Assembly (NCBI RefSeq): GCF_022447245.1
Contig: NZ_JAKVBC010000002.1
Span: forward strand, 186,001-250,000
Reading direction: 5' to 3'
DNA: 64,000 nucleotides
Source: Kordia sp.
Lineage (GTDB): Bacteria > Bacteroidota > Bacteroidia > Flavobacteriales > Flavobacteriaceae
The translations under genes and the position numbers were made by a program. The notes under the pieces are model-generated. The model did no database searches. It worked only from the letters and a program-made list of their open reading frames with translations, and was not told the DNA's origin. Within the stretch, counting starts at the first letter, position 1; every line of letters begins with the position of its first letter. Of this stretch, positions 1-64,000 are shown piece by piece.

Positions 1-158
1 CCAAATGAACACAAAAGCCTAATCTCTCTAAATCAAGTAAATAGCCCCTCATATAGGGGAAAATACCTGATTTTTTTCTGTAGTTTCAGCTTTTTATACT
101 CCTTATCGGATATTCATGTCATTTATCTAAAAAAATGCAAGGAACTAAAATGCTACTT

Positions 159-166
159 TATCTTTG
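159..166 (+). promoter_or_regulatory. -7 promoter element (TATCTTTG) of the OmpA/PD40 gene
   Basis: The octamer matches the Bacteroidota housekeeping -7 consensus TAnnTTTG and lies 43 bases before the chosen ATG. I see no convincing -33 TTG at the usual spacing. It also argues against a TTG start at 164, which would lie inside the promoter. The first 158 bases of the window hold nothing else I can name. Confidence 0.6.
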
Positions 167-208
167 TATTATCAGATTATTAACAATACTTACAATACTA
201 ATTCTAAA

Positions 209-1837
209 ATGAGAAAGTTTACATTAGCGGTGCTAACTTTAGCACTGTTCACAGTAACTTTCGCAACTGCACAAGGGCCAGAGGCAGAAGCGATTGAGAC
301 TAGTGAAACCTACAGCAATGTAGCAGCAGCAAGCATGGAAAACCGAGCGATCAAAGCTTTAGATCCAAACGGATACATGTACGAATTCAAAAATCTTAAC
401 ATTAACACTAAATACTCAGAGCATGCAACTGCATTCTTTAGAGATAAAGTGATTGTTTCTTCTGCAAAAAAAATTGGGGCATTTTTTGGTAAGAAAGACA
501 AAAATACCAACACAGGGTTTCACAATTTATATTGTGGAGATTTAAATCAAAAAGGAGACATTAAAAACTTAGTGAGTTTTTCCAGAGCAATCAATACCAG
601 AGAAAATCACGAAGGTTCAGTCGCTTTAACGAATGAGCAAAATGTTGTTTTCTTTACAAGAAGTGTTGAGGAAAACGGTCAGTACAATTTAAAAATATTC
701 AGAGGAGAAATGCCAGAATACGAATGGATTAACTTTGAAATGTTACCATTTAACAAAGAAGGATACGCAATTGAAAACCCTGTTTTATCTCCAGATAACA
801 AAACAATCTATTTTTCATCAAACATACCAGGTTCTATAGGTGGATATGATATCTTTTCTGTTACTATTAATGAGGATGGAACATATTCAGAGCCTAAGAA
901 CTTAGGAAGCGAAATCAACACTCATAAAGACGAAAGATTCCCTTACATCATGGGAGACAATAGCGCTTTATATTTCTCTTCTAACGGACACTATAACTTA
1001 GGAGGTTTGGATGTTTTTGAAAGTAAAATCGTAAACGGAAAATTCAATTTCCCTGTAAATATGGGTAGTTCGTTAAATAGTACAGAAGATGATTTCGGAT
1101 TCATGATGGATCAAACAAATTCTGGTTTCTTTACTTCAAACCGTGCTGGCGGTAAAGGTGGAAATGATATTTACTATTTCAAGAGAGTTAAAACAACACA
1201 AGTTTTACAAGGAACAATTGTAGACTATAAAACAAATATGGTATTACCAAATGCTACTGTAACTGTAGTAGACGCGTACGGTCGTATTGTTGACAAAATT
1301 ACAACAGATGAAAAAGGAATCTTTACAACAACTGTAATTCCTTATAATTCATATACATTAAACGCTTCTAAAGATGGATTCATTGGAACTGAAGAAGAGT
1401 TTGAATCATTCAGAGGAGACGATTACAAGCACAAGATGACAATTAAATTGCCACAAACTAAGGCTGAAATCGTAGTAGAGGAAGAAAAAATGATGATCAA
1501 AATTGAAAATATCTATTTTGATTACAACAAATGGGTTCTTAAAAATGAGTCTACATTGTCATTAAACAAGATTGTAGAGTTATTGAATGAGAATCCAGAA
1601 ATGAAAATTGAAATCAACGCACACACTGACAACAGAGGTAGAGCAAGTTACAATACGAAGTTATCGAACAAGAGAGCTTCTGCTGCAAGAGCTTATCTAT
1701 TATCTAAAGGAGTGGATGCTAGCCGTATGATTTCTAATGGATATGGAGAATCACAACCGCTAGAGGATTGTGGATCTAAATGTTCAGAGGCGCAACACGA
1801 GACAAACCGTAGAATCGAGTTCATTATCGTGGAGTAA
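209..1837 (+). CDS. OmpA family outer-membrane protein with PD40 propeller repeats
   Basis: The 542-residue protein starts at the ATG of MRKFTLAVLTLALF and has a signal peptide ending near FATAQ (about residue 22). Residues about 180-330 contain WD40-like PD40 repeats (motifs such as LSPDNKTIYFSS and DNSALYFSSNG). A carboxypeptidase-regulatory-like beta domain follows at about 335-420. The C-terminal OmpA domain contains the peptidoglycan-binding core (HTDNRGRASYN ... SNKRASAARAYL). The family anchors outer-membrane assemblies to the cell wall; in Flavobacteria, proteins of this architecture often partner with PorP/SprF proteins and type IX secretion (PorE-like). No PorP lies next to it here; one occurs at 30.3 kb. 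The T9SS role is an inference. Confidence 0.85.
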   Translation: MRKFTLAVLTLALFTVTFATAQGPEAEAIETSETYSNVAAASMENRAIKALDPNGYMYEFKNLNINTKYSEHATAFFRDKVIVSSAKKIGAFFGKKDKNTNTGFHNLYCGDLNQKGDIKNLVSFSRAINTRENHEGSVALTNEQNVVFFTRSVEENGQYNLKIFRGEMPEYEWINFEMLPFNKEGYAIENPVLSPDNKTIYFSSNIPGSIGGYDIFSVTINEDGTYSEPKNLGSEINTHKDERFPYIMGDNSALYFSSNGHYNLGGLDVFESKIVNGKFNFPVNMGSSLNSTEDDFGFMMDQTNSGFFTSNRAGGKGGNDIYYFKRVKTTQVLQGTIVDYKTNMVLPNATVTVVDAYGRIVDKITTDEKGIFTTTVIPYNSYTLNASKDGFIGTEEEFESFRGDDYKHKMTIKLPQTKAEIVVEEEKMMIKIENIYFDYNKWVLKNESTLSLNKIVELLNENPEMKIEINAHTDNRGRASYNTKLSNKRASAARAYLLSKGVDASRMISNGYGESQPLEDCGSKCSEAQHETNRRIEFIIVE

Positions 1838-1861
1838 TTGTAAATAATACTGATATTGCCC

Positions 1862-1891
1862 AAAAAGGAACGCGTTTGCGTTCCTTTTTTT
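1862..1891. terminator. Bidirectional intrinsic terminator
   Basis: AAGGAACGC (1865-1873) and GCGTTCCTT (1878-1886) form a 9-bp stem with a 4-base loop. An A-run lies on one side and a T-run on the other, so the hairpin can stop both the OmpA gene and the convergent gene that ends at 1898. Confidence 0.85.
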
Positions 1892-1897
1892 ATTTTA

Positions 1898-2461
1898 TTA
1901 TGATTTGATTTTCATTTTTTGAAATAGCGATTTATCAAAAAATATAGTGATATGATCTTTCATTTCTACCGCCTTTTCATCAACTATTTCCATTGCTGAG
2001 ATAATAACTTCACTATTACGTTCAAATGTAATAATCACATCTTGTGGATAAGCACATCTTCCTTCCTTCCCAACAAAACTCCAATAAGACCAATTTACTC
2101 TAATATTTTCAATTGCTATTCCTGCCAATGATCTCCAATAAAACGTATTCGTAACATTGTATTTACAAAATACTTCTATTGATAAAAATTCTTTTACGAT
2201 ACTTCCTCTTTCAAATTTCACATCAAATTGAGTAAATTCTTTTCCCCAAATAAAATAATATTGTTCTCTGTTCTCTGTTGTAAATTCAAGTCCAAAGTCC
2301 AAACAATGATACACACCTTCATCCCAAAGTGGCTCGTCATATTTTAACTCATAATAATTAACCTCAACGATTGATTCCCCCAATAAATGGTGAAGTTTCT
2401 TTTCATAATCTTTAATTCGAGTTTCTTGAGATGATATCAATTGCAGAATTTTATAGTTCAT
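1898..2461 (-). CDS. Hypothetical protein, 187 aa
   Basis: I do not recognise this protein. It starts at ATG 2461, has no signal peptide or membrane segment, and is rich in aromatic and acidic residues (YYFIWGKEF, YWRSLAGIAIENIRVNWSYWSF). It looks like a soluble cytosolic alpha/beta protein of the kind often found as single small genes or immunity-like proteins in Bacteroidota. It converges on the OmpA gene and shares its terminator. No partner toxin or operon neighbour is visible, so no function is proposed. Confidence 0.7.
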   Translation of the reverse strand: MNYKILQLISSQETRIKDYEKKLHHLLGESIVEVNYYELKYDEPLWDEGVYHCLDFGLEFTTENREQYYFIWGKEFTQFDVKFERGSIVKEFLSIEVFCKYNVTNTFYWRSLAGIAIENIRVNWSYWSFVGKEGRCAYPQDVIITFERNSEVIISAMEIVDEKAVEMKDHITIFFDKSLFQKMKIKS

Positions 2462-2534
2462 ATAATTAAACCGATAGCATCAAATGATACTATCATGTAA
2501 AACTATGAATTGTTTTATATTATTTCTAATGATA

Positions 2535-2565
2535 CAAAAAAGAAAAGCCCTTTTTACAGGACTTT
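2535..2565 (-). terminator. Intrinsic terminator of the serine hydrolase gene
   Basis: On the minus strand AAAGTCC (2565-2559) pairs with GGGCTTT (2550-2544), including one G-U pair, and is followed by TCTTTTTT. It sits 29 bases past the hydrolase stop codon. Confidence 0.75.
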
Positions 2566-2593
2566 ATTGAGTTTATATATATCTAATGAAAAA

Positions 2594-3871
2594 TTACTTT
2601 TTCACCACTAGCTTTTGCTTTGAAATAACTGTTGTTGCCTTTTTGGATAACATTTTCTTGTATCGTTCATTTCCAACATAAGTATAAATAAATTCTGAAA
2701 GATAGAACTGGTGATGTTTCCAATAATCACCCAAACGCACCACAATGATATTTTCTGTTGGATTTACATATACATGCTGCCCAAGGATTCCAAGTGCATT
2801 ATAATCGTCTCCTTGAAAGTAGGATACATATTTACCATTTTTTAGCTTTTTTGTTCCTAAAAACTCTTTATTATTCGTTTTTGCATATGCGATTCCTTCT
2901 TCTTCCGTATCGAAAATATCATAATGCGAGCCTGTCCACCATTTATTTTTGTATCCAAAATGACTTCTGATCTTTTTTCCACTATCGGTTTTGGCAACCC
3001 AATCCGCTGGAACAATTTGCACACCATTATATTTTCCTCCATTTAAGTACAACCTTCCCAATTTTGCAAAGTCCTCAGCAGTTGCATTTAAACAACAGAA
3101 CGATTTTACCATTTTCTTTCGTTTACTATCCACTGTCCAAGTTGCATCAGACTTCATTCCTAATGGTCTCCATAGTTTTTCAGATAAATATTCTTCTACT
3201 GAGATTTGCGTCACACGTTCTAGGATAACTCCTAATACTTGCGTATCAATACTTCTGTAGTTAAAACGCCCTGGCGCTTCTTCAATCGTCATTCCATATA
3301 ATATCTTATCACGAATGTTAGTTCCATAATACAAGCGCGCCATTCCTGTAAAAGGATTTAATACTGGATATTCGTCAAACTTGATTCCGCTTTGCATATT
3401 TAACAAGTGTTTTACAGTGATTTTCTCAAAATCCCTGTCCTGCTTTAGCAATTCTGGTAAGTACGTTGTAATCGGCTCATTTTCGCTTAGCAAGCCTTCT
3501 CCTTGAGCAATTCCTACTAAAGCAGACACAAACGACTTTGCTACAGAAAAAGATGTGAGTAATGAATTTTCATTGTATTCATTAAAGTATCTTTCATAGA
3601 TAATCGTATCGTTTTTGATCACCATAAAAGCATTTGTATTACTTCCTTGTAAGGTTTCATCTAAAAAAGAAGCCAATTCTGTATCGGTTTTAACAGCAAA
3701 TATGAATTCATTTTCCCCTTTTTCTACTGCAACACTTGGTTGCCATTCATGGTCCGTAACATCAGCTTGCCCATGTACAACAGATCTGTATACCATCGTG
3801 CAACTTTCACAATAAAATGCTGTAATTACTAAAATTAAAAGGACTGAGATTTTGAGTATTGACTTTTTCAT
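2594..3871 (-). CDS. Serine hydrolase, class C beta-lactamase fold
   Basis: 425 residues. The N-terminal hydrophobic segment with Cys21 and Cys24 suggests export, possibly as a lipoprotein. The beta-lactamase/DD-peptidase fold is shown by the SxxK motif SVAK (Ser109, Lys112), the following HLLNMQSGIKFDE segment (about 155-167) that is typical of class C-like esterases, and YRS (205-207) at the YxN position. These proteins are annotated variously as EstB-like esterases, D-aminopeptidases or PBP4*-like enzymes; the substrate cannot be read from the sequence. It is a single gene with its own terminator. A role in true antibiotic resistance is not implied. Confidence 0.85.
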   Translation of the reverse strand: MKKSILKISVLLILVITAFYCESCTMVYRSVVHGQADVTDHEWQPSVAVEKGENEFIFAVKTDTELASFLDETLQGSNTNAFMVIKNDTIIYERYFNEYNENSLLTSFSVAKSFVSALVGIAQGEGLLSENEPITTYLPELLKQDRDFEKITVKHLLNMQSGIKFDEYPVLNPFTGMARLYYGTNIRDKILYGMTIEEAPGRFNYRSIDTQVLGVILERVTQISVEEYLSEKLWRPLGMKSDATWTVDSKRKKMVKSFCCLNATAEDFAKLGRLYLNGGKYNGVQIVPADWVAKTDSGKKIRSHFGYKNKWWTGSHYDIFDTEEEGIAYAKTNNKEFLGTKKLKNGKYVSYFQGDDYNALGILGQHVYVNPTENIIVVRLGDYWKHHQFYLSEFIYTYVGNERYKKMLSKKATTVISKQKLVVKK

Positions 3872-3989
3872 ATTGAACTATTTTAATTGTTTTGACAGTT
3901 CAATATTCTAACATTCTCCAAGTGTTTACAACTATTTGTTGCGAATGAATCGTTTTGAGTGGTGAAAATTTTCTGTTATGGCGAACGGT

Positions 3990-4799
3990 TTATTCTGCGG
4001 GATTAATGAATTTTTCCACTAAGGTTTTTTTATAGGTTTTGGAAACTGGAATTTCTATAGTTTCAGGTTTCAAAATTAGAATTGTTTGCGAAGATTCTCG
4101 TTTCCATTCTAAGAAATGAATTGGATGTATTAAAAACGAACGATGTGTTTTTAGCAAAAATGGAAATTCTTTTTGCAAGACTGATATTTTGTTTCGAAAA
4201 AGTTCACTTTTCAGCTTTCCATCCAACAAATAAAAAACTCTTACATAGTTGTTCGCCGATTCTATAAAAACCAATTCCGATTCTTTAATATGCAAAACTT
4301 CCGCTTTATTTTCTCCTTTAATAACAATGGTGCTTTCTTTTGTTTCTGTTTTGGTTTCAACCACAGTTTTATCACCCATCATCCATCGCAAAAAAATCAT
4401 TACAGGCAATACAAGAAACATGGTTGGAATGACACGTTGCGAAAAGAAGAACCCAAACTTGTAGGTGTTTGGTTCGTTTGGAAGCAAAACGAACTTAAAA
4501 AATAAGTAACTCGTAATTCCTGACAAGATTAGCAAAGAAAGAATCATTGCAGATTCATGCAACCAACTCCATGATTTACGGATGTTATACAAAAGATATT
4601 GCACAGGAATTAACAAACTATATGTTAGCACACCAACCACACTGTAGCCTAACGAAGCAAAAGTGCGTTCATTTGGTCGTAATTGATACATATCAAACGG
4701 CTCTACAAAGTAGAGGAATAGAAACAACCAAAGTCCAATAAAAAATCCAATCAATAACTGTTTTGGTATTGATTGGATATAAAAATTTTGTATTTGCAT
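3990..4799 (-). CDS. LytTR-domain transcriptional regulator with four membrane helices
   Basis: 269 residues. Four hydrophobic helices span about residues 12-150 (LLIGFFIGLWLFLFLYF, VVGVLTYSLLIPV, MILSLLILSGITSYLFF, VIPTMFLVLPVMIFL). A C-terminal LytTR DNA-binding domain follows at about 165-265 (ELVFIESANNYVRVFY, LLKTHRSFLIHP). There is no receiver domain, so this is a one-component, membrane-tethered regulator. It starts two bases past the stop of the small membrane gene upstream and lies downstream of clpP-clpX in the same direction, which suggests co-transcription with the protease genes. Its signal and targets are unknown. Confidence 0.85.
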   Translation of the reverse strand: MQIQNFYIQSIPKQLLIGFFIGLWLFLFLYFVEPFDMYQLRPNERTFASLGYSVVGVLTYSLLIPVQYLLYNIRKSWSWLHESAMILSLLILSGITSYLFFKFVLLPNEPNTYKFGFFFSQRVIPTMFLVLPVMIFLRWMMGDKTVVETKTETKESTIVIKGENKAEVLHIKESELVFIESANNYVRVFYLLDGKLKSELFRNKISVLQKEFPFLLKTHRSFLIHPIHFLEWKRESSQTILILKPETIEIPVSKTYKKTLVEKFINPAE

Positions 4800-4801
4800 T
4801 T

Positions 4802-4984
4802 TTAACGCTTACTATGTTCTGTCTTGTTATGACTCTTACCAGATTGGAACGCTATTAAACCTCCAACTACACCAGAAATAGTCATTACAATTACCGTACT
4901 GAATGCTATCCAACCCAACAAATAGGCAAAAAGACCAACTCCAGCAGATACAGTTAAGGATGATATGATTACTTTATATATCAT
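4802..4984 (-). CDS. Small two-helix membrane protein, 60 aa
   Basis: The ATG at 4984 gives MIYKVIISSLTVSAGVG..., with two hydrophobic helices (about 3-24 and 26-47) and a polar, basic tail (SGKSHNKTEHSKR). A TTG one codon upstream is less likely. It fits tightly between clpX (9 bases) and the LytTR gene (2 bases), which supports it as a real gene of that operon. I do not recognise a family. It may be a partner of the adjacent membrane regulator, by context only. Confidence 0.6.
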   Translation of the reverse strand: MIYKVIISSLTVSAGVGLFAYLLGWIAFSTVIVMTISGVVGGLIAFQSGKSHNKTEHSKR

Positions 4985-4993
4985 CAAACTATA

Positions 4994-6226
4994 TTAAGAC
5001 ACTGCTTTCAATTTTTTAATTGCTACTTTCGATAGCTTTTTCTCAGCATATGTTTTTGTGATCTTTAACTCTTTTTCATCTGAACCTGGCAAGTCAAACA
5101 TGGCATCTGTTAAGATGGTTTCACATAAAGAACGTAATCCACGTGCTCCAAGTTTGTACTGAATTGCTTTTTCTACGATAAATTCCAATGCGCCTTCTGT
5201 AATCTCAAACTCAATATTATCCATAGCGAATAATTTTTTGTATTGTTTGATAATTGCATTTTTAGGCTCTGTCAAAATTGCACGTACTGTACTAGCATCT
5301 AGCGGATTCATGTGTGTCAACACAGGCAAACGACCAATAATTTCAGGAATTAAACCAAAATCTTTTAAGTCTTTCGGAATGATATATTGTAACAAATTAT
5401 CACTATCAATGACTTCTTCATCCTTGGAAGCACTATATCCTACTGCTTGCATGTTCAATCTTCGCGTAATAACCCTTTCGATCCCATCAAAAGCTCCACC
5501 TGCAATGAATAAGATATTTTCTGTATTTACTTCGATGAATTTTTGATCTGGATGTTTTCTTCCTCCTTTTGGTGGTACATTTACGACAGTTCCTTCTAGC
5601 AATTTCAACAAGGCTTGCTGTACTCCTTCTCCAGAAACATCACGTGTTATAGATGGATTGTCACTTTTACGAGCAATTTTATCAATCTCATCAATAAACA
5701 CAATTCCGCGTTCTGCTTTTTCCAAGTTATAATCTGCCGCCTGCAATAGACGTGTTAGGATACTTTCTACATCTTCTCCTACATAACCTGCTTCCGTTAA
5801 TACTGTAGCATCTACAATAGCTAACGGAACGTTTAGCATACGCGCAATGGTTTTTGCCATTAAGGTTTTTCCGGTACCTGTTTGCCCTACCATGATGATG
5901 TTACTTTTTTGAATTTCGATATCATCATTTGTTGGTGCTTGTAATAATCGTTTGTAGTGATTGTACACTGCTACCGACATTACTTTTTTTGTCGCTTCTT
6001 GTCCGATGATAAATTCGTCCAAAAATGCTTTAATTTGTTTTGGTTTACGAAGCACCAGTTCAGACGACAATTCATCATTGCTTGACTGTTTTGATTCTTC
6101 GAGTACAATTCCGTAGGCTTGCTCAATACATCTATCACAGATATGAGCATCCAAACCAGCAATCAACAGATTCGTTTCTGATTTTTTTCTCCCACAGAAT
6201 GAACATTCTAATTCTTCTTTCGCCAT
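4994..6226 (-). CDS. clpX: ATP-dependent Clp protease ATP-binding subunit ClpX
   Basis: A full-length 410-residue AAA+ unfoldase that delivers substrates to ClpP in the cytosol. The N-terminal zinc-binding domain has Cys8, Cys11, Cys30 and Cys33. Walker A is GQTGTGKT (114-121), Walker B lies in GIVFIDEID (174-182), the pore loop is GYVG (147-150), and the RKH loop lies in GGRKHPDQ. The IGF-type ClpP-docking loop is not obvious to me, but the rest is typical. It starts 29 bases after clpP and is clearly in operon with it. Confidence 0.97.
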
Positions 6227-6255
6227 TATTCCTTGTTGTTGACTTGTTCAGAGAT

Positions 6256-6948
6256 TTATTCTCTCACAAGTATTTCGTCAATCATTCCGTATTCTTTTGC
6301 TTTATCAGCTTTCATCCAGTAATCTCTATCTGAGTCTTCGTATACTTTTTCGTAAGACTGTCCTGAATGCTTCGAAATGATTTTATATAATTCTTCTTTT
6401 AATATTAAGATTTCTCTTGCTGTAATTTCAATGTCACTAGCTTGTCCTTGAGCACCTCCTAATGGTTGGTGAATCATTACACGTGAGTGTGTTAATCCAG
6501 AACGTTTTCCTGCTTGACCAGCACATAATAAAACGGCTCCCATAGAAGCTGCCATTCCTGTACAGATTGTTGCTACGTCTGGCTTGATAAATTGCATGGT
6601 ATCATAAATTCCCAACCCTGCATACACACTTCCCCCTGGAGAGTTGATGTAGATTTGAATGTCTTTTGTAGAATCTACACTTTCCATGAATAATAACTGT
6701 GCTTGTACAATATTTGCAACTTGATCGTCAATTCCAGTTCCTAAAAATATGATTCTATCCATCATTAAACGAGAGAAAACGTCCATTTGTGCTACATTAA
6801 GCTGGCGTTCTTCAATGATGTAAGGTGTCATTCCTACAGGATTCGTAAACGTTGATGGAGACATACGACTTACAATTTTGTCGTAATACATATTATTGAT
6901 ACCGTGATGTTTAGTCGCGTATTTATGAAATTCTTTCTTATAGTTCAT
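6256..6948 (-). CDS. clpP: ATP-dependent Clp protease proteolytic subunit ClpP
   Basis: 230 residues. This is the serine peptidase that forms the barrel of ClpXP. The catalytic triad by alignment is Ser135 (GMAASMGA), His160 (MIHQPLGG) and Asp209 (SDRDYW). The N-terminal extension of about 35 residues is common in Bacteroidota and probably includes a propeptide. A strong terminator lies between tig and clpP, so clpP-clpX probably has its own promoter, although I see no clear -7 element in the 25 bases available. Confidence 0.97.
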
Positions 6949-6972
6949 CTCGTGTCTTGGTATTTTTTGATT

Positions 6973-7006
6973 AAAAAAGGCGTTAAAATATGATTTTAAC
7001 GCCTTA
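6973..7006 (-). terminator. Intrinsic terminator after tig
   Basis: A 13-bp perfect stem (6977-6989 with 6993-7005) with a 3-base loop is followed on the minus strand by TTTTTT. It separates tig from clpPX. Confidence 0.85.
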
Positions 7007-7025
7007 AATATAAGTATTTTATTTC

Positions 7026-8354
7026 TTACTCGCTATCTCCGTAAACTTCTTTAACGAAGTTTTCGTAAGTAACTTCCTTAGTCTTCAAGTTTGCTTTTTC
7101 TTTGAAAAGATCTAATAGTTTTTGACTTAACAATTGATCTGTTAATCTACGAACTTCATCTTGGTTCGATAAAATTCTAGCAGCAATTCCTTCTAACTCT
7201 TCATCACTAGGATTCATTTGTCCGAATTGTGCCATTTGCACTTTGATCATTTGCTTTGCGAATTCTTTTAAATCTTCAAATTCAACTTTAACTTCGTTAT
7301 CCTTTACCAATCTGTCTTGGATTAATTGGTAACGTAATCCTTTTTCAGATTTTGTGTATTCTTCTTCGGCTTGCTCTGGCGTTAATTCTTCCTCACCTGC
7401 AGATTGAATCCACTTTTTTAAGAAGTCAGCTGGTAAATCGAATTTTGTATTTTCGATTAAGCCTTCTGTTACATCGTTTAATAAACGCTGATCAGATTGC
7501 TGTACAAATTGTCTTTCCGCATCTTCTTTGATCTTCGCTTTTGCTTCTTCTAAATTAGCTACATTTCCTTCACCAAATAATTTATCAAATAATTCTTGGT
7601 TCAATTCTGCCAACTCTCTTGTGTTTGCTTCATTGATTTTGAAAGAAACTTCAATATCTAAACCTTCAGCATCTTCACTAGAAACTTTTAAGAAGTTCAT
7701 TAAGTCAATATTCTCATTGAATAATCCTTTGGTCTTTAAAGTCAAAGTTTCACCAACCTTCGTTCCAACAAATTTGTTTAGATTTCTCTTTCCTTTGATT
7801 TTATCTAAACCAAAAGTAACGTTGTTTTCGATTTCTTTTTCTTCGTTTGTAAAGATTCCTGTTACTTCTGATTCTTCCGTAATTTCATCTTGACTGATCA
7901 ATTTTCCATATTGCTTACGGATGTTCTCAATTTGACCATCAATCATTTTATCATCAGCAACAATATTATATTGTGTGATTGCATTTTCTTGTAAGTCAAC
8001 ATTAAATTCTGGCGCTAAACCTAATTCAAATTCAAAAGAAAAAGATTCTGCATCCCAATCAAACTCTTCTTGCATTCTTGGTAATGGATTTCCAAGAATA
8101 TCCAACTTTTCTTCTACTAAGTACTTGTTTAAGCTTTCTTGCAAAAGTTTGTTTACCTCATCAACTAATACTGCTTTTCCGTACTGTTTTTTCACCAATC
8201 CTAAAGGAACATGTCCTTTTCTAAATCCTGGAATATTTGCAGTTTTCTTATAATCAGTTAAGATTTTAGTCACTTTATCATTGTAGTCTTCTTTCTCAAT
8301 GTTTACTGTAACCACCGCATTAAGCGCATCTATATTTTCTATTGTTATATTCAT
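7026..8354 (-). CDS. tig: Trigger factor, ribosome-associated chaperone
   Basis: 442 residues from ATG 8354 ([19 protein letters not shown], the usual Bacteroidota N-terminus). A TTG 33 bases upstream would overlap the promoter. The N-terminal ribosome-binding domain has the signature [16 protein letters not shown] (about residues 44-60), variant to the GFRxGxxP motif. A shortened, diverged PPIase region and an alpha-helical C-terminal chaperone arm rich in Glu and Lys follow. Trigger factor folds nascent chains and is commonly found next to clpP-clpX, as here. Confidence 0.95.
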
Positions 8355-8384
8355 CTTCTTATTTGTGATATGAAAATTGGGTTG

Positions 8385-8415
8385 CAAAAGTACATTATTT
8401 TTAAAAGCGAATCAA
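8385..8415 (-). promoter_or_regulatory. tig promoter
   Basis: On the minus strand the -7 element TACTTTTG (8392-8385) and a -33 TTG (8415-8413) are 20 bases apart, which matches the Bacteroidota consensus. The -7 element lies 30 bases before the ATG. Confidence 0.75.
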
Positions 8416-8533
8416 GTTTTTAAACAATTGTGTATCAGTTTATTTTTACTGCAATTACAGAAATATTTATATGTAATATTTACGAAGCATTTTTTTTACC
8501 TTGAAATTCATTTTGTTTGAAACTTTTAGGCAT

Positions 8534-8562
8534 AAAAAAAGCACTGAGAAATCAGTGCTTTT
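8534..8562 (-). terminator. Intrinsic terminator of the fadL-SGNH operon
   Basis: GCACTGA (8541-8547) pairs with TCAGTGC (8552-8558). On the minus strand a run of seven T follows. The hairpin lies 21 bases past the SGNH hydrolase stop. Confidence 0.85.
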
Positions 8563-8582
8563 CTAGATATATTTTTAAAATT

Positions 8583-10097
8583 TTAGTTCGTTGGAACTAC
8601 AGTAACTCCTGGATAGTATCCTGCAGTTACTCTTGGTATATTTGCACCATATTTTTCATTAATTACTCTAATGAATTCATCTGCAACAATTGCATATCCT
8701 CTAGAGTTTGGATGCACACCATCTAGAGAAAATACTGCTGTAGAAATAGCATCGCTAGAACCATCAAAATAGTTATTCGTATAAATTTGTCCATCAGCAG
8801 TACGCAATCCTGAAACTAATTCTTCTAATTTTACTGCCATGTCTGCTACTGCCAAATCGTTTGCCGCTGCAATAGCAACAATTGAATTATTGTAAGCTGT
8901 TCTGGCATTTCTTACTAATTGAATTTCTGTAGCAGTCAATACCCAATTATCCGCTAAAGGAACTCCAACTCCATTCACAGAAGCAGGGTTTGAAGGATCA
9001 GCTAACGTTCCAATAAATCCAGAAGATGGCAATACCATTAAATCATCTGCCGTTGTCATTCTTAAATTTGGAATACCAGAACCTGTGAGGTTTGTTAGAT
9101 CTTCATCAACAATAACCACTGCATTTTGACCTGCAGAGAAAGAAATTGTTCTTTGCGCTGCTTCTGCTGCCGTAATAAATCCATTTGCTAAAGCAAATTG
9201 CAATCCTCCATTATATGTTGTGTATGCATTGTTAGCAAATGCTGCAGTTTGCGCATCCATTGGGATTGGATTGTAAGGCACTGTTGTAAAGTAAGGAATA
9301 GATGTTACATCTGGCAATGTAGCTACAACTCCCTTTGCTCCGTTTGCAGTTAATGCATCAATTAAACCTTGGTAAGTAAATGCAAATACACCTGGATCAG
9401 TAATATCGTTAAAACCATATGACAATACATTAGGATTCCCAGTTTGATCTTCTCCAGCTCCTCCTGAGGTAGCAAACGATAAGATATCATTATTTCCTAT
9501 CCAAAGAGAGAAAAATGTTGGATTTAAAGAAACTGCATCTCCAATCACTGTAGCATTTGGCTCCGTCGCATGTCTAATGTAATAAGGATTAGCTGCTCCA
9601 GTTGATAAGTTAGCTATATTTCCATATCCTGGTGCTCCTAAGTGGAACGATTTTGCTCCTGGAACTCCCATGTTGTTATATGCTGTTGCTTGCAAACTAG
9701 AAACCTCTGCTGTTGGTACTACGTTTAAATTTTCTGGACCACCTTGACTTGCATCAATTACTAAACGTGTTTCAAATCCTGGTAGTGGATTCCCAGCTAA
9801 TAAAAATCCTCCTGAATCATTTACATCATCATCAAATGATGGTTGCGTAAATGTTCCTCCTCCTGCAAAGGCAAATTTTTCTGCCATGATGTTTGGAAAT
9901 GAATTTTGCTGCCCGCTTCTAAACATAGTTCCATCCATGAAACCTGCAGTTAATGAGTTTCCTACCGCAACATACGTTGTTAAGTCTGCCGAACCACTTG
10001 AATAGGCTCCACTTTCGTCAATTGGATTATCAAATTCTGGTTCACAGGCAAATAATCCTAACGCTAATACTGCTAAATATTTTATATTGTTTTTCAT
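8583..10097 (-). CDS. SGNH/GDSL-family hydrolase lipoprotein
   Basis: 504 residues from ATG 10097, with a lipoprotein signal whose lipobox ends at Cys18 (LGLFAC). The SGNH blocks are visible: GNSLTAG (block I serine), GNND (block III) and DGVHPNSRG (block V, catalytic Asp and His). It is probably an outer-membrane-anchored esterase or lipase. It starts 20 bases after the stop of the FadL-type barrel and shares its promoter and terminator. An enzyme that releases fatty acids at the surface next to a fatty-acid channel is a plausible functional pair (inference). Confidence 0.88.
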   Translation of the reverse strand: MKNNIKYLAVLALGLFACEPEFDNPIDESGAYSSGSADLTTYVAVGNSLTAGFMDGTMFRSGQQNSFPNIMAEKFAFAGGGTFTQPSFDDDVNDSGGFLLAGNPLPGFETRLVIDASQGGPENLNVVPTAEVSSLQATAYNNMGVPGAKSFHLGAPGYGNIANLSTGAANPYYIRHATEPNATVIGDAVSLNPTFFSLWIGNNDILSFATSGGAGEDQTGNPNVLSYGFNDITDPGVFAFTYQGLIDALTANGAKGVVATLPDVTSIPYFTTVPYNPIPMDAQTAAFANNAYTTYNGGLQFALANGFITAAEAAQRTISFSAGQNAVVIVDEDLTNLTGSGIPNLRMTTADDLMVLPSSGFIGTLADPSNPASVNGVGVPLADNWVLTATEIQLVRNARTAYNNSIVAIAAANDLAVADMAVKLEELVSGLRTADGQIYTNNYFDGSSDAISTAVFSLDGVHPNSRGYAIVADEFIRVINEKYGANIPRVTAGYYPGVTVVPTN

Positions 10098-10116
10098 CTT
10101 TTTCTGCTCTTTGATA

Positions 10117-11370
10117 TTATAATTTGTATGATACTCCAATTCCTGCTACTAAGGCATTCGATTTATATTCTCCTCCAAACGAAACACGTTGTCCTGCCTC
10201 TACAAAACTGCCATACGAGTTTTGAACTTCATTTGAGTGCACATACAATACAGAGGCATCAATTGTCCATCTACTATTTAAATTATATGAAAATCCACCT
10301 GTAAAGTTAACTGAATCTGGTCTTGGTGTTTCTGGCGCAAAGAATCCATCTCTAATAGGAGATTCATCGTAATAGAATCCTGCTCTTACGGTTACTTTTT
10401 GAGTAGCATCGTATTGTGCACCAATTTTATAGATAGATGAATTTTTGTAATTTCTTGGGTTTCTAGATAATCCTGCTGCATTGAAGAATTGTACATCTAA
10501 AGATTTATATGCATCCCAAAATGTTCTGGTATAATCAAAAGCAATCAACCATTTCTCAGCTGGTTTAAAAGAAGCTCCAAACGTTAATTCTGCTGGCAAA
10601 GGCAATGATGCTGTAAAATCTCCGTCAGCAAAATCTGCTGCCAATGCGCCTGGTAAGTTTTCAAAATCTGCTGTTCCTTCACCTCTTTCAACATTCATGT
10701 CGATTTTTGAACGATAGTTAAATCCTAAATTGATATCTTCTGTTGGACGAAACATTGCTCCAATAGAATATCCCCAAGCGTTAATTCCTGAAGCATCAAT
10801 AGTTACATTTGAACGATTTCCCCCTTCATCTGTTAAACTTCTTGATAGATTTCTGTTAAAGTTTACAGCTCCAGTTACATAGATTGGCCCACCTCCAACA
10901 CTCAATTTATCAGAGAGTTTGATTGCCACTGTAGGCTGAACAAAAATTGCTGATAGCTCAATATTGTTTACTAAGTGAGATCCTTCCCAATCCGTTGGCC
11001 ATTCTACTCTACTTCCATAAGGTGTATATACTGCTAAACCTACAGACAGCCAATCGTTAATTTTATATGCTCCATACGCATAAAATGGAGTTCCTACTGG
11101 ATTATCAGCCTCCGCAGAGTATCCAAACTCTCTATTCTGATAAGATGTATTTGAAAGAACAGCAGCCGCTCCTAATGATACGTTAAGCTCCCCATCTAAA
11201 TATACCAAACCTGCAGGATTGAAAAATGCTGATTCCGCACTTGTTACAACTGCAACTCCCGTATGCCCCATTGCTAATTGCTTATGACCTTGTACTCCGA
11301 CTCTATATCCTCCAGCATACATTACCGAAGCCGAAAACGCGATGGTCAGTACCAATAATAGTTTCTTCAT
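10117..11370 (-). CDS. OmpP1/FadL/TodX-family outer-membrane transporter
   Basis: 417 residues. A signal peptide ends near VMYA (residue 19), and the N-terminus carries the family's hatch-like sequence GHTGVAVVTSAESAFFNPAGL. The rest is a beta-barrel with alternating aromatic strands that ends GIGVSYKL. FadL proteins take up long-chain fatty acids or other hydrophobic compounds across the outer membrane. It is the first gene of a two-gene operon with the SGNH hydrolase and has a consensus promoter upstream. Confidence 0.9.
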   Translation of the reverse strand: MKKLLLVLTIAFSASVMYAGGYRVGVQGHKQLAMGHTGVAVVTSAESAFFNPAGLVYLDGELNVSLGAAAVLSNTSYQNREFGYSAEADNPVGTPFYAYGAYKINDWLSVGLAVYTPYGSRVEWPTDWEGSHLVNNIELSAIFVQPTVAIKLSDKLSVGGGPIYVTGAVNFNRNLSRSLTDEGGNRSNVTIDASGINAWGYSIGAMFRPTEDINLGFNYRSKIDMNVERGEGTADFENLPGALAADFADGDFTASLPLPAELTFGASFKPAEKWLIAFDYTRTFWDAYKSLDVQFFNAAGLSRNPRNYKNSSIYKIGAQYDATQKVTVRAGFYYDESPIRDGFFAPETPRPDSVNFTGGFSYNLNSRWTIDASVLYVHSNEVQNSYGSFVEAGQRVSFGGEYKSNALVAGIGVSYKL

Positions 11371-11420
11371 AATAAATAAAAATGTTGATTTAAGGTTAAA
11401 TTTTTGTAAAATCAGAGCTT

Positions 11421-11450
11421 CAAAATTAGCATAAATTATGATAAATACAA
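11421..11450 (-). promoter_or_regulatory. Promoter of the fadL-SGNH operon
   Basis: The minus-strand -7 element TAATTTTG (11428-11421) and -33 TTG (11450-11448) are separated by 19 bases. The -7 lies about 50 bases before the ATG. Confidence 0.75.
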
Positions 11451-11497
11451 GGATTATAGCAATTTATTATGCATTCATAGTAAATTTAAAACGATTC

Positions 11498-12268
11498 TTA
11501 AGAATTCAAAAAAAGCAAGGATTTTTCAAAAAATTCTTTTGGGTTTTCAGCATGCAACCAATGTCCTGCATTTGATATTTCTTGAATGATTGCTTTTGGA
11601 AAGTGTTGTTGAATCAGCTTTTCATCTCCTGTTAGAATATACTCTGACTTATCTCCTTTTAAGAACAATGTTTCCTTTTCATAGGAAGTAAAATTCTCAA
11701 GAGGCTCACCAACTTCTTCTACATTTTCAATCAATGCTTCTAAGTTAATTCGTAAGCCTAATGTTTTATCTTTTTGCCAATATAAATTTTTGAGTAAAAA
11801 TTGACGGGTTCCAAAATTAGAGACATAATTTTCCATGATGGCTTCTGCGTCACTTCTTTTGGTAAGTGTTTCTTGCTGAATAGCAGACAAACCAGCTAAA
11901 ATTTGTTCGTGATGTGTTGGGTAAAATTTCGGCCCGATGTCAACAACAATAAGTTTGTCTAACATTTCTGGATAATTTACCGCAAATAACATCGCTGTTT
12001 TTCCTCCCATAGAATGACCAACCAACGAGATATTTTCTAACTTGTGATGCTCACAATAACTTTTTAAATCTTCCGCAAGGAGTTCATAATTAAAATCATC
12101 CGAATGAAAACTACGTCCGTGATTTCGCTGATCAATTAAATGCGCTTGAAAACCTGAAGCGGCAAATTTCTTTCCCAATGTTTTCCAGTTATCGGACATT
12201 CCCAAGAAACCATGCAAAATTAGCAACGGCTTTCCTGAGTCGCCAATAATATTAGAGTGCAAAATCAT
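11498..12268 (-). CDS. Alpha/beta hydrolase (YbfF-like esterase)
   Basis: 256 residues. The nucleophile elbow is GHSMGG (Ser86), the oxyanion-hole motif is LHGFLG (18-23), and the probable catalytic His236 is in AGHWLHAE. RNHGRSFHS is typical of the YbfF-type acyl esterases. No signal peptide is present, so it is cytosolic. Its ATG overlaps the pdxJ stop by four bases, so the two are translationally coupled. The natural substrate is unknown. Confidence 0.88.
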   Translation of the reverse strand: MILHSNIIGDSGKPLLILHGFLGMSDNWKTLGKKFAASGFQAHLIDQRNHGRSFHSDDFNYELLAEDLKSYCEHHKLENISLVGHSMGGKTAMLFAVNYPEMLDKLIVVDIGPKFYPTHHEQILAGLSAIQQETLTKRSDAEAIMENYVSNFGTRQFLLKNLYWQKDKTLGLRINLEALIENVEEVGEPLENFTSYEKETLFLKGDKSEYILTGDEKLIQQHFPKAIIQEISNAGHWLHAENPKEFFEKSLLFLNS

Positions 12269-12984
12269 ACCTGTAACTTATTAAGATACATATTGACAAC
12301 ATTCTGGATTCCTAAGTATAAAGACTCCGAAATAAGCGCATGTCCGATAGAAACCTCAAGTAATCCTGGAATTTCTTTGGCAAAGAATGCTATGTTATCT
12401 AAACTTAAATCGTGACCTGCATTGACACCGATTCCTAATTCGTTTGAACGAGCTGCACAATCGATATAAGGTTGAATTGCGTTTTCGTTTCCTAAACTGT
12501 ATTGATGTGCAAATTCTTCTGTATATAATTCAATACGATCGGTTCCAACGGCTTTGGCTCCATCGATCATTTCCAATACAGGATCTACAAAAATAGACGT
12601 ACGAATTCCGTTTGCTTTAAATTCTGAAATCACTTCCGAAAGAAAGTCCTTGTGTTTAATGGTATCCCAACCCGCATTTGAAGTTATAGCGTCTACCGAA
12701 TCGGGCACTAAGGTCACTTGTGTAGGTTTTACTTCTAAAACCAAATCCATAAACTTTTGAATTGGGTTTCCTTCTATATTATATTCTGTGTATACAATTG
12801 GTTTTAAATCGCGCGCATCTTGGTAACGAATGTGGCGTTCATCTGGACGTGGATGAATTGTGATTCCTTCTGCTCCATATTCCTGAACATCTTTTGCAAA
12901 TTTTATCAAATTAGGAACATCGCCACCACGAGAATTTCGCAACGTAGCAATTTTATTAATGTTTACACTTAGTTTCGTTGTCAT
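12265..12984 (-). CDS. pdxJ: Pyridoxine 5'-phosphate synthase
   Basis: 239 residues, the normal length. PdxJ condenses 1-deoxyxylulose 5-phosphate with 3-amino-2-oxopropyl phosphate to make pyridoxine 5'-phosphate in vitamin B6 synthesis. The N-terminus (LSVNINKIATLRNSRGG), ITIHPRPDERHI with the conserved His/Arg residues, and GVNAGHDLSLDNI are family signatures. It is the first gene of a pair with the esterase. Confidence 0.97.
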   Translation of the reverse strand: MTTKLSVNINKIATLRNSRGGDVPNLIKFAKDVQEYGAEGITIHPRPDERHIRYQDARDLKPIVYTEYNIEGNPIQKFMDLVLEVKPTQVTLVPDSVDAITSNAGWDTIKHKDFLSEVISEFKANGIRTSIFVDPVLEMIDGAKAVGTDRIELYTEEFAHQYSLGNENAIQPYIDCAARSNELGIGVNAGHDLSLDNIAFFAKEIPGLLEVSIGHALISESLYLGIQNVVNMYLNKLQV

Positions 12985-13008
12985 TGCGTTATATTTTTAA
13001 ACTGAGCA

Positions 13009-13016
13009 CAAAAATA
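13009..13016 (-). promoter_or_regulatory. -7 element (TATTTTTG) upstream of pdxJ
   Basis: It matches TAnnTTTG on the minus strand, 25 bases before the pdxJ ATG. No -33 TTG is evident at the usual distance. Confidence 0.5.
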
Positions 13017-13078
13017 CAAACTTAGCATGCTTAGAAGTAGTTATTTTTAATTAATTTGCGCACTTAATCTTTTGTTCT

Positions 13079-13735
13079 ATGAATATTGCAAAATATATAT
13101 TGAATGACGTTAAACCATTGTCTATTAATGAAGCTGTAAAAGAAGCACAACTAGTTTTTAATCAACTTACATTTTCACATATTCCTATTTCAGAAAATGG
13201 TGTGTATTTAGGTTGTTTATCTGAAACTGATTCGCACTGCTTTGATAGCGAAAAACTAATCAGTGATTGTCGTTATGCCTTAGAACAGTTTTTTGTACGT
13301 AAACAAACCAATTGGATTGATGTTTTGGAAGCGTTTGCACAAAATTCAACGAACATCATGCCTATTTTGGACGAAAAGAACAACTATATAGGTTATTATG
13401 AATTGAATGATATCATCAGTATTTTCAATGACACACCATTTTTACACGAATTGGGAAGTGTATTAGTGGTTGAAAAAGGGGTTAAAGATTATTCATTCAG
13501 TGAAATCTGCCAAATTGTAGAATCAAATAACGGGCGTTTACTTGGTGCTTTTATCTCAAAAATAGAACGCGATGTGGTGCAAGTTACCATGAAACTAAAC
13601 AATGCAGCGCTTAATGAAGTTGTACAATCTTTTAGAAGATATAGTTATAATATCGTTTCTGAATTTGCAGAAGACACATACATGCAAAATTTAAAAGAAC
13701 GTTCAGAATACTTAGATAAATACTTGAACATTTAG
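13079..13735 (+). CDS. CBS-domain protein (AcuB-like) upstream of nadK
   Basis: 218 residues, cytosolic. The N-terminal part (about 1-140) resembles a CBS pair (SINEAVKEAQLVFNQLTFSHIPISENG, split across the domain start, and NIMPILDEKNNYIGYYELNDI). The C-terminal part (about 145-210) resembles an ACT-like regulatory fold. The stop is two bases before the nadK ATG. This pairing is common in Flavobacteria and suggests adenylate sensing coupled to NAD phosphorylation, which is an inference. Confidence 0.8.
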   Translation: MNIAKYILNDVKPLSINEAVKEAQLVFNQLTFSHIPISENGVYLGCLSETDSHCFDSEKLISDCRYALEQFFVRKQTNWIDVLEAFAQNSTNIMPILDEKNNYIGYYELNDIISIFNDTPFLHELGSVLVVEKGVKDYSFSEICQIVESNNGRLLGAFISKIERDVVQVTMKLNNAALNEVVQSFRRYSYNIVSEFAEDTYMQNLKERSEYLDKYLNI

Positions 13736-13737
13736 TC

Positions 13738-14622
13738 ATGAAGATTGGTATTTACGGTCAATTTTACCACAAAAACTCAGGTGAGTACATTAGTTATTTG
13801 TTGTATAATTTACAGCAATATGGCGTAGATATTTATATTGAAAAGAAATACTACGAGATTTTTTCACAGAAGATTCAAGTAAAGGAAACTTATAAAACAT
13901 TTGAATCTTATAGCGATTTAGATGATTCTTTCGATTTATTTTTTAGTATTGGTGGGGATGGAACTATTTTAAGAACCGTTACAATTGTGCAAGATTTAAA
14001 CATTCCAATCATAGGAATCAATACAGGAAGACTTGGTTTTTTAGCAACGATTCAAAAAGAAGAAATTCAACAAGCGATTGCCAAAATTATGGAGAAAAAG
14101 TATTCCGTAATTGAACGAAGTGTGCTTGCAGTAGAAACTACACCTACCAATGATGACATCAAAGAAATGAATTTTGCTTTGAATGAAGTTACAGTTGCCC
14201 GAAAAGACACAACTTCCATGATTACGGTGCGAACACATTTAAATGATGAGTATTTAACTTCATATTGGGCAGATGGTCTAATTATAGCAACACCAACAGG
14301 TTCTACAGGATATTCTTTAAGCTGTGGCGGACCTGTAATTACTCCTAACAATAATAATTTTGTATTAACACCAATTGCACCGCACAATTTAAATGCGCGT
14401 CCTTTGGTAATACCAGATCATACTACAATCCGATTGGAAGTTTCCGGTAGAGAAGATAAGCACCTAATTTCGTTAGATTCGCGTATTGCTACCGTAGACA
14501 TTAATAGTGTTATTACTATTAAAAAAGCACCTTTTACAGTAAAACTTGTAGAACTTGAAGGACAGAGTTTCTTAAAAACACTACGAAAAAAGCTTCTTTG
14601 GGGCGAAGATAAACGAAATTAA
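13738..14622 (+). CDS. nadK: NAD kinase
   Basis: 294 residues. NadK phosphorylates NAD to NADP using ATP or polyphosphate. The GGDGT motif (72-76, catalytic Asp74), the NE motif in ALNEVTVAR and the conserved TPTGSTGYSLSCGGP segment are present. It is coupled to the CBS-domain gene just upstream. Confidence 0.97.
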   Translation: MKIGIYGQFYHKNSGEYISYLLYNLQQYGVDIYIEKKYYEIFSQKIQVKETYKTFESYSDLDDSFDLFFSIGGDGTILRTVTIVQDLNIPIIGINTGRLGFLATIQKEEIQQAIAKIMEKKYSVIERSVLAVETTPTNDDIKEMNFALNEVTVARKDTTSMITVRTHLNDEYLTSYWADGLIIATPTGSTGYSLSCGGPVITPNNNNFVLTPIAPHNLNARPLVIPDHTTIRLEVSGREDKHLISLDSRIATVDINSVITIKKAPFTVKLVELEGQSFLKTLRKKLLWGEDKRN

Positions 14623-14675
14623 GAGCAATAAAATGCAGCAAATTATGTTTAAAACTCACAGGCTTATTTTATGAA

Positions 14676-14706
14676 TTGCCTATAACAAAAGAGAATACTA
14701 TATTTG
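14676..14706 (+). promoter_or_regulatory. Promoter of the DUF6089-uppS-bamA-ompH operon
   Basis: -33 TTG (14676-14678), a 20-base spacer and -7 TATATTTG (14699-14706). The ATG follows 17 bases later, which sets the start of the DUF6089 gene at 14724. Confidence 0.78.
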
Positions 14707-14723
14707 CAAACTTTTTGACACCT

Positions 14724-15410
14724 ATGAGAAGACTCGTTATAATGTTGGTTGCTTTTACTTTAGCCCAAACCTCAAATGCACAACTCCATGAAATTGGAGG
14801 GTATATTGGGTACAGTAATTTTGTTGGTGATGTAGGATCAACAAAATACATAAACCCGAACCATTTGGCATATGGAGCTATTTACAAATGGAACAGAAGT
14901 GAAAGACACTCGTTTAGAGCATCCATAACACGAACACTGCTAGAAGGAAAAGATATTAATTCAGATGATCCTGCAAGACAATTACGTGGATTGCAATTTA
15001 CAAACACTATCACTGAGCTATCTGTTGGTGTTGAATTTACATTTTGGGAATTTAACTTGCATGATACAGATCTGCAAGCCGCACCTTATATATACACCGG
15101 TGTTTCATATTTTAATTATGACACACTATTTTTGGAAAATGGAAGAATTGTTCCTTATGGAGATGAGAATACGTTTGCCATTCCAATGGTATTAGGATAT
15201 AAAATGACGATTTCAGACAAATGGGTTTTGGGACTTGAACTAGGAGCTAGATATACCTTTACCGATGACATCGATGGAAGTAACCCAGTAAATGATAAAG
15301 CAGATTTTGACAGTCTGAAATTTGGAAATATAAACAGTAACGATTGGTATATGTTTACAGGTATTACCCTTACGTATACTTTTGGAAAAAAACCCTGTTA
15401 TTGTTACTAG
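14724..15410 (+). CDS. DUF6089 family envelope protein
   Basis: 228 residues from ATG 14724, with a signal peptide ending near SNAQ. The body (HEIGGYIGYSNFVGDVG, FRASITRTLL, LGYKMTISDKWVLGLELGARYTF cut in parts) looks like a small outer-membrane beta-barrel of the DUF6089 type, which commonly precedes uppS and bamA in Flavobacteria. A Cys pair ends the protein (KPCYCY). The function is unknown, but the position as first gene of the bamA operon suggests a role in outer-membrane biogenesis. Confidence 0.82.
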   Translation: MRRLVIMLVAFTLAQTSNAQLHEIGGYIGYSNFVGDVGSTKYINPNHLAYGAIYKWNRSERHSFRASITRTLLEGKDINSDDPARQLRGLQFTNTITELSVGVEFTFWEFNLHDTDLQAAPYIYTGVSYFNYDTLFLENGRIVPYGDENTFAIPMVLGYKMTISDKWVLGLELGARYTFTDDIDGSNPVNDKADFDSLKFGNINSNDWYMFTGITLTYTFGKKPCYCY

Positions 15411-15430
15411 CGTAGCAAACAAAAACACGA

Positions 15431-16171
15431 ATGAGTTTAGCTAATAAAATACAGAAAGACTTTTTGCCTCAACATTTAGCCATTATTATGGATGGAAACG
15501 GTCGTTGGGCAAAACAAAAAGGGAAACTTCGTGTATTTGGTCATGAAAACGGCACTAAATCTGTACGACAAACCGTAGAAGCCTGTGCTGAATTGGGCAT
15601 TAAAAACCTGACATTATATGCTTTTTCTACTGAAAATTGGAATCGTCCAAGGTTAGAAGTAGAGGCTTTAATGCGCTTATTGGTTTCTTCATTACGTAAA
15701 GAGCTCAAAATACTACAGAAAAACAATATCAAACTACAGGCTATTGGCTCTCTAGATTCTCTTCCCAAAAAAGCTAAAAGAGAATTGTTTGAGGTGATAG
15801 AAAAGACAAAAGACAACACACACATGACTTTAACACTAGCATTAAGCTATGGTTCAAGGGAAGAACTTAAAAATGCTGTTAAAGAAATATGTCATAAAGT
15901 TAAAAATAATATAATTTCTTTGGAATCTATTGACGAATCCATTATTAATCAGCATCTTTACACGCAAGATTTACCCGATGTGGATTTACTTATACGTACT
16001 AGTGGAGAACACCGTATAAGTAACTTTCTGCTATGGCAAATAGCGTATGCTGAACTGTATTTTACGAATGTATTATGGCCAGATTTTAGCAAGGAAGACT
16101 TATATGAAGCGTTGATTAATTATCAAAATAGAGAACGAAGATTTGGAAAAACAAGCGAACAAATTAATTAG
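15431..16171 (+). CDS. uppS: Isoprenyl transferase (undecaprenyl diphosphate synthase)
   Basis: 246 residues. UppS makes the C55 lipid carrier for peptidoglycan and other glycans. The catalytic Asp21 lies in IIMDGNGRWAKQKG. FSTENWNRP and the C-terminal LLIRTSGEHRISNFLLWQIAYAE (cut) are classic cis-prenyltransferase motifs. It starts 20 bases after DUF6089 and precedes bamA by 7 bases. Confidence 0.96.
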   Translation: MSLANKIQKDFLPQHLAIIMDGNGRWAKQKGKLRVFGHENGTKSVRQTVEACAELGIKNLTLYAFSTENWNRPRLEVEALMRLLVSSLRKELKILQKNNIKLQAIGSLDSLPKKAKRELFEVIEKTKDNTHMTLTLALSYGSREELKNAVKEICHKVKNNIISLESIDESIINQHLYTQDLPDVDLLIRTSGEHRISNFLLWQIAYAELYFTNVLWPDFSKEDLYEALINYQNRERRFGKTSEQIN

Positions 16172-16178
16172 AATTTTA

Positions 16179-18800
16179 ATGCAAAAAAAATACCTAAAAT
16201 CATTATTGCTATTATTACTACTGTTTTGCAGTATTGCCTCGTATGCACAAGAAACGACTTTTGATAAAGGGAAGAAATATACGATAGGCGGCATTAAAGT
16301 TACTGGATTAAAAAGTTATAACGAACAAACGGTTATAACATACACGCAATTACGTGAAGGACAGGAAATTTTAGTGCCAGGAGAAGAGATTAGTGCAGTT
16401 ATTAAAAAATTGTGGGGATTAGAGCTTTTTAGCGATATCAATTTCTATATAGATCGCATTGAAGGAAATAAAATATTCTTAGAATTAAACATTCAAGAAT
16501 TACCTACATTATCCAATGTAGAAGTTCGTGGATTAAAAGAAAATAAGGCTGCAACGGTTATCAAAGAAACCGAACTTAAAAAGGGTAAGAAAATCACAGA
16601 AAGTTTCTTAGCCAACACTAAAAACTATATCGAAAACAAGTACAAAAAACTAGGTTTTTATCGTACCAAAGTAAATATTACTACGAAGCCAGATACTACA
16701 AACAATGCTACCAACAACATGAAAGTGATTGTAAATGTAGATCGCGGTAAAAAGATTAAAGTTAAGAATATCCGCTTTACTGGAAATAACCAATTCAAAG
16801 ACAAAAAGCTTCGAAGAGCTATGAAAAATACGAAAGAAAAATTTCCACTTCGTATATTCAAAGCTTCTAAATTCATTCCTGAAAACTACAAGGAAGATTT
16901 AAACTCTATCATTGAAAAGTATAAAGAAAATGGATATCGTGATGCACGTATTGTAGGTGACTCTATTAGCTGGAACGATGATAATACCCTTAATATTGAT
17001 ATTGCTCTTGAAGAAGGAAATAAATACTATTTTGGAGACATTACATTCTTAGGAAATACAGTATATACAGACAGGCAATTGAGCAGTTTATTAGGAATCA
17101 AAAAAGGAGATACTTACAATGGTGTCTTACTAGAAAAGCGTATCGCTGACGAAACAGATCCTGATGCACAAGACTTAACAAATCAATACCAAAACAACGG
17201 ATATTTATTTTCTAACATCAACCCAGTTGAGGTTTCTGCAAAGAATGACACGATTAACTTCGAAATCCGTATTATTGAAGGAAAGCCTGCATATTTCAAC
17301 AATATCTCAGTAGTTGGTAACGAAAAAGCAAACGATCACGTAATCTATCGTGAGATCAGAACAAAACCAGGAGAATTATATAGTAAAGATAAAATCATTC
17401 GAACGATTCGTGAATTAGGTCAGTTAGGATTCTTTGATGCAGAGCAAATTAAGCCTGAAATAAAAAATCCAGATCCAAACAGTGGTACTGTTGATGTAGA
17501 ATATAGTTTAGCTGAACGTGGAGGAAGCCAAATAGAACTACAAGGTGGCTATGGTGGTGGAGGTTTCATCGGAACCTTAGGACTATCATTTAATAACTTC
17601 TCTATTCGAAATCTATTTAATGGTGAAGCCTACAAACCATTACCAACAGGTGATGGACAAAAATTAGCATTACGTGCACAAGCAAGTAGATTCTTCCAAA
17701 CATTTAGCTTTTCATTCACAGAACCATGGTTAGGAGGAAAAAAACCTGTACAGTTTACAACTTCATTATCACACACAGTACAGTTTTTATTCAACCCACA
17801 AACAAACAATGCTGATAAAGACAGACGTTTCTTAATTACAGGATTATCTGTAGGATTAGCAAAACGTTTAGCGGAGCCAGATGATTACTTTGTATTATCG
17901 CAAGCATTAAGCTTTCAACATTACAACTTAAAAAACTACAATACAGGATTATTTACCTTTGGTGATGGATTCTCAAACAACTTTTCATATACAGCTGCTT
18001 TGACAAGAAATTCATCGGGGCCAAACCCAATTTACCCAATGCAAGGTTCAGAATTCACTGTAAGTGCAAAACTTTCCTTACCTTATTCGCTGTTTAATAA
18101 CGTAGATTACGGAAATTTAGAAAATTTAGATGAGTATCAGTTAAAAGATGCTAATGGTAACTACCTAAATGCCAATGCTAATTTACCAGGAGAACCTGCA
18201 AATTTAGGTCCAACACTTGAACCAGGAGAAGTTTCTGTTGTTGACAGAGGAAAAGTTGATCAAGAAAAATTCAAATGGTTAGAATTTTATAAAATTAAAT
18301 TTAAAGGTGCTTGGTACCAAAATATTGTTGACAAATTAGTCTTAAAGACAGAAGCTAATTTTGGGTTCTTAGGCGCATACAATAACGATAGAGGGATCAT
18401 TCCATTCGAAAGATTCTTCGTTGGTGGAGACGGATTAGGTAACTTTAGCTTGGATGGTAGAGAGGCTATTGCATTGCGTGGATATCCTAATCAATCACTT
18501 TCTGATATCGATGGAGGTACTATTTACAATAAATTTTCGTTAGAGTTACGTTATCCGATTACATTAAAGCAAACTGCTTCTATTTATACGTTAGCATTTT
18601 TAGAAGCTGGTGGCTCATTTAATTCGTTTAAAGAATACAGTCCGTTTGAGTTAAACCGCTCAGCTGGTGCTGGATTGCGTATATTTATGCCCGCATTTGG
18701 ATTGCTAGGTATTGACTTTGGATATGGATTTGATCCAATCCCAGGAACTACGCAGCGAAACGGATGGGAAACACACTTTATTATCGGACAGCAATTTTAA
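16179..18800 (+). CDS. bamA: Outer membrane protein assembly factor BamA
   Basis: 873 residues from ATG 16179, with a signal peptide ending near ASYAQ. Five POTRA-like repeats span about residues 25-425 (for example YTIGGIKVTGLKSYNEQTVI, KYYFGDITFLGNTVYTDRQL, KPAYFNNISVVGNEKANDHV). A 16-strand Omp85 barrel follows, with FFVGGDGLGNF and the lid-loop-like RGYPNQSL motif, and ends in an aromatic (IIGQQF). BamA inserts barrels into the outer membrane. The barrel carries an insertion at about 645-690 that is rich in Asn and Leu. Confidence 0.96.
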   Translation: MQKKYLKSLLLLLLLFCSIASYAQETTFDKGKKYTIGGIKVTGLKSYNEQTVITYTQLREGQEILVPGEEISAVIKKLWGLELFSDINFYIDRIEGNKIFLELNIQELPTLSNVEVRGLKENKAATVIKETELKKGKKITESFLANTKNYIENKYKKLGFYRTKVNITTKPDTTNNATNNMKVIVNVDRGKKIKVKNIRFTGNNQFKDKKLRRAMKNTKEKFPLRIFKASKFIPENYKEDLNSIIEKYKENGYRDARIVGDSISWNDDNTLNIDIALEEGNKYYFGDITFLGNTVYTDRQLSSLLGIKKGDTYNGVLLEKRIADETDPDAQDLTNQYQNNGYLFSNINPVEVSAKNDTINFEIRIIEGKPAYFNNISVVGNEKANDHVIYREIRTKPGELYSKDKIIRTIRELGQLGFFDAEQIKPEIKNPDPNSGTVDVEYSLAERGGSQIELQGGYGGGGFIGTLGLSFNNFSIRNLFNGEAYKPLPTGDGQKLALRAQASRFFQTFSFSFTEPWLGGKKPVQFTTSLSHTVQFLFNPQTNNADKDRRFLITGLSVGLAKRLAEPDDYFVLSQALSFQHYNLKNYNTGLFTFGDGFSNNFSYTAALTRNSSGPNPIYPMQGSEFTVSAKLSLPYSLFNNVDYGNLENLDEYQLKDANGNYLNANANLPGEPANLGPTLEPGEVSVVDRGKVDQEKFKWLEFYKIKFKGAWYQNIVDKLVLKTEANFGFLGAYNNDRGIIPFERFFVGGDGLGNFSLDGREAIALRGYPNQSLSDIDGGTIYNKFSLELRYPITLKQTASIYTLAFLEAGGSFNSFKEYSPFELNRSAGAGLRIFMPAFGLLGIDFGYGFDPIPGTTQRNGWETHFIIGQQF

Positions 18801-18847
18801 GCAATTTTAATTTTGGCACGATATTTTCTATTAACAAACCGACAGAC

Positions 18848-19756
18848 ATGAAAACGAAAGTTCTTTTTTTATTAACGATGCTTCTTACACTATCTAACGT
18901 ACACGCACAACGCGTAAATGGTGCAAAGGTTGGCTATATTGATATGGAATACATTTTAGAAAACGTAAAGACATATCAAGAAGCAAACACACAATTAGAA
19001 GCAAAAGCTCAACGCTGGAAAAACCAAATTCAAAAAAAGCAAAGCACGATAGATCAAATGAAAAAAAATCTAAGTGCGGAACGTGTTTTACTTACCAAAG
19101 AATTAGTTGACGAGCGTGAAGAAGAAATCGAAATCTTAGAACAAGAATTACAAACATACCAACAAGATCGTTTTGGCCCTTTTGGAAGTTTGATGGTACA
19201 ACGTCAAAATATGGTAAAACCTATTCAAGATCAAGTGCTAGATGCTGTTCAAGATATCGCAAAAAAGAAACGTTATGATTTTGTGTTTGACAAATCAGCT
19301 GACGTAGTAATGCTTTTCTCTGCAAAGAAATTTGATATAAGTGATCAAGTTTTACGTATTATCAATAGAGATGAAAAGCGTAAAGGCAGAGAAGAAAAAA
19401 TCAGGAAAAAGCAAAGCGAAAAATCCAAATTCGAAGATGCAGACACTGCTAAAGATCCAAATCCTGAAGTAGAAGCTAAAAAGCAAGCTGCTGCTGAAAA
19501 GAAAGCAGAGCGTCAAAAGTTATTAGATGAGCGTAAAAAGAAACGTGAGGAAGAGCGCGCAGCAAAGAAAAAAGCTTACGAAGAAAAACGCAAAAAACTA
19601 ATCGCTGAACGCGAAGCTAAAAAGAAAGCTGCGGAAGAAAAACGTAAAAAACGTGCGGAAGAAAAACGCAAAAAGACGGAAGATCGCAAAAAGCAGCAAG
19701 AAGAAAAGAATAAAGAAAGCGAAGAAAACGGTGAAGGCGCCGGAGGCGGACAATAA
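18848..19756 (+). CDS. OmpH/Skp-family periplasmic chaperone with a Lys/Glu-rich tail
   Basis: 302 residues from ATG 18848; signal peptide ends near VHAQ. Residues about 25-175 are the Skp coiled-coil domain (GYIDMEYILENVKTY, split). From about residue 185 onward the chain is almost entirely Lys, Glu, Arg and Ala (KKREEERAAKKKAYEEKRKK and similar) and ends in a Gly-rich GGGQ. The tail would form a long charged single helix. Skp proteins hold unfolded barrel proteins for BamA, which is encoded immediately upstream. The extension is not part of the usual 160-170-residue family length. Confidence 0.88.
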   Translation: MKTKVLFLLTMLLTLSNVHAQRVNGAKVGYIDMEYILENVKTYQEANTQLEAKAQRWKNQIQKKQSTIDQMKKNLSAERVLLTKELVDEREEEIEILEQELQTYQQDRFGPFGSLMVQRQNMVKPIQDQVLDAVQDIAKKKRYDFVFDKSADVVMLFSAKKFDISDQVLRIINRDEKRKGREEKIRKKQSEKSKFEDADTAKDPNPEVEAKKQAAAEKKAERQKLLDERKKKREEERAAKKKAYEEKRKKLIAEREAKKKAAEEKRKKRAEEKRKKTEDRKKQQEEKNKESEENGEGAGGGQ

Positions 19757-19891
19757 AAATAAGCCCAATTTTGCCTTAGAGGTAATTATAGAAAATACAC
19801 CCTCAACATCGAGACAACCCTAAAAACAAATCTTGATTATCGAGTAACAACAATTAATATAAATAACACTTAAAGTAAATAATTGAACATC

Positions 19892-20404
19892 ATGAAACAA
19901 ATGAAAAAGCTAATTGCCGTTGCAGTACTATTCTTAGGAATGGTTAGTTTTACAAATGCACAGACAAAAGTTGCACACATTAACACGCAGAAATTGATTA
20001 GCGCAATGCCGGAAATGAAAGAAGCTAAAGATGAGTTTGACAAGCTACAAAAATCATTAGGTGCAGATATTCAAGCTTCTGTGACAGAATATAGAAATAA
20101 ATTGACTCAGTATACAAATGAAGCTCCTAACAAGACTGATGCTGAAAACAAAGAAAGACAAAAAGAATTAGCTGAGTTAGAAGGACGTATCCAAGAAGCC
20201 CAAGCAGCTGCTGATAAAACTGCACAACAAAAGTACATTGACTTAACAAAGCCAATTCAGGAAAAAGCATTAGCTGCGATTCAAAAAGTAGCAAGAGCAC
20301 AAGGATATGCTTATGTACTTGACGAAACTCCAGGTTCAGGTTTATTACTAGCTGATGGAACTGATTTAATGGATGCTGTTAAAAAAGAATTAGGTATCAA
20401 GTAA
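19892..20404 (+). CDS. OmpH/Skp-family periplasmic chaperone
   Basis: 170 residues from ATG 19892 (a second ATG at 19901 is possible), with a signal peptide ending near TNAQ. It is a standard Skp: a beta start (TKVAHINTQKLISAMPEMKE), a long coiled coil and a C-terminal YAYVLDETPGSGLL segment. It is the second of two tandem Skp paralogues after bamA and ends at a strong terminator. Confidence 0.93.
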   Translation: MKQMKKLIAVAVLFLGMVSFTNAQTKVAHINTQKLISAMPEMKEAKDEFDKLQKSLGADIQASVTEYRNKLTQYTNEAPNKTDAENKERQKELAELEGRIQEAQAAADKTAQQKYIDLTKPIQEKALAAIQKVARAQGYAYVLDETPGSGLLLADGTDLMDAVKKELGIK

Positions 20405-20425
20405 AAAACTACATAACTATACTAT

Positions 20426-20456
20426 AAAAAACCGCTTTTGAAAAGCGGTTTTTTTG
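20426..20456. terminator. Bidirectional intrinsic terminator after ompH
   Basis: AAAAACCGCTTTT and AAAAGCGGTTTTT form a near-perfect hairpin with A- and T-runs on the two sides. It serves the bamA-ompH operon and the convergent leucine-rich protein gene. Confidence 0.88.
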
Positions 20457-20459
20457 TTT

Positions 20460-21620
20460 CTAATAATATTCAATCTTTTCCCAAACTCCATTTTCTTTGA
20501 ATAAATGATAGCCTGTTCCTGATATCATAATATGTGGTGTTTTATACATGATATCTGTACTCGGCAGAATCAATTTTGGACAATACCGGACTTCTAAAGA
20601 TTTTAAATTATTCAAATTGAATAAAGCATCAATAGAAGTCACATTACTCAAGTTACGTATATCGATCTTAGAAATAGAACTTGTATTGCTTCTTGGATGA
20701 ACTATAGAAATCTCATTACAACCATACAACATTATATAATCTATAGCTGCAAATGTAAAAATCCATGAAACATCTATTAAGTTATGAACTCTATTGAGGT
20801 ACAACTTTTCCAAATTAATTTCTGTAAATTTTTCTTTAACAGTATCTAGTTCTAGATTATACAGTTTCAGAGTTTTTAGGTTTATATATTTCTTAAGATG
20901 TTTCAAACTTTTTAGTTTAGTCTTACGATTATAAACTGCCCAACTATTGACCTCTAAATACTGAATTGATGTTGGCAAATATGACGGTATTTCGGTAATA
21001 CTGTATATATTTCCAAGTGTTAGTTTCTCTAATTTAGAAAGTCTACCAATTTCTTTCAAGTATTTTACAGTGTCCTTTTTTCTATATGTTGTTCCATCAT
21101 CAATTACCAATTCTTTTATTCTATTTTTTTTACGAAATTTTGGAAATTGAATTAGGTTTGGCGTGCGATAAATAATTAATTTTTCAAGTGCAGTACAATT
21201 TAAAAAACCATCTATATTTTCTAAGTTTTCAGCATCCATAATATATAAGGTCTGCAAGGAATCTAACTTAAATTTCTTTTTCGTTATAAACTTTTGTTTA
21301 GCGCGACGAATATTTAAGTGCTTTAGATTAGGAAAATACACATCCAATTTCTCGATATCAGTAGGCGGAGTTATGGTAAGTGATTCTGTATGTACAAAAT
21401 CTTTGAACTCCACCGGTATTTTTGACAACCTGATATTCAAACTGAGATTTTTATGGTTTTTCAACAAAGCAACACGAGTTAGATTTGTAGTACTATCAAT
21501 GATAACTATATCACCTATTCCATCATTTAGATTCATCAATATTGGTCCAGGCTGTGCATTAGAAAATATTCCATAAAAGAAACACACAACGAAATAAAGT
21601 AATGTCGATTCATAATTCAT
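20460..21620 (-). CDS. Exported leucine-rich-repeat-like protein
   Basis: 386 residues from ATG 21620 (a TTG three codons upstream is less likely). A signal peptide ends near FSNAQ. The body has irregular LRR-type units of about 22-25 residues with Leu, Ile and Asn positions (LKHLNIRRAKQKF, LQTLYIMDAENLENIDGF, LEKLTLGNIYSI, LKSLEVRYCPKL). It lacks the type IX C-terminal sorting domain, so the location is uncertain (periplasm or surface). The ligand is unknown. Confidence 0.78.
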   Translation of the reverse strand: MNYESTLLYFVVCFFYGIFSNAQPGPILMNLNDGIGDIVIIDSTTNLTRVALLKNHKNLSLNIRLSKIPVEFKDFVHTESLTITPPTDIEKLDVYFPNLKHLNIRRAKQKFITKKKFKLDSLQTLYIMDAENLENIDGFLNCTALEKLIIYRTPNLIQFPKFRKKNRIKELVIDDGTTYRKKDTVKYLKEIGRLSKLEKLTLGNIYSITEIPSYLPTSIQYLEVNSWAVYNRKTKLKSLKHLKKYINLKTLKLYNLELDTVKEKFTEINLEKLYLNRVHNLIDVSWIFTFAAIDYIMLYGCNEISIVHPRSNTSSISKIDIRNLSNVTSIDALFNLNNLKSLEVRYCPKLILPSTDIMYKTPHIMISGTGYHLFKENGVWEKIEYY

Positions 21621-21701
21621 ATTTTGCAAGCAAAATACATTGTCATTTCGCTTTAAAAAACCACAAATGAGTCAACACTACTTTTGGGTGAGCTTGCAAT
21701 C

Positions 21702-21730
21702 AAAAAAAGCCGCCAAAAATGGCAGCTTTT
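21702..21730 (-). terminator. Intrinsic terminator of the lanthipeptide-like precursor gene
   Basis: A 10-bp stem (one G-U pair) with a 4-base loop, followed on the minus strand by TTTTTTT. It lies 20 bases past the stop codon. Confidence 0.85.
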
Positions 21731-21749
21731 CGTCTTAAATGATGTTAGA

Positions 21750-21983
21750 TTAACATCCTCCATTGCAAGTAAGACAATGCAAAGGGTCTCTTAATGAATG
21801 TTTGTTTGTCGCACAATTATTACTACCACAGGCGTTAGTGCCACAACCTTTGGTTCCACAATTATTGGTATTACACCTAAAAGTTATACAATAAAAAGTA
21901 ATATAACCTCCTTTTATTGCTCCTAAATTGGAAACATTGGTTTTGCCTAAATTTAGTTTGGTTGCCATTTTTTGTTTTTTCAT
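21750..21983 (-). CDS. GG-leader RiPP precursor, lanthipeptide-like, with a Cys-rich repeat core
   Basis: 77 residues from ATG 21983 (an ATG three codons upstream is possible). The leader MKKQKMATKLNLGKTNVSNL...IKGG matches the Bacteroidota pattern of KLxLxK, xVSNL and a terminal Gly-Gly (residues 25-26) that is known from class I lanthipeptide and related natural-product precursors. The 51-residue core has nine Cys. Six (core positions 6, 11, 16, 21, 26, 31) are spaced exactly five apart, and a Thr or Ser precedes five of them by three residues (TFRC, TNNC, TKGC, TNAC, SNNC). The core ends HCLTCNGGC. No LanB/LanC, radical SAM, protease or transporter gene is in the window. It has its own consensus promoter and terminator. 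Confidence 0.8.
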   Translation of the reverse strand: MKKQKMATKLNLGKTNVSNLGAIKGGYITFYCITFRCNTNNCGTKGCGTNACGSNNCATNKHSLRDPLHCLTCNGGC

Positions 21984-22008
21984 AATGATCATATTAAAGT
22001 TAATAGCT

Positions 22009-22038
22009 CAAATGTATATTTTGAAAAATAAAGACAAA
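22009..22038 (-). promoter_or_regulatory. Promoter of the lanthipeptide-like precursor
   Basis: Minus-strand -33 TTTG (22038-22035), an 18-base spacer and -7 TACATTTG (22016-22009). It ends 25 bases before the ATG. Confidence 0.78.
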
Positions 22039-22147
22039 TCCTATAAAATGTAGGATTTGTCTAATTACATTTTAATTTTTCCAAAAAACATAGCTGCAAA
22101 CTCAAATGATATAGACAAGGCTATTTTTTTTACTTATTTTTACAGTT

Positions 22148-22927
22148 ATGAATAATTCCCCAATTGGTATTTTTGATTCAGGAGTTGGCGGCACGTCGAT
22201 TTGGAGAGAAATTCACAAATTATTGCCCTACGAAAACACGATCTATTTAGCAGATAGTAAATATGCTCCGTATGGTCCAAAAGGAAAAAATAGAATCACT
22301 GAACTTAGTGTAAAGAATACAGAATTACTTCTAGAAAAAGGTTGTAAACTTATTGTTATTGCTTGCAATACGGCTACTACAAATGCCATTCGCCATCTTC
22401 GTGAAATTTATGATGTTCCATTTATTGGAATTGAACCTGCTATTAAACCAGCCGCTTTACAGACGAAATCTAACACGATTGGGATTTTAGCTACCAAAGG
22501 AACCTTATCGAGTGAATTGTTTCACAAAACGTCAGATTTGTACGCAAACGGCGTTACTATTATTGAACAAGTTGGCGAAGGTTTAGTTCCATTGATTGAA
22601 AACGGAGCCATTGATTCTCCAGAAATGGAAGAACTCTTAAAAAAATACATCACACCGATGATTGCAGCAAATATTGATTATTTGGTTTTAGGTTGTAGTC
22701 ATTATCCGTATTTGATACCTAAGTTGCATACCTTGCTTCCTAAACATGTGACTATTATAGATTCTGGAGCTGCTGTAGCTAGACAAACTCAAGCTATTTT
22801 AGAAAAGCATGAATTGTGTGCCTCAGTTACTAATATTGGAGACTGCATGTTTTTCAGCAATGGAAACCCTGAAATTTTAACTGAGATTTTAGATGGAGAT
22901 TTTACAGTAGAAGCATTGGATTTTTAA
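22148..22927 (+). CDS. murI: Glutamate racemase
   Basis: 259 residues. MurI makes D-glutamate for peptidoglycan. The catalytic cysteines are Cys73 (IACNTATTNA) and Cys183 (LGCSHYP, with His185), and Asp10 lies in FDSGVGG. It is a single gene that converges on the gamma carbonic anhydrase, with only 28 bases between them and no obvious terminator hairpin. Confidence 0.97.
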   Translation: MNNSPIGIFDSGVGGTSIWREIHKLLPYENTIYLADSKYAPYGPKGKNRITELSVKNTELLLEKGCKLIVIACNTATTNAIRHLREIYDVPFIGIEPAIKPAALQTKSNTIGILATKGTLSSELFHKTSDLYANGVTIIEQVGEGLVPLIENGAIDSPEMEELLKKYITPMIAANIDYLVLGCSHYPYLIPKLHTLLPKHVTIIDSGAAVARQTQAILEKHELCASVTNIGDCMFFSNGNPEILTEILDGDFTVEALDF

Positions 22928-22955
22928 AATGCCATTCTTAACTTAATTTAGAATC

Positions 22956-23468
22956 TCAATCTTTGAACCAACTTGAATATTCTACATAGTTCTCTGCAAT
23001 ACGATCTATTTCTCCAGAGATTAATTCTTTACTGATGTCTTTTACTTTTTTTGCAGGAATTCCAGCATAAATACTACCCGATTCTACATGTGTATTTTTA
23101 GTCACCACTGCTCCTGCAGCGATAATACTATTACTTTCCACGACACAATCATCCATTACAATGCTTCCCATTCCTATTAAAACATTGTCATGAATAATAC
23201 AGCCATGCACAATAGCATTATGTCCGATAGAAACATTATTTCCAATAGTCGTTGGAGATTTTTGATAAGTAGCATGAATAACAGCACCATCTTGTACATT
23301 TACCTTATTGCCCATTTTAATAAAATGTACATCGCCACGAATAACCGCGTTAAACCATACACTACATTGGTTTCCCATCGTTACTTCACCTACAATGGTA
23401 GCATTTTCTGCAATAAAACAATCGTTTCCTATTTGTGGATGTTTTCCTTTTACGGGTTTGATGATCAT
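22956..23468 (-). CDS. Gamma carbonic anhydrase family protein (left-handed beta-helix)
   Basis: 170 residues made of hexapeptide repeats (NATIVG, CSVWFNAVIRGD, NVSIGHNAIVHGC). The metal-binding His positions are His65, His83 and His88, and the Arg44/Asp46 pair is present. The family binds zinc or iron and includes YrdA/PaaY-like proteins. Carbonic anhydrase activity is not certain from sequence because many members are of unknown activity. Confidence 0.88.
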   Translation of the reverse strand: MIIKPVKGKHPQIGNDCFIAENATIVGEVTMGNQCSVWFNAVIRGDVHFIKMGNKVNVQDGAVIHATYQKSPTTIGNNVSIGHNAIVHGCIIHDNVLIGMGSIVMDDCVVESNSIIAAGAVVTKNTHVESGSIYAGIPAKKVKDISKELISGEIDRIAENYVEYSSWFKD

Positions 23469-23769
23469 TAGGTGTTAGGTTTTGAGTTGCTTCGCTATTA
23501 GCAAAGATACTTTTTCATTTAATATTTTTGAGTTTTACTTTTCAACTTTTACAATTTCTTAATTGTCGATTGGTCGCTCAGCTATATTGTGAGTTATTTG
23601 ATGTTTACAAGCACTAACATCCCAATACTGACTACTTTTTTAAAGTGTCATTTCGATTACTTTTCGTAATGAGATAAAGAAAATTGCATTGAGGAGTATT
23701 CTGAAATTCCAATTAGATTTTTATACTAATTTGTTTTACAAATTCACTCGATCTGGCGACTCGAATTCA
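23469..23769. other. Intergenic stretch, no gene seen
   Basis: 301 bases between the LytTR response regulator stop and the gamma carbonic anhydrase start. No reading frame looks coding. There is a small hairpin (23728-23744, AATTTGT with ACAAATT) without a T-run. A GTGTCATTTCGATT stretch (23645-23658) resembles the start of the hairpin element at 29316. I see no convincing promoter. Confidence 0.5.
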
Positions 23770-24501
23770 TTATTTAAAATACGATAGTAAGTTTGCTTTT
23801 TTAGTAGAGGACACTAACACTTCTTTTCCATTACTCAATACCACACTTCCGCCTTTTCCTTTTCTGTATTTTACCACAGCATTTACATTTACTAAGTAGG
23901 ATTTATGAACTCTTGCAAATGGATATTGACTCAACGCCTCTTCAAAGTATTTGAGTGTTTTACTTACTACAATCTTTGAATTGTTGATGTAGATTTCCGT
24001 ATAATTATCATCAGCTTTGCAATACACTATATCTGCTACATTGAGCACTTCAAAACCATCTTGTTGTGGAATGGTAATTTTTCCATTGAACGTTTCAATG
24101 TTTGTTGCCAATACAGTATCTGCCAAACGTTCTTCTTTACTTTTTACAGAGATTACATGATCTACTGCTTTGATCAATTCATCAATAGAAATTGGTTTCA
24201 ACAAATAGTACGATGCATGACTATTGAGAGCTTCAATCGCATAATGATCATAAGCCGTTACAAAAATAGTTTCAAACGAACGATCACCTACTTTTTCGAG
24301 CAAGTCAAACGCATTTCCAAAAGGCATTTCCACATCTAAAAACACCAAATCTAATTCATTATTTCGTATCAAAACCAATGCATCTTCAATATTAGAAGCT
24401 TCTCCGATAACATTTACATTCGGACAGTATTTTGCGACGTATTTTTTTAGAATTTCTCTACTGATTTCTTCGTCCTCTACAATGATAGTTTGTAATTGCA
24501 T
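23770..24501 (-). CDS. LytTR-family response regulator
   Basis: 243 residues: a receiver domain (about 1-120; phosphoacceptor Asp56 in LVFLDVEMP) and a LytTR DNA-binding domain (about 140-240; YCKADDNYTEIYINN, FARVHKSYLVNVN). It directly abuts the sensor kinase gene with no gap. Together they form a LytS/LytR-type two-component system. The targets are unknown. Confidence 0.93.
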   Translation of the reverse strand: MQLQTIIVEDEEISREILKKYVAKYCPNVNVIGEASNIEDALVLIRNNELDLVFLDVEMPFGNAFDLLEKVGDRSFETIFVTAYDHYAIEALNSHASYYLLKPISIDELIKAVDHVISVKSKEERLADTVLATNIETFNGKITIPQQDGFEVLNVADIVYCKADDNYTEIYINNSKIVVSKTLKYFEEALSQYPFARVHKSYLVNVNAVVKYRKGKGGSVVLSNGKEVLVSSTKKANLLSYFK

Positions 24502-26742
24502 TTAGTCTTTTTTTAGTGTTAGTATAACTTTAGTTCCTTGTCCATCTTGAAAAATATCGGTCACAGAAACATCTACTTTATCTTTATACATATCATTCAA
24601 TATGGCAATACGTTTTTTGATATTCCCCATACCTTTTGATTTTTGGCGAAGCTGATTTTTTGTCTTTAACTCCATAGAACGCTTTCGACCAATTCCATCA
24701 TCTTCAATTGTAATTTCTAATATTTCGTCCGTTTTTGCCGTAATAGTAATACTCAACATTCCTTTTTCTTCCTTATAGCGTAGTCCATGCCAAATTGCAT
24801 TTTCTATATACGGCTGCAGCAACATTGGCGGAATTTGAAATTCAGAAACTTTTAATTTCTCATCAACATTGATTTTATAGTCAAATTTATCCTGAAAGCG
24901 CATGTGCTCTAAGCGTACATATAATTCGAGCAATTCCAATTCTTTGAAAAGTGGGATAAAATCTTCATCCGAATTTTCTAAAACAGCACGCATTAAGGTA
25001 GAGAACTCAGATAAATATCGATTCGCATTACGTTCATCATTCAATGCTATATAATTATTCACAGAATTCAACGCATTAAAAATAAAATGCGGATTCATTT
25101 GTGCACGTAGCGATTTTAAGGCTAATAAATTATTCGCTAATTTCTGCTGTTTACTATTTCTATATAGTAAATAAATTGTGATCGCTAATAAAACAATTCC
25201 AAGAATAAGCGAATAAATAGTGTACTGTTGTGTTGTGTTTTTCTGTTCTACCAAAAGTTGTTCACGCATGTAACTATCGATACGATTTCGCTCTAGCTTA
25301 CGATCCGCTTCCAAACTCATAATCCGTGTTTGGTTTTCTTGAATGTTTTTTCGCAAACGATTTGCTATTGAAATTTCCTGTTCTTTTCGAAGTGTTAATT
25401 CATTTACTAAATCTACATATTCCTGAAAGTTTTTGCGTGCTCTTTCAAAATCACCAAGAGATTCATAAGTTTCAGACAATTTACGTTTTGCATCTTTCCC
25501 AACAATTAAATCTTCTTTAGAAATCGCTTCAGAAGCACTTTTTTCCAAGTATGGCAATGCTTCATCGTATTTTTCCTGTAATAAAAAAGCATTTCCAATC
25601 TTATAATTTATTCGTTGCGAACTAATAATAATAGAGTCATTTAAGGTTCCTTTAGCGACTTGCTTATCTGTACCCGATTTTTCTAAATCTGCCAAGTTCT
25701 GCTTACGCAACTGAATCTCTTTATCAAATAAATTGTTCGAGTTATAAAAATCTGCCACACGATCTTGCTCTACAATAGCACGCTTTAAGTTTTGTTCTTG
25801 TGCCAAGTTTAAAGAATTTGTATAATATCCTTCGGCAGCATTTGTATTTCCTGTAGCAGCATAATTATCTGCAATTTTAGAATTCAAATCAGTTACTTTT
25901 GGTGTAATCAGATCTTCTTTCGCAATTTTTAGTCCTTTGTTATAGTTCTTAAGCGCAATATCATATTTACCTAGAGCTTTATACGCATCTCCTAAACCTT
26001 CATATACCGTTACTTGTTGATATCGCGATAAGCTATTGCGCAAAATTCTTTTAAATGATTTGATGGCTTCAGTATAATCTGCATTTAGCAATTGTGTTTT
26101 TCCTAATGAAATCCACAAACGCGTCGTACTATAGGTATTGAGTGCTATTTCATAATTACTTATTCCCAAGTCGTACTGTTGCCAATACACATAAACATCT
26201 CCTAAAATTTCATACGAATCTGAAAGTTGCTTTTCATCATTGTCATCATATAAATTCTCCAGTGCTTTTTCAATGAATTGAATACTCTTTTCAATATCTT
26301 TTTCTTTGAAGAACACAGCTGAATCCAACATGACTTTATGCTGCTTCAAGTTAGATTTACGTTTTTGACCTCGTAAAGAAGACGTATTTTCTTGTTGGTC
26401 TTCCTCAAATCCTTCTACCAAAATCACAATAGATTCATCGCTAGTGACTTTATGAAACTCTTTTCCAAAACTCGGATGTTCAATCACCAATTGATCACCT
26501 ACACGTGTTCGTATGGTAAAGCGTCCAAATGCGTTTGTTTTTGCCACTTCTCCTCCTACTACGCGTATGGTGGCGTCAGAAACAGGTGCACGATTATCTC
26601 TCCCTCTAATTTCTCCTCGCACCATAAAAAAAGCAGCTTCTTCTTTCATTTCATTCGGATTGTTTTGGGATACAATTTCTTGGAACGAAAGCAAGCATAA
26701 AAACACAAATACTATAGCAAGCTTATTCTTCATTTTTTTCAT
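24502..26742 (-). CDS. LytS-type sensor histidine kinase with regulatory-like and TPR domains
   Basis: 746 residues. A signal peptide ends near EIVSQ. A CarboxypepD-regulatory-like beta domain (about 40-110; VRGEIRGRDNRAPVSDATI) is followed by TPR repeats (about 140-450), a coiled coil, one transmembrane helix (about 510-528, IYSLILGIVLLAITIYLLY), a His_kinase domain with phosphoacceptor His552 (AQMNPHFIFNALNS) and a HATPase domain (ENAIWHGLRYKEEKG; DDGIGRK). The sensor region is thus periplasmic. The gene is followed without a gap by its LytTR response regulator. Confidence 0.93.
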   Translation of the reverse strand: MKKMKNKLAIVFVFLCLLSFQEIVSQNNPNEMKEEAAFFMVRGEIRGRDNRAPVSDATIRVVGGEVAKTNAFGRFTIRTRVGDQLVIEHPSFGKEFHKVTSDESIVILVEGFEEDQQENTSSLRGQKRKSNLKQHKVMLDSAVFFKEKDIEKSIQFIEKALENLYDDNDEKQLSDSYEILGDVYVYWQQYDLGISNYEIALNTYSTTRLWISLGKTQLLNADYTEAIKSFKRILRNSLSRYQQVTVYEGLGDAYKALGKYDIALKNYNKGLKIAKEDLITPKVTDLNSKIADNYAATGNTNAAEGYYTNSLNLAQEQNLKRAIVEQDRVADFYNSNNLFDKEIQLRKQNLADLEKSGTDKQVAKGTLNDSIIISSQRINYKIGNAFLLQEKYDEALPYLEKSASEAISKEDLIVGKDAKRKLSETYESLGDFERARKNFQEYVDLVNELTLRKEQEISIANRLRKNIQENQTRIMSLEADRKLERNRIDSYMREQLLVEQKNTTQQYTIYSLILGIVLLAITIYLLYRNSKQQKLANNLLALKSLRAQMNPHFIFNALNSVNNYIALNDERNANRYLSEFSTLMRAVLENSDEDFIPLFKELELLELYVRLEHMRFQDKFDYKINVDEKLKVSEFQIPPMLLQPYIENAIWHGLRYKEEKGMLSITITAKTDEILEITIEDDGIGRKRSMELKTKNQLRQKSKGMGNIKKRIAILNDMYKDKVDVSVTDIFQDGQGTKVILTLKKD

Positions 26743-26943
26743 TAATTAGGATAAACTTACGCACTTTCATTGATATACTAAAATACAGGCTTCTACAAAA
26801 CCTAGTTTTTTAGCACTTTTAGACTATTTTTTAACGCTTTCTCTCATGAAAAGAATTGGTTCACTCATTCAAAACGATTGTTAACTCATTAGTGTTTTTT
26901 TTCCGATTTCTTTGCGGGTACTTTTAGGGAAAATTAAAACCAA

Positions 26944-27972
26944 ATGAAAAAAATAAATCTTTTACTGTGCTTGTGTTTTACCCAGTTCATCTTTGCACAG
27001 CATAAAGGAAATTATGATAAGAATGTTCAAATTTCCAGGCAAAATATTGCAACTTCGGCTAAGATGGGAAATGCCACTATTTACGGGCCGCAATCTACAA
27101 ATCCAAGGAGAAACGTAAATCCAAGTTCCTCTATTATTATTGATTTGAATGCTCTGTACAATGCAAAAGCTAGTTCATATACTGCCATTTTCAATATTTC
27201 ACAAATTGGCCCTACAGCCGAAGAAACTCATGAACTAGTTAACGAACGTATTGATAATGTTAGAAACGAGCTGTTGGCAACTGGTATTAAAAAAGAAGAC
27301 ATTGCTGTAGATGTCATTTCGTTTGTTCCTGTATATGAAATTGAAGTGCAGAAAAAGTTGTTTAGCACAAAATATAATGAAGTCCCTAAAGGTTTTGAGC
27401 TACAAAAAAACATTCATATTCAATTCAAAAAAACCCAGCAATTCGAAATGATTCTCGCAGCTTGTGCAGCCAATGAAATCTACAACTTGGTGAAAGTGGA
27501 TTATTTTATTGAAAACATTAGAGCTGTGTACAAAAAGCTTCAAACAGCATTAGTTTCACTCGTAAAAGAAGAAAAGGAATACTATAAAATGTTAGGCTTT
27601 GATTTGTCTGATTATAATGTAGTCATGGCAGATGACAAGTATTGTTATTTCCCAAAAGATTTCTACAGAAATTACCAAGCGTATAATAGTGTTTCTTTTG
27701 AAGCTTTAAAAAAGAAAAAAGGTGTCACAAAAGCCAAAAAACAAACTTCGTATTACTATCAACCAATTTCTACTGAAAATTATGACATTGTAATGAATCC
27801 TGCAATTTTGGAACCCGTAGTTCAGGTTGGAATGCAAATTAAATTGGTGTATTCACCAAAACCGAAAGAGCAAAAACAACCACCAAAAACTGAAGTAAAA
27901 ACAGAACACAAGTATTATGTGATTTCACCTGATGGAAAAATTGATGTAAAAGAATTAAAAACCAACAACTAA
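26944..27972 (+). CDS. SIMPL-domain (DUF541-like) exported protein
   Basis: 342 residues with a signal peptide ending near FIFAQ. Residues about 80-290 resemble a SIMPL/DUF541 domain: ETHELVNERIDNVRNELLATG followed by IKKEDI, with later strands and a C-terminal VQVGMQIKLVYSPKP. The final 35 residues are Lys and Glu rich. No lipobox is evident. SIMPL proteins are periplasmic or envelope proteins of poorly defined function. It precedes a vWA lipoprotein in the same direction by 87 bases. Confidence 0.7.
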   Translation: MKKINLLLCLCFTQFIFAQHKGNYDKNVQISRQNIATSAKMGNATIYGPQSTNPRRNVNPSSSIIIDLNALYNAKASSYTAIFNISQIGPTAEETHELVNERIDNVRNELLATGIKKEDIAVDVISFVPVYEIEVQKKLFSTKYNEVPKGFELQKNIHIQFKKTQQFEMILAACAANEIYNLVKVDYFIENIRAVYKKLQTALVSLVKEEKEYYKMLGFDLSDYNVVMADDKYCYFPKDFYRNYQAYNSVSFEALKKKKGVTKAKKQTSYYYQPISTENYDIVMNPAILEPVVQVGMQIKLVYSPKPKEQKQPPKTEVKTEHKYYVISPDGKIDVKELKTNN

Positions 27973-28059
27973 TCATTAAACATAAAACCGAATAAACGTA
28001 AAATGTTAAACTTAAAACATGAATGAACTACTATTTAGTACTCATTAAAAAAGAAAAAG

Positions 28060-29229
28060 ATGAAAAAACTACACGTATTTTTAGCAAGTACATTGATTTT
28101 AACAATGTCTTGTAAAGGAAACTCAAAAGCAGATACTGCATTGTTGAGTGAAGCAACGATCGAAACTGTAGATACTAAAATGCTACCAGTAAAAACAAAA
28201 AATACTATTAAAGTTGCCTTGTTATTAGACACTAGCAATAGCATGGATGGATTGATTCATCAAGCAAAAGCGCAATTATGGGAAATTGTTAATGAATTAT
28301 CGTATGCCAAATGTGGTGATGATAAACCAAACTTAGAGATTGCTTTGTATGAATATGGAAACGACAATTTACCTTCAGAGGAAGGATATATTCGCCAGGT
28401 ATTAGGCTTTAGCAATGACTTAGATGAAATCTCTGAAAAACTATTCTCGTTGACAACTCGAGGTGGCAGTGAGTTTTGTGGACATGTGATTCAGACTTCG
28501 TTAGATCAACTTAATTGGGGAAATAATCCAAAAGATTTGAAATTACTTTTTATTGCAGGAAATGAACCTTTTACCCAAGGAAGTATCAATTATAAAGATG
28601 CAGTTACCAATGCTTATGAAAAAGATGTTGTTGTCAATACTATTTTCTGCGGGAATTATGAGCAAGGAATTTCTGGAATGTGGAAAGATGGCGCTATTAA
28701 AGGAAAAGGCGATTATATGACCATTGCACACAATAGAAATATTGTATACGTAAAGACTCCGTATGATCAAAAAATCATGGAATACAATTCACAATTGAAC
28801 AAAACATATATCGCTTATGGAAGAAGAGGCGCATATAAAATGGCGCAGCAAAGTACGCAAGATTTTAATGCAAACTCCATCAATGAAGAAATTGCTGTAG
28901 ACAGAGCTGTTTCTAAGAGTTCTAGTTTTTACACAAACTCTTCTTGGGATTTGGTAGATGGAATTGCTAATGACTCTGTAAAATTAGCAGAATTAAGCGA
29001 AAAAGAATTGCCAAAAGAGTTGAGAGGAAAATCAAAAGAGCAAATTTTGGCGTATGTAGAGCGACAACAAAAATTACGTAAAGAGATTCAACGTAACATT
29101 CGCGAGTTGAATACTAAACGTAAAGAATTCATTTCAAAACAAAATAAAAAAGAAGGTAAAGACGATCTGGAAAGCGCAATGATCAAAGCGATTAAGACAC
29201 AAGCGGCTCGTAAAAATTATACGTGGTAG
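28060..29229 (+). CDS. vWA-domain lipoprotein
   Basis: 389 residues. Lipobox LTMSC gives Cys18 as the lipid-modified residue. A von Willebrand A domain spans about 50-240, with a MIDAS motif DTSNS (57-61) and TTRGGSEFCG as the threonine loop. The C-terminal part (about 290-389) is helical and rich in Lys, Glu and Gln. It probably binds a divalent cation and a protein partner in the periplasm. The partner is not evident. Confidence 0.85.
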   Translation: MKKLHVFLASTLILTMSCKGNSKADTALLSEATIETVDTKMLPVKTKNTIKVALLLDTSNSMDGLIHQAKAQLWEIVNELSYAKCGDDKPNLEIALYEYGNDNLPSEEGYIRQVLGFSNDLDEISEKLFSLTTRGGSEFCGHVIQTSLDQLNWGNNPKDLKLLFIAGNEPFTQGSINYKDAVTNAYEKDVVVNTIFCGNYEQGISGMWKDGAIKGKGDYMTIAHNRNIVYVKTPYDQKIMEYNSQLNKTYIAYGRRGAYKMAQQSTQDFNANSINEEIAVDRAVSKSSSFYTNSSWDLVDGIANDSVKLAELSEKELPKELRGKSKEQILAYVERQQKLRKEIQRNIRELNTKRKEFISKQNKKEGKDDLESAMIKAIKTQAARKNYTW

Positions 29230-29295
29230 TTAGGTCTTAGGTTTTAGCTCGCAGGCTTTTAGTTATTAGACAGCTTTCCTTTTAAATTATCAGAC

Positions 29296-29370
29296 TAATT
29301 CGAAATTAGTTCTTTTCATTTCGAGTGTGATTGAGGTTTTTATTAAATCTCGATTGCGCTCGATTTGACA
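29296..29370. repeat. Intergenic hairpin element
   Basis: An imperfect 20-base inverted repeat (29316-29335 with 29349-29368, including G-U-type mismatches) lies around TCATTTCGAG and CTCGATTGCG. A second small palindrome (29294-29310; ACTAATT, CGA, AATTAGT) precedes it. It looks like a dispersed intergenic element of the kind seen in Flavobacteria. It separates the vWA gene from the MORN-like gene. Confidence 0.4.
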
Positions 29371-29423
29371 TTTTAGTCAGATCATTTTAATCTTAGGATA
29401 TTTCTAAAATCAATATTACAACT

Positions 29424-30257
29424 ATGATATATATATTATTCCTCTTTCCCTTTTTACTTTTAGCACAAAAACCTATTATTGAATATTATGATAATGGAAA
29501 CGTGTTTCGCGAGTATTTTTTAAAAGACCAAACCCAAGACAGCACTTTTGTTCAATATTATAAAAACGGGAATATTCAATCAAAAACACAGTATAAAAAA
29601 TGTGAATACGAAACTAATTACTACAAAATATATCGATTTGGTTGTGGTGTGGGAAAGTATTTTAACGAAGAGCAGAAAATTTTAAAAGGAAGGTCACACG
29701 GCAAATGGTCTTTTTACTATAAAGATGGTAGTTTAAAATCTATTTCAAATTATCATTGCGGTTTTGAACAAGGAAATTTTATCGATTACAGACCAAATGG
29801 TTCAGTAGAGTATAGTGACTTTTATCATGAAGGAAATGTAATGAGCGAAAGGGAATATCATAAAAATGGTGCTTTAAAAATACTAACACAATATACGTAT
29901 TTGTATGATGAAACTATAGATGATAGTCGTTATGTTGTTTCGTGTGTACAAACAGAATTTAGAGAAGATAGTACTGTAAAAAGCGTTAAAGAAATTTCAG
30001 ATTATGATATGGATGAAACAGCAATTCACAAAGAATATTACCCAAATGGCTTTTTAAAATTCACCGAAGAGCTTGTTGATGATTTTAGAGAAGGCGTTTA
30101 CAGAGAATTTTATGAGAATGGTCATAAGAAGTATGAAGGTGAATATATTGACGAAGAACGCGTTAAAAAACATTACTATTACGATCGTACAGGAAAAATG
30201 ACCAAAATAGAAACTTGGGATGCAAACAAATTGATCCACACAGAATACAAAAACTAA
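29424..30257 (+). CDS. MORN/YwqK-like repeat protein
   Basis: 277 residues. A short hydrophobic N-terminus ends near LLLAQ. The body contains repeats of the form YYxNGNxxxxxxYKxG (YYDNGNVFREYF, YYKNGNIQSKTQY, YYKDGSLKSISNY, YRPNGSVEYSDFY, FYENGHKKYEGEY), about 20-24 residues each. This matches the MORN-variant/YwqK-like family, which is exported and of unknown function. It ends at a bidirectional terminator. Confidence 0.8.
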   Translation: MIYILFLFPFLLLAQKPIIEYYDNGNVFREYFLKDQTQDSTFVQYYKNGNIQSKTQYKKCEYETNYYKIYRFGCGVGKYFNEEQKILKGRSHGKWSFYYKDGSLKSISNYHCGFEQGNFIDYRPNGSVEYSDFYHEGNVMSEREYHKNGALKILTQYTYLYDETIDDSRYVVSCVQTEFREDSTVKSVKEISDYDMDETAIHKEYYPNGFLKFTEELVDDFREGVYREFYENGHKKYEGEYIDEERVKKHYYYDRTGKMTKIETWDANKLIHTEYKN

Positions 30258-30270
30258 ATATTATTCAAAG

Positions 30271-30303
30271 AAAAAGGCTTGCAATGATTTGCAAGCCTTT
30301 TTT
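30271..30303. terminator. Bidirectional intrinsic terminator
   Basis: A perfect 10-bp stem (30273-30282 with 30291-30300, AAAGGCTTGC/GCAAGCCTTT) with an 8-base loop, flanked by A- and T-runs. It serves the convergent MORN-like and PorP/SprF genes. Confidence 0.88.
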
Positions 30304-30324
30304 GTATACTGTTCTGTGTAAGTC

Positions 30325-31329
30325 TTAGTTAATTGCTGGACAGTTACAATCGTATGGATCTCTTCTGCTTCCAAAGTCATATCCTAAAGTGATTTGGTGA
30401 TAACCTCCATTAGAAAGTACTAAAGAGTTTGCTTGGTATGAATATGTATACGCAAACATAAACTTGTTATAGTTTACTCCAACAAATGGTGTAATGTATT
30501 GTAGTTTTTGGTTATCTACTTGTGTTCCATTTACGAACTCTGCTCCATCTAAGCTTCTTCTATATGACAATCCGCCCCAAAGTGAACCGAATTCTAAGCT
30601 TCTGTATACTTTCATATTTATATCAAAAGAAGATTCTTGCGTTTCTTCTGTATATTGAAACATTGCTGATGGTTCATATTTCCAGTCACTATTATATCCA
30701 CCGAATACATATCCTGCAGAAGCCAAATAACGACGTTGGTTTTTTGATTCAAATTCCTGAGAGAATAAATCTCTTTTGGTTGGCAATGCATTTTTCACTG
30801 TTAAGTGCGCGTAGAAATCTAATAAATAATACGATGCTCCAAAATCTACATTAAAATACGTTGTGTTTTGTTGCGTTCCTGAAATAATAGGATCAGGATT
30901 GTTTATAATATCAAAACCTGTTTCATCCAATGTTCCTTGTGTAAAACCTGTACTAATTCCAAAAGAAAGCTGGTTTAAGTCAACTCTGTTTCTAGAAAGT
31001 AATAAGTGATATGCAAAAGTAAGATACGCTCCTTGTTGTGAGAAGTTTCCATTTTCATCATTATAGATGATAGCTCCAACACCGACTTTGTCTCCAACAC
31101 GAGTATTAAAACTTAAGGTTTGTAATGACGGCGCATTATCTACGTCAAACCATTGCTGTCTAGCTGTTAATCGAATTTTAGAAGCATTAGATGCTCCAGC
31201 CATCGAAGGATGAATTAGGTATAAATTATCAGAAAGATAGTCTACATAAACAGGAAGTCCATCTTGCGAAAAAGAGCATTGCACTCCAAATGCGATGGCA
31301 ACAATAGCTAAGTATTTTTTAAATTTCAT
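30325..31329 (-). CDS. PorP/SprF-family type IX secretion membrane protein
   Basis: 334 residues with a signal peptide ending near CSFSQ. The N-terminal PVYVDYLSDNLYLIHPSMAG and the segment RQQWFDVDNAPSLQTLSF are PorP/SprF family signatures. The rest is a beta-barrel ending in ITLGYDFGSRRDPYDCNCP. In Flavobacteria these proteins help secrete or anchor specific T9SS cargo, usually encoded nearby. No large cargo gene is adjacent here, so its client is unknown. Confidence 0.92.
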   Translation of the reverse strand: MKFKKYLAIVAIAFGVQCSFSQDGLPVYVDYLSDNLYLIHPSMAGASNASKIRLTARQQWFDVDNAPSLQTLSFNTRVGDKVGVGAIIYNDENGNFSQQGAYLTFAYHLLLSRNRVDLNQLSFGISTGFTQGTLDETGFDIINNPDPIISGTQQNTTYFNVDFGASYYLLDFYAHLTVKNALPTKRDLFSQEFESKNQRRYLASAGYVFGGYNSDWKYEPSAMFQYTEETQESSFDINMKVYRSLEFGSLWGGLSYRRSLDGAEFVNGTQVDNQKLQYITPFVGVNYNKFMFAYTYSYQANSLVLSNGGYHQITLGYDFGSRRDPYDCNCPAIN

Positions 31330-31738
31330 TAGTGTTTATCTTTTTCTGTAAAGAATAATCGACACGATATGGAGTCGTATCGAGATTCAATGCAACTTAT
31401 TATTTGATAACGAGGCCTTTATTTGTTGTGTTTCAGTTAATTATATGCAATACTCCTTTTTTAAAGGTATTTCCATAGTGTAAAATGCCACACATTTGGT
31501 CAAATATATAAATTATTTGATAAGTATGTAATTCTTATCTTAATTTATTATAATGTTTCCTTAAGAATCCTCCTTTTATAAAAACGAGTTTTTCATACGG
31601 TTTCGTTTCAGGCGTTAATGTATTAAAAACGCAATTATTTAATAATTATTTTAACACAAAAAATAATTTTCTTTTAAACCTAGCTTAACAATTGAATATT
31701 TTACCCAACTCCATGGAATAGATTACGTCGATATTGGT
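31330..31738. other. AT-rich intergenic stretch
   Basis: About 410 bases between divergently transcribed porP/sprF-like and nfu genes. I see no coding frame. A minus-strand TATATTTG (31508-31501) could serve the porP-like gene, but it lies 172 bases from the ATG and lacks a -33 partner. A long AT-rich core (31500-31700) could be a 5' leader. Confidence 0.45.
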
Positions 31739-31746
31739 TACTTTTG
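31739..31746 (+). promoter_or_regulatory. -7 element (TACTTTTG) of nfu
   Basis: It matches TAnnTTTG and lies 17 bases before the ATG at 31764, which also argues against an upstream start at 31734. No -33 element is clear. Confidence 0.6.
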
Positions 31747-31763
31747 TAAAAAAATTTAACGCC

Positions 31764-32669
31764 ATGGGTGGTATTACAATAAGTATAGAAAAAACAAGCA
31801 ATCCAGCAATTATAAAATTCGAAGCAAGTACGTTTCTTACACGCCATAATAGTTACGAGTTTAAAAATATAGATGACGCTCAAGATTCGCCGCTAGCGCA
31901 GCAATTATTTTATTTACCTTTTGTAAAAACAATTTTTATTTCTGGAAATTTTATTGCGATTGAACGCTATAATATTGTGACATGGGAAGATGTTCAAGAA
32001 GAAGTAGCTGAACAAATTCAAGCATATATTAATAGTGGAAAAGAAGTTATTAGCGAATCGGCTACTCCAAAAAAGGTAGTTCCTGTTACAATTTATGCAG
32101 AAAGCACACCAAATCCGACAGTGATGAAGTTTGTTGCTAATAAAAAAATTGTAGATCGTATTTTAGAATTTAAGAATATTGACGAAACAAAATACGCTCC
32201 TTTAGCACAAGCATTATTTCACTTCCCATTTGTTAAAGAAATCTTTTTAGATAAAAATTATATTTCAATTACGAAATATGACATGGTAGAATGGAATAAT
32301 ATTACAATGGAACTACGTGAGTTTATCCGTAATTATATCCAGGAAGGAAAAGAAGTGGTTTCTGAAGATATTCCAGTAGAACAAAAAGAAAGAATTGAGA
32401 TTTCAGAAGAGAGTTTTGAAGCTTTGGATGATATTTCAAAAGAAATTGTAAATATTTTAGAAGAATATATCAAACCTGCTGTAGCAAGTGACGGTGGAAA
32501 CATTATGTTTGATTCGTACGATCCAGCTTCTAAAGTAGTAAAAGTTGTACTGCAAGGAGCATGTAGTGGTTGCCCATCTTCTACCCTAACATTGAAGAGT
32601 GGTATTGAAAATACGTTAAAGAACCTATTAAAAGGGCAGATTAACGAAGTTGTGGCAATTAACGGATAA
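31764..32669 (+). CDS. NifU-family Fe-S scaffold with a duplicated Nfu_N domain
   Basis: 301 residues. Two Nfu_N-type domains are in tandem (about 1-90 and 98-190); parallel segments are SNPAIIKFEA / TPNPTVMKFVA and LAQQLFYLPFVKTIF / LAQALFHFPFVKEIF. The C-terminal NifU domain has the CxxC motif at Cys267 and Cys270 (QGACSGCPSS) for an Fe-S cluster. It probably delivers clusters to client proteins. The tandem N-terminal duplication is a recurrent arrangement in Flavobacteria. It is followed by the dodecin gene. Confidence 0.9.
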   Translation: MGGITISIEKTSNPAIIKFEASTFLTRHNSYEFKNIDDAQDSPLAQQLFYLPFVKTIFISGNFIAIERYNIVTWEDVQEEVAEQIQAYINSGKEVISESATPKKVVPVTIYAESTPNPTVMKFVANKKIVDRILEFKNIDETKYAPLAQALFHFPFVKEIFLDKNYISITKYDMVEWNNITMELREFIRNYIQEGKEVVSEDIPVEQKERIEISEESFEALDDISKEIVNILEEYIKPAVASDGGNIMFDSYDPASKVVKVVLQGACSGCPSSTLTLKSGIENTLKNLLKGQINEVVAING

Positions 32670-32743
32670 GAAATACTTTTTTAATTATAAGAATTGCCGT
32701 ACTTTGAAAAGTAAATTATCATATAACCTTAAAAAAGACTATT

Positions 32744-32944
32744 ATGGCAGTATTAAAAGTAATTGAAGTACTTTCAAATTCAAAGAAAAGTTGGGAAGAT
32801 GCAACTGCAAAAGCTGTAAAACAAGCTTCTAAATCAGTTAAGAATATCAAATCTGTATATGTACAAGATCAAAGTGCAATTGTACAAGATGGAGCTGTAG
32901 TTGAATACCGCGTAAATTTAAAGCTTACGTTTGAGGTAAAATAA
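32744..32944 (+). CDS. Dodecin family protein
   Basis: 66 residues, the normal dodecin length: a central helix (WEDATAKAVKQASKSV) between beta strands and the C-terminal VEYRVNLKLTFEV. Dodecins form dodecamers that bind flavins or CoA. It is located 74 bases downstream of nfu and ends with a terminator. Confidence 0.92.
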   Translation: MAVLKVIEVLSNSKKSWEDATAKAVKQASKSVKNIKSVYVQDQSAIVQDGAVVEYRVNLKLTFEVK

Positions 32945-32965
32945 TAATATACTTTATATATGTAT

Positions 32966-33002
32966 TAAAGGCGTTGTCAAATAATGATAACGCTTTTTTT
33001 TT
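32966..33002 (+). terminator. Intrinsic terminator after dodecin
   Basis: GCGTTGTCA (32971-32979) pairs with TGATAACGC (32985-32993, one G-U), flanked by A- and T-runs (TTTTTTTTT). Confidence 0.82.
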
Positions 33003-33067
33003 ACTCGTAGATTTTCCATACCTTTTATTTACCTTAAATCATAACAACAAAATATAAAAGTTAGCCT

Positions 33068-33439
33068 ATGAAAACTTTAGAAACCATTCTTATTGCGCTT
33101 GTCGCCATTGAACATATATACATTCTATACTTAGAAATGTTTTTGTGGACCAAACCGAAAGGAATGAAAACCTTCGGATTGAAATCAAAAGATTTTGCAG
33201 AAGAAACCAAAATACTTGCCGCAAATCAAGGATTGTATAACGGATTTTTAGCCGCAGGATTGTTTTGGTCATTGTACACCAAAAACATTCACGTAAGCCT
33301 ATTTTTCATTATTTGTGTATGTATTGCAGCATTGTATGGATCTTATTCTACTAAAAATAAGCGAATTTTAATTGTACAAGGAACTCCTGCATTTTTAGCA
33401 TTAGCCGTTATTTTATTACGAATGTTTTTAGAATTTTAA
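33068..33439 (+). CDS. DUF1304 family membrane protein
   Basis: 123 residues with four predicted membrane helices and the family opening IALVAIEHIYILYLEMFLW. FGLKSKDFAEETKILAANQG and LYGSYSTKNKRILIVQGTPAF are DUF1304 hallmarks. The function is unknown. Confidence 0.88.
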   Translation: MKTLETILIALVAIEHIYILYLEMFLWTKPKGMKTFGLKSKDFAEETKILAANQGLYNGFLAAGLFWSLYTKNIHVSLFFIICVCIAALYGSYSTKNKRILIVQGTPAFLALAVILLRMFLEF

Positions 33440-33538
33440 TATCACAGTTCTTCTAGCTTCTACACATCACTAAAATCATTCAATTTGGCAGTTTTTTTGT
33501 CGTTTATAGAAAGCTTAAAAATTCAATTACAAATTTAT

Positions 33539-33566
33539 TTTGTAACCTTTCGATTTTATAATTTTG
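33539..33566 (+). promoter_or_regulatory. Candidate promoter of mscS-like gene
   Basis: The -7 element TAATTTTG (33559-33566) matches TAnnTTTG and lies 28 bases before the ATG. A TTTG at 33539-33542 would be the -33 element, but its 16-base spacer is short. Confidence 0.5.
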
Positions 33567-33594
33567 CACCATCACAAAAACAAATACGAATATC

Positions 33595-34455
33595 ATGGAA
33601 GAAACAAAAACGCAAACTCCTGTAGAGGAAACAACAAATACTGCTTCTGGTTGGTTTGAAAATTTTGATCTAGAGAAGATTCTTGTAGATTATGGACTGA
33701 AAGTAGTTGCTGCTTTGGCAATTTTAATTATTGGTCTATTTATTATCAAATTGATTGTACGTTTATCAATAAAGGTAATGAAAAGACGTGGAATTGATGA
33801 GACACTACTGAAATTTTTAGGGAGCTTACTTGGTTGGACACTTAAAATTTTATTGTTTGTTATTGTTGCTTCACAATTAGGTATTGAAACTACCTCGTTT
33901 GCCGCTATTATTGGTGCCGCTGGTTTGGCAATTGGTTTGGCATTACAAGGATCATTATCAGACTTTGCAGGTGGTGTATTAATTATGATTTTCAAGCCTT
34001 ATAGAATTGGAGATTTAGTAGAAGCACAAGGTGTTTTGGGAGTTGTAAAAGAAATTCAAATCTTTACGACACATTTAAATACTCCAGAAAACAAATTAGC
34101 TATCATTCCAAATGGCGCAATATCTAATGGAAATATTGTGAATTACACAGCAGAAGTTACACTGCGAGTTGATCATGTAATTGGTGTTGCATACGATTCA
34201 GACATTAAACAAACAAAAGATGTATTGATGAAAGTATTAACCGATCATCCAAAAGTGTTGAAAGATCCTGCACCAACTGTTAATGTCTCTGAATTAGCAG
34301 ATAGCTCAGTAAACTTTGCAGTGCGCCCTTGGGCAAAAGCAGCACATTATTGGGATGTGTATTTTGATGTATTAGAACACACAAAAATTGCCTTAGATGC
34401 TGCTGGAATTGAAATTCCATATCCAACTAGCGTTGAAATTGAGAAAAAAATGTAA
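33595..34455 (+). CDS. Small-conductance mechanosensitive channel (MscS family)
   Basis: 286 residues with three membrane helices (about 35-60, 78-100, 102-135). The pore-lining helix (AIIGAAGLAIGLALQGSLSDF) is Gly/Ala-rich as in MscS, and GGVLIMIFKPYRIGDLVE begins the cytoplasmic beta domain. The channel opens under membrane tension to protect against hypo-osmotic shock. It ends with a terminator. Confidence 0.95.
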   Translation: MEETKTQTPVEETTNTASGWFENFDLEKILVDYGLKVVAALAILIIGLFIIKLIVRLSIKVMKRRGIDETLLKFLGSLLGWTLKILLFVIVASQLGIETTSFAAIIGAAGLAIGLALQGSLSDFAGGVLIMIFKPYRIGDLVEAQGVLGVVKEIQIFTTHLNTPENKLAIIPNGAISNGNIVNYTAEVTLRVDHVIGVAYDSDIKQTKDVLMKVLTDHPKVLKDPAPTVNVSELADSSVNFAVRPWAKAAHYWDVYFDVLEHTKIALDAAGIEIPYPTSVEIEKKM

Positions 34456-34512
34456 AAGATGTATTAGTATACTAAATACATTTTGATCTTTTAATTAAAA
34501 TAAATAATATGG

Positions 34513-34547
34513 GGAGCGTAAATTTTTATGCTCCTTATTTTTTTAGG
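34513..34547 (+). terminator. Intrinsic terminator after mscS-like gene
   Basis: GGAGCGTA (34513-34520) pairs with TATGCTCC (34527-34534, one G-U), followed by TTATTTTTTT. Confidence 0.8.
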
Positions 34548-34569
34548 AAATTTACATGAGAAGGTGATT

Positions 34570-34725
34570 TTAAAATACTGAAGGATCAGTATCTGGCACA
34601 TAATCATCAACAAATATCCCTAATTCTTCTGTATAATCAAGTGTTGAGGCACCCATCTTTTCAGCTCCTCCTACTATGTTACTAACTTCCTTCTTTTTAT
34701 CAATTGATATAGAGAAATTATCCAA
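34570..34725 (-). CDS. Possible 51-codon frame with a VGG motif
   Basis: This minus-strand frame opens at a TTG (34725) and reads MDNFSISIDKKKEVSNIVGG, then AEKMGASTLDYTEELGIFVD and DYVPDTDPSVF before TAA. The composition (Asp, Glu, Thr, hydrophobics) looks coding, and the Gly-Gly at about residue 20 resembles a peptide leader. It overlaps the frame at 34674-34931 by about 50 bases in a different frame, which instead suggests a frameshifted remnant of one gene. No partner genes are visible. Confidence 0.3.
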   Translation of the reverse strand: MDNFSISIDKKKEVSNIVGGAEKMGASTLDYTEELGIFVDDYVPDTDPSVF

Positions 34726-34931
34726 AGCACAACAAACATAGCTATGAGAAAAACATTTGTGAATAGATCAAATTTATTTTTTATTGTTACTGCCGTCTTT
34801 TCAGATGAGATAGATTTTAAATGAATTCTAGATATGACATCATAGCCAGATCCGTATTTATTTTTCATTAACCCATGCAGTTCTGTTTCACTCAATTCAG
34901 TAACTGTTATGCTTTCAGTTGGCGACTTTAA
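34674..34931 (-). pseudogene. Possible gene remnant with one membrane helix
   Basis: An open stretch from after the stop at 34932 to TAG at 34674 reads LKSPTESITVTELSETELHG..., then LKSISSEKTAVTIKNKFDLF and the membrane helix FLIAMFVVLWIISLY with a basic tail. The only ATG gives 64 residues. The lack of a start near the beginning and a coding-like continuation in another frame (34570-34725) suggest a decayed or frameshifted gene. The surrounding bases 34548-35008 hold nothing else that I can support. Confidence 0.35.
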
Positions 34932-35008
34932 TTAGTTGCTAACAATATCAATCGGTTTTTCAACAACTAGCTTATGTTTTTTTATGAAGAGCATTTAAGA
35001 AAATAAAT

Positions 35009-35691
35009 CTATGTAACTTTTTTCTTTGGTTTGGTGACTACAAAGTCTTTTAGGTAATATGGTTCAAAATAAGCGACATCTTCGATATCGTTTTTTTGGT
35101 GTTTATCTATCGCAATCGGAATCATTTTTTCTGTAGATGGAAAGTATAGCTCATCATAGAAAATTGCATTTTCATGTGTTATCACACCTTTGCACTTTTC
35201 TGCTCCGTTTCCTATAAAATGTACTTTTCCTTTAGCTAAATAGTCTTCAAAAGAAGTTTCTGTGATGATTTCTGCTTTTGTTTCTCTGATTTGCGAATAG
35301 TTGGCATCAAATACTGCCGAATATACTTCCATACGGCGCGCATCTAGCAATGGCAAAATAACTCCATCTGTAATAATAATAGAGCGTGAGAGCACCTCTA
35401 AACTTTCAATCGCCATTAATTGAATGTCAGAAGCAAAACACAATCCTTAGCAGCAGAAACACCTATACGCAATCCTGTATACGATCCTGGACCTTTTCCC
35501 ACGACCATAGCTTTTACATCTTCTGGTTGAATTTGAGCAGCTTCATACGCCTCTTTGATAAATACGTGTAGCTTTTCAGAATGCGAATAGTTTTTATTGT
35601 TTTCTTCCTTAAAGTATAGCACTTTTTCATCATCCGCCAAACACACAGAACAGTTCGTAGTTGAGGTTTCTAAGTATAATCGTATCGCCAT
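35009..35691 (-). pseudogene. tsaB: tsaB interrupted by a single-base frameshift
   Basis: TsaB (YeaZ) is the partner of TsaD in making the t6A modification of tRNA. The N-terminal half reads from ATG 35691 (LYLETSTTNCSV; GKGPGSYTGLRIGVSAAK) and then falls out of frame after AAKDC. The C-terminal half continues in another frame (CFASDIQLMAIESLEVLS ... LDARRMEVYSAVFDANY) to the stop at 35009. Inserting one base near 35445-35446 (CC on the plus strand, so GG where GGG is expected) restores AAK-G-LCFA. tsaB is usually essential, so this is a sequencing error, a tolerated or recoded frameshift, or a true loss. The gene has a -7 promoter element. Confidence 0.85.
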
Positions 35692-35709
35692 TAGACTGCT
35701 AATTTTAAA

Positions 35710-35717
35710 CAAAAGTA
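35710..35717 (-). promoter_or_regulatory. -7 element (TACTTTTG) of tsaB
   Basis: It matches TAnnTTTG on the minus strand and lies 18 bases before the ATG at 35691. It directly follows the T-run of the upstream efflux-operon terminator. No -33 is clear. Confidence 0.55.
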
Positions 35718-35755
35718 AAAAAGCATCAACCTTTATAAAAGTATTGATGCTTTTT
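35713..35755 (-). terminator. Intrinsic terminator of the efflux operon
   Basis: A 10-bp stem AAAGCATCAA (35720-35729) with TTGATGCTTT (35744-35753) and a 14-base loop; the minus strand ends in TTTTTTA. It lies between tolC-like and tsaB. Confidence 0.8.
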
Positions 35756-35776
35756 TTGTGTGTTTTATTTTGTTTT

Positions 35777-37210
35777 CTAGTTCAATTCCGTTAATGGAAG
35801 CCCAAAATAGAATTCTAATATTTTTAAACGGAAAATGTAATCGTATTTCGTACGTATTACATCTGATTCTGCGGCTTCCAATCGTTGTTTGGATTGACTA
35901 AAATCAAACGAATTCATTACACCTTCATTGAACCGAGCTGTAGAATAATCATGTGCAATTCTCCTAGCTGTCAAGGTTTTTTCTGCAGCTTCATAGGCTT
36001 TTAGTGCTCCTTTTGCATCATTATACGCTTGGTTTACGGTAGCTTCTAAATTATTTTTTGTTTGGTCTAGATTATATTTCGCTCTTTCAATCGCAATCTT
36101 AGAGCGTTTTATGCCATTACTAATTCTAAAACCAGTAAAGATTGGTATATTCAATTGCAAACCAAAAGAATTACCTTTGTTTGCTCTAAATTGATCAAAT
36201 AATGGATCTGATTTCTTCGTTAATGTTACAAGGTTCGGTCCTAGTACTGACTCTCCAGTTCCTTCCACAAAACCAATTTCTCTAAATGGCATTTCTGAGT
36301 TTGGGATGGTCCCTGCAAAAATATCCAAATTATTTGCTCTGGTATTAAAACTATAAAAACCTGTCAATGTCGGATATCTTTGTCCTCTTGCGAGTTTCAA
36401 ATCATATTCAGCAATTTCTATATTTGTCTCGGAGATTTTTACATCATTTCGAACTTCTAACGATTTTTCAAAAATTTGTTTTGGTGAGTTATTCATGATC
36501 GTTGTCTTAGGAATTGCGTAATTTCCTTCCTCGATATCAAAAGTATCATAATCTGTAATCAATAAAAGTTGCGCTAAAGATATTTTAGAAATACGCAAGG
36601 TATTTTCAGCATTTACAATTTGCTGTTCTTGTGTCGCTATATTTGCTTCAATTTCTGAAATTTCTCCTTGAGCCAACACACCTTCATCAACTAACTCTTG
36701 GGTACGTTTTAATTCTTTTTTTGTCACTTCAATTTGCAACCTCAATACCTTTAAAGATTCTTTGTTGAACAATATTTGCAAAAAACTTTGTACTACTTGC
36801 AACGAAGTATTGTCTTTCATATCATCTAACTGATACTGATTGGCCAGTAAAGTTAAATTTGCCCTATGAAGTCTATTCACATTTTGCAAACCATCAAAAA
36901 GAGTTACATTCATGCTTAACCCAGCTGATGTATTTTGTGTCGTTTGATTTTGTAACACTCCTGTAGTTACATTTGTGTTTAAACCAATGTTCCAAGAATG
37001 TGATGTCGAAGCATTTAATGTTGGTAAAAATCCTCCGATAGCCTCTTTTTTGTCAATTTCAGAACTTTCTTTATCCAGTTGTGCTTGTTTGATAGCGATA
37101 TTATTTTCTAAAGCATAGTCAACACATTCTTTTAATGTCCATTTTTTTTGGGCATGCATTGTAGTAATTGTTCCTGTAATAAGCAGGATAATGATATAAA
37201 CTTTTTTCAT
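35777..37210 (-). CDS. TolC-family outer-membrane efflux protein
   Basis: 477 residues with a signal peptide ending near MHAQ. The two OEP repeats have the typical start WTLKECVDYALENNIAIKQA and a second copy around FEKSLEVRNDVKISETNIE. Coiled-coil helices and barrel strands are evident. It is the last gene of the ATPase-permease-permease-adaptor-TolC operon. It forms the outer-membrane exit duct of a tripartite pump. Confidence 0.93.
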   Translation of the reverse strand: MKKVYIIILLITGTITTMHAQKKWTLKECVDYALENNIAIKQAQLDKESSEIDKKEAIGGFLPTLNASTSHSWNIGLNTNVTTGVLQNQTTQNTSAGLSMNVTLFDGLQNVNRLHRANLTLLANQYQLDDMKDNTSLQVVQSFLQILFNKESLKVLRLQIEVTKKELKRTQELVDEGVLAQGEISEIEANIATQEQQIVNAENTLRISKISLAQLLLITDYDTFDIEEGNYAIPKTTIMNNSPKQIFEKSLEVRNDVKISETNIEIAEYDLKLARGQRYPTLTGFYSFNTRANNLDIFAGTIPNSEMPFREIGFVEGTGESVLGPNLVTLTKKSDPLFDQFRANKGNSFGLQLNIPIFTGFRISNGIKRSKIAIERAKYNLDQTKNNLEATVNQAYNDAKGALKAYEAAEKTLTARRIAHDYSTARFNEGVMNSFDFSQSKQRLEAAESDVIRTKYDYIFRLKILEFYFGLPLTELN

Positions 37211-37240
37211 GTTAATGGTTATACTATTTCGGTGTTAATG

Positions 37241-38389
37241 TTAATCGTTTTCTTCGTTGCCATTATCTTCTCCTTCTGATTTATCATCTTCTTTTTTGAT
37301 AGCAAATTTGTTCCATATTTTGATTTTATCATCTTTTTCTAATCCAGAAAGGATTTCTATATTTTTCCCATCAGAGATTCCAACTTCTATGAATTTTTTT
37401 TCAAATTCTTGTTCTCCTTTTTCTATTTCAACATACGGCTTATCTTCATTTTTTGAATCAAATCTAAGCAATCCTTCATCAATTACCAGAATATTTTCCT
37501 TTTTCCCTAGTTCAATTGTAGCATTTGCACTGTAGCCCGCTCTTATGAAATAGTTTTTATCCAGTTCTACATCTGCTTTTATTTTGAATTGTACTGCACC
37601 ACTTTCTTCAACTCCTTTTGGTGCTACAAACGTCAACTTAGCCACAAAATCTTTATCTTCAATTGCACCTAAGTTTACAGTAAGTTCTGTATTTGGCTTT
37701 AATTTACCAACTTCTGCCTCATCTACTTTTCCTTCGAAGATCATTTTTCCTAAATCGGCAATCGTAGCAATACTTGTTCCTGCATTGAACGTATTACTTT
37801 CAATAACCTGATCTCCTTCTTTTACTGGAATTACCAAGATAGTTCCAGAAACCGTTGCTCTAATGTTTGTATTGGCAGCAGAACCTCCAACAGAACCTCT
37901 TTTGATGATTTGTAAATCGCTTTGTGCATTACGTACTTCTTGTTTTGCTTGATTGTATGAAAGCTCCGCACGTTCAAATTCTTGACTAGATATGATTCCT
38001 TTGTCAAAAAGTGTTTTGTTTCTATCGTAGGCTACTTTAGCATTATCCATCACAATTTTTTGATTCTTAATTCTGTTTCGTGCACTGTTCAACGATTGCT
38101 CATTTGGCACTACTTTGATACGCGCAATTAAATCTCCTGCTTGAATTTTATCACCTTCCTCTACAAATATTTTTTCAATGATTCCTGAGATTTGCGGTTT
38201 TATTTCCACCTCATTTTCTGGAATCACTGTTCCTGCTGCAACTGTTTTTTCGATGATTGTATCTTTGAACGCAGTGGTAGTTTCAAAGGTTTCTACGTTT
38301 GTCGTATTTGACTTTACAAAGTATGTTCCTGCAAAAAATGCACCTCCTAAAAGTATGATTAGCAATAGGATTCGTAAAACTTTCTTCAT
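37241..38389 (-). CDS. MacA-like periplasmic adaptor (membrane fusion protein)
   Basis: 382 residues from ATG 38389 (MKKVLRILLLIILLGGAFFA). An N-terminal membrane helix is followed by a lipoyl-like half (EIKPQISGIIEKIFVEEGDKI cut, IQAGDLIARI), a coiled-coil hairpin (about 90-160), the second half (VSGTILVIPVKEGDQV) and a beta-barrel region. The tail is acidic (DDKSEGEDNGNEEND). It links the ABC permeases in the inner membrane to TolC. The stop lies 30 bases before tolC. Confidence 0.92.
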   Translation of the reverse strand: MKKVLRILLLIILLGGAFFAGTYFVKSNTTNVETFETTTAFKDTIIEKTVAAGTVIPENEVEIKPQISGIIEKIFVEEGDKIQAGDLIARIKVVPNEQSLNSARNRIKNQKIVMDNAKVAYDRNKTLFDKGIISSQEFERAELSYNQAKQEVRNAQSDLQIIKRGSVGGSAANTNIRATVSGTILVIPVKEGDQVIESNTFNAGTSIATIADLGKMIFEGKVDEAEVGKLKPNTELTVNLGAIEDKDFVAKLTFVAPKGVEESGAVQFKIKADVELDKNYFIRAGYSANATIELGKKENILVIDEGLLRFDSKNEDKPYVEIEKGEQEFEKKFIEVGISDGKNIEILSGLEKDDKIKIWNKFAIKKEDDKSEGEDNGNEEND

Positions 38390-38444
38390 TTTTTTTGATT
38401 CTTGGTTTAGTACCTGATTAGTGTGTATTATTATAATATATTTA

Positions 38445-39704
38445 TTATTCTTCTCGCAAAGCATCTATAGGTTTGATACTTACGGCTCGTTGTGCTGGGA
38501 TCAATCCAATTAATGTTCCTAATATGACCATGATCGCAATCGCAAACCCGATATACGGCAAACTTACTGTTGGATTCAAAAATGGAAAATCCCAACTTTT
38601 AGCCAGATCATTCAAATATGACAGTAATAATCCACCTACTGTCATTCCTAAAAGTCCGGCTGTTAATGTTAAGAATACAGATTCTAAGATGATTTGTCCT
38701 CGAATTTCTCCTGGCTTTGCCCCTAATGCTCTTCTGACTCCTATTTCTTTTGTACGTTCCTTTACAGTAATTAGCAATATGTTTCCAATGGCAATAACTC
38801 CTGCTAAGATTGTAGCAATTCCTACAATAAGTGCTGTAAATTTTAATCCTTTGACAAACCCAGTAATTTTTCCAAACATTTCTCCAAAGTTAAATGCTCC
38901 AAAAGCTCTTTCATCATTAGGATGTACTGTGTATCGCCTTTTCAATAAATTCTTTACTTTTTCTTCAACGGCAATAATATCCTCTTTAGGATAACCTGCA
39001 ATGACCATCCAACCAATTCGGTTTCCTGTATTGAATACTTTTTGATATGTGGTAAATGGTATAAATATGGAATTGTCTCTTTCAAAAAAGTCTGTATTAT
39101 TCCTTTTGTAAACACCAACTACTTGAAAATAAATATTACTGATTTTGATGTATTGTCCGACTGGATTTTCGCCTTCTTCAAATAGTTCTTTTTCTATACG
39201 TTCTCCGATGACACATATTTTTCGTTGATCTTGAATATCTTTTTGATTTAGGAAACGCCCTTTCCTCAATTTTTTCTTGGAGACTTTATCAATAATGGGA
39301 TAGTCCCCAAATACTCTATAGTTTCCAGATTTTAGTTTATTGATTACTAATGGAACCGCATCTCCAAAAACTCCTTTAGCATTTCGTGGTGCTACAAATT
39401 GTACACCTTCAATTTGACTTGCGATTCTATAAGTATCATTAAGTTCTAGACGAACTTTACGGTTTCTTTTATAACCTCCATATGGAATTCCTGTTTGTTC
39501 TGACCAAAGAAACATACTGTTTGTTGCCAAATTTTTGAATCGGTCATCAAATCCGTTTTCCATCCCTTTTGCAGCACCTTGCAATGCTACAAAGAGTAAA
39601 ATCCCCCAAAAAACACCAATAATAGTAATGGCCGTTCGTAGTTTGTTTTTACGAATTGCTCCGAAAATTTCTTGCCAAGTATCTCTTGTAAATATAAATT
39701 TCAT
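38445..39704 (-). CDS. MacB-like ABC transporter permease
   Basis: 419 residues: one N-terminal helix (about 20-40), a large periplasmic MacB_PCD domain (about 45-285) and three C-terminal helices of the FtsX domain (from about 290). ERTKEIGVRRALGAKPGEI is the coupling-helix motif. It has no ATPase domain. Together with the next permease it forms the inner-membrane part of the pump. Confidence 0.93.
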   Translation of the reverse strand: MKFIFTRDTWQEIFGAIRKNKLRTAITIIGVFWGILLFVALQGAAKGMENGFDDRFKNLATNSMFLWSEQTGIPYGGYKRNRKVRLELNDTYRIASQIEGVQFVAPRNAKGVFGDAVPLVINKLKSGNYRVFGDYPIIDKVSKKKLRKGRFLNQKDIQDQRKICVIGERIEKELFEEGENPVGQYIKISNIYFQVVGVYKRNNTDFFERDNSIFIPFTTYQKVFNTGNRIGWMVIAGYPKEDIIAVEEKVKNLLKRRYTVHPNDERAFGAFNFGEMFGKITGFVKGLKFTALIVGIATILAGVIAIGNILLITVKERTKEIGVRRALGAKPGEIRGQIILESVFLTLTAGLLGMTVGGLLLSYLNDLAKSWDFPFLNPTVSLPYIGFAIAIMVILGTLIGLIPAQRAVSIKPIDALREE

Positions 39705-39722
39705 TGTTAGTTCTTGGTTCTT

Positions 39723-40955
39723 TTATTCGTCTCTTAATGCTACAATTGGTTTTACTCTAGCAGCCCTTCTAGCTGGAATATATCCTGCTATTAATCCTGA
39801 TAAAATTAAAATAACCGTTGCTGCAATAATGGTTTCTTGACTTACACTCGGATTGGTGATGAACCAATCTTTTAATTTATCGCCCATGGAGTTGAGTATA
39901 AAATTCCCAATCAATAGTCCGATATATCCAAAAACGAGTGTTACTACAATGGTTTCTTGTAAAATCATTCCAATTACAGAACTTGGTTTAGCGCCTAATG
40001 CTTTTCGGATTCCTAGCTCTTTGGTACGTTCTTTTACAATATATACCATGATGTTACTAATTCCGATAACACCTGCAAGCAAGGTTCCGATCCCAATCCA
40101 AAGGACTATAATCTGTAATACATTGGCAACTTGCAATGTATCATTTAGGTCTTCAACTTTATTTTCAACATAAATACCACTTCGATCACTTGGAGCAATA
40201 TTATGCCTCTTCTTTAATTCTACTTCAATTTCTTTAGAAAGTTTACTCGCGCCATTTGCTCCAATAGAGATATCATACATTAAGTTAATTTGGTCAATAA
40301 TCTCTGTATTTTTATGAATAAGTTGCGTTGTACTTACTGGTGTATAAATTGAACGTTCTTCACTGTCTCCACTTCCTTTATCACTAAACACGCCAACTAC
40401 ACGATAGATAATTTTATTCATACTGAAGTACTTTCCTATCGCATCTTCTTTTCCAAATAAGTCTTTTTCTACCAAGCGACCGATAACCGCGACTCTCGCA
40501 TCTGTTTTGATATCATTTTCATTGACATAACGTCCTTTATCGATATCTGTTTTTTCTAAATATTGATGTGATGGATGTACAGCACGTAAAGAATAATTTC
40601 CATATTCACTTTTGTATTTTGCAGTTACACCTTTGTAAATACGAGCTGTAATATGTTCAATGCGTCCTGCAAATTTTTCTTTTAGGAATTCTAAATCTGC
40701 ATTTTCAAACTCAATGCGTCTATTTTCCTTGAAGCCTTTGAAAGGTTTTCTTGCTAATCCTGAATAGACGAAAATGGTATTTTGTGCATCGTCTTGGAAT
40801 GCTTCGTAGAATGTATTTTTAAGACCATTTCCCATTCCGAAAAGAATCGTGAAAATCAAGATCCCAAGCGTCACCGTAAAACCTGCTAAGAGCGTTCTTA
40901 GCTTGTTTTTATTGATCGTTTGTAATATTTCTCTCCAGCGATCTAAATCAAACAT
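39723..40955 (-). CDS. MacB-like ABC transporter permease (second)
   Basis: 410 residues with the same layout as the adjacent permease: an N-terminal helix, a MacB_PCD domain (about 45-280) and an FtsX domain with ERTKELGIRKALGAKPSSV. It overlaps the ATPase gene by eight bases. The two permeases are tandem paralogues and probably form a heterodimer. Confidence 0.93.
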   Translation of the reverse strand: MFDLDRWREILQTINKNKLRTLLAGFTVTLGILIFTILFGMGNGLKNTFYEAFQDDAQNTIFVYSGLARKPFKGFKENRRIEFENADLEFLKEKFAGRIEHITARIYKGVTAKYKSEYGNYSLRAVHPSHQYLEKTDIDKGRYVNENDIKTDARVAVIGRLVEKDLFGKEDAIGKYFSMNKIIYRVVGVFSDKGSGDSEERSIYTPVSTTQLIHKNTEIIDQINLMYDISIGANGASKLSKEIEVELKKRHNIAPSDRSGIYVENKVEDLNDTLQVANVLQIIVLWIGIGTLLAGVIGISNIMVYIVKERTKELGIRKALGAKPSSVIGMILQETIVVTLVFGYIGLLIGNFILNSMGDKLKDWFITNPSVSQETIIAATVILILSGLIAGYIPARRAARVKPIVALRDE

Positions 40956-41649
40956 GTTCAGAAGCTCTTACTTGTTCTACAAATGTATCTTTTTCGATAA
41001 CACCATCTTTTAACATTACAATACGCTTTGTCATATTTGCAATGTCTGGTTCGTGCGTTACTACCAGAATCGTTTTTCCTTCATCATTAATTCCTTGTAA
41101 AAAGTCCATCACTTCATACGAAGTTTTGGTATCTAATGCTCCTGTTGGCTCATCGGCTAACAATACTTTTGGTTCTGACGCTAAAGCGCGTGCGATGGCT
41201 ACACGTTGCTTTTGTCCTCCAGAAAGTTCACTTGGTAGATGGTGTGCCCTATCTTCCAATCCAACTTTCTCTAGATAGTATAGTGATTTTTCTTTTCTGA
41301 TTTTTCGTGAAATTCCTTGATAATATAATGGCAATGCCACATTTTCAGCAGCATTTTTATAATTGATCAAGTTGAAAGATTGAAATATAAATCCTAGAAA
41401 TTTATTACGATATATTGCTGCTTTTTTTTCGCTTAGATTTTTAATTGGAACATCGTCTAACACATACGAGCCTTTATCGGCTTCATCAAGCATTCCAATA
41501 ATATTAAGCAGTGTAGACTTTCCCGAACCTGAAGAGCCCATTATAGATACAAACTCTCCTTCTTTTATATCAAGATTGATTCCTTTGAGCACATGAAGCT
41601 CGTTGCTCCCCATACGATAGGACTTTTGTAATTCCTTGATCTGAATCAT
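40948..41649 (-). CDS. ABC transporter ATP-binding protein (MacB/LolD type)
   Basis: 233 residues. Walker A GSSGSGKST (38-46), signature LSGGQ (142-146) and Walker B with Glu167 (LLADEPTGALD). It is the first gene of the operon ATPase-permease-permease-adaptor-TolC. The substrate of the pump cannot be read from the sequence; small toxic compounds or lipopeptides are typical. Confidence 0.95.
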   Translation of the reverse strand: MIQIKELQKSYRMGSNELHVLKGINLDIKEGEFVSIMGSSGSGKSTLLNIIGMLDEADKGSYVLDDVPIKNLSEKKAAIYRNKFLGFIFQSFNLINYKNAAENVALPLYYQGISRKIRKEKSLYYLEKVGLEDRAHHLPSELSGGQKQRVAIARALASEPKVLLADEPTGALDTKTSYEVMDFLQGINDEGKTILVVTHEPDIANMTKRIVMLKDGVIEKDTFVEQVRASEHV

Positions 41650-41782
41650 AATTGGTTAGGTATTTATTTAACACAATATTACATATTTGCAATAACATGC
41701 ATTATTAATATTCTGTTAATCTTATTTATGATTGATATAATTAAGTATAAGACTACCTAAACGGAATTTTGTTACAAAAAAA

Positions 41783-42016
41783 CTATGATTTTTTTATTGC
41801 ATTCTTATTGCTGTATGTTTTATAGATATAAAACCCTGTAAGCGCTACAAGCAAGTACGGAATTGCCATCAAATATACAATTCCATTATTGACCCCTTTT
41901 GCCTGAGACAAATCAGCTTCAGATTCTAGAACAGCTCTGCACATAGCACATTGTGCTTCTAACGGAAGTGCTGCTAGAAAAACTACAATGACTAATATGA
42001 TGTGTTTCTTTTTCAT
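41783..42016 (-). CDS. Small CxxC membrane protein of the oxidase assembly cluster
   Basis: 77 residues from ATG 42016, whose last base overlaps the DUF420 stop. An N-terminal helix (about 5-19) is followed by CAMC (Cys23, Cys26) outside the membrane and a second helix (about 44-63). The basic tail is KTYSNKNAIKKS. I do not recognise the family. Its position after DUF420 and SCO1 in a cytochrome-oxidase cluster suggests a metal-handling or assembly role, by context only. Confidence 0.7.
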   Translation of the reverse strand: MKKKHIILVIVVFLAALPLEAQCAMCRAVLESEADLSQAKGVNNGIVYLMAIPYLLVALTGFYIYKTYSNKNAIKKS

Positions 42017-42588
42017 TATTGTGCTGCATTTAGTAATTCTTCCGCAGTTTTGTAGTATGGAGAAATCATAACATAAACCACAACTCCTGTTACGGCTACA
42101 TATAACCAAATTGGAAATGTGATTTTGGCTATTTTTTTATGCTTGTCAAAACGTTTTGCCAACGCCTTAACATATGTAATTAGCACCAGCGGAATGATGG
42201 CGATACTCAACACAATATGTGATATAAGAATGAAGAAATATATTCCCCTGATCAGTTTATCTGGATTTTTAAATTCTGTAGAAGTAGATGTCATATGATA
42301 CGCAACGTACATTGCTAGGAAAGCTACCGAGAGCGCAATACATATTTTCATTAATGTTTCGTGCAGTTTTATTTTTTTGTTTTTGATAGCAATAACTGCA
42401 GCAATTAATAAAACCGCTGTAATTCCATTAATAGTGGCATAGATTGGCGGTAAAAATGTTAATGGCTTTACACCTTCGAGTTTTATCCCAAATAAAGCTG
42501 CTACTACTAATGGAATTGCAATAGATAATATTACAATCCATTTTTTATATTTTTTTTCGATGTCATTTGTGGCTTCCATAGGCTTCAT
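42016..42588 (-). CDS. DUF420 family protein (CtaM-like)
   Basis: 190 residues with five or six membrane helices. Conserved polar residues include HETLMK (about 76-81), YHMTSTSTEF (about 96-105) and SHIVLSI in the helices. DUF420 proteins are linked to cytochrome oxidase assembly (CtaM in Bacillus). It starts two bases after the SCO1 gene. Confidence 0.88.
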   Translation of the reverse strand: MKPMEATNDIEKKYKKWIVILSIAIPLVVAALFGIKLEGVKPLTFLPPIYATINGITAVLLIAAVIAIKNKKIKLHETLMKICIALSVAFLAMYVAYHMTSTSTEFKNPDKLIRGIYFFILISHIVLSIAIIPLVLITYVKALAKRFDKHKKIAKITFPIWLYVAVTGVVVYVMISPYYKTAEELLNAAQ

Positions 42589-42590
42589 TA

Positions 42591-43292
42591 TTATTCTTCC
42601 AATAAATTTTTAATGTCTTCTTTTAGCATTTCTACTTCCTTCATGTCGGTTCCTTGATAGTAGATTTTTGGATTTCCATGATTGTCTTTACGCGAACGTA
42701 TGAAACCATTTTTATCTACTAAAGCAAAGTATCCTTGATGCTCAAATCCACCAGCAACTTCAGGATTGATTCCTGTAAAAATGTTGAATCCTTCGTTTGA
42801 TAATTTGTGTATTTTTTCCAAATCACCTGTTAAGAAATGCCAGTTGAGTGATTTTACACCGTAACGTTCCGTATATTCTTTTAAAACTTTTGGAGTATCC
42901 GTTTCTGGGTCAATCGTAAATGATGCAATGGCAAAGTCATCTCTTTCATTAAATTCATCATCAAGCGTACGCATATTATTATTCATTACCGGACATATTG
43001 TTGGGCAAGTTGTAAAGAAAAACTCTACTACCGTTACTTTTCCTCTAAAATCAATATTTGAGATTTTTAAGTTGTCTTGATTTGTAAATAAGAATTCGGG
43101 AACACTTCGTGCTTTTCCATCAATTTTAAGATAAAGCAATTTTTTGTTGCGCTCTTTCCCTACGATATTCATACGATCTTTTTCTACCGTTTCACCTTTA
43201 CTTACCTTATCTACAATTCTTGGAATAAATATGATTCCAAAGACCAAAATGATAAATGCGATTCCGATGTATGAATAGTTCTTTTTTTGCAT
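42591..43292 (-). CDS. SCO1/SenC copper chaperone
   Basis: 233 residues with an N-terminal membrane anchor (about 7-26) and a thioredoxin-like domain. The copper-binding motif is TTCPTIC (Cys96, Cys100), and His185 in EHQGYFAL is the third ligand. SCO proteins load the CuA centre of cytochrome oxidase. The gene starts four bases after the cysteine-free SCO-like gene. Confidence 0.95.
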   Translation of the reverse strand: MQKKNYSYIGIAFIILVFGIIFIPRIVDKVSKGETVEKDRMNIVGKERNKKLLYLKIDGKARSVPEFLFTNQDNLKISNIDFRGKVTVVEFFFTTCPTICPVMNNNMRTLDDEFNERDDFAIASFTIDPETDTPKVLKEYTERYGVKSLNWHFLTGDLEKIHKLSNEGFNIFTGINPEVAGGFEHQGYFALVDKNGFIRSRKDNHGNPKIYYQGTDMKEVEMLKEDIKNLLEE

Positions 43293-43296
43293 GCTG

Positions 43297-43980
43297 TTAT
43301 TTTTTTAAGTCTTCTTGTCTTCTTTTGTCTGATTTCTTTCCTCTGTATTCTACAAAGAGAATGCGTAAATCATCTGTCATTTTTCCTGAAAGATCTGAGA
43401 TAATCGTCGTGTTATATCCATGAAGCATGTATGTTGGAGCACCTTCACGTATTTCTACCTTAGAGCGATCGTCAAAGCGACCTCGTAAGTTTTTGTCTTT
43501 ATCTATGATATACATATAATCAGAACTTCCATATGGATCTAGGGCTAACGGAGATTCTAATCCTAAGAAAATACGATTCAATTCAGCTTTGTCTACTACT
43601 AAGAAGTTCCAATATTGCAATTCATCTGAAAAACGACTGATTTCTTGTTTTAGATTTTTGATTTCTTCTTCTTGCCCAGAAGTGACCAACATCACTAATT
43701 GAAAGTGTTTAAAACCACTAAAACGCTTGTATATTTTTTGATTCAGATTTAGGACATTGATCTTTCTATCTTTAACATTGTCTCCTAAAAACCCAAGAAT
43801 TGTGATTTTCCCCTCAAACTGAATTGAATCTCTCTTTTCTATCGATTCATAATTCACCAAATCGGCTACATTATTTTTGATAACAGGAAGTGGCGTATAA
43901 TTATGATTGGTAAAAAGAAGAAGCAATACAATGAATATAGGTAATAAGAATAAAACTCCTAAGATGATCTTCTTTTTCAT
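43297..43980 (-). CDS. SCO-like thioredoxin-fold membrane protein without the copper cysteines
   Basis: 227 residues with an N-terminal membrane anchor (about 5-23). The segment KITILGFLGDNVKDRKINVLN aligns in position with the SCO1 strand that carries TTCPTIC, but there are no cysteines at all in the protein. The C-terminal part (DYMYIIDKDKNLRGRFDD) matches the SCO/thioredoxin-like final strands. It looks like a diverged SCO paralogue. It directly precedes the intact SCO1 gene, so a non-redox structural or assembly role is likely (inference). Confidence 0.75.
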   Translation of the reverse strand: MKKKIILGVLFLLPIFIVLLLLFTNHNYTPLPVIKNNVADLVNYESIEKRDSIQFEGKITILGFLGDNVKDRKINVLNLNQKIYKRFSGFKHFQLVMLVTSGQEEEIKNLKQEISRFSDELQYWNFLVVDKAELNRIFLGLESPLALDPYGSSDYMYIIDKDKNLRGRFDDRSKVEIREGAPTYMLHGYNTTIISDLSGKMTDDLRILFVEYRGKKSDKRRQEDLKK

Positions 43981-44067
43981 ATCTGAGTATTGACGTTTAT
44001 AATCAGTTATATAGCATTTGCAAAACAGTTCTTATTTGTAATTTTTACTGCTAAAACTTTCGTTATG

Positions 44068-44075
44068 CAAAAATA
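44068..44075 (-). promoter_or_regulatory. Candidate -7 element (TATTTTTG) upstream of the SCO-like gene
   Basis: It matches TAnnTTTG on the minus strand, 88 bases before the ATG at 43980. No -33 element is clear. A terminator upstream (44211-44243) shows that the oxidase assembly genes need their own promoter. Confidence 0.4.
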
Positions 44076-44210
44076 AAAATCGATTCGCGATTTACAGCTA
44101 TATTCTTTCGTTTTTTTTTACTTTTTAACTTCTTTTTCATGAGAATTCAGACATTCTTTTTGGAAATCTTGTTTAAAAATTTGCGGAACACTTATCAAAA
44201 CTTTCGGGTA

Positions 44211-44243
44211 TAAAAAAAGACGGTAATTTTTACCGTCTTTTCT
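44211..44243 (-). terminator. Intrinsic terminator after the cytochrome oxidase genes
   Basis: AAAGACGGTA (44216-44225) pairs with TACCGTCTTT (44231-44240); on the minus strand the stem is followed by TTTTTTT. It separates ctaB-subunit III-III-IV from the SCO-like cluster. Confidence 0.85.
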
Positions 44244-44262
44244 TTATATTTTTAGTGTCATT

Positions 44263-44661
44263 TTAGAAATTCCACTTTACATATCCATTTGTTTTTACAT
44301 CTTCAATATAAGTTCCTTCTTGTAAAAGGATGAAAATTAAGTAGCAAATTAAGAATACTGCTGTCCAAACTACAGCTCTACGTAAAGAACTCTTTTCATC
44401 ACGTAAGTGCATAAAGTCCCAAGCAATATAATATGCTTTTACAATTGTTAGAATGATAAATACCCAATTCAGATATTTCATCCCTACAAAATAGTTATCA
44501 ACTAAAAAACTAGGTTTGTATATCCCTAATCCAACTTCAACAATGGTTACAAGAGATAAGAAGATTAATACACCCCAAATTTTTTGAACGTTCGACTTAA
44601 ATTTAAGTCTTCCTCTAAATATGGCTAATTTATGCTCAGTATGTCCGTGATCGTGTGCCAT
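44263..44661 (-). CDS. Cytochrome c oxidase subunit IV family protein
   Basis: 132 residues with a His-rich start (AHDHGHTEHK) and three membrane helices. The arrangement is typical of the CtaF/Cyt_c_ox_IV family of Bacteroidota. It follows subunit III by 33 bases and ends the operon. Confidence 0.88.
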   Translation of the reverse strand: MAHDHGHTEHKLAIFRGRLKFKSNVQKIWGVLIFLSLVTIVEVGLGIYKPSFLVDNYFVGMKYLNWVFIILTIVKAYYIAWDFMHLRDEKSSLRRAVVWTAVFLICYLIFILLQEGTYIEDVKTNGYVKWNF

Positions 44662-44694
44662 GATATATGATAATTTCTTTTAATATATTTTTTA

Positions 44695-45780
44695 TTAAAC
44701 TAAGTAGAAGAAGGTAAATACGAATACCCAAACTAAATCGACAAAGTGCCAATACAATCCAACTTTTTCTACCATTTCGTAATTATTCTTTCTTCTTTCA
44801 TATGTTCCTAATATGATATTGAAGAAAATAATAACGTTGATAACTACACCAGAAAACACGTGAAATCCGTGGAATCCTGTTATGAAGAAGAAGAAATCTC
44901 CAAACAATCTGTTTCCATATTCGTTATGAACAAGATTTGCTCCTTTAACATATACTACTGCATCTTTCAATGCTTTTTCTGATTCTGCTCTTGTTAACAC
45001 ACCTTTTTGTCCTGTTTTGTCTGCATTTACATACATTCTTTCAAAACGCTCTGCTTTTGTTACATCAGCTGGATTTTCAGAAGCTTTTAATCGCTCTATA
45101 TTAGGAATGATTTCTTGCGTACGAACTGCTAAGTTTGAATGCGAATTAAAACCAGTTACAATATCTTGAACAGAATATTTTGGTAATGCTGGTTCAGATA
45201 CGAACCAAAGACCATTTTTACTCTTGTGTTGTACTCTTTCTTTGTGTGAAACTTTTGCGAAGTCTTCAACAGAAACGCGAAGCAATTTACCATGACTGTC
45301 TTTTTTATGACCGTCCACAAATTGGAGTATTTGACCTCCTTTTGTTTCTACAGCTCCATGAGTTCCTTTGATAAAGTTTGTCCACTCCCATGCTTGTGAA
45401 CCTAAGAAGATTGCTCCACCAATAATGGTAAGAAACATGTAAAATGTTGTTTTCTTCTTGTTGTTGTGGTGTCCAGCATCTACTGCTAATACCATTGTTA
45501 CCGAAGAAGCAATTAAAATAAATGTCATTAACGCAACAAAATACATTGGGTTATCTCCGTGTGATCCAGGAAAGTGATTATATACTTCATCGGCAATTGG
45601 CCATGAATCGATGAATTTAAATCTAGAGAATCCGTATGCTGCTAAGAATCCTGAGAATGTTAATGCATCCGACAAGATGAAGAACCACATCATCATCTTT
45701 CCATAGCTTGCTTTTAGCGGCTTGTTTCCGCCTCCCCAAACTTTACCTTCTGTGCCTGTATTTGAAACAGTAGCTTCCAT
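44695..45780 (-). CDS. Cytochrome c oxidase subunit III, long form with a soluble insert
   Basis: 361 residues. The family helices flank a soluble insert of about 150 residues (about 138-290; VSVEDFAKVSHKERVQHKSK, NIERLKASENPADVTKAERF). FGDFFFFITGFHGFHVFSG and WHFVDLVWVFVFTFFY are subunit III motifs. The insert is rich in Lys, Glu and Asn. It lies in the cox cluster after a shorter subunit III paralogue. Confidence 0.93.
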   Translation of the reverse strand: MEATVSNTGTEGKVWGGGNKPLKASYGKMMMWFFILSDALTFSGFLAAYGFSRFKFIDSWPIADEVYNHFPGSHGDNPMYFVALMTFILIASSVTMVLAVDAGHHNNKKKTTFYMFLTIIGGAIFLGSQAWEWTNFIKGTHGAVETKGGQILQFVDGHKKDSHGKLLRVSVEDFAKVSHKERVQHKSKNGLWFVSEPALPKYSVQDIVTGFNSHSNLAVRTQEIIPNIERLKASENPADVTKAERFERMYVNADKTGQKGVLTRAESEKALKDAVVYVKGANLVHNEYGNRLFGDFFFFITGFHGFHVFSGVVINVIIFFNIILGTYERRKNNYEMVEKVGLYWHFVDLVWVFVFTFFYLV

Positions 45781-45826
45781 AAAAAGTTTACATTTTTAAA
45801 AAATTGTTCAAATTTACGTTTTTTTC

Positions 45827-46408
45827 TTATCTTAAGAAATTTAAAAATAAAAACAAGAAGACCCACAATATATCTAGGAAATGCCAGAACATTGCACCTA
45901 GTTCTAAACCAAGTGTTTGCCCTTGTTCATACTTTTGTTTAAAATGATTATAAATTACAACTGACAATACTATAATACCAGCAGCAACATGCGCTAAATG
46001 TGTTACTGTAATGATATATATGAAAGATGTTGTAACTGTACTTTGTTTTCCTGTGAAATAGTATTTACTAGCTATGATTTCATTGAACCCTACAAACTGC
46101 AAAATTACAAATACAATTGCAAGTACTAATGTAACTAGTAAAAACTTTCCTGCATTGCTGTGTTTTTCTTCTTGCGCAGCTTTTTTTGCCAAGTGAAATG
46201 TAACGCTACTTAACACAATTACTAAGGTACTATAGAAAAAAGCTGTTGGCAATACAAGATCTTGCAACCAATCTTTACGTTCTTGACTAACGATATATGC
46301 ACTCGTAAGTCCCGCAAACATCATAAACATGCTAATCATAGCAAACCACAACATCATTTTCCTTGATCTCGATTTCTTTTCTTGAAATGTCCCTTGCGTT
46401 AAATCCAT
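45827..46408 (-). CDS. Cytochrome c oxidase (heme-copper) subunit III, short form
   Basis: 193 residues with five membrane helices. The final MFWHFLDILWVFLFLFLNF and THLAHVAAGII match subunit III. This and the next gene (44695-45780) are paralogues in tandem. The ATG lies three bases after the ctaB stop. Confidence 0.92.
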   Translation of the reverse strand: MDLTQGTFQEKKSRSRKMMLWFAMISMFMMFAGLTSAYIVSQERKDWLQDLVLPTAFFYSTLVIVLSSVTFHLAKKAAQEEKHSNAGKFLLVTLVLAIVFVILQFVGFNEIIASKYYFTGKQSTVTTSFIYIITVTHLAHVAAGIIVLSVVIYNHFKQKYEQGQTLGLELGAMFWHFLDILWVFLFLFLNFLR

Positions 46409-46411
46409 AGT

Positions 46412-47323
46412 TTATTGTAAAAATTTATCTACTACAAATATTATTTGCATCAGCGTGATATATCCAACACTTGCCAGCATCAAAGCTTTTGCAGATTTAT
46501 TGTCCATGTTTTTATATAGTCGGATCCCGAAGTATAATAGTCCAAGTCCTGATAAAAATACCAGAATCGCTGCTACTATTGATAATCGCAATTCTCCCGT
46601 AAGTCCTGAAACTGGGAATATAGAGATGAATAGTAACCAAACTGTATACATGATAATTTGCAATGCAGTTGCTTTGTTCTTTTTACCTGTAGGCAACATA
46701 AAGAATCCGCCTTTTTTATAATCGTCAAATAAAAACCAACCAATAGCCCAGAAATGCGGAAATTGCCAAAAGAATTGAATCATAAATAAAATTCCTGGCT
46801 CAACACCAAATTTACCCGTAGCAGCAACCCAACCTAACATGAAAGGAATAGCGCCTGGAAATGCTCCAACAAATACTGACAATGGGGTTTTTGTTTTTAG
46901 AGGTGTATATACACATGTATATAAGAAAATAGAAATTGCACCAAACATTGCTGTTCTTGGATTAATAACATACAATATGGCAATTCCTAATACCGTGAAT
47001 AGTGCAGCAATAATGAATGCCGTCGTCACAGACATACGTCCAGACGGAATGGGTCTATTTTTAGTACGATCCATTTTTGCATCCAAATCCTTTTCAATGA
47101 TTTGATTGAATGCATTAGAAGCACCTACCATAAAATAACCTCCTAGAGCTAGTAAGCTTAGGATTTTAAAACTAAAACCTTCCGCTCCTACAGCTAACAA
47201 ATACCCTGCTAAAGAAGAGAAGACTACGCTGATTGCTAATCCAACTTTTGTAAGCTGTTTAAAATCTTCAAATACTGAAGCAAATGAGTATGTTTTTTTA
47301 AGTGTATTCAATGCCGTTTTCAT
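46412..47323 (-). CDS. ctaB: Heme O synthase (protoheme IX farnesyltransferase)
   Basis: 304 residues from ATG 47323 (MKTALNTLKKTYSF). The UbiA-type motif NQIIEKDLDAKMDRTKNRP provides the Asp-rich diphosphate-binding site, and the enzyme has eight or nine membrane helices. It adds a farnesyl group to heme B to make heme O for terminal oxidases. It is the first gene of the cox operon and has a consensus promoter. Confidence 0.95.
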   Translation of the reverse strand: MKTALNTLKKTYSFASVFEDFKQLTKVGLAISVVFSSLAGYLLAVGAEGFSFKILSLLALGGYFMVGASNAFNQIIEKDLDAKMDRTKNRPIPSGRMSVTTAFIIAALFTVLGIAILYVINPRTAMFGAISIFLYTCVYTPLKTKTPLSVFVGAFPGAIPFMLGWVAATGKFGVEPGILFMIQFFWQFPHFWAIGWFLFDDYKKGGFFMLPTGKKNKATALQIIMYTVWLLFISIFPVSGLTGELRLSIVAAILVFLSGLGLLYFGIRLYKNMDNKSAKALMLASVGYITLMQIIFVVDKFLQ

Positions 47324-47342
47324 CAACCTTGCTAAATTCCTG

Positions 47343-47373
47343 CAAAGATAGAATACAAATACTTTGTATGCAA
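47343..47373 (-). promoter_or_regulatory. ctaB promoter
   Basis: Minus-strand -7 TATCTTTG (47350-47343) and -33 TTG (47373-47371) with a 20-base spacer. The -7 lies 19 bases before the ATG, which supports the 47323 start. Confidence 0.78.
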
Positions 47374-47553
47374 TGATTTTCAAAGAGTTTTACTCCTTTT
47401 CTAAAAGTAATTGCTTTTCTATTTTTTATCTTTGGTGAGGAAGTGGATTTTATAACGACTATTGTCTGAAATCTACAACATGAAATCAACCAGAATAATT
47501 TATCAATTCATGGCGAATTCCAACATATATAATTAATCATATAAAGCAGACAG

Positions 47554-48456
47554 ATGAAATTTCTAAAAACTACCTTATCGTTTATTTTCTTATGTTCAAT
47601 TTCAATTGGATTCGCTCAAAAAAAAGAGATTCAAATTAAAGTTACTAAAGTTACTGACCATGTGTATATGCTTGTTGGACAAGGTGGAAATATTGCCATT
47701 TCGGTTGGAGAAGACGGTGTTTTTATGATTGATGATCAATTTGCGTATTTGACTCCTAAGATCTTAAAAGCTATTCAAGGAGTTACTGATCAACCTGTAG
47801 AATTTTTAATTAATACACACTGGCATGGCGATCATACAGGAGGAAATGAAAATATGCAAAAAGAAGGCGCTGTGATTGTAGCACATGAAAATGTACGAAA
47901 GCGCATGAGTATAGACCAGTTTAATAAAGAACGAAATACAACGAAGAAAGCTTCTCCAAAAGAAGCCTTACCTATAATTACTTTTTCTAAAGATGTTTCT
48001 TTCTTTTTTAATAACGAATCTATTTTTATTTTCCATGTACATGAAGCACACACAGATGGCGATGCCATGGTTTATTTTACAGAAAGTAATGTGTTACACA
48101 CTGGCGATGCCTATTTTCAAGGAAAATATCCTTTTATCGATTTGAATTCTGGCGGAAGTGCACAAGGATATATTGCTGCTATTAAAAAAGCTTTACTTGT
48201 TATTAATGATGACACTAAGATCATTCCTGGGCACAGAAATATTTCTAATAAAGCAGAGTTGCAGTCATACTTAGAAATGCTTGAAACCATTGAAAAAAAT
48301 ATAATGGCTGAAATTAAAGCAGGTAAATCCGAAGAAGAAGTCACAAAAAATACTGCAATCACCAAAAAGTACGACGACTTAGGTTATGGCGATTGGTTTA
48401 TCTCCGGTGAAGCTTTAAGAAAAACTTTTTATGAAAGCCTACAAAATACCAACTAA
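47554..48456 (+). CDS. MBL-fold metallo-hydrolase
   Basis: 300 residues with a signal peptide ending near GFAQ. The zinc motif is THWHGDH (His89, His91, Asp93, His94), with His166 in EAHTDGD, Asp185 in HTGDAYF and His227 in IPGHRNI completing the two-metal site. It is a periplasmic metallo-beta-lactamase-fold hydrolase of the quinoprotein-relay type in general layout; the substrate is unknown. A TATCTTTG at 47427-47434 might be its -7 element, 119 bases upstream. Confidence 0.88.
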   Translation: MKFLKTTLSFIFLCSISIGFAQKKEIQIKVTKVTDHVYMLVGQGGNIAISVGEDGVFMIDDQFAYLTPKILKAIQGVTDQPVEFLINTHWHGDHTGGNENMQKEGAVIVAHENVRKRMSIDQFNKERNTTKKASPKEALPIITFSKDVSFFFNNESIFIFHVHEAHTDGDAMVYFTESNVLHTGDAYFQGKYPFIDLNSGGSAQGYIAAIKKALLVINDDTKIIPGHRNISNKAELQSYLEMLETIEKNIMAEIKAGKSEEEVTKNTAITKKYDDLGYGDWFISGEALRKTFYESLQNTN

Positions 48457-48642
48457 CATTTTATAATTTGCAATAATAATACCTGCGATTACAAAGAAAG
48501 CGCAGCAAAGCAAAAACACTGGATATTCTTTTACAGTGTAATTAGATCCTGTTTGACGTTTGTAAACTGCTAAATCGAGAGATTTGTATCCTAGGTAAAT
48601 AAATGGTAAAATGAGGAGTAAGATGAAAAATGGCTTAATCAT
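48439..48642 (-). CDS. Small two-helix membrane protein, 67 aa
   Basis: ATG 48642 opens MIKPFFILLLILPFIYLGYK, with a second helix (FLLCCAFFVIAGIIIA). It overlaps the MBL gene by 18 bases on the opposite strand. Composition and the basic loop (YKRQTGSNYTVKEYP) look coding. I do not recognise a family. Confidence 0.55.
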   Translation of the reverse strand: MIKPFFILLLILPFIYLGYKSLDLAVYKRQTGSNYTVKEYPVFLLCCAFFVIAGIIIANYKMLVGIL

Positions 48643-48741
48643 TCTAAAAATAGGTTTGGACGTACAAGAAAGCTGAGGTATCTTGTGGTTAAATTTTTTC
48701 GAGGCTTTAACAAATTTAATAAAAAATTTGAAACAGCAATG

Positions 48742-50853
48742 TTAAAAATCAAAATACCAATTAAAAATATCTGTTCTAATTCCAAAATTAAACCAAGTGG
48801 TATTTTCTTTAAAATCGACTAAGGTATTTGCATCAGGATTGAAGCTTCTGTAAGTAATATTTGCAAAGATTTTTAAGTTGGTTTTTGGATTTACAATATA
48901 TCCAACATTCAAATCACCAATAAGCACATTGGCTTTATTCCCTTGTAATAATTCAATACCTGTATCTCCTATTCTATTATCGTTATCAATAAAAATATTA
49001 CCTCCATAACTCGCATTGTCTATCGCTGGATCAAAGTCTAAACCACGTTGCCCATAGATCAGTTTTGCACTCCCATACCAACGATTGTAGTTGTAACGTG
49101 CCACTCCTACTACTTCGCGGAAATTTGCGCCCCATAAATGTGCTAAAGATTGATTGTTATGTCCATAATTTGTTGCCACTTCATTATGTGAATACGTGTA
49201 CGGACGTACTTGGTTGTATTCAAATTGTAAGAATAAATTATCTACTTTGAATGCATTATAATATTTTGCTCCTAGTTGAAATCCAAATTTGTTTTTCCAG
49301 CTTTGATTGCCAGCTTTGATATCGTTTAATGAAAATTCGTCCAAGATAAATTGCCCGTAGAAATTTACATTGTCATTCCATTTATATTTTGAACTCAATC
49401 CAACTAAAGCATTTCCAGCACGTGATCCAGTGGAAAATTCTATTGCACGGTAGAAAATGATTGGATTTACATAGTTGACATCAAATCCACGATTGTTATC
49501 ATTTTTCCAAATTACCGATTCAAAGAAACCAATGTTTAATTTTTTTGACACATTCCAACTTAAATAATGATTAGCAATATATTTTGTTAAGAAAGCACCA
49601 TCTTCATTTACTTCAGGTCTTACATCACGTAACCACATCCAAGTGTTGGTATATTTTATTTTCCAGAAAGAGGTGTTTAGTTTTAAATAAGGATATGGAC
49701 TCACTGCATCACTTACAAATAACGAACGATATCCGTCTCCAATAAAGTTTCTACCGTGTCCAAATTGCATATTGAAAGTTTTGCTAGGCGAATACGAAAT
49801 ATATCCTTCTGCAACAGGATAATCATAAGCATCTGTTTTGAATTGTTTGGCAATTCCACGACCTGGAATGATTGCTGGATTTCCTCCTGCTGGTCGAATA
49901 CTTTCTGCGTATCTATTTACATAATCAGCAAAACGTCCTTGACTTTCAAATACTGTTGCTGAAAAGTTAAATCCTTTTCCTAAACCTCCTTGCACTTGCA
50001 ATCCACGGGTATTATTATAGGTATAATCAACTTTACCACCTGTGTTTTTACCAAGTTGCAAATCCAAAATAGGATCCAATACAAACCAGTAGTTTTTTCC
50101 TTTTACCGTAACTAAATGCTCATTCCACAATTTACGTCCAACCCATGAAGAGACTTCTTTTTTAAGCTTACTTTGTTGCGCATTGAAATCATAATAGTTA
50201 GAAACTGTGTTATATAAATAAGGTTTTGAAGCGGTATGACTGTTTGTTCCTACCAAATTGATTTGGCGATCAAAATACGCATACATATCATGCGAAAACG
50301 GAATGTTTAAGTTACTCGCATACAATTCATCTTTATAAGGAACCAATTCATCATTTACTGAATCAAATTCAGTTTTTGCAGTCGACTCAAGTTCGTTTTC
50401 TTTTTTTTCAAGTGTTTTGGGTTTTTCTATAGCATCCAAACTTCCGAGTGGAATTTCAACTTTCATGGTAAATTGAACATAAGCTGGCTTTCCACTATAG
50501 GTAGCAGGTTGTATTGTTGGCAACAAGCCAAAAACGCGTTTTATTTCTGTTTTTAACTCTTCATAAACAGCATCTACATACAATACTTTAAACTTCCCTT
50601 CTTTTGTTACTTCAAACAAAACCACCAATTCACCAATATAATTTTCTTTGCTAATAATTTCTGGCTCTCTGAAGTTTGAATTCACAAATGTTCTTAACGT
50701 AGTGTTGAAACAATTTTCAAGATCTGCAATGTCTACATTTTTACATTCTGTAAATACAGGATACTTTTCATAATCATCATTAGAAGTTTGTGCTAATGTG
50801 AATTGAAATGCTAAAAATATGAGTAGATATAGGGACGCTTTGAGTCGCTTCAT
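48742..50853 (-). CDS. RemB-like gliding motility protein, TonB-CTD-like N-terminus and barrel
   Basis: 703 residues with a signal peptide ending near TLAQ. Residues about 30-140 resemble a TonB C-terminal domain (YPVFTECKNVDIADLENCFN; LYVDAVYEELKTEIKRVFGL; YVQFTMKVEIP). The remaining part is a large beta-barrel (about 180-703) with many Asn and Tyr strands. This layout matches RemB of Flavobacterium gliding (partly related to capsule-assembly Wzi proteins). I am moderately sure of RemB and more sure of an outer-membrane protein. Confidence 0.65.
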   Translation of the reverse strand: MKRLKASLYLLIFLAFQFTLAQTSNDDYEKYPVFTECKNVDIADLENCFNTTLRTFVNSNFREPEIISKENYIGELVVLFEVTKEGKFKVLYVDAVYEELKTEIKRVFGLLPTIQPATYSGKPAYVQFTMKVEIPLGSLDAIEKPKTLEKKENELESTAKTEFDSVNDELVPYKDELYASNLNIPFSHDMYAYFDRQINLVGTNSHTASKPYLYNTVSNYYDFNAQQSKLKKEVSSWVGRKLWNEHLVTVKGKNYWFVLDPILDLQLGKNTGGKVDYTYNNTRGLQVQGGLGKGFNFSATVFESQGRFADYVNRYAESIRPAGGNPAIIPGRGIAKQFKTDAYDYPVAEGYISYSPSKTFNMQFGHGRNFIGDGYRSLFVSDAVSPYPYLKLNTSFWKIKYTNTWMWLRDVRPEVNEDGAFLTKYIANHYLSWNVSKKLNIGFFESVIWKNDNNRGFDVNYVNPIIFYRAIEFSTGSRAGNALVGLSSKYKWNDNVNFYGQFILDEFSLNDIKAGNQSWKNKFGFQLGAKYYNAFKVDNLFLQFEYNQVRPYTYSHNEVATNYGHNNQSLAHLWGANFREVVGVARYNYNRWYGSAKLIYGQRGLDFDPAIDNASYGGNIFIDNDNRIGDTGIELLQGNKANVLIGDLNVGYIVNPKTNLKIFANITYRSFNPDANTLVDFKENTTWFNFGIRTDIFNWYFDF

Positions 50854-51101
50854 GTTTGAGGATTTATGAATGCGAAAGATACTATATTTTCACAAAAATC
50901 GATTCATTCCTCCGTTTTATGATGACAGATTTTTAAAAAGTATGCTCATTTTTATCACTAACAAAAATTTTTGAGGTGTTTTTTTCGTTATTTTTAAATT
51001 AAGAATATGAAAAATTGGTACTATTTATCTTAAAAAAGCGAATATATACCGATAAAAGACATTAATTCAGCTTAACAAAAGCTATATAAATTACTTTTTC
51101 G

Positions 51102-51109
51102 TACTTTTG
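51102..51109 (+). promoter_or_regulatory. -7 promoter element (TACTTTTG) of a putative small RNA
   Basis: It matches TAnnTTTG on the plus strand, five bases before the 5' arm of the closing stem at 51114, so a start site at about 51114-51117 fits. No TTG is evident at the -33 position. Confidence 0.5.
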
Positions 51110-51175
51110 TATCATACTTTCTGATTAAATGACCTTTGTAAGTCTTGGTAACATTTACAAAAGGCTTTAAGTTGA

Positions 51176-51209
51176 CATTTTTCATAATAATCGGTTTTAA
51201 TGTTAATGT
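51176..51209. repeat. 34-bp repeat, copy in the putative small RNA
   Basis: It differs from the tonB-leader copy (52083-52116) at one base. Similarity continues weakly a few bases to the left (AGTTG-A-CATTTTT against AGTTGCATTTTT). It covers the complement of the tonB start codon. Confidence 0.9.
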
Positions 51210-51237
51210 AATGATATGTCACAGAAAGTATACCTAA

Positions 51238-51269
51238 AAAACCGAGTGAATAACTCGGTTTTCCTTTTT
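51238..51269. terminator. Bidirectional intrinsic terminator
   Basis: AAAACCGAGT (51238-51247) pairs with ACTCGGTTTT (51253-51262). The plus strand continues CCTTTTTTT, and the minus strand also ends in a T-run. It can stop both the small RNA and the tonB gene that ends at 51292. Confidence 0.85.
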
Positions 51270-51291
51270 TTAATACACTATGTATTTTTTA

Positions 51292-52092
51292 TTAATTTAC
51301 TCTAAAAACAATAGGTAGTGTATACTTTACTTTTACGTTTTTATTTCTTTGTTTCCCTGGCTCCATTTTTGGAAGCAATTTAATTACACGTTCTGCTTCT
51401 TTTTTTAGTTTTGGATGTGGAGCACGTGATTGAATTCCTGTAACATTTCCATTTTCGTCAATTACAAATAATACATTGATTCGTTTTATGCCTTCATCTA
51501 ATCCTAATTCATTAGCCAAGTCTGCATCAAATTTTCGTTGGATAAGTTTGTCTATTTTTTCAGACATACACTTTTTTCTTTTTGCTTTACTCTTGAATTT
51601 TTCACATCCAGGGTAAATTGGCGCATCTTCAATAAAAGCGAAAGGAACTTCTTCAGGAATTTCAACTGGATCTTCTACTTCAACAGTACTTACATCTATT
51701 AATGAAGTCACCTCTTTAGGCTCTACTGTTGTTTTCAATACAGTTTCCTTAAGATCTTTGTGATCGTTTTCCACTTCTTTAATCTTGTCAATAATAAGCT
51801 CTGTTTGCACAACTGGTTCTGGCTTCAATTGTTTTACCACAACCACTTCTTCTTGGAAGACTGGCACATACGTCATATCATCTTCTAGCACATCTTCAAC
51901 TTCTGCTACTTTTGGAGCAGCATCAACTGTTTTTACTTGAAATATTGTGTAGACAATAAATAAACTCAGCATGAGGCTTACTGAGAATCGCAGTAAAGAG
52001 TTTTTTTCTCCTTTTAAGTTGTTCTTTTTTGCAAGGTGACTTTCGCGTACACCATTTGCATTCACATCTTTGTTGTGAGTTGCATTTTTCAT
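51292..52092 (-). CDS. TonB-family energy transducer (paralogue 1)
   Basis: 266 residues from ATG 52092 (MKNATHNKDVNANGVRESHL). A membrane helix (about 38-52) is followed by an acidic periplasmic linker (about 60-150) and the TonB C-terminal domain (about 165-266; IYPGCEKFKSKAKRKKCMSE with two Cys; INVLFVIDENGNVTGIQSRA; NVKVKYTLPIVFRVN). It spans the periplasm to energise TonB-dependent receptors. It is downstream of a closely related paralogue and has its own leader, which matches the small RNA. Confidence 0.9.
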   Translation of the reverse strand: MKNATHNKDVNANGVRESHLAKKNNLKGEKNSLLRFSVSLMLSLFIVYTIFQVKTVDAAPKVAEVEDVLEDDMTYVPVFQEEVVVVKQLKPEPVVQTELIIDKIKEVENDHKDLKETVLKTTVEPKEVTSLIDVSTVEVEDPVEIPEEVPFAFIEDAPIYPGCEKFKSKAKRKKCMSEKIDKLIQRKFDADLANELGLDEGIKRINVLFVIDENGNVTGIQSRAPHPKLKKEAERVIKLLPKMEPGKQRNKNVKVKYTLPIVFRVN

Positions 52093-52116
52093 ATTAATCG
52101 GTTTTAATGTTAATGT
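52083..52116. repeat. 34-bp repeat, copy across the tonB start codon
   Basis: On the minus strand it reads ACATTAACATTAAAACCGAT and continues TAATATGAAAAATG, covering -24 to +10 of the tonB coding start. The other copy lies in the putative small RNA (51176-51209). Confidence 0.9.
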
Positions 52117-52140
52117 TGTGTTAACATCAAGAAACGTACC

Positions 52141-52173
52141 AAAAAGAGAAAGCCCGAGCAAAATGCTCGGGCT
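52141..52173 (-). terminator. Intrinsic terminator between the two tonB genes
   Basis: A perfect 10-bp stem AGCCCGAGCA (52151-52160) with TGCTCGGGCT (52164-52173) and a 3-base loop; on the minus strand it is followed by TTCTCTTTTT. It shows that tonB paralogue 1 has its own promoter. Confidence 0.85.
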
Positions 52174-52199
52174 TTTTAATATTTTTATTGTTTTCTTAA

Positions 52200-52916
52200 C
52201 TATTGTACTTTGAAAACGATTGGCAACGTATAGTTTACACCTACAGGCTTACCTCTTTGCTTTCCAGGTTTCATCTTTGGAAGACTCTTAATTACTTTTT
52301 CAGCTTCTTTAGCTAATCTTGGATGCGGCGCTCTTGAACGTACATCTGTAATATTTCCTGATCTGTCAATTTTAAATACAACAAAGATTTTTTGAACTCC
52401 TTCTAAATCTAAGTCAGAAGCTAATTCGGTGTTGAATTTTTTGTTTACGTGCTTTTGTACTTTTTCAGACATACATTTTTTACGCTCTGCCTTACTTTTA
52501 TACTTTTCACAACCTGGAAAGATTGGTGCATCTTCAATAACCGAGAATGGTACATCTTCGATCACCTCTTCTTCTTCAACAACCTCTACATCTTCTACTT
52601 CTTCGATTACTTCATCTTCTGTAGTTTCTGTAGACTCAATTACCGTTTCTTCAACTTCTTCTTCATCTTCTACAACTTCAATAATTTCTGGAGCTGGGTG
52701 CGGTGGTGGTGGTGGCGGTTGTTGTAATTGCTCGGTGATGATCATTTCCTCTTCATCACTCTCAATTAGGTCAACTGTTTCTTCTTTTACAACTTCATCG
52801 TAAGCTGTCCACTCCATACCTTGCCAGATAAGGAATGTTACTAATGCTAAACCTAAAGCTAGATAAAATAGACTATTTTTTCTTAAGTCAGCATCTGGAT
52901 TCTTCTTTGCTTCCAT
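52200..52916 (-). CDS. TonB-family energy transducer (paralogue 2)
   Basis: 238 residues. One membrane helix (about 15-32), a Pro run (QQPPPPPPHPAPE, about 65-77), a long Glu/Val-rich linker and a C-terminal domain (about 135-238) with the same FPGCEKYKSKAERKKC motif and NYTLPIVFKVQ end as paralogue 1. A diverged pair with different linkers suggests different partners or regulation. Confidence 0.92.
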   Translation of the reverse strand: MEAKKNPDADLRKNSLFYLALGLALVTFLIWQGMEWTAYDEVVKEETVDLIESDEEEMIITEQLQQPPPPPPHPAPEIIEVVEDEEEVEETVIESTETTEDEVIEEVEDVEVVEEEEVIEDVPFSVIEDAPIFPGCEKYKSKAERKKCMSEKVQKHVNKKFNTELASDLDLEGVQKIFVVFKIDRSGNITDVRSRAPHPRLAKEAEKVIKSLPKMKPGKQRGKPVGVNYTLPIVFKVQ

Positions 52917-52976
52917 AATAATAGAGTTTTAATGGTTGCTAATTTAATTATTTATTAGCAGAAATAACAATTAATT

Positions 52977-53363
52977 CTACGTTTTTAACTTTCTATTTTT
53001 CGCAATAAACCATTTTATGATGAATATTGCAAATATTATGCCTGTTGTGTTTGCAAGTGCGTCTTGCCAATCTCCTTGCCTGTTTGTAACTAGTGTCTCT
53101 TGAATAATTTCTATAATGACACCATACATAATAGAAAAAACCGCACTAATTACAAGCGCATTTTTCTTTAATACTTCATTTGTAACTCCTTTTGAAAAAG
53201 CTAAAAACCAAGCAATTGTAAAGGCAAAATATATAATTCCATGTATGAGCTTATCTGCATAGGAAAAATGCAATACTTGCGGACCTTTTAGTTCTATTAA
53301 ACTTAGGATCGTAATTGCAATGGTCCAAGCAAGGGCTCCAACAGAAAAAACATATTTAAGCAC
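52977..53363 (-). CDS. VanZ family membrane protein
   Basis: 128 residues, starting at GTG 53363 inside the end of gcvH (8-base overlap); no better ATG is available. Four membrane helices, [16 protein letters not shown] and GVIIEIIQE ... [12 protein letters not shown] are VanZ-like features. The function is unknown; the overlap with gcvH suggests co-translation. Confidence 0.82.
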
Positions 53364-53736
53364 CTAAAACTTCTTTGTAACCTTCAGCATCAAGTAAACC
53401 ATCAACCTCAGAAGAATCTTTAATTTTGATTTTAATCATCCAACCTTCTCCATAAGGATCTTTATTGACTAATTCTGGATCATCTTCAAGGCTTTCGTTA
53501 AGTTCTATCACTTCTCCAGTAAGTGGCATAAATAAGTCCGATACCGTTTTTACAGCTTCTACTGTACCAAAAACTTCATCCTTATCAACTTCTTCATCTA
53601 GAGTTTCAACATCAACATATACAATATCACCAAGTTCTCCTTGAGCAAAGTCAGTAATTCCAACAGTTGCTACATCGCCTTCAATTTTTACCCATTCGTG
53701 GTCTTTTGTATATTTTAAATCAGCTAGTATGTTCAT
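53356..53736 (-). CDS. gcvH: Glycine cleavage system H protein
   Basis: 126 residues. The lipoylated Lys63 lies in [12 protein letters not shown], and the flanking [20 protein letters not shown] is a family signature. H protein shuttles the aminomethyl group between the glycine cleavage enzymes. It has a consensus promoter upstream and overlaps the VanZ gene. Confidence 0.97.
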
Positions 53737-53763
53737 TTTGTATGCAATTTTGTGTTATTTGAG

Positions 53764-53794
53764 CAAATGTACTTTTTTCTGTTTAAGTTTTCAA
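53764..53794 (-). promoter_or_regulatory. gcvH promoter
   Basis: Minus-strand -7 TACATTTG (53771-53764) and -33 TTG (53794-53792) with a 20-base spacer; 27 bases before the ATG. Confidence 0.78.
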
Positions 53795-53806
53795 CCTCAA
53801 CTATTG

Positions 53807-56800
53807 TTAATTTCCAAAATTGTATCGAAGTGTAATTCCTGAACGAATGGTTGTTTGTGGAAACGCTGTAGATACTGCAAATTCTGAAAATGTATGATCG
53901 TAATAGAATAAGGCTGTTAAGTTTCTACTTAATGCATAATCTGCCGTGAATTTTAATGACCAAAGTGTTTGTCCTGCAGTTACTTGGTTGTTAAATAAAT
54001 CAAGACTTCTTATAATGGTAATATTATCACGTAATGACAAATCTGCTTTTAAGTTTAAGTCTCCTTTTAAGGTTGTTTTCTTTCCTGCAATACGTGTATC
54101 GATTCGTACATCTTTGAAACGATACCCTAATCCTACAATATATTCATTTCCAGAAACCTCTGTAAGCAAGTTGTTATCAAAACTTAACGATAGTGCTCTA
54201 TCACGCTTTACCTCTGCCAATATTTTTACAGAGTTTTTCATTTCCATATCAATTCTAAGTAATGGATTGAACTGTTCTACCAAGTTAATGTTAGAGAATA
54301 TGTTTTGATTATGGAAGTTTCCTCCTTGATCTAGGTTAGACGCTCCAAATGGATTTGCCGCATCATAATCTAAATTATTTCTAAACGAATTGACTGTATA
54401 GCTTGAACGATATCCGTGTGTTAATGAGAAACGTTTGAAACGCTTTTTGAACCACTTTAATCGCATCAATCCTGTATACTTTATTGTCCAGTTAGGAATT
54501 GGCACATCTCTGAATGCTCCAAGTTTTACATTATTTGCATCTTGCCCAGAATACGCTGCTAAGAACGCTGGTAATAATACTGCTTGATTCGTTTTTCCAA
54601 ATCCATCAGGGAAACCATCACCATCTGTATCTGTTAATGGCTGTCCATTAGCTTGTGCCAGACGTCTTGCAATAATTTGCCTGTTATTTTCAAAATCTGC
54701 AAATGTTGCTGATTGATTTTCATCACTCTTTTTGAAAGCTGTTTTTATCAGTAAGGTAGAAATCCCAAAGTTTCCAAATGTATTTCCAGCTCCATTTGGT
54801 GATAATGAGATATATTCGCCATTTTGCACATTGAACTGCTCTGAGAAATTTTCTGAGAAGTTACGATTGGCAACCATATCAATTTTTAAATCACGCATTG
54901 GTTCAAGCATTGCTGTAATGTCTAAATTTTTGTTATGCACTTGCGTAAATTGCTGGTTAAATCCAGTAAACTCCGTTAAGTATCCTTGTCGCGCTGCTTC
55001 GTAACGAACATCTGCTTGACTACCAAATACGAATCCAAGAGATGGTTTTAACGTTCCAATAAATCCAATAGATGGTGTATATCCTGGTAATACTTTACCA
55101 TTATTTTCTGAGTAACTAATATTGACACGTTTTACACTTCCAACAACATCCACTAAAGTGTTGAATATTTTTGTTCCGACACTTGCCTTGTTGGACGTCT
55201 TTTTCTTGTCTTGATCTGCTGCATTATCCGTTGGAACTCCTGGTCTACGTGGGTTTCTTGTTTTGAGGTTCGTTTTAGCGTTTCCTTTACGTTTTCTAAC
55301 AAAACCTATATACTTATAGAATTTTGTCATATCCAAGGTCGCATTCAAATTATGCGTATTGGCATTTTGAATTGTGTTTAAACGCTCTCCTGCTACTTCT
55401 TGCAATACATCTGAACCACGTTGCCAGTTAAAGTCTCCAGTATAACTGTAAGAAGCTGTTAAAAAACTAAATGTTGGTATTTTATTCAACGGTAAATCAT
55501 ACGTTAACTGCAATGATTGTGTATGTGTGTTTGGATCTCCAATATCCCAGAATCCATCCCAAATCCCTAAATCTGCGTTGATATCGCCATTTTCATCAAA
55601 GTAGTTATTGACGATATTGTTGTTTGCCGCTGTAAAGTTGAATCGCAATGAATTCGTTAAATTATAATTAATTGCATACGACCAATCAAATAAGAAGTTA
55701 CGTTGCTGTAAACGTGGTAAATTACCTATTTCAGCCTCTGGTAATAATGGATCTCTATAAATTTGATCGTTGAAACTTCTCGTAATGTTTGAGTTTAATG
55801 AAATACTTGTTGGTAACGGATTGAAGTTAAAATCTTTTAACCATTTCCAATATCTTCCTGTAAATAATGAATCATTCTTTTTGAAAGGTTCAATTGATTT
55901 TGGTTGGAAGTTAAAATTATAATCTAATCCTGCACGTACATTTTGATCTCGTAAAGATTTGATTTCATAATCATGATGCTCTGTTTCGTTGTATGAGTAT
56001 GAAAGTGTTAAATTTTCTACATCATAGAAACGAGCTTTTTTCTCCGCTCCTCTTTCTTTACGAACACCAATAAAGTTGATACTTTTTCGCTTCGTATAGT
56101 TAATTGCTTCATTTTCTATTCGATCTCTTTCAGCTTGTGTTTCTGCTAAATCTAATCGATCTTCTAAACGTATATCTTGATAGAATGGATCGAATTCTGG
56201 TGTTATTATTTCTTCTCCAATACTATAATTGAAAGGTATTTTGATTCCCCATTTTTTTGGAAGTAATTGTCCTAAACTAATATTAGTTACAACATCGTAT
56301 TGCTTTATTTCTTCTCTACTCCGATCATTTGGTGATTGTTCAATATTACCAAAACCAACCGTACTGATTCTTCCAGTTGCCGATACTGTAGCAAAGTCAG
56401 CAAGATTTGCATCTAACGAACCAACTGCTGCCCAACCTCCACGATTTTCTAATTCTGCCAAACGCAATTCGTTAAACCAGAATTCACCACAAATTGGAAT
56501 TCCACCAATAGGTGTATCTGTTGCATCCAAGCCAGTTGCTGTTGCATTTTTAATACCCACCATTAACGAACGTACTCTACCAATAGTTGGATTACCAATT
56601 ATAGCAATACGCATGCGCTCATCTGTTCCGTACGGCGCAAATTGATTGACAATTTCTTCTGCATTTTCATTATAGTAAGCCACTTCAGTAGCACCACTTG
56701 TATTGTTGAAGTTTGCTGCTTTGATTCGCGTTAATAATGCTAGCGGAATATCAAATTCGTTTTTCCACACATCTTCTGGAGAAGATTCATTATCTAAGGT

Positions 56801-59800
56801 TACGTTTAACGGAATTTCAACTTGATAATAGTTTTGTGTAAAGTCATTACCAAATCTCAAGAAAGCAACCGCTTCTTGATCCGCTAGTTGCTGCGTTTGC
56901 CCGAAGAGTGATTCCGCATGGACAAACATTTTTAAGTTTTTGTATTGTCGTAAATCAATGTCAATATTCTTGAATACACCACGTGAATCTCCTGCTTCTA
57001 AATCACACAGCACCATTCCCAGCGATTGCTCATTTTGACGAATTACTGTATTGTTATTGTTTAATTGCTCACGTACAACTCCTGGAGGAATTACATATCC
57101 GATTGGCAATTTGTTTGCATTTTCTTCAATGTTTACGATGTTTACATCAAATTGTGTATTGGCATCTGCTCCATCTTGCGGATCGTCACCATTATCTTGA
57201 AGTGTTAAGTTATAACGTCTCCAATCACCACGAATTAAATCAAGTGTTCCAAAACGCAATACAGTCGGTTCATTAAACCCTGTCATATACATACGGATAA
57301 AACGAATCGCTCTTAAGTCATCTAGAGAAATACGATCGTCTGTATCTTGTTTGTAAAAATCTGTAATTGGAATTTTGAACTGAACCCAACGCGATTCAAT
57401 CACACTTCCATCAGGAGTTTCTCTTGAACTTGTGCGTTCATCGGTAATATAACTTGTAGCCGTTCCAATACTTGGATTGATAGGAATTCTAAATTGAAAA
57501 TAATTATCAATCGTGTTCATTGTTTGATCTCGGTTGATATCTTCCACATCTGGCACTGTTGTAGAACCTCTATTCGTATCAGTTACCGTAATAGGAGAGT
57601 TTCCTTGTGTACCATTGTAATTTTTATAACGCTGTAATACATCTCCGTTTGCATTTAAGAAATATTGGTAGTTATCTGCGGCAGGATCGGCCTCACCTGA
57701 ATAGTTATCATATCTCGTTGCTTCTTCCGTATCATTTAAACCATCTAAACCTATATCTTGCACTTGTCTGTTAGCTTCTTCTGAATCGAAAGCATATACA
57801 AGTGATTGTGTTTGCGGCACTTGCCCCCAAGCTGTTTGCGTTACTAATGGGTTTACAGCATCCGCTTCTGGCAATCCGTTTTCGTATTGTTTACGTCCAT
57901 CTTTTAAGATATCTTCAGAGATATTACCTATATTCAGGACTAATTCTCCTCCTGTACTTGATGTGTTTCCAGAGGAGAAGTATGGATCTAGTAACCAAAA
58001 TTGAATGTATTCAACGTTTGCTTGCTCAAAGTTTGTTGTGGTAACTGGGCGCATAATTCCTGCCCAATTTTGTTGTTCAGGTTGTCCTGCAAAAGTAGGA
58101 TTGTTATTATACGGACCTCTTTCACTTGGGTAATACGCTAAATATAATGTTTTTTGCACAGTAGTTTGACAACGAGAAATATCTGTTTGAGGGAAAATTT
58201 CTTCTACAAAAATTCTACGTGTTTCGCTTGTAGATACATCTGCTGGAGAAATTTCGCCCGGTGCTTGATTCCCGTAAAATATTGGGTCAATAGTATACCA
58301 AGCTAGTTTTGCTCTGTTGTATCCGTACTCTAACTGATCGTTTCCAAACTGTCCACCTAAGTTATCTCCCAAACTATTATCTGGTGTTCCCGGAGTACTT
58401 GCTAAAAACCAACCTAATGGTGATTTGATATCAATAGTAGACTGCGCACCTTCAAAATCATCAACATAGGCAGTAGCTTCTCCTTGAAAGTCTGCATTTT
58501 TGGGACTTCCTGGCAATAAGTAAGCAAATTCTCCACGAATAGAAACGTTTGAAGGAACATCTGTATCTATGTTTGGAAGCTTGTTTACTAATCGTGTTAA
58601 GAATGGTACTTCCGTAGAATAGTTTCCATTAAATCCGAAGATAGAGTTGTTTACTGGCTCTGCACCATAGTTTGCTTTTTGTGTAATTGGTCGCTCGTTC
58701 AGATTTAGATAAGTCGCCCCAATTAAGAAATTTTCATTGAATTGATGCTCTATGTTAATTCCTGTGAATCGTTTGTTTTGCTGACCAAATAGTGAATTAT
58801 TTTCTACAGATACATTAATTGGAGTGTTTGATGCTTTTAAAGCTTCATCCAAAATTTGCACACGTCCTAATTGATAGTTTACTGTATAGTCAATTCCTTC
58901 TTGTAACACCCTTCCTCCAGCAGTAACTACTACCGAACCTCTTGGGACATTGAAAGCTCCTAACGGAATTCCGTCACCACCTTGCGATTTATAACGTCCT
59001 TTTAATTGGAATTTATTCAATTCAGCATCATCTAACGCTCCCGCTTTCGTCTCCTTATACATGGCTCTGTATACATAGCGTGACTGATTGGCGTTGTAAT
59101 CGTTAGGATCATCGTAATCTTCCGTAGCAGAGTTTCTTAATTTTTCAAATAAATATTCTCCAAATGGTTCAACAGTCGTGAATATGATGCGTCCAAATTC
59201 TTGGTCGACTGTAATTCCTGGTAAATAGTCAAAGAAACCATCTCCACCTGGTTGTGGATTTTGATAAATATCTAATCGGTCTAAGTTGAATACTCTTAAT
59301 AATATCTCATCGGCTACATCTGCAGGTAATGGAGGTCCACCTTCCGCAGCTGTAATATAGTTTACAGGAGAAGGATCAGTATATAAGATGTTTAATCTAA
59401 AATCTTCTGGACTTAACTGATATGCATCCGTTGAATAGATATTTTTCATCATTAAGTCCCAAATTGGATCTTCTACTTCCGTGATGGCACTTTTTAGAAG
59501 TTTTACAACTAAATTTTGATTTTGAATTTCAGTAGGATTCCCATCAGCATCTGTGTTTGTAACTTGCGTCGCATCAATTCCTCCATTTGCAAATTCACCT
59601 ACTTGATACACTTGTCCATTTGCAGTAAACTGATATGCTACTGCAAGTACTTCATCATTACTTAAACGTTGATTTAAAGAAATGTATCCTAATTTTGTAT
59701 CAACTTTATATTCGTTTTCATTCAGTTTTCGTGCATTTTCTAAATACACATAATCAAATCCTTGCTGAACACTTGAAGAAACCGCTCCAAATCCTTGTTG

Positions 59801-61024
59801 AATAGTCGCAATATCACGAATTGATTCTAATAAAACAGAGTTTCCTGTTCCTATTGCTTCTGGATTATATCTATTATTTTCATTATCAGGAAATGCGCTA
59901 GAAGGAGTTCCATTAAATATAATTGCTTGGTTCGTCCTCATTTTATCTGGATCAGATTCTCCTAAATCTTGTAAACCTACAATGTTACGTACGTTTTGCG
60001 TTTGTGCAGATCGGTTGGTTACCCACACTTCCACACGTGTAATTTCTACTGGCGTGTTTGGGAATGGATAGTTTGCTTGTGCAATATCGTATCGATCTCT
60101 AAAGTATTGTGATAAGAAAAAGTGACGATCCTCATCATAGTCTAAGGCAAATAATGCAAATTCTTCTATGGTTCCACCGCCTTGAGCTGTGATACTTCTT
60201 GTTTGTGAACGTTGTTCGGAGAAAACTCCTGTGATACGTGTTTTCCCAAACTGTAGTTCTGTTTTTACACCAAATAAACTTTGTGCACCTGTTATTAATG
60301 AGCTATTAAGAGGCATACTTACATTACCAACTTCAATTTTTTGTAAGATATCGTCTTCCGTTGGCGTATATTCTAATTTGATTTGATTTTGGAAGTCAAA
60401 TGTAGATTCTGTATCGTAGTTTGCATTAATTTTTAATCGCTCTCCTACTTTTCCTAATAAACTTAAACTAATTCGTTGATCAAAGTCAAAACTTAAGTTA
60501 CTTCGGTTTCTTGGCGACAACGCTGGATTGTCATTTTTTTGGAAACGTACTCCTAAGTCAATTGCCACAGAACCTTGCGGGATTACTTCAATGGTATTTC
60601 CTCCAAAAATATTTTCAAAGAAGTTTGAGTTGACATAGAATTTTGGCAATAAGTTTTTTTGTGCGTCTTCTGAGCCTTCTTTTTTACCAGAAATTGCATT
60701 AATCTTTTCTTTAAAGTATCCTTTCATAGTTTCCTTAAGCAATAACTCTCGGTATTGTTTAGGCGTCAAGATTAAAGGATAGCTAATATCATAGTTACTA
60801 ACCGTTTCTGTATAGATATATCGATCTGTTTTTGGATCATAGGTATATTTAGAGACAATGCTTGATGGATCTTTTAATTTTATTTTTCCAATAGCATAAC
60901 CCGTTTTCGTTGAGTCTTGCGGCGTTGTCGGTTCTTGTGCCGCTAGTATGGTGCTAAATAACAAAGCAAATACGACAAGCGTATTTTTGGTATATTTTGT
61001 TATCCGGTTGGTAATGTTTTCCAA
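53807..61024 (-). CDS. sprA: Cell-surface translocon protein SprA (type IX secretion, gliding)
   Basis: A 2405-residue outer-membrane protein, the expected SprA size. The start is a TTG (61024), because no in-frame ATG precedes the signal peptide (NTLVVFALLFSTILAAQ). Repeated SprA_N-type segments with TPTEDDILQKIEVGNVSMPL and the SprA RGSVVVTAGGRVLQEGIDYT motif are evident, followed by a very large barrel. SprA forms the outer-membrane pore of the type IX secretion system, which exports surface adhesins and enzymes. It starts five bases after ruvA. Confidence 0.96.
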   Translation of the reverse strand: MENITNRITKYTKNTLVVFALLFSTILAAQEPTTPQDSTKTGYAIGKIKLKDPSSIVSKYTYDPKTDRYIYTETVSNYDISYPLILTPKQYRELLLKETMKGYFKEKINAISGKKEGSEDAQKNLLPKFYVNSNFFENIFGGNTIEVIPQGSVAIDLGVRFQKNDNPALSPRNRSNLSFDFDQRISLSLLGKVGERLKINANYDTESTFDFQNQIKLEYTPTEDDILQKIEVGNVSMPLNSSLITGAQSLFGVKTELQFGKTRITGVFSEQRSQTRSITAQGGGTIEEFALFALDYDEDRHFFLSQYFRDRYDIAQANYPFPNTPVEITRVEVWVTNRSAQTQNVRNIVGLQDLGESDPDKMRTNQAIIFNGTPSSAFPDNENNRYNPEAIGTGNSVLLESIRDIATIQQGFGAVSSSVQQGFDYVYLENARKLNENEYKVDTKLGYISLNQRLSNDEVLAVAYQFTANGQVYQVGEFANGGIDATQVTNTDADGNPTEIQNQNLVVKLLKSAITEVEDPIWDLMMKNIYSTDAYQLSPEDFRLNILYTDPSPVNYITAAEGGPPLPADVADEILLRVFNLDRLDIYQNPQPGGDGFFDYLPGITVDQEFGRIIFTTVEPFGEYLFEKLRNSATEDYDDPNDYNANQSRYVYRAMYKETKAGALDDAELNKFQLKGRYKSQGGDGIPLGAFNVPRGSVVVTAGGRVLQEGIDYTVNYQLGRVQILDEALKASNTPINVSVENNSLFGQQNKRFTGINIEHQFNENFLIGATYLNLNERPITQKANYGAEPVNNSIFGFNGNYSTEVPFLTRLVNKLPNIDTDVPSNVSIRGEFAYLLPGSPKNADFQGEATAYVDDFEGAQSTIDIKSPLGWFLASTPGTPDNSLGDNLGGQFGNDQLEYGYNRAKLAWYTIDPIFYGNQAPGEISPADVSTSETRRIFVEEIFPQTDISRCQTTVQKTLYLAYYPSERGPYNNNPTFAGQPEQQNWAGIMRPVTTTNFEQANVEYIQFWLLDPYFSSGNTSSTGGELVLNIGNISEDILKDGRKQYENGLPEADAVNPLVTQTAWGQVPQTQSLVYAFDSEEANRQVQDIGLDGLNDTEEATRYDNYSGEADPAADNYQYFLNANGDVLQRYKNYNGTQGNSPITVTDTNRGSTTVPDVEDINRDQTMNTIDNYFQFRIPINPSIGTATSYITDERTSSRETPDGSVIESRWVQFKIPITDFYKQDTDDRISLDDLRAIRFIRMYMTGFNEPTVLRFGTLDLIRGDWRRYNLTLQDNGDDPQDGADANTQFDVNIVNIEENANKLPIGYVIPPGVVREQLNNNNTVIRQNEQSLGMVLCDLEAGDSRGVFKNIDIDLRQYKNLKMFVHAESLFGQTQQLADQEAVAFLRFGNDFTQNYYQVEIPLNVTLDNESSPEDVWKNEFDIPLALLTRIKAANFNNTSGATEVAYYNENAEEIVNQFAPYGTDERMRIAIIGNPTIGRVRSLMVGIKNATATGLDATDTPIGGIPICGEFWFNELRLAELENRGGWAAVGSLDANLADFATVSATGRISTVGFGNIEQSPNDRSREEIKQYDVVTNISLGQLLPKKWGIKIPFNYSIGEEIITPEFDPFYQDIRLEDRLDLAETQAERDRIENEAINYTKRKSINFIGVRKERGAEKKARFYDVENLTLSYSYNETEHHDYEIKSLRDQNVRAGLDYNFNFQPKSIEPFKKNDSLFTGRYWKWLKDFNFNPLPTSISLNSNITRSFNDQIYRDPLLPEAEIGNLPRLQQRNFLFDWSYAINYNLTNSLRFNFTAANNNIVNNYFDENGDINADLGIWDGFWDIGDPNTHTQSLQLTYDLPLNKIPTFSFLTASYSYTGDFNWQRGSDVLQEVAGERLNTIQNANTHNLNATLDMTKFYKYIGFVRKRKGNAKTNLKTRNPRRPGVPTDNAADQDKKKTSNKASVGTKIFNTLVDVVGSVKRVNISYSENNGKVLPGYTPSIGFIGTLKPSLGFVFGSQADVRYEAARQGYLTEFTGFNQQFTQVHNKNLDITAMLEPMRDLKIDMVANRNFSENFSEQFNVQNGEYISLSPNGAGNTFGNFGISTLLIKTAFKKSDENQSATFADFENNRQIIARRLAQANGQPLTDTDGDGFPDGFGKTNQAVLLPAFLAAYSGQDANNVKLGAFRDVPIPNWTIKYTGLMRLKWFKKRFKRFSLTHGYRSSYTVNSFRNNLDYDAANPFGASNLDQGGNFHNQNIFSNINLVEQFNPLLRIDMEMKNSVKILAEVKRDRALSLSFDNNLLTEVSGNEYIVGLGYRFKDVRIDTRIAGKKTTLKGDLNLKADLSLRDNITIIRSLDLFNNQVTAGQTLWSLKFTADYALSRNLTALFYYDHTFSEFAVSTAFPQTTIRSGITLRYNFGN

Positions 61025-61029
61025 AGTAA

Positions 61030-61611
61030 TTATAAGTTTTTTAATGCCATTTTGATTAACTCTTCTACACTTCCGTTTGGCATTTCTTTAATTATTTTAT
61101 CGAGTACTTTTTCAGATTGCTTTCTTGTGTAACCTAATACTTCCAAAGCTGATAACGTTTCTTCTTTGTTTGTATTGCTTTGAGACATCGAAACTTCATC
61201 AAGATCGTATAATTTTAAGATTTTATCCTTTAATTTGATAATGACACGTTGTGCAGTTTTAGCTCCAATTCCTTTTATACTTTGAACAGTTGCCACATCT
61301 CCACTACCAATTGCTTCACATATTTGTTCGGCGGTTAGTGAGGATAACATAGTACGGGCTGTGCTTGTTCCAATTCCAGAAACTGAGATCAATAAGCGAA
61401 ATACTGCGCGTTCTGCTTTTTGAAAAAAACCATAAAGTGTATGTGCATCTTCGCGAACATGAAGATGCGTGTATAATTTTACATTTTCTTGATTGGGGAT
61501 TTGCGTATAAGTAGTTAAAGAGATATTGATAAAGTATCCGACTCCACTGCATTCTATCACTACATCTGTTGGATTTTTCTCTACGAGCTTCCCTTGAATA
61601 TGAGCAATCAT
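61030..61611 (-). CDS. ruvA: Holliday junction branch migration protein RuvA
   Basis: 193 residues. The N-terminal OB fold (IAHIQGKLVEKNPTDVVIEC), the tandem helix-hairpin-helix segment (LLISVSGIGTSTARTML; SIKGIGAKTAQRVIIKL) and the C-terminal RuvB-binding domain (EALEVLGYTRKQSEKVL, approximately) are all present. RuvA binds four-way junctions and directs RuvB. It precedes sprA, an arrangement often seen in Flavobacteria. Confidence 0.96.
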   Translation of the reverse strand: MIAHIQGKLVEKNPTDVVIECSGVGYFINISLTTYTQIPNQENVKLYTHLHVREDAHTLYGFFQKAERAVFRLLISVSGIGTSTARTMLSSLTAEQICEAIGSGDVATVQSIKGIGAKTAQRVIIKLKDKILKLYDLDEVSMSQSNTNKEETLSALEVLGYTRKQSEKVLDKIIKEMPNGSVEELIKMALKNL

Positions 61612-61634
61612 CTAATATTTACTAGTTAAAGTTT

Positions 61635-61642
61635 CAAATGTA
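61635..61642 (-). promoter_or_regulatory. -7 element (TACATTTG) of ruvA
   Basis: It matches TAnnTTTG on the minus strand, 23 bases before the ATG. The -33 TTG is not clear at the usual spacing. Confidence 0.5.
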
Positions 61643-61704
61643 ATAAATTTATTCACATTTATTTAACCATTTGCACCTTTAATATACTAATCTTGTATCG
61701 TTAT

Positions 61705-64000
61705 TTATAATTCTTCTTCTTTTCGTTGCTGCCACTTTTCTTTTTCTTGTGCATCAACTGCTGCTACAGCTGCCATGTTAATCATTTCATCTACGCTTGC
61801 ACCAAGTTGTAAAATGTGAACGGGCTTCCTCATTCCAAGCATAATTGGACCAATGGAGTCCGCTTTATTTAACTCTTTCATGAGTTTATAAGTAATGTTT
61901 GCCGAATCTAGGTTTGGAAAAACTAAAGTATTGACTTCTTTTCCTGCCAATTTTGAAAACGGGAATTTTTCTGAGAGCATTTCCCGATTCAAGGCAAAGT
62001 CTGATTGCACAGCTCCATCTGCATTGATCTCAGGATAATATCTATGTAGATACTGAACAGCTTCTCTCACCTTTTTTGCATTTTCATGTTCAGAAGAGCC
62101 AAAGTTAGAATACGACAACATAGCAATATTTGGCTCTAGTCCAAACATTTTCACGGTTAATGCTGTCATTTGTGCAATTTTCGCCAAATCTCGTGCAGAC
62201 GGATCAATATTGATTGAGGTATCTGATAAGAATATTGGTCCACGTTCTGTAATCATTAAGTTTGTGGTAGCTGCTTTTCGTACGCCTTTTGCCGTTCCAA
62301 TGAGCTCTAACATTGGTTTTACAACCGTTGGATAACTTCTTGAATATCCTGAAATAAGTCCATCCGCATAACCATCATTTACCAACATTGCTGCAAAGTA
62401 GTTACGTTCACGCATTTTCTTTTGCGCATCAATAAGTGTTACTCCTTTACGTTTTCTAGATTCCCAATAAATTTTAGCAAACTTATCACGTTTTTCTAAT
62501 TGTTCATCACTTTTAGGATCAATAATTTCAACATCGCCATCAAATTCTAATTCGTCTCTGAGTTCATGGATAAGCTTTTCATTTCCTAAGAGAATTGGAA
62601 TTGCAATACCTTCATCGTATACATATTGTGCCGCTTTGAGCACATCCAAGTGATCTGATTCTGCAAATACAATTCGTTTTGGATTGGTACGCGCTCTTTT
62701 GTGTAATAATCGAATGATTTTATTGTCTGCTCCTAACCTGTGTAAAAGTTCATCTTCATAACGCGCCCAATCATCTATAGGTTCTGTAGCCACTCCTGAT
62801 TCCATTGCCGCTCTTGCTATTGCTGGAGGAATTTTTGCAATTAATCTAGGGTCAAATGGTTTTGGAATAATATATTCTTTTCCAAAGGCAAGTTTGGTTT
62901 CTGCATAAGCAATATTTACCTGCTCTGGAACGGGTTCTTTTGCTAATGCTGCAATGGCCTTTACAGCTGCCATTTTCATTTCCTCATTAATCTTTGTTGC
63001 ACGAACATCAAGAGCTCCGCGAAAGATGAATGGAAAACCAAGTACATTGTTTACCTGATTTGGATGATCTGATCGACCTGTTGCCATGATAATATCATGA
63101 CGGGAAGCAATGGCTTCCTCATAAGAGATTTCTGGTGTCGGATTTGCCATAGCGAATACAATTGGATTGTCTGCCATAGAACGTAACATATCTTGCGAAA
63201 CTATATTTCCAACAGAAAGTCCCAAAAACACATCTGCTCCTTGCATGGCATCTGCCAGTGAGTCATAGTGTTTAGAAGTCCTAAAACGTGCTTGCATTGG
63301 CGATAAATCTGTTCGATCCTTATGTAGCAAACCATCTACATCAAACATAGCGATGTTTTCTAGTTTTGCACCAAGTGCTTCATATAAATTCATACATGAA
63401 ATAGCTGCTGAACCTGCACCTGAGACTACAAAACGAACGTTTTCTATTTTTTTCTCCGCCAATTCCAAGGCATTGATTAACGCCGCAGAAGAGATAATTG
63501 CTGTTCCATGCTGATCATCGTGCATCACAGGAATATCTAGTTCTTCAATAAGTCTGCGTTCTATTTCAAATGCTTCAGGTGCTTTGATATCTTCTAGATT
63601 GATTCCTCCAAAAGTAGGAGCAATGTTCTTTACCGTTTCAATGAATTGGCCTACATCTTTGGTATCTACTTCAATATCAAAAACATCGATATCTGCAAAA
63701 ATTTTGAACAACAATCCTTTTCCTTCCATCACTGGCTTTGAAGCTTCTGGACCAATATCTCCTAAACCTAAGACTGCAGTTCCGTTAGAAATTACAGCAA
63801 CCAAATTTCCTTTGGTAGTGTATTTATAAACATTTTTTTTATCCTTTTCTATTTCTAAACAAGGCTCTGCAACTCCTGGTGAATATGCTAAGGACAAGTC
63901 ACGTTGCGTAGAATATCTTTTCGTAGGAACTACTTTGATTTTCCCTGGTTGCGGTTTAGCATGATATACAAGAGCTTCTCTCCTTTTACGTTCTTTGTTG
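61705..64000 (-). CDS. maeB: NADP-dependent malic enzyme fused to phosphotransacetylase domain (MaeB), partial
   Basis: The gene runs off the right edge; the open frame continues to base 64000 (KRREALVYHAKPQPGKIKVV near the true N-terminus). About 764 residues are visible. The malic enzyme part (about 30-410) has LSLAYSPGVAEPCLEIEKDK and VVSGAGSAAISCMNLYEALG (cut); a C-terminal phosphate acetyltransferase-like domain (about 430-760) follows. It decarboxylates malate to pyruvate with NADP. The PTA-like domain is usually regulatory. Confidence 0.95.
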   Translation of the reverse strand, partial: NKERKRREALVYHAKPQPGKIKVVPTKRYSTQRDLSLAYSPGVAEPCLEIEKDKKNVYKYTTKGNLVAVISNGTAVLGLGDIGPEASKPVMEGKGLLFKIFADIDVFDIEVDTKDVGQFIETVKNIAPTFGGINLEDIKAPEAFEIERRLIEELDIPVMHDDQHGTAIISSAALINALELAEKKIENVRFVVSGAGSAAISCMNLYEALGAKLENIAMFDVDGLLHKDRTDLSPMQARFRTSKHYDSLADAMQGADVFLGLSVGNIVSQDMLRSMADNPIVFAMANPTPEISYEEAIASRHDIIMATGRSDHPNQVNNVLGFPFIFRGALDVRATKINEEMKMAAVKAIAALAKEPVPEQVNIAYAETKLAFGKEYIIPKPFDPRLIAKIPPAIARAAMESGVATEPIDDWARYEDELLHRLGADNKIIRLLHKRARTNPKRIVFAESDHLDVLKAAQYVYDEGIAIPILLGNEKLIHELRDELEFDGDVEIIDPKSDEQLEKRDKFAKIYWESRKRKGVTLIDAQKKMRERNYFAAMLVNDGYADGLISGYSRSYPTVVKPMLELIGTAKGVRKAATTNLMITERGPIFLSDTSINIDPSARDLAKIAQMTALTVKMFGLEPNIAMLSYSNFGSSEHENAKKVREAVQYLHRYYPEINADGAVQSDFALNREMLSEKFPFSKLAGKEVNTLVFPNLDSANITYKLMKELNKADSIGPIMLGMRKPVHILQLGASVDEMINMAAVAAVDAQEKEKWQQRKEEEL

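Follow-up and report, generated by a model that had tools for sequence, protein, structure and literature searches.

The TonB-ExbBD complex powers the uptake of polysaccharides, iron, and vitamins in Bacteroidota, and DNA that is complementary to the translation start of a neighboring tonB gene raises the question of whether a small RNA acts on this machinery and how such an RNA arose. The stretch of Kordia DNA analyzed here (64,000 nucleotides, called the window) carries two tonB paralogues on its minus strand, in the order tonB2 (52200 to 52916), tonB1 (51292 to 52092), a gap of 438 bases, and a gene whose 703-residue product has no Pfam match. Within the gap is the locus in question, a sharply bounded conserved block (51102 to 51271, plus strand) that is present in all 11 Kordia genomes searched. 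Agreement with the majority base, scored in 20-column bins across these genomes, is 0.93 to 1.00 throughout the block, compared with 0.71 to 0.76 in the three bins to its left and 0.10 to 0.55 in the four bins to its right. Conservation rises sharply at TTTTTCGTACTTTTG on the left edge and drops past the terminator T run on the right. The block and its surroundings contain the following features.

51102-51109, plus strand: −7 box, TACTTTTG; the TTTTTCG in front of it is also conserved
51112-51271, plus strand: small RNA gene, with a transcript predicted to start near 51114 and end at the T run (conservation in 11 of 11 Kordia genomes, fold, covariance model R2)
51114-51123 with 51222-51231, plus strand: perfect 10-bp closing stem, ATACTTTCTG with CAGAAAGTAT (read directly)
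51125-51170, plus strand: 5′ inner hairpin (fold and Kordia consensus fold)
51173-51221, plus strand: 3′ inner stem-loop with the antisense seed in its loop (fold and Kordia consensus fold)
51176-51209, plus strand: antisense seed against the tonB1 and exbD translation starts (complementarity)
51238-51262, plus strand: terminator hairpin, followed by a T run, with the element ending at 51271 (stem pairs invariant in 11 genomes)
51072-51185, minus strand: 37-codon remnant of a tonB 5′ coding region (alignment to TonB1 residues 1 to 36)
51186-51235, minus strand: promoter-like box and leader of the tonB type, in relic form (arranged as at the tonB2-tonB1 junction in four related genomes)
51292-52092, minus strand: tonB1, the proposed target, with a TonB_C domain (PF03544, 39.2 bits)
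52083-52116, minus strand: target site covering the tonB1 leader, ATG, and first codons (duplex of −43.4 kcal/mol)
52200-52916, minus strand: tonB2, the upstream paralogue, with a weakly similar leader (PF03544, 41.1 bits)

The preliminary description had proposed a plus-strand small RNA with a −7 box, a 10-bp stem, inner hairpins, and a terminator, and this outline is present and conserved in 11 of 11 Kordia genomes. The sequence TACTTTTG, which we take to be a −7 box of the TAnnTTTG type, occurs in 10 of the 11, with TATTTTTG in its place in the other. No clear −33 box was seen ahead of it, and a scan for sigma-70-type promoters, which does not cover the TAnnTTTG type, found none on the plus strand. 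The terminator at 51238 to 51262 is the sole terminator-like site that a scan of 50850 to 51320 found. The further proposal that this terminator is shared is plausible, since the element to 51271 may also end tonB1 from the opposite side, with the qualification that the terminator-like site found is on the plus strand only. Within the predicted transcript, the 5′ inner hairpin occupies the position of a hairpin that covaries in the first tonB1 codons of other genera, and the seed is the most open part of the plus-strand fold (mean unpaired probability of 0.69 for 51193 to 51206). A 32-nt core of the seed is invariant in all 11 genomes.

The complementarity that first drew attention to the locus holds throughout the genus. 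Positions 51176 to 51209 match 52083 to 52116, which is antisense to the tonB1 start, at 33 of 34 bases, and strong pairing with the tonB1 start is predicted in all 11 Kordia genomes (−36.7 to −49.6 kcal/mol). A 17-nt core, TTAACATTAAAACCGAT, is exact at 10 of 11 Kordia tonB1 starts, and in the remaining genome (G009) a 3-nt insertion leaves the pairing intact. The 32-nt seed core does not vary, whereas the core is separated from the ATG at Kordia tonB1 by 3, 4, or 5 bases. No relative that retains the RNA without the complementarity was found among the 11 Kordia genomes, all of which keep both.

The proposed target tonB thus pairs as described, but a second start, that of an orphan exbD, pairs as well. 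The three exact core matches in the 5.24-Mb genome of this strain are the RNA locus, tonB1, and this exbD (ExbD domain, 69.2 bits). Seed duplexes were ranked among 349 predicted gene starts, drawn from the window plus 400 kb of stretches of which 6 of 20 hold loci already met. The strongest were at tonB1 (−43.4 kcal/mol), exbD (−39.2 kcal/mol), and a gene on contig C24 (−29.2 kcal/mol); for 100 dinucleotide-shuffled seeds, the best of the 349 starts averaged −22.3 kcal/mol, with an extreme of −29.0 kcal/mol. The fourth-ranked start (−22.7 kcal/mol) and everything below it are at the level of shuffled seeds, and the tonB2 duplex (−21.6 kcal/mol) is also inside their range. With up to 2 mismatches allowed, the genome has 12 matches to the core and 7 to the reversed pattern; only the closest core matches therefore stand out. 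Across the genus, the orphan exbD start pairs at −32.3 to −44.8 kcal/mol and has the core within 1 mismatch in 10 of 10 genomes; the gene was not found in Kordia genome G010. Each Kordia genome has 4 to 7 matches to PF02472, and an exact-core search of the genus found the core at none of the other exbD paralogues. One exact core match (G008:C5:334565) is away from any gene start.

Several weaker matches can be recorded separately. The C24 gene (L232:15385-15828, G000:C24:45384 onward) encodes 147 residues, was labeled outer-membrane-like, and has no Pfam match. In its leader, a TACTTTTG box is closely followed by 16 of the 17 core bases, and as the third-best duplex it is a possible extra target that we do not claim, its −29.2 kcal/mol being the extreme of the shuffled range (−29.0 kcal/mol). 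A gene labeled TolC-like (window positions 35777 to 37210, minus strand) has 15 of 17 core bases located 17 bases ahead of its ATG, with a duplex (−22.7 kcal/mol) inside the shuffled range. Three Kordia loci (L162, L045, and L136) contain short peptide genes with near-core leaders upstream of ATGAAAAA and a GG motif, presumably a bacteriocin-like leader. Unrelated genes of the order can also have generic AT-rich leaders.

The origin of the locus can be traced on its minus strand. Similarity to tonB runs well beyond 34 bases and takes in the promoter-like box, the leader, and 36 codons. The minus strand of the locus and the tonB2-tonB1 junctions have a common layout of terminator-like hairpin, GGTAT promoter-like box, leader, and ATG, and the complement of the promoter-leader relic (51186 to 51235) constitutes the seed and the 3′ arm of the closing stem. 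The relic reading frame aligns without gaps to TonB1 residues 1 to 36 of G007 and G009. When the G007 TonB1 was compared with 4 of the 11 relic frames, scores were 61 to 76 against shuffled means of 20 to 22 (0 of 1,000 shuffles as high in each case), and 41 to 56 against about 19 to 20 when the first four residues were left out. Compared with the TonB1 of the strain itself (G000), the relic frames scored 40 to 53, reached by at most 3 of 1,000 shuffles. A profile search placed three of four relic frames above all 1,000 shuffles and the fourth below one. Scores against TonB N termini of two other genera were not significant (z of −0.1 to 1.9 at full length), and the relic is therefore of the Kordia TonB1 type. 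The sequence shows common descent of the RNA locus and the tonB 5′ end.

Comparable copies were sought in relatives. No RNA-like unit follows tonB1 in two Winogradskyella genomes or in G054 and G050, where the gap is 106 to 119 bases, and a 96-base leader query of six such genomes found no copy beyond tonB and, in G054, exbD. Among 79 loci, a second leader copy within about 5 kb of tonB was found only in Kordia aestuariivivens (L049); this was a weak test, in which the script took the first ATG everywhere, an incorrect upstream one in the second Kordia locus (L050), and found none in L120.

Relatives do have the same fold in another place, opposite the start of tonB itself. Two covariance models, R1 from the 11 Kordia RNAs and R2 from 12 non-Kordia tonB antisense sequences, were used to scan 397 genomes of the family, with the 8 best first-look candidates per genome scored, which makes counts of absence uncertain. 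R1 matched the three Kordia genomes drawn and at least 11 others, and all 11 of these matches were full length on the antisense strand of the tonB1 start. R2 matched at least 127 of the 397 genomes and at least 88 of 237 genera, including 10 of its 12 training genomes. Although built without Kordia, R2 matches 51105 to 51234 (39.8 bits, E value of 1.9e-5 in the genome), and in 3 of 3 Kordia genomes drawn it matched only the RNA locus at an E value of ≤0.001 among the 8 candidates scored. A model from other genera alone is enough to place the locus in the tonB antisense fold. R1 also gives weak matches at Kordia tonB1 in two of three genomes (35.3 and 29.7 bits), so the cis copy there appears decayed, not gone.

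These relatives are consistent in layout. Folded singly, 15 of 16 non-Kordia sequences form the closing stem on the antisense strand, joining codons around K-H-D to the tonB promoter region; the lowest-energy antisense fold of the other (G376) lacks it. In a sequence-only alignment of 36 non-Kordia sequences (A6, without L296, the second locus of the G315 element), 35 span the start of a frame that is 150 codons or longer and one spans that of a frame of 81. A TAnnTTTG box is in place on 26 of the 36 antisense strands, where the boxes overlap common codons, and our hairpin search found a terminator-like hairpin on 28. A further 20 stretches contained 22 R2 matches, two of them also in A6, and 21 are at the starts of tonB-like frames, recognized by sequence and not by domain search. 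The exception (G256:C34, L320), which is not at tonB, was set aside as a probable chance match. Plain DNA similarity outside Kordia, judged on the best 8 candidates per genome, returned only tonB or exbD starts, other AT-rich starts, and short or chance matches.

Some of these loci are unusual. G133 and G134 (L318 and L319) have three tandem tonB-like genes, the middle one of which (METKKNP...) has the same leader as tonB1, so that one antisense RNA could reach two tonB paralogues; the tonB1 frame of L318 is just 81 codons long. In G112 and G183 (L335 and L336), the tonB1 coding hairpin is kept, the leader and promoter arm look replaced, and the antisense RNA may have been lost.

Covariation in these relatives bears on whether the fold is maintained and on which strand. 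Counts were taken from A6 and exclude alignments A3 (17 sequences, Kordia RNA misaligned) and A5 (fitted to the model). The A6 consensus fold has two-sided changes in 14 of 28 pairs, partly inside coding sequence, for a total of 70 two-sided cells compared with 18.2 ± 3.4 after shuffling (0 of 500 as high), counts that are not probabilities because related sequences are not independent. Pairing in A6 is 95.4% and falls to 28 to 46% when the partners are slid. In the coding-region hairpin, L/E (CTC/GAG), P/G (CCC/GGG), V/D (GTC/GAC), and R/A (CGC/GCG), as read from the alignment, covary as reverse-complement codons, which could be explained by either strand.

A structure in the tonB mRNA could account for much of this, if the conserved fold were a cis-regulatory element of the sense strand over the leader and first codons and the Kordia locus were a fragment of tonB. 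The hairpin is within the coding region, single sense sequences fold better than their shuffles (mean z of −3.71), and tonB and exbD have a leader in common in genera where no separate RNA locus was found, all of which speaks for this explanation. We nevertheless consider it unlikely, as the strands differ in the expected direction for an antisense RNA. The consensus of the 36 sequences is −12.9 kcal/mol with 28 pairs (14 with double changes) for the antisense strand and −7.3 kcal/mol with 17 pairs (6 with double changes) for the sense strand; for 12 sequences, the values are −22.0 kcal/mol with 32 pairs and −16.4 kcal/mol with 24 pairs. Wobble pairs are kept on the antisense strand, with 49 G-U cells (16 of 28 pairs) against 7 A-C cells (6 of 28 pairs). 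Single antisense sequences have a mean z of −4.22 and are lower than their sense counterparts in 22 of 36 cases. The 3′ arm of the fold is the tonB promoter region and is probably outside the mRNA, and the noncoding Kordia locus still keeps the plus-strand −7 box, fold, and terminator.

The predicted pairing of an antisense RNA with exbD also extends to other genera. Of 9 non-Kordia genomes, 7 have an orphan exbD leader that pairs well with their own tonB antisense, at −35.3 to −52.5 kcal/mol; in the other two (G427 and G050), the orphan exbD start has no match (−25.5 and −24.7 kcal/mol). With equal 54-nt seeds and Kordia added, own pairs averaged −29.5 kcal/mol and cross-lineage pairs −21.9 kcal/mol, a difference that 1 of 20,000 permutations matched, including when each sister pair was represented by a single genome. 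The own-lineage pair was the strongest in 2 of 10 cases and among the three strongest in 9 of 10. Gene conversion between the tonB and exbD starts, or a promoter ancestry common to both, could contribute to the own-pair signal. Two orphan exbD genes (G099:C33:404174-404593 and G100:C8:134439-134852) contain 1 and 2 in-frame stops, respectively, with the leader match kept.

The explanation that we regard as probable is that a structured antisense RNA whose ancestral place was opposite the tonB start has become, by duplication, a gene of its own in Kordia and binds the tonB1 and exbD starts in trans. The gene outline, the complementarity to both targets, the descent from tonB, and the compensatory changes in relatives can all be read from the DNA. 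In this mechanism, positions 51102 to 51271 (plus strand) would encode a structured antisense RNA of about 155 nt, in which a loop kept open by the closing stem and 5′ hairpin is complementary to two translation starts, the leader and start codon of the adjoining convergent tonB1 and those of the orphan exbD. Pairing in trans at both starts would most likely block ribosome entry. Initiation in this phylum occurs without reliance on Shine-Dalgarno pairing, according to PMC9723704, and AU-rich sequence is common around its translation starts, according to PMC11697453, so a duplex at the start should block initiation. By analogy with the FopS RNAs of Bacteroides, which repress SusC translation at the start codon, as shown on susC in vitro (PMC11697453), repression is the likeliest outcome. 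It would lower the energy-transducing TonB-ExbD machinery together, and if so, one RNA setting tonB and exbD would amount to a posttranscriptional switch for the energy supply of TonB-dependent transporters.

The same RNA and targets could instead operate by activation, with pairing that stabilizes the message or opens its leader. The direction of an effect is not readable from sequence, which leaves room for this alternative, but the predicted pairing spans the leader, start codon, and first codons, where FopS represses (PMC11697453), and activation is accordingly a poor prospect in our judgment.

The preferred antisense reading also requires that the plus strand be the functional one in Kordia. 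The plus strand folds at −36.7 kcal/mol (z of −3.2; 0 of 200 shuffles as good) and the minus strand at −38.1 kcal/mol (z of −4.7), and with both strands this stable, the fold by itself does not distinguish between them. Every closing-stem cell in the 11 genomes is paired, and 4 of its 10 pairs vary, always to plus-strand G-U. The Kordia consensus fold of 50 pairs contains 6 pairs with single changes, all to plus-strand G-U, and 4 broken cells; compensatory two-sided changes were not found within the 11 Kordia RNAs (0 of 50 pairs), which have wobble changes only. The plus-strand fold leaves 546 of 550 cells paired when read on the plus strand and 516 on the minus, with 22 of these 30 extra cells due to two invariant G-U pairs chosen by the plus-strand prediction itself. 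The minus strand's own consensus fold pairs 530 of 539 cells (−33.7 kcal/mol, compared with −35.4 kcal/mol for the plus). Wobble and cell counts within Kordia are thus a weak strand signal, and the plus strand is favored mainly by the −7 box at the block edge, the only terminator-like site found, and the relatives.

Transcription of the opposite strand has been considered as well. The minus strand retains a GGTATACTTTC box and leader and folds as well as the plus, as would be expected if a tonB-type promoter still drove a leader mimic, a decoy that sequesters a regulator acting on the tonB and exbD leaders. We rate this as very improbable: the plus-strand −7 box marks the end of the conserved block, the scan of 50850 to 51320 gave no terminator-like site on the minus strand, and the consensus fold of the relatives favors the antisense strand. 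No better placed is the idea of a decaying tonB pseudogene fragment or small protein gene whose match is a functionless leftover, which has in its favor a minus-strand frame homologous to TonB1 and against it conservation far above the near flanks, blind to codon position, and a seed invariant in 11 genomes. The relic frame has a frameshift in G007, its 15 changed cells are 4 synonymous and 11 nonsynonymous, and its codon positions vary alike. It is apparently no longer under coding constraint, and a small minus-strand protein gene was rejected on these grounds.

For the antisense RNA, the comparison with relatives points to a sequence of events. Its ancestor would be an antisense RNA on the opposite strand of the tonB start, as appears in many other Flavobacteriaceae. 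In Kordia, a piece of tonB would have been duplicated downstream of tonB1, where the copy ceased to code for protein and retained the antisense RNA, while the version in cis inside tonB1 probably decayed. The preliminary description had suggested a leader duplication turned into a regulator. The duplicated tonB origin bears this out, with the correction that the piece is the tonB 5′ end including 36 codons. As for duplication being the source of the regulator, the antisense RNA is probably older, because the same fold is antisense to tonB in many other genera. If correct, the locus is a worked example of a trans-acting small RNA that arose from an antisense RNA nested in its target gene and was then copied out. 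We are evenly divided over a broader proposal, a previously undescribed Flavobacteriaceae family of antisense RNAs opposite the tonB start in about one-third of sampled genomes, which shapes the TonB sequence by way of its own base pairing, acts on tonB in cis and exbD in trans, and was freed in Kordia. Were it true, a cis-to-trans change of an antisense RNA would have been caught in genomes.

Known RNA families were compared with the locus. A 6S-Flavo RNA, whose outline includes a long closing stem as at the Kordia locus, had been suggested for a covariance check, and this identity is rejected: RF01685 (85-bit threshold) has no match at an E value of ≤10 in 51000 to 51400, and the 6S-Flavo RNA of this genome is elsewhere (G000:C3:96807-96934, minus strand, 97.5 bits). 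No family in Rfam release 15 matched the window at gathering scores, and five loci from relatives yielded just five subthreshold matches, all to families known from animals or from other bacteria. Antisense RNAs that are encoded in cis across a translation start, with their own promoter and terminator, are a general kind. The tonB form is likewise antisense to a gene start, with its own putative promoter and terminator, and differs in having a defined fold, compensatory changes in coding sequence, occurrence in many genera, and a trans copy in Kordia.

The closest working parallel is FopS (RF04319; PMC11697453). Both RNAs have a seed complementary to the start region of TonB-system mRNAs, those of SusC transporters for FopS. 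Both also combine TTTTTCAT and an AT-rich leader complement with a terminator, and the aligned part looks alike (22.7 bits, E value of 0.29). FopS RNAs are described there as about 65 to 70 nt long, with 12 to 15 copies per genome and a seed in the single-stranded 5′ end. The Kordia RNA would be about 155 nt long, has one locus found, and presents its seed in an internal loop behind the closing stem, about 60 nt from the predicted 5′ end. R1 and R2 have one match each in G000 among the 8 candidates scored, and the other exact core matches are gene starts. FopS targets susC in that account, whereas the predicted targets here are tonB and exbD. If this is correct, the Kordia RNA would exert control a level higher than FopS, whose targets are individual transporters. 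Membership in FopS was rejected on score (22.7 bits against a gathering score of 56 bits), architecture, and copy number. RRM_1 proteins were found in 0 of 11 Kordia genomes, and the FopS partner RbpB, which has an RRM domain, was by that measure not found in Kordia. GibS of Bacteroides also binds translation starts and shares one seed (R1, in the GibS nomenclature) with FopS; its description in the same source gives it two seeds and other targets, which set it apart from the Kordia RNA. No description of a tonB or exbD antisense RNA of Flavobacteriaceae was found in open-licence literature, and the earlier remark that no such arrangement was known needs tempering, since FopS makes the working principle of pairing with TonB-system translation starts known (PMC11697453). 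By its predicted start pairing the locus would act like FopS and is not a member of that family, and we take it to be a new RNA family whose working type is known and whose nested origin is unusual.
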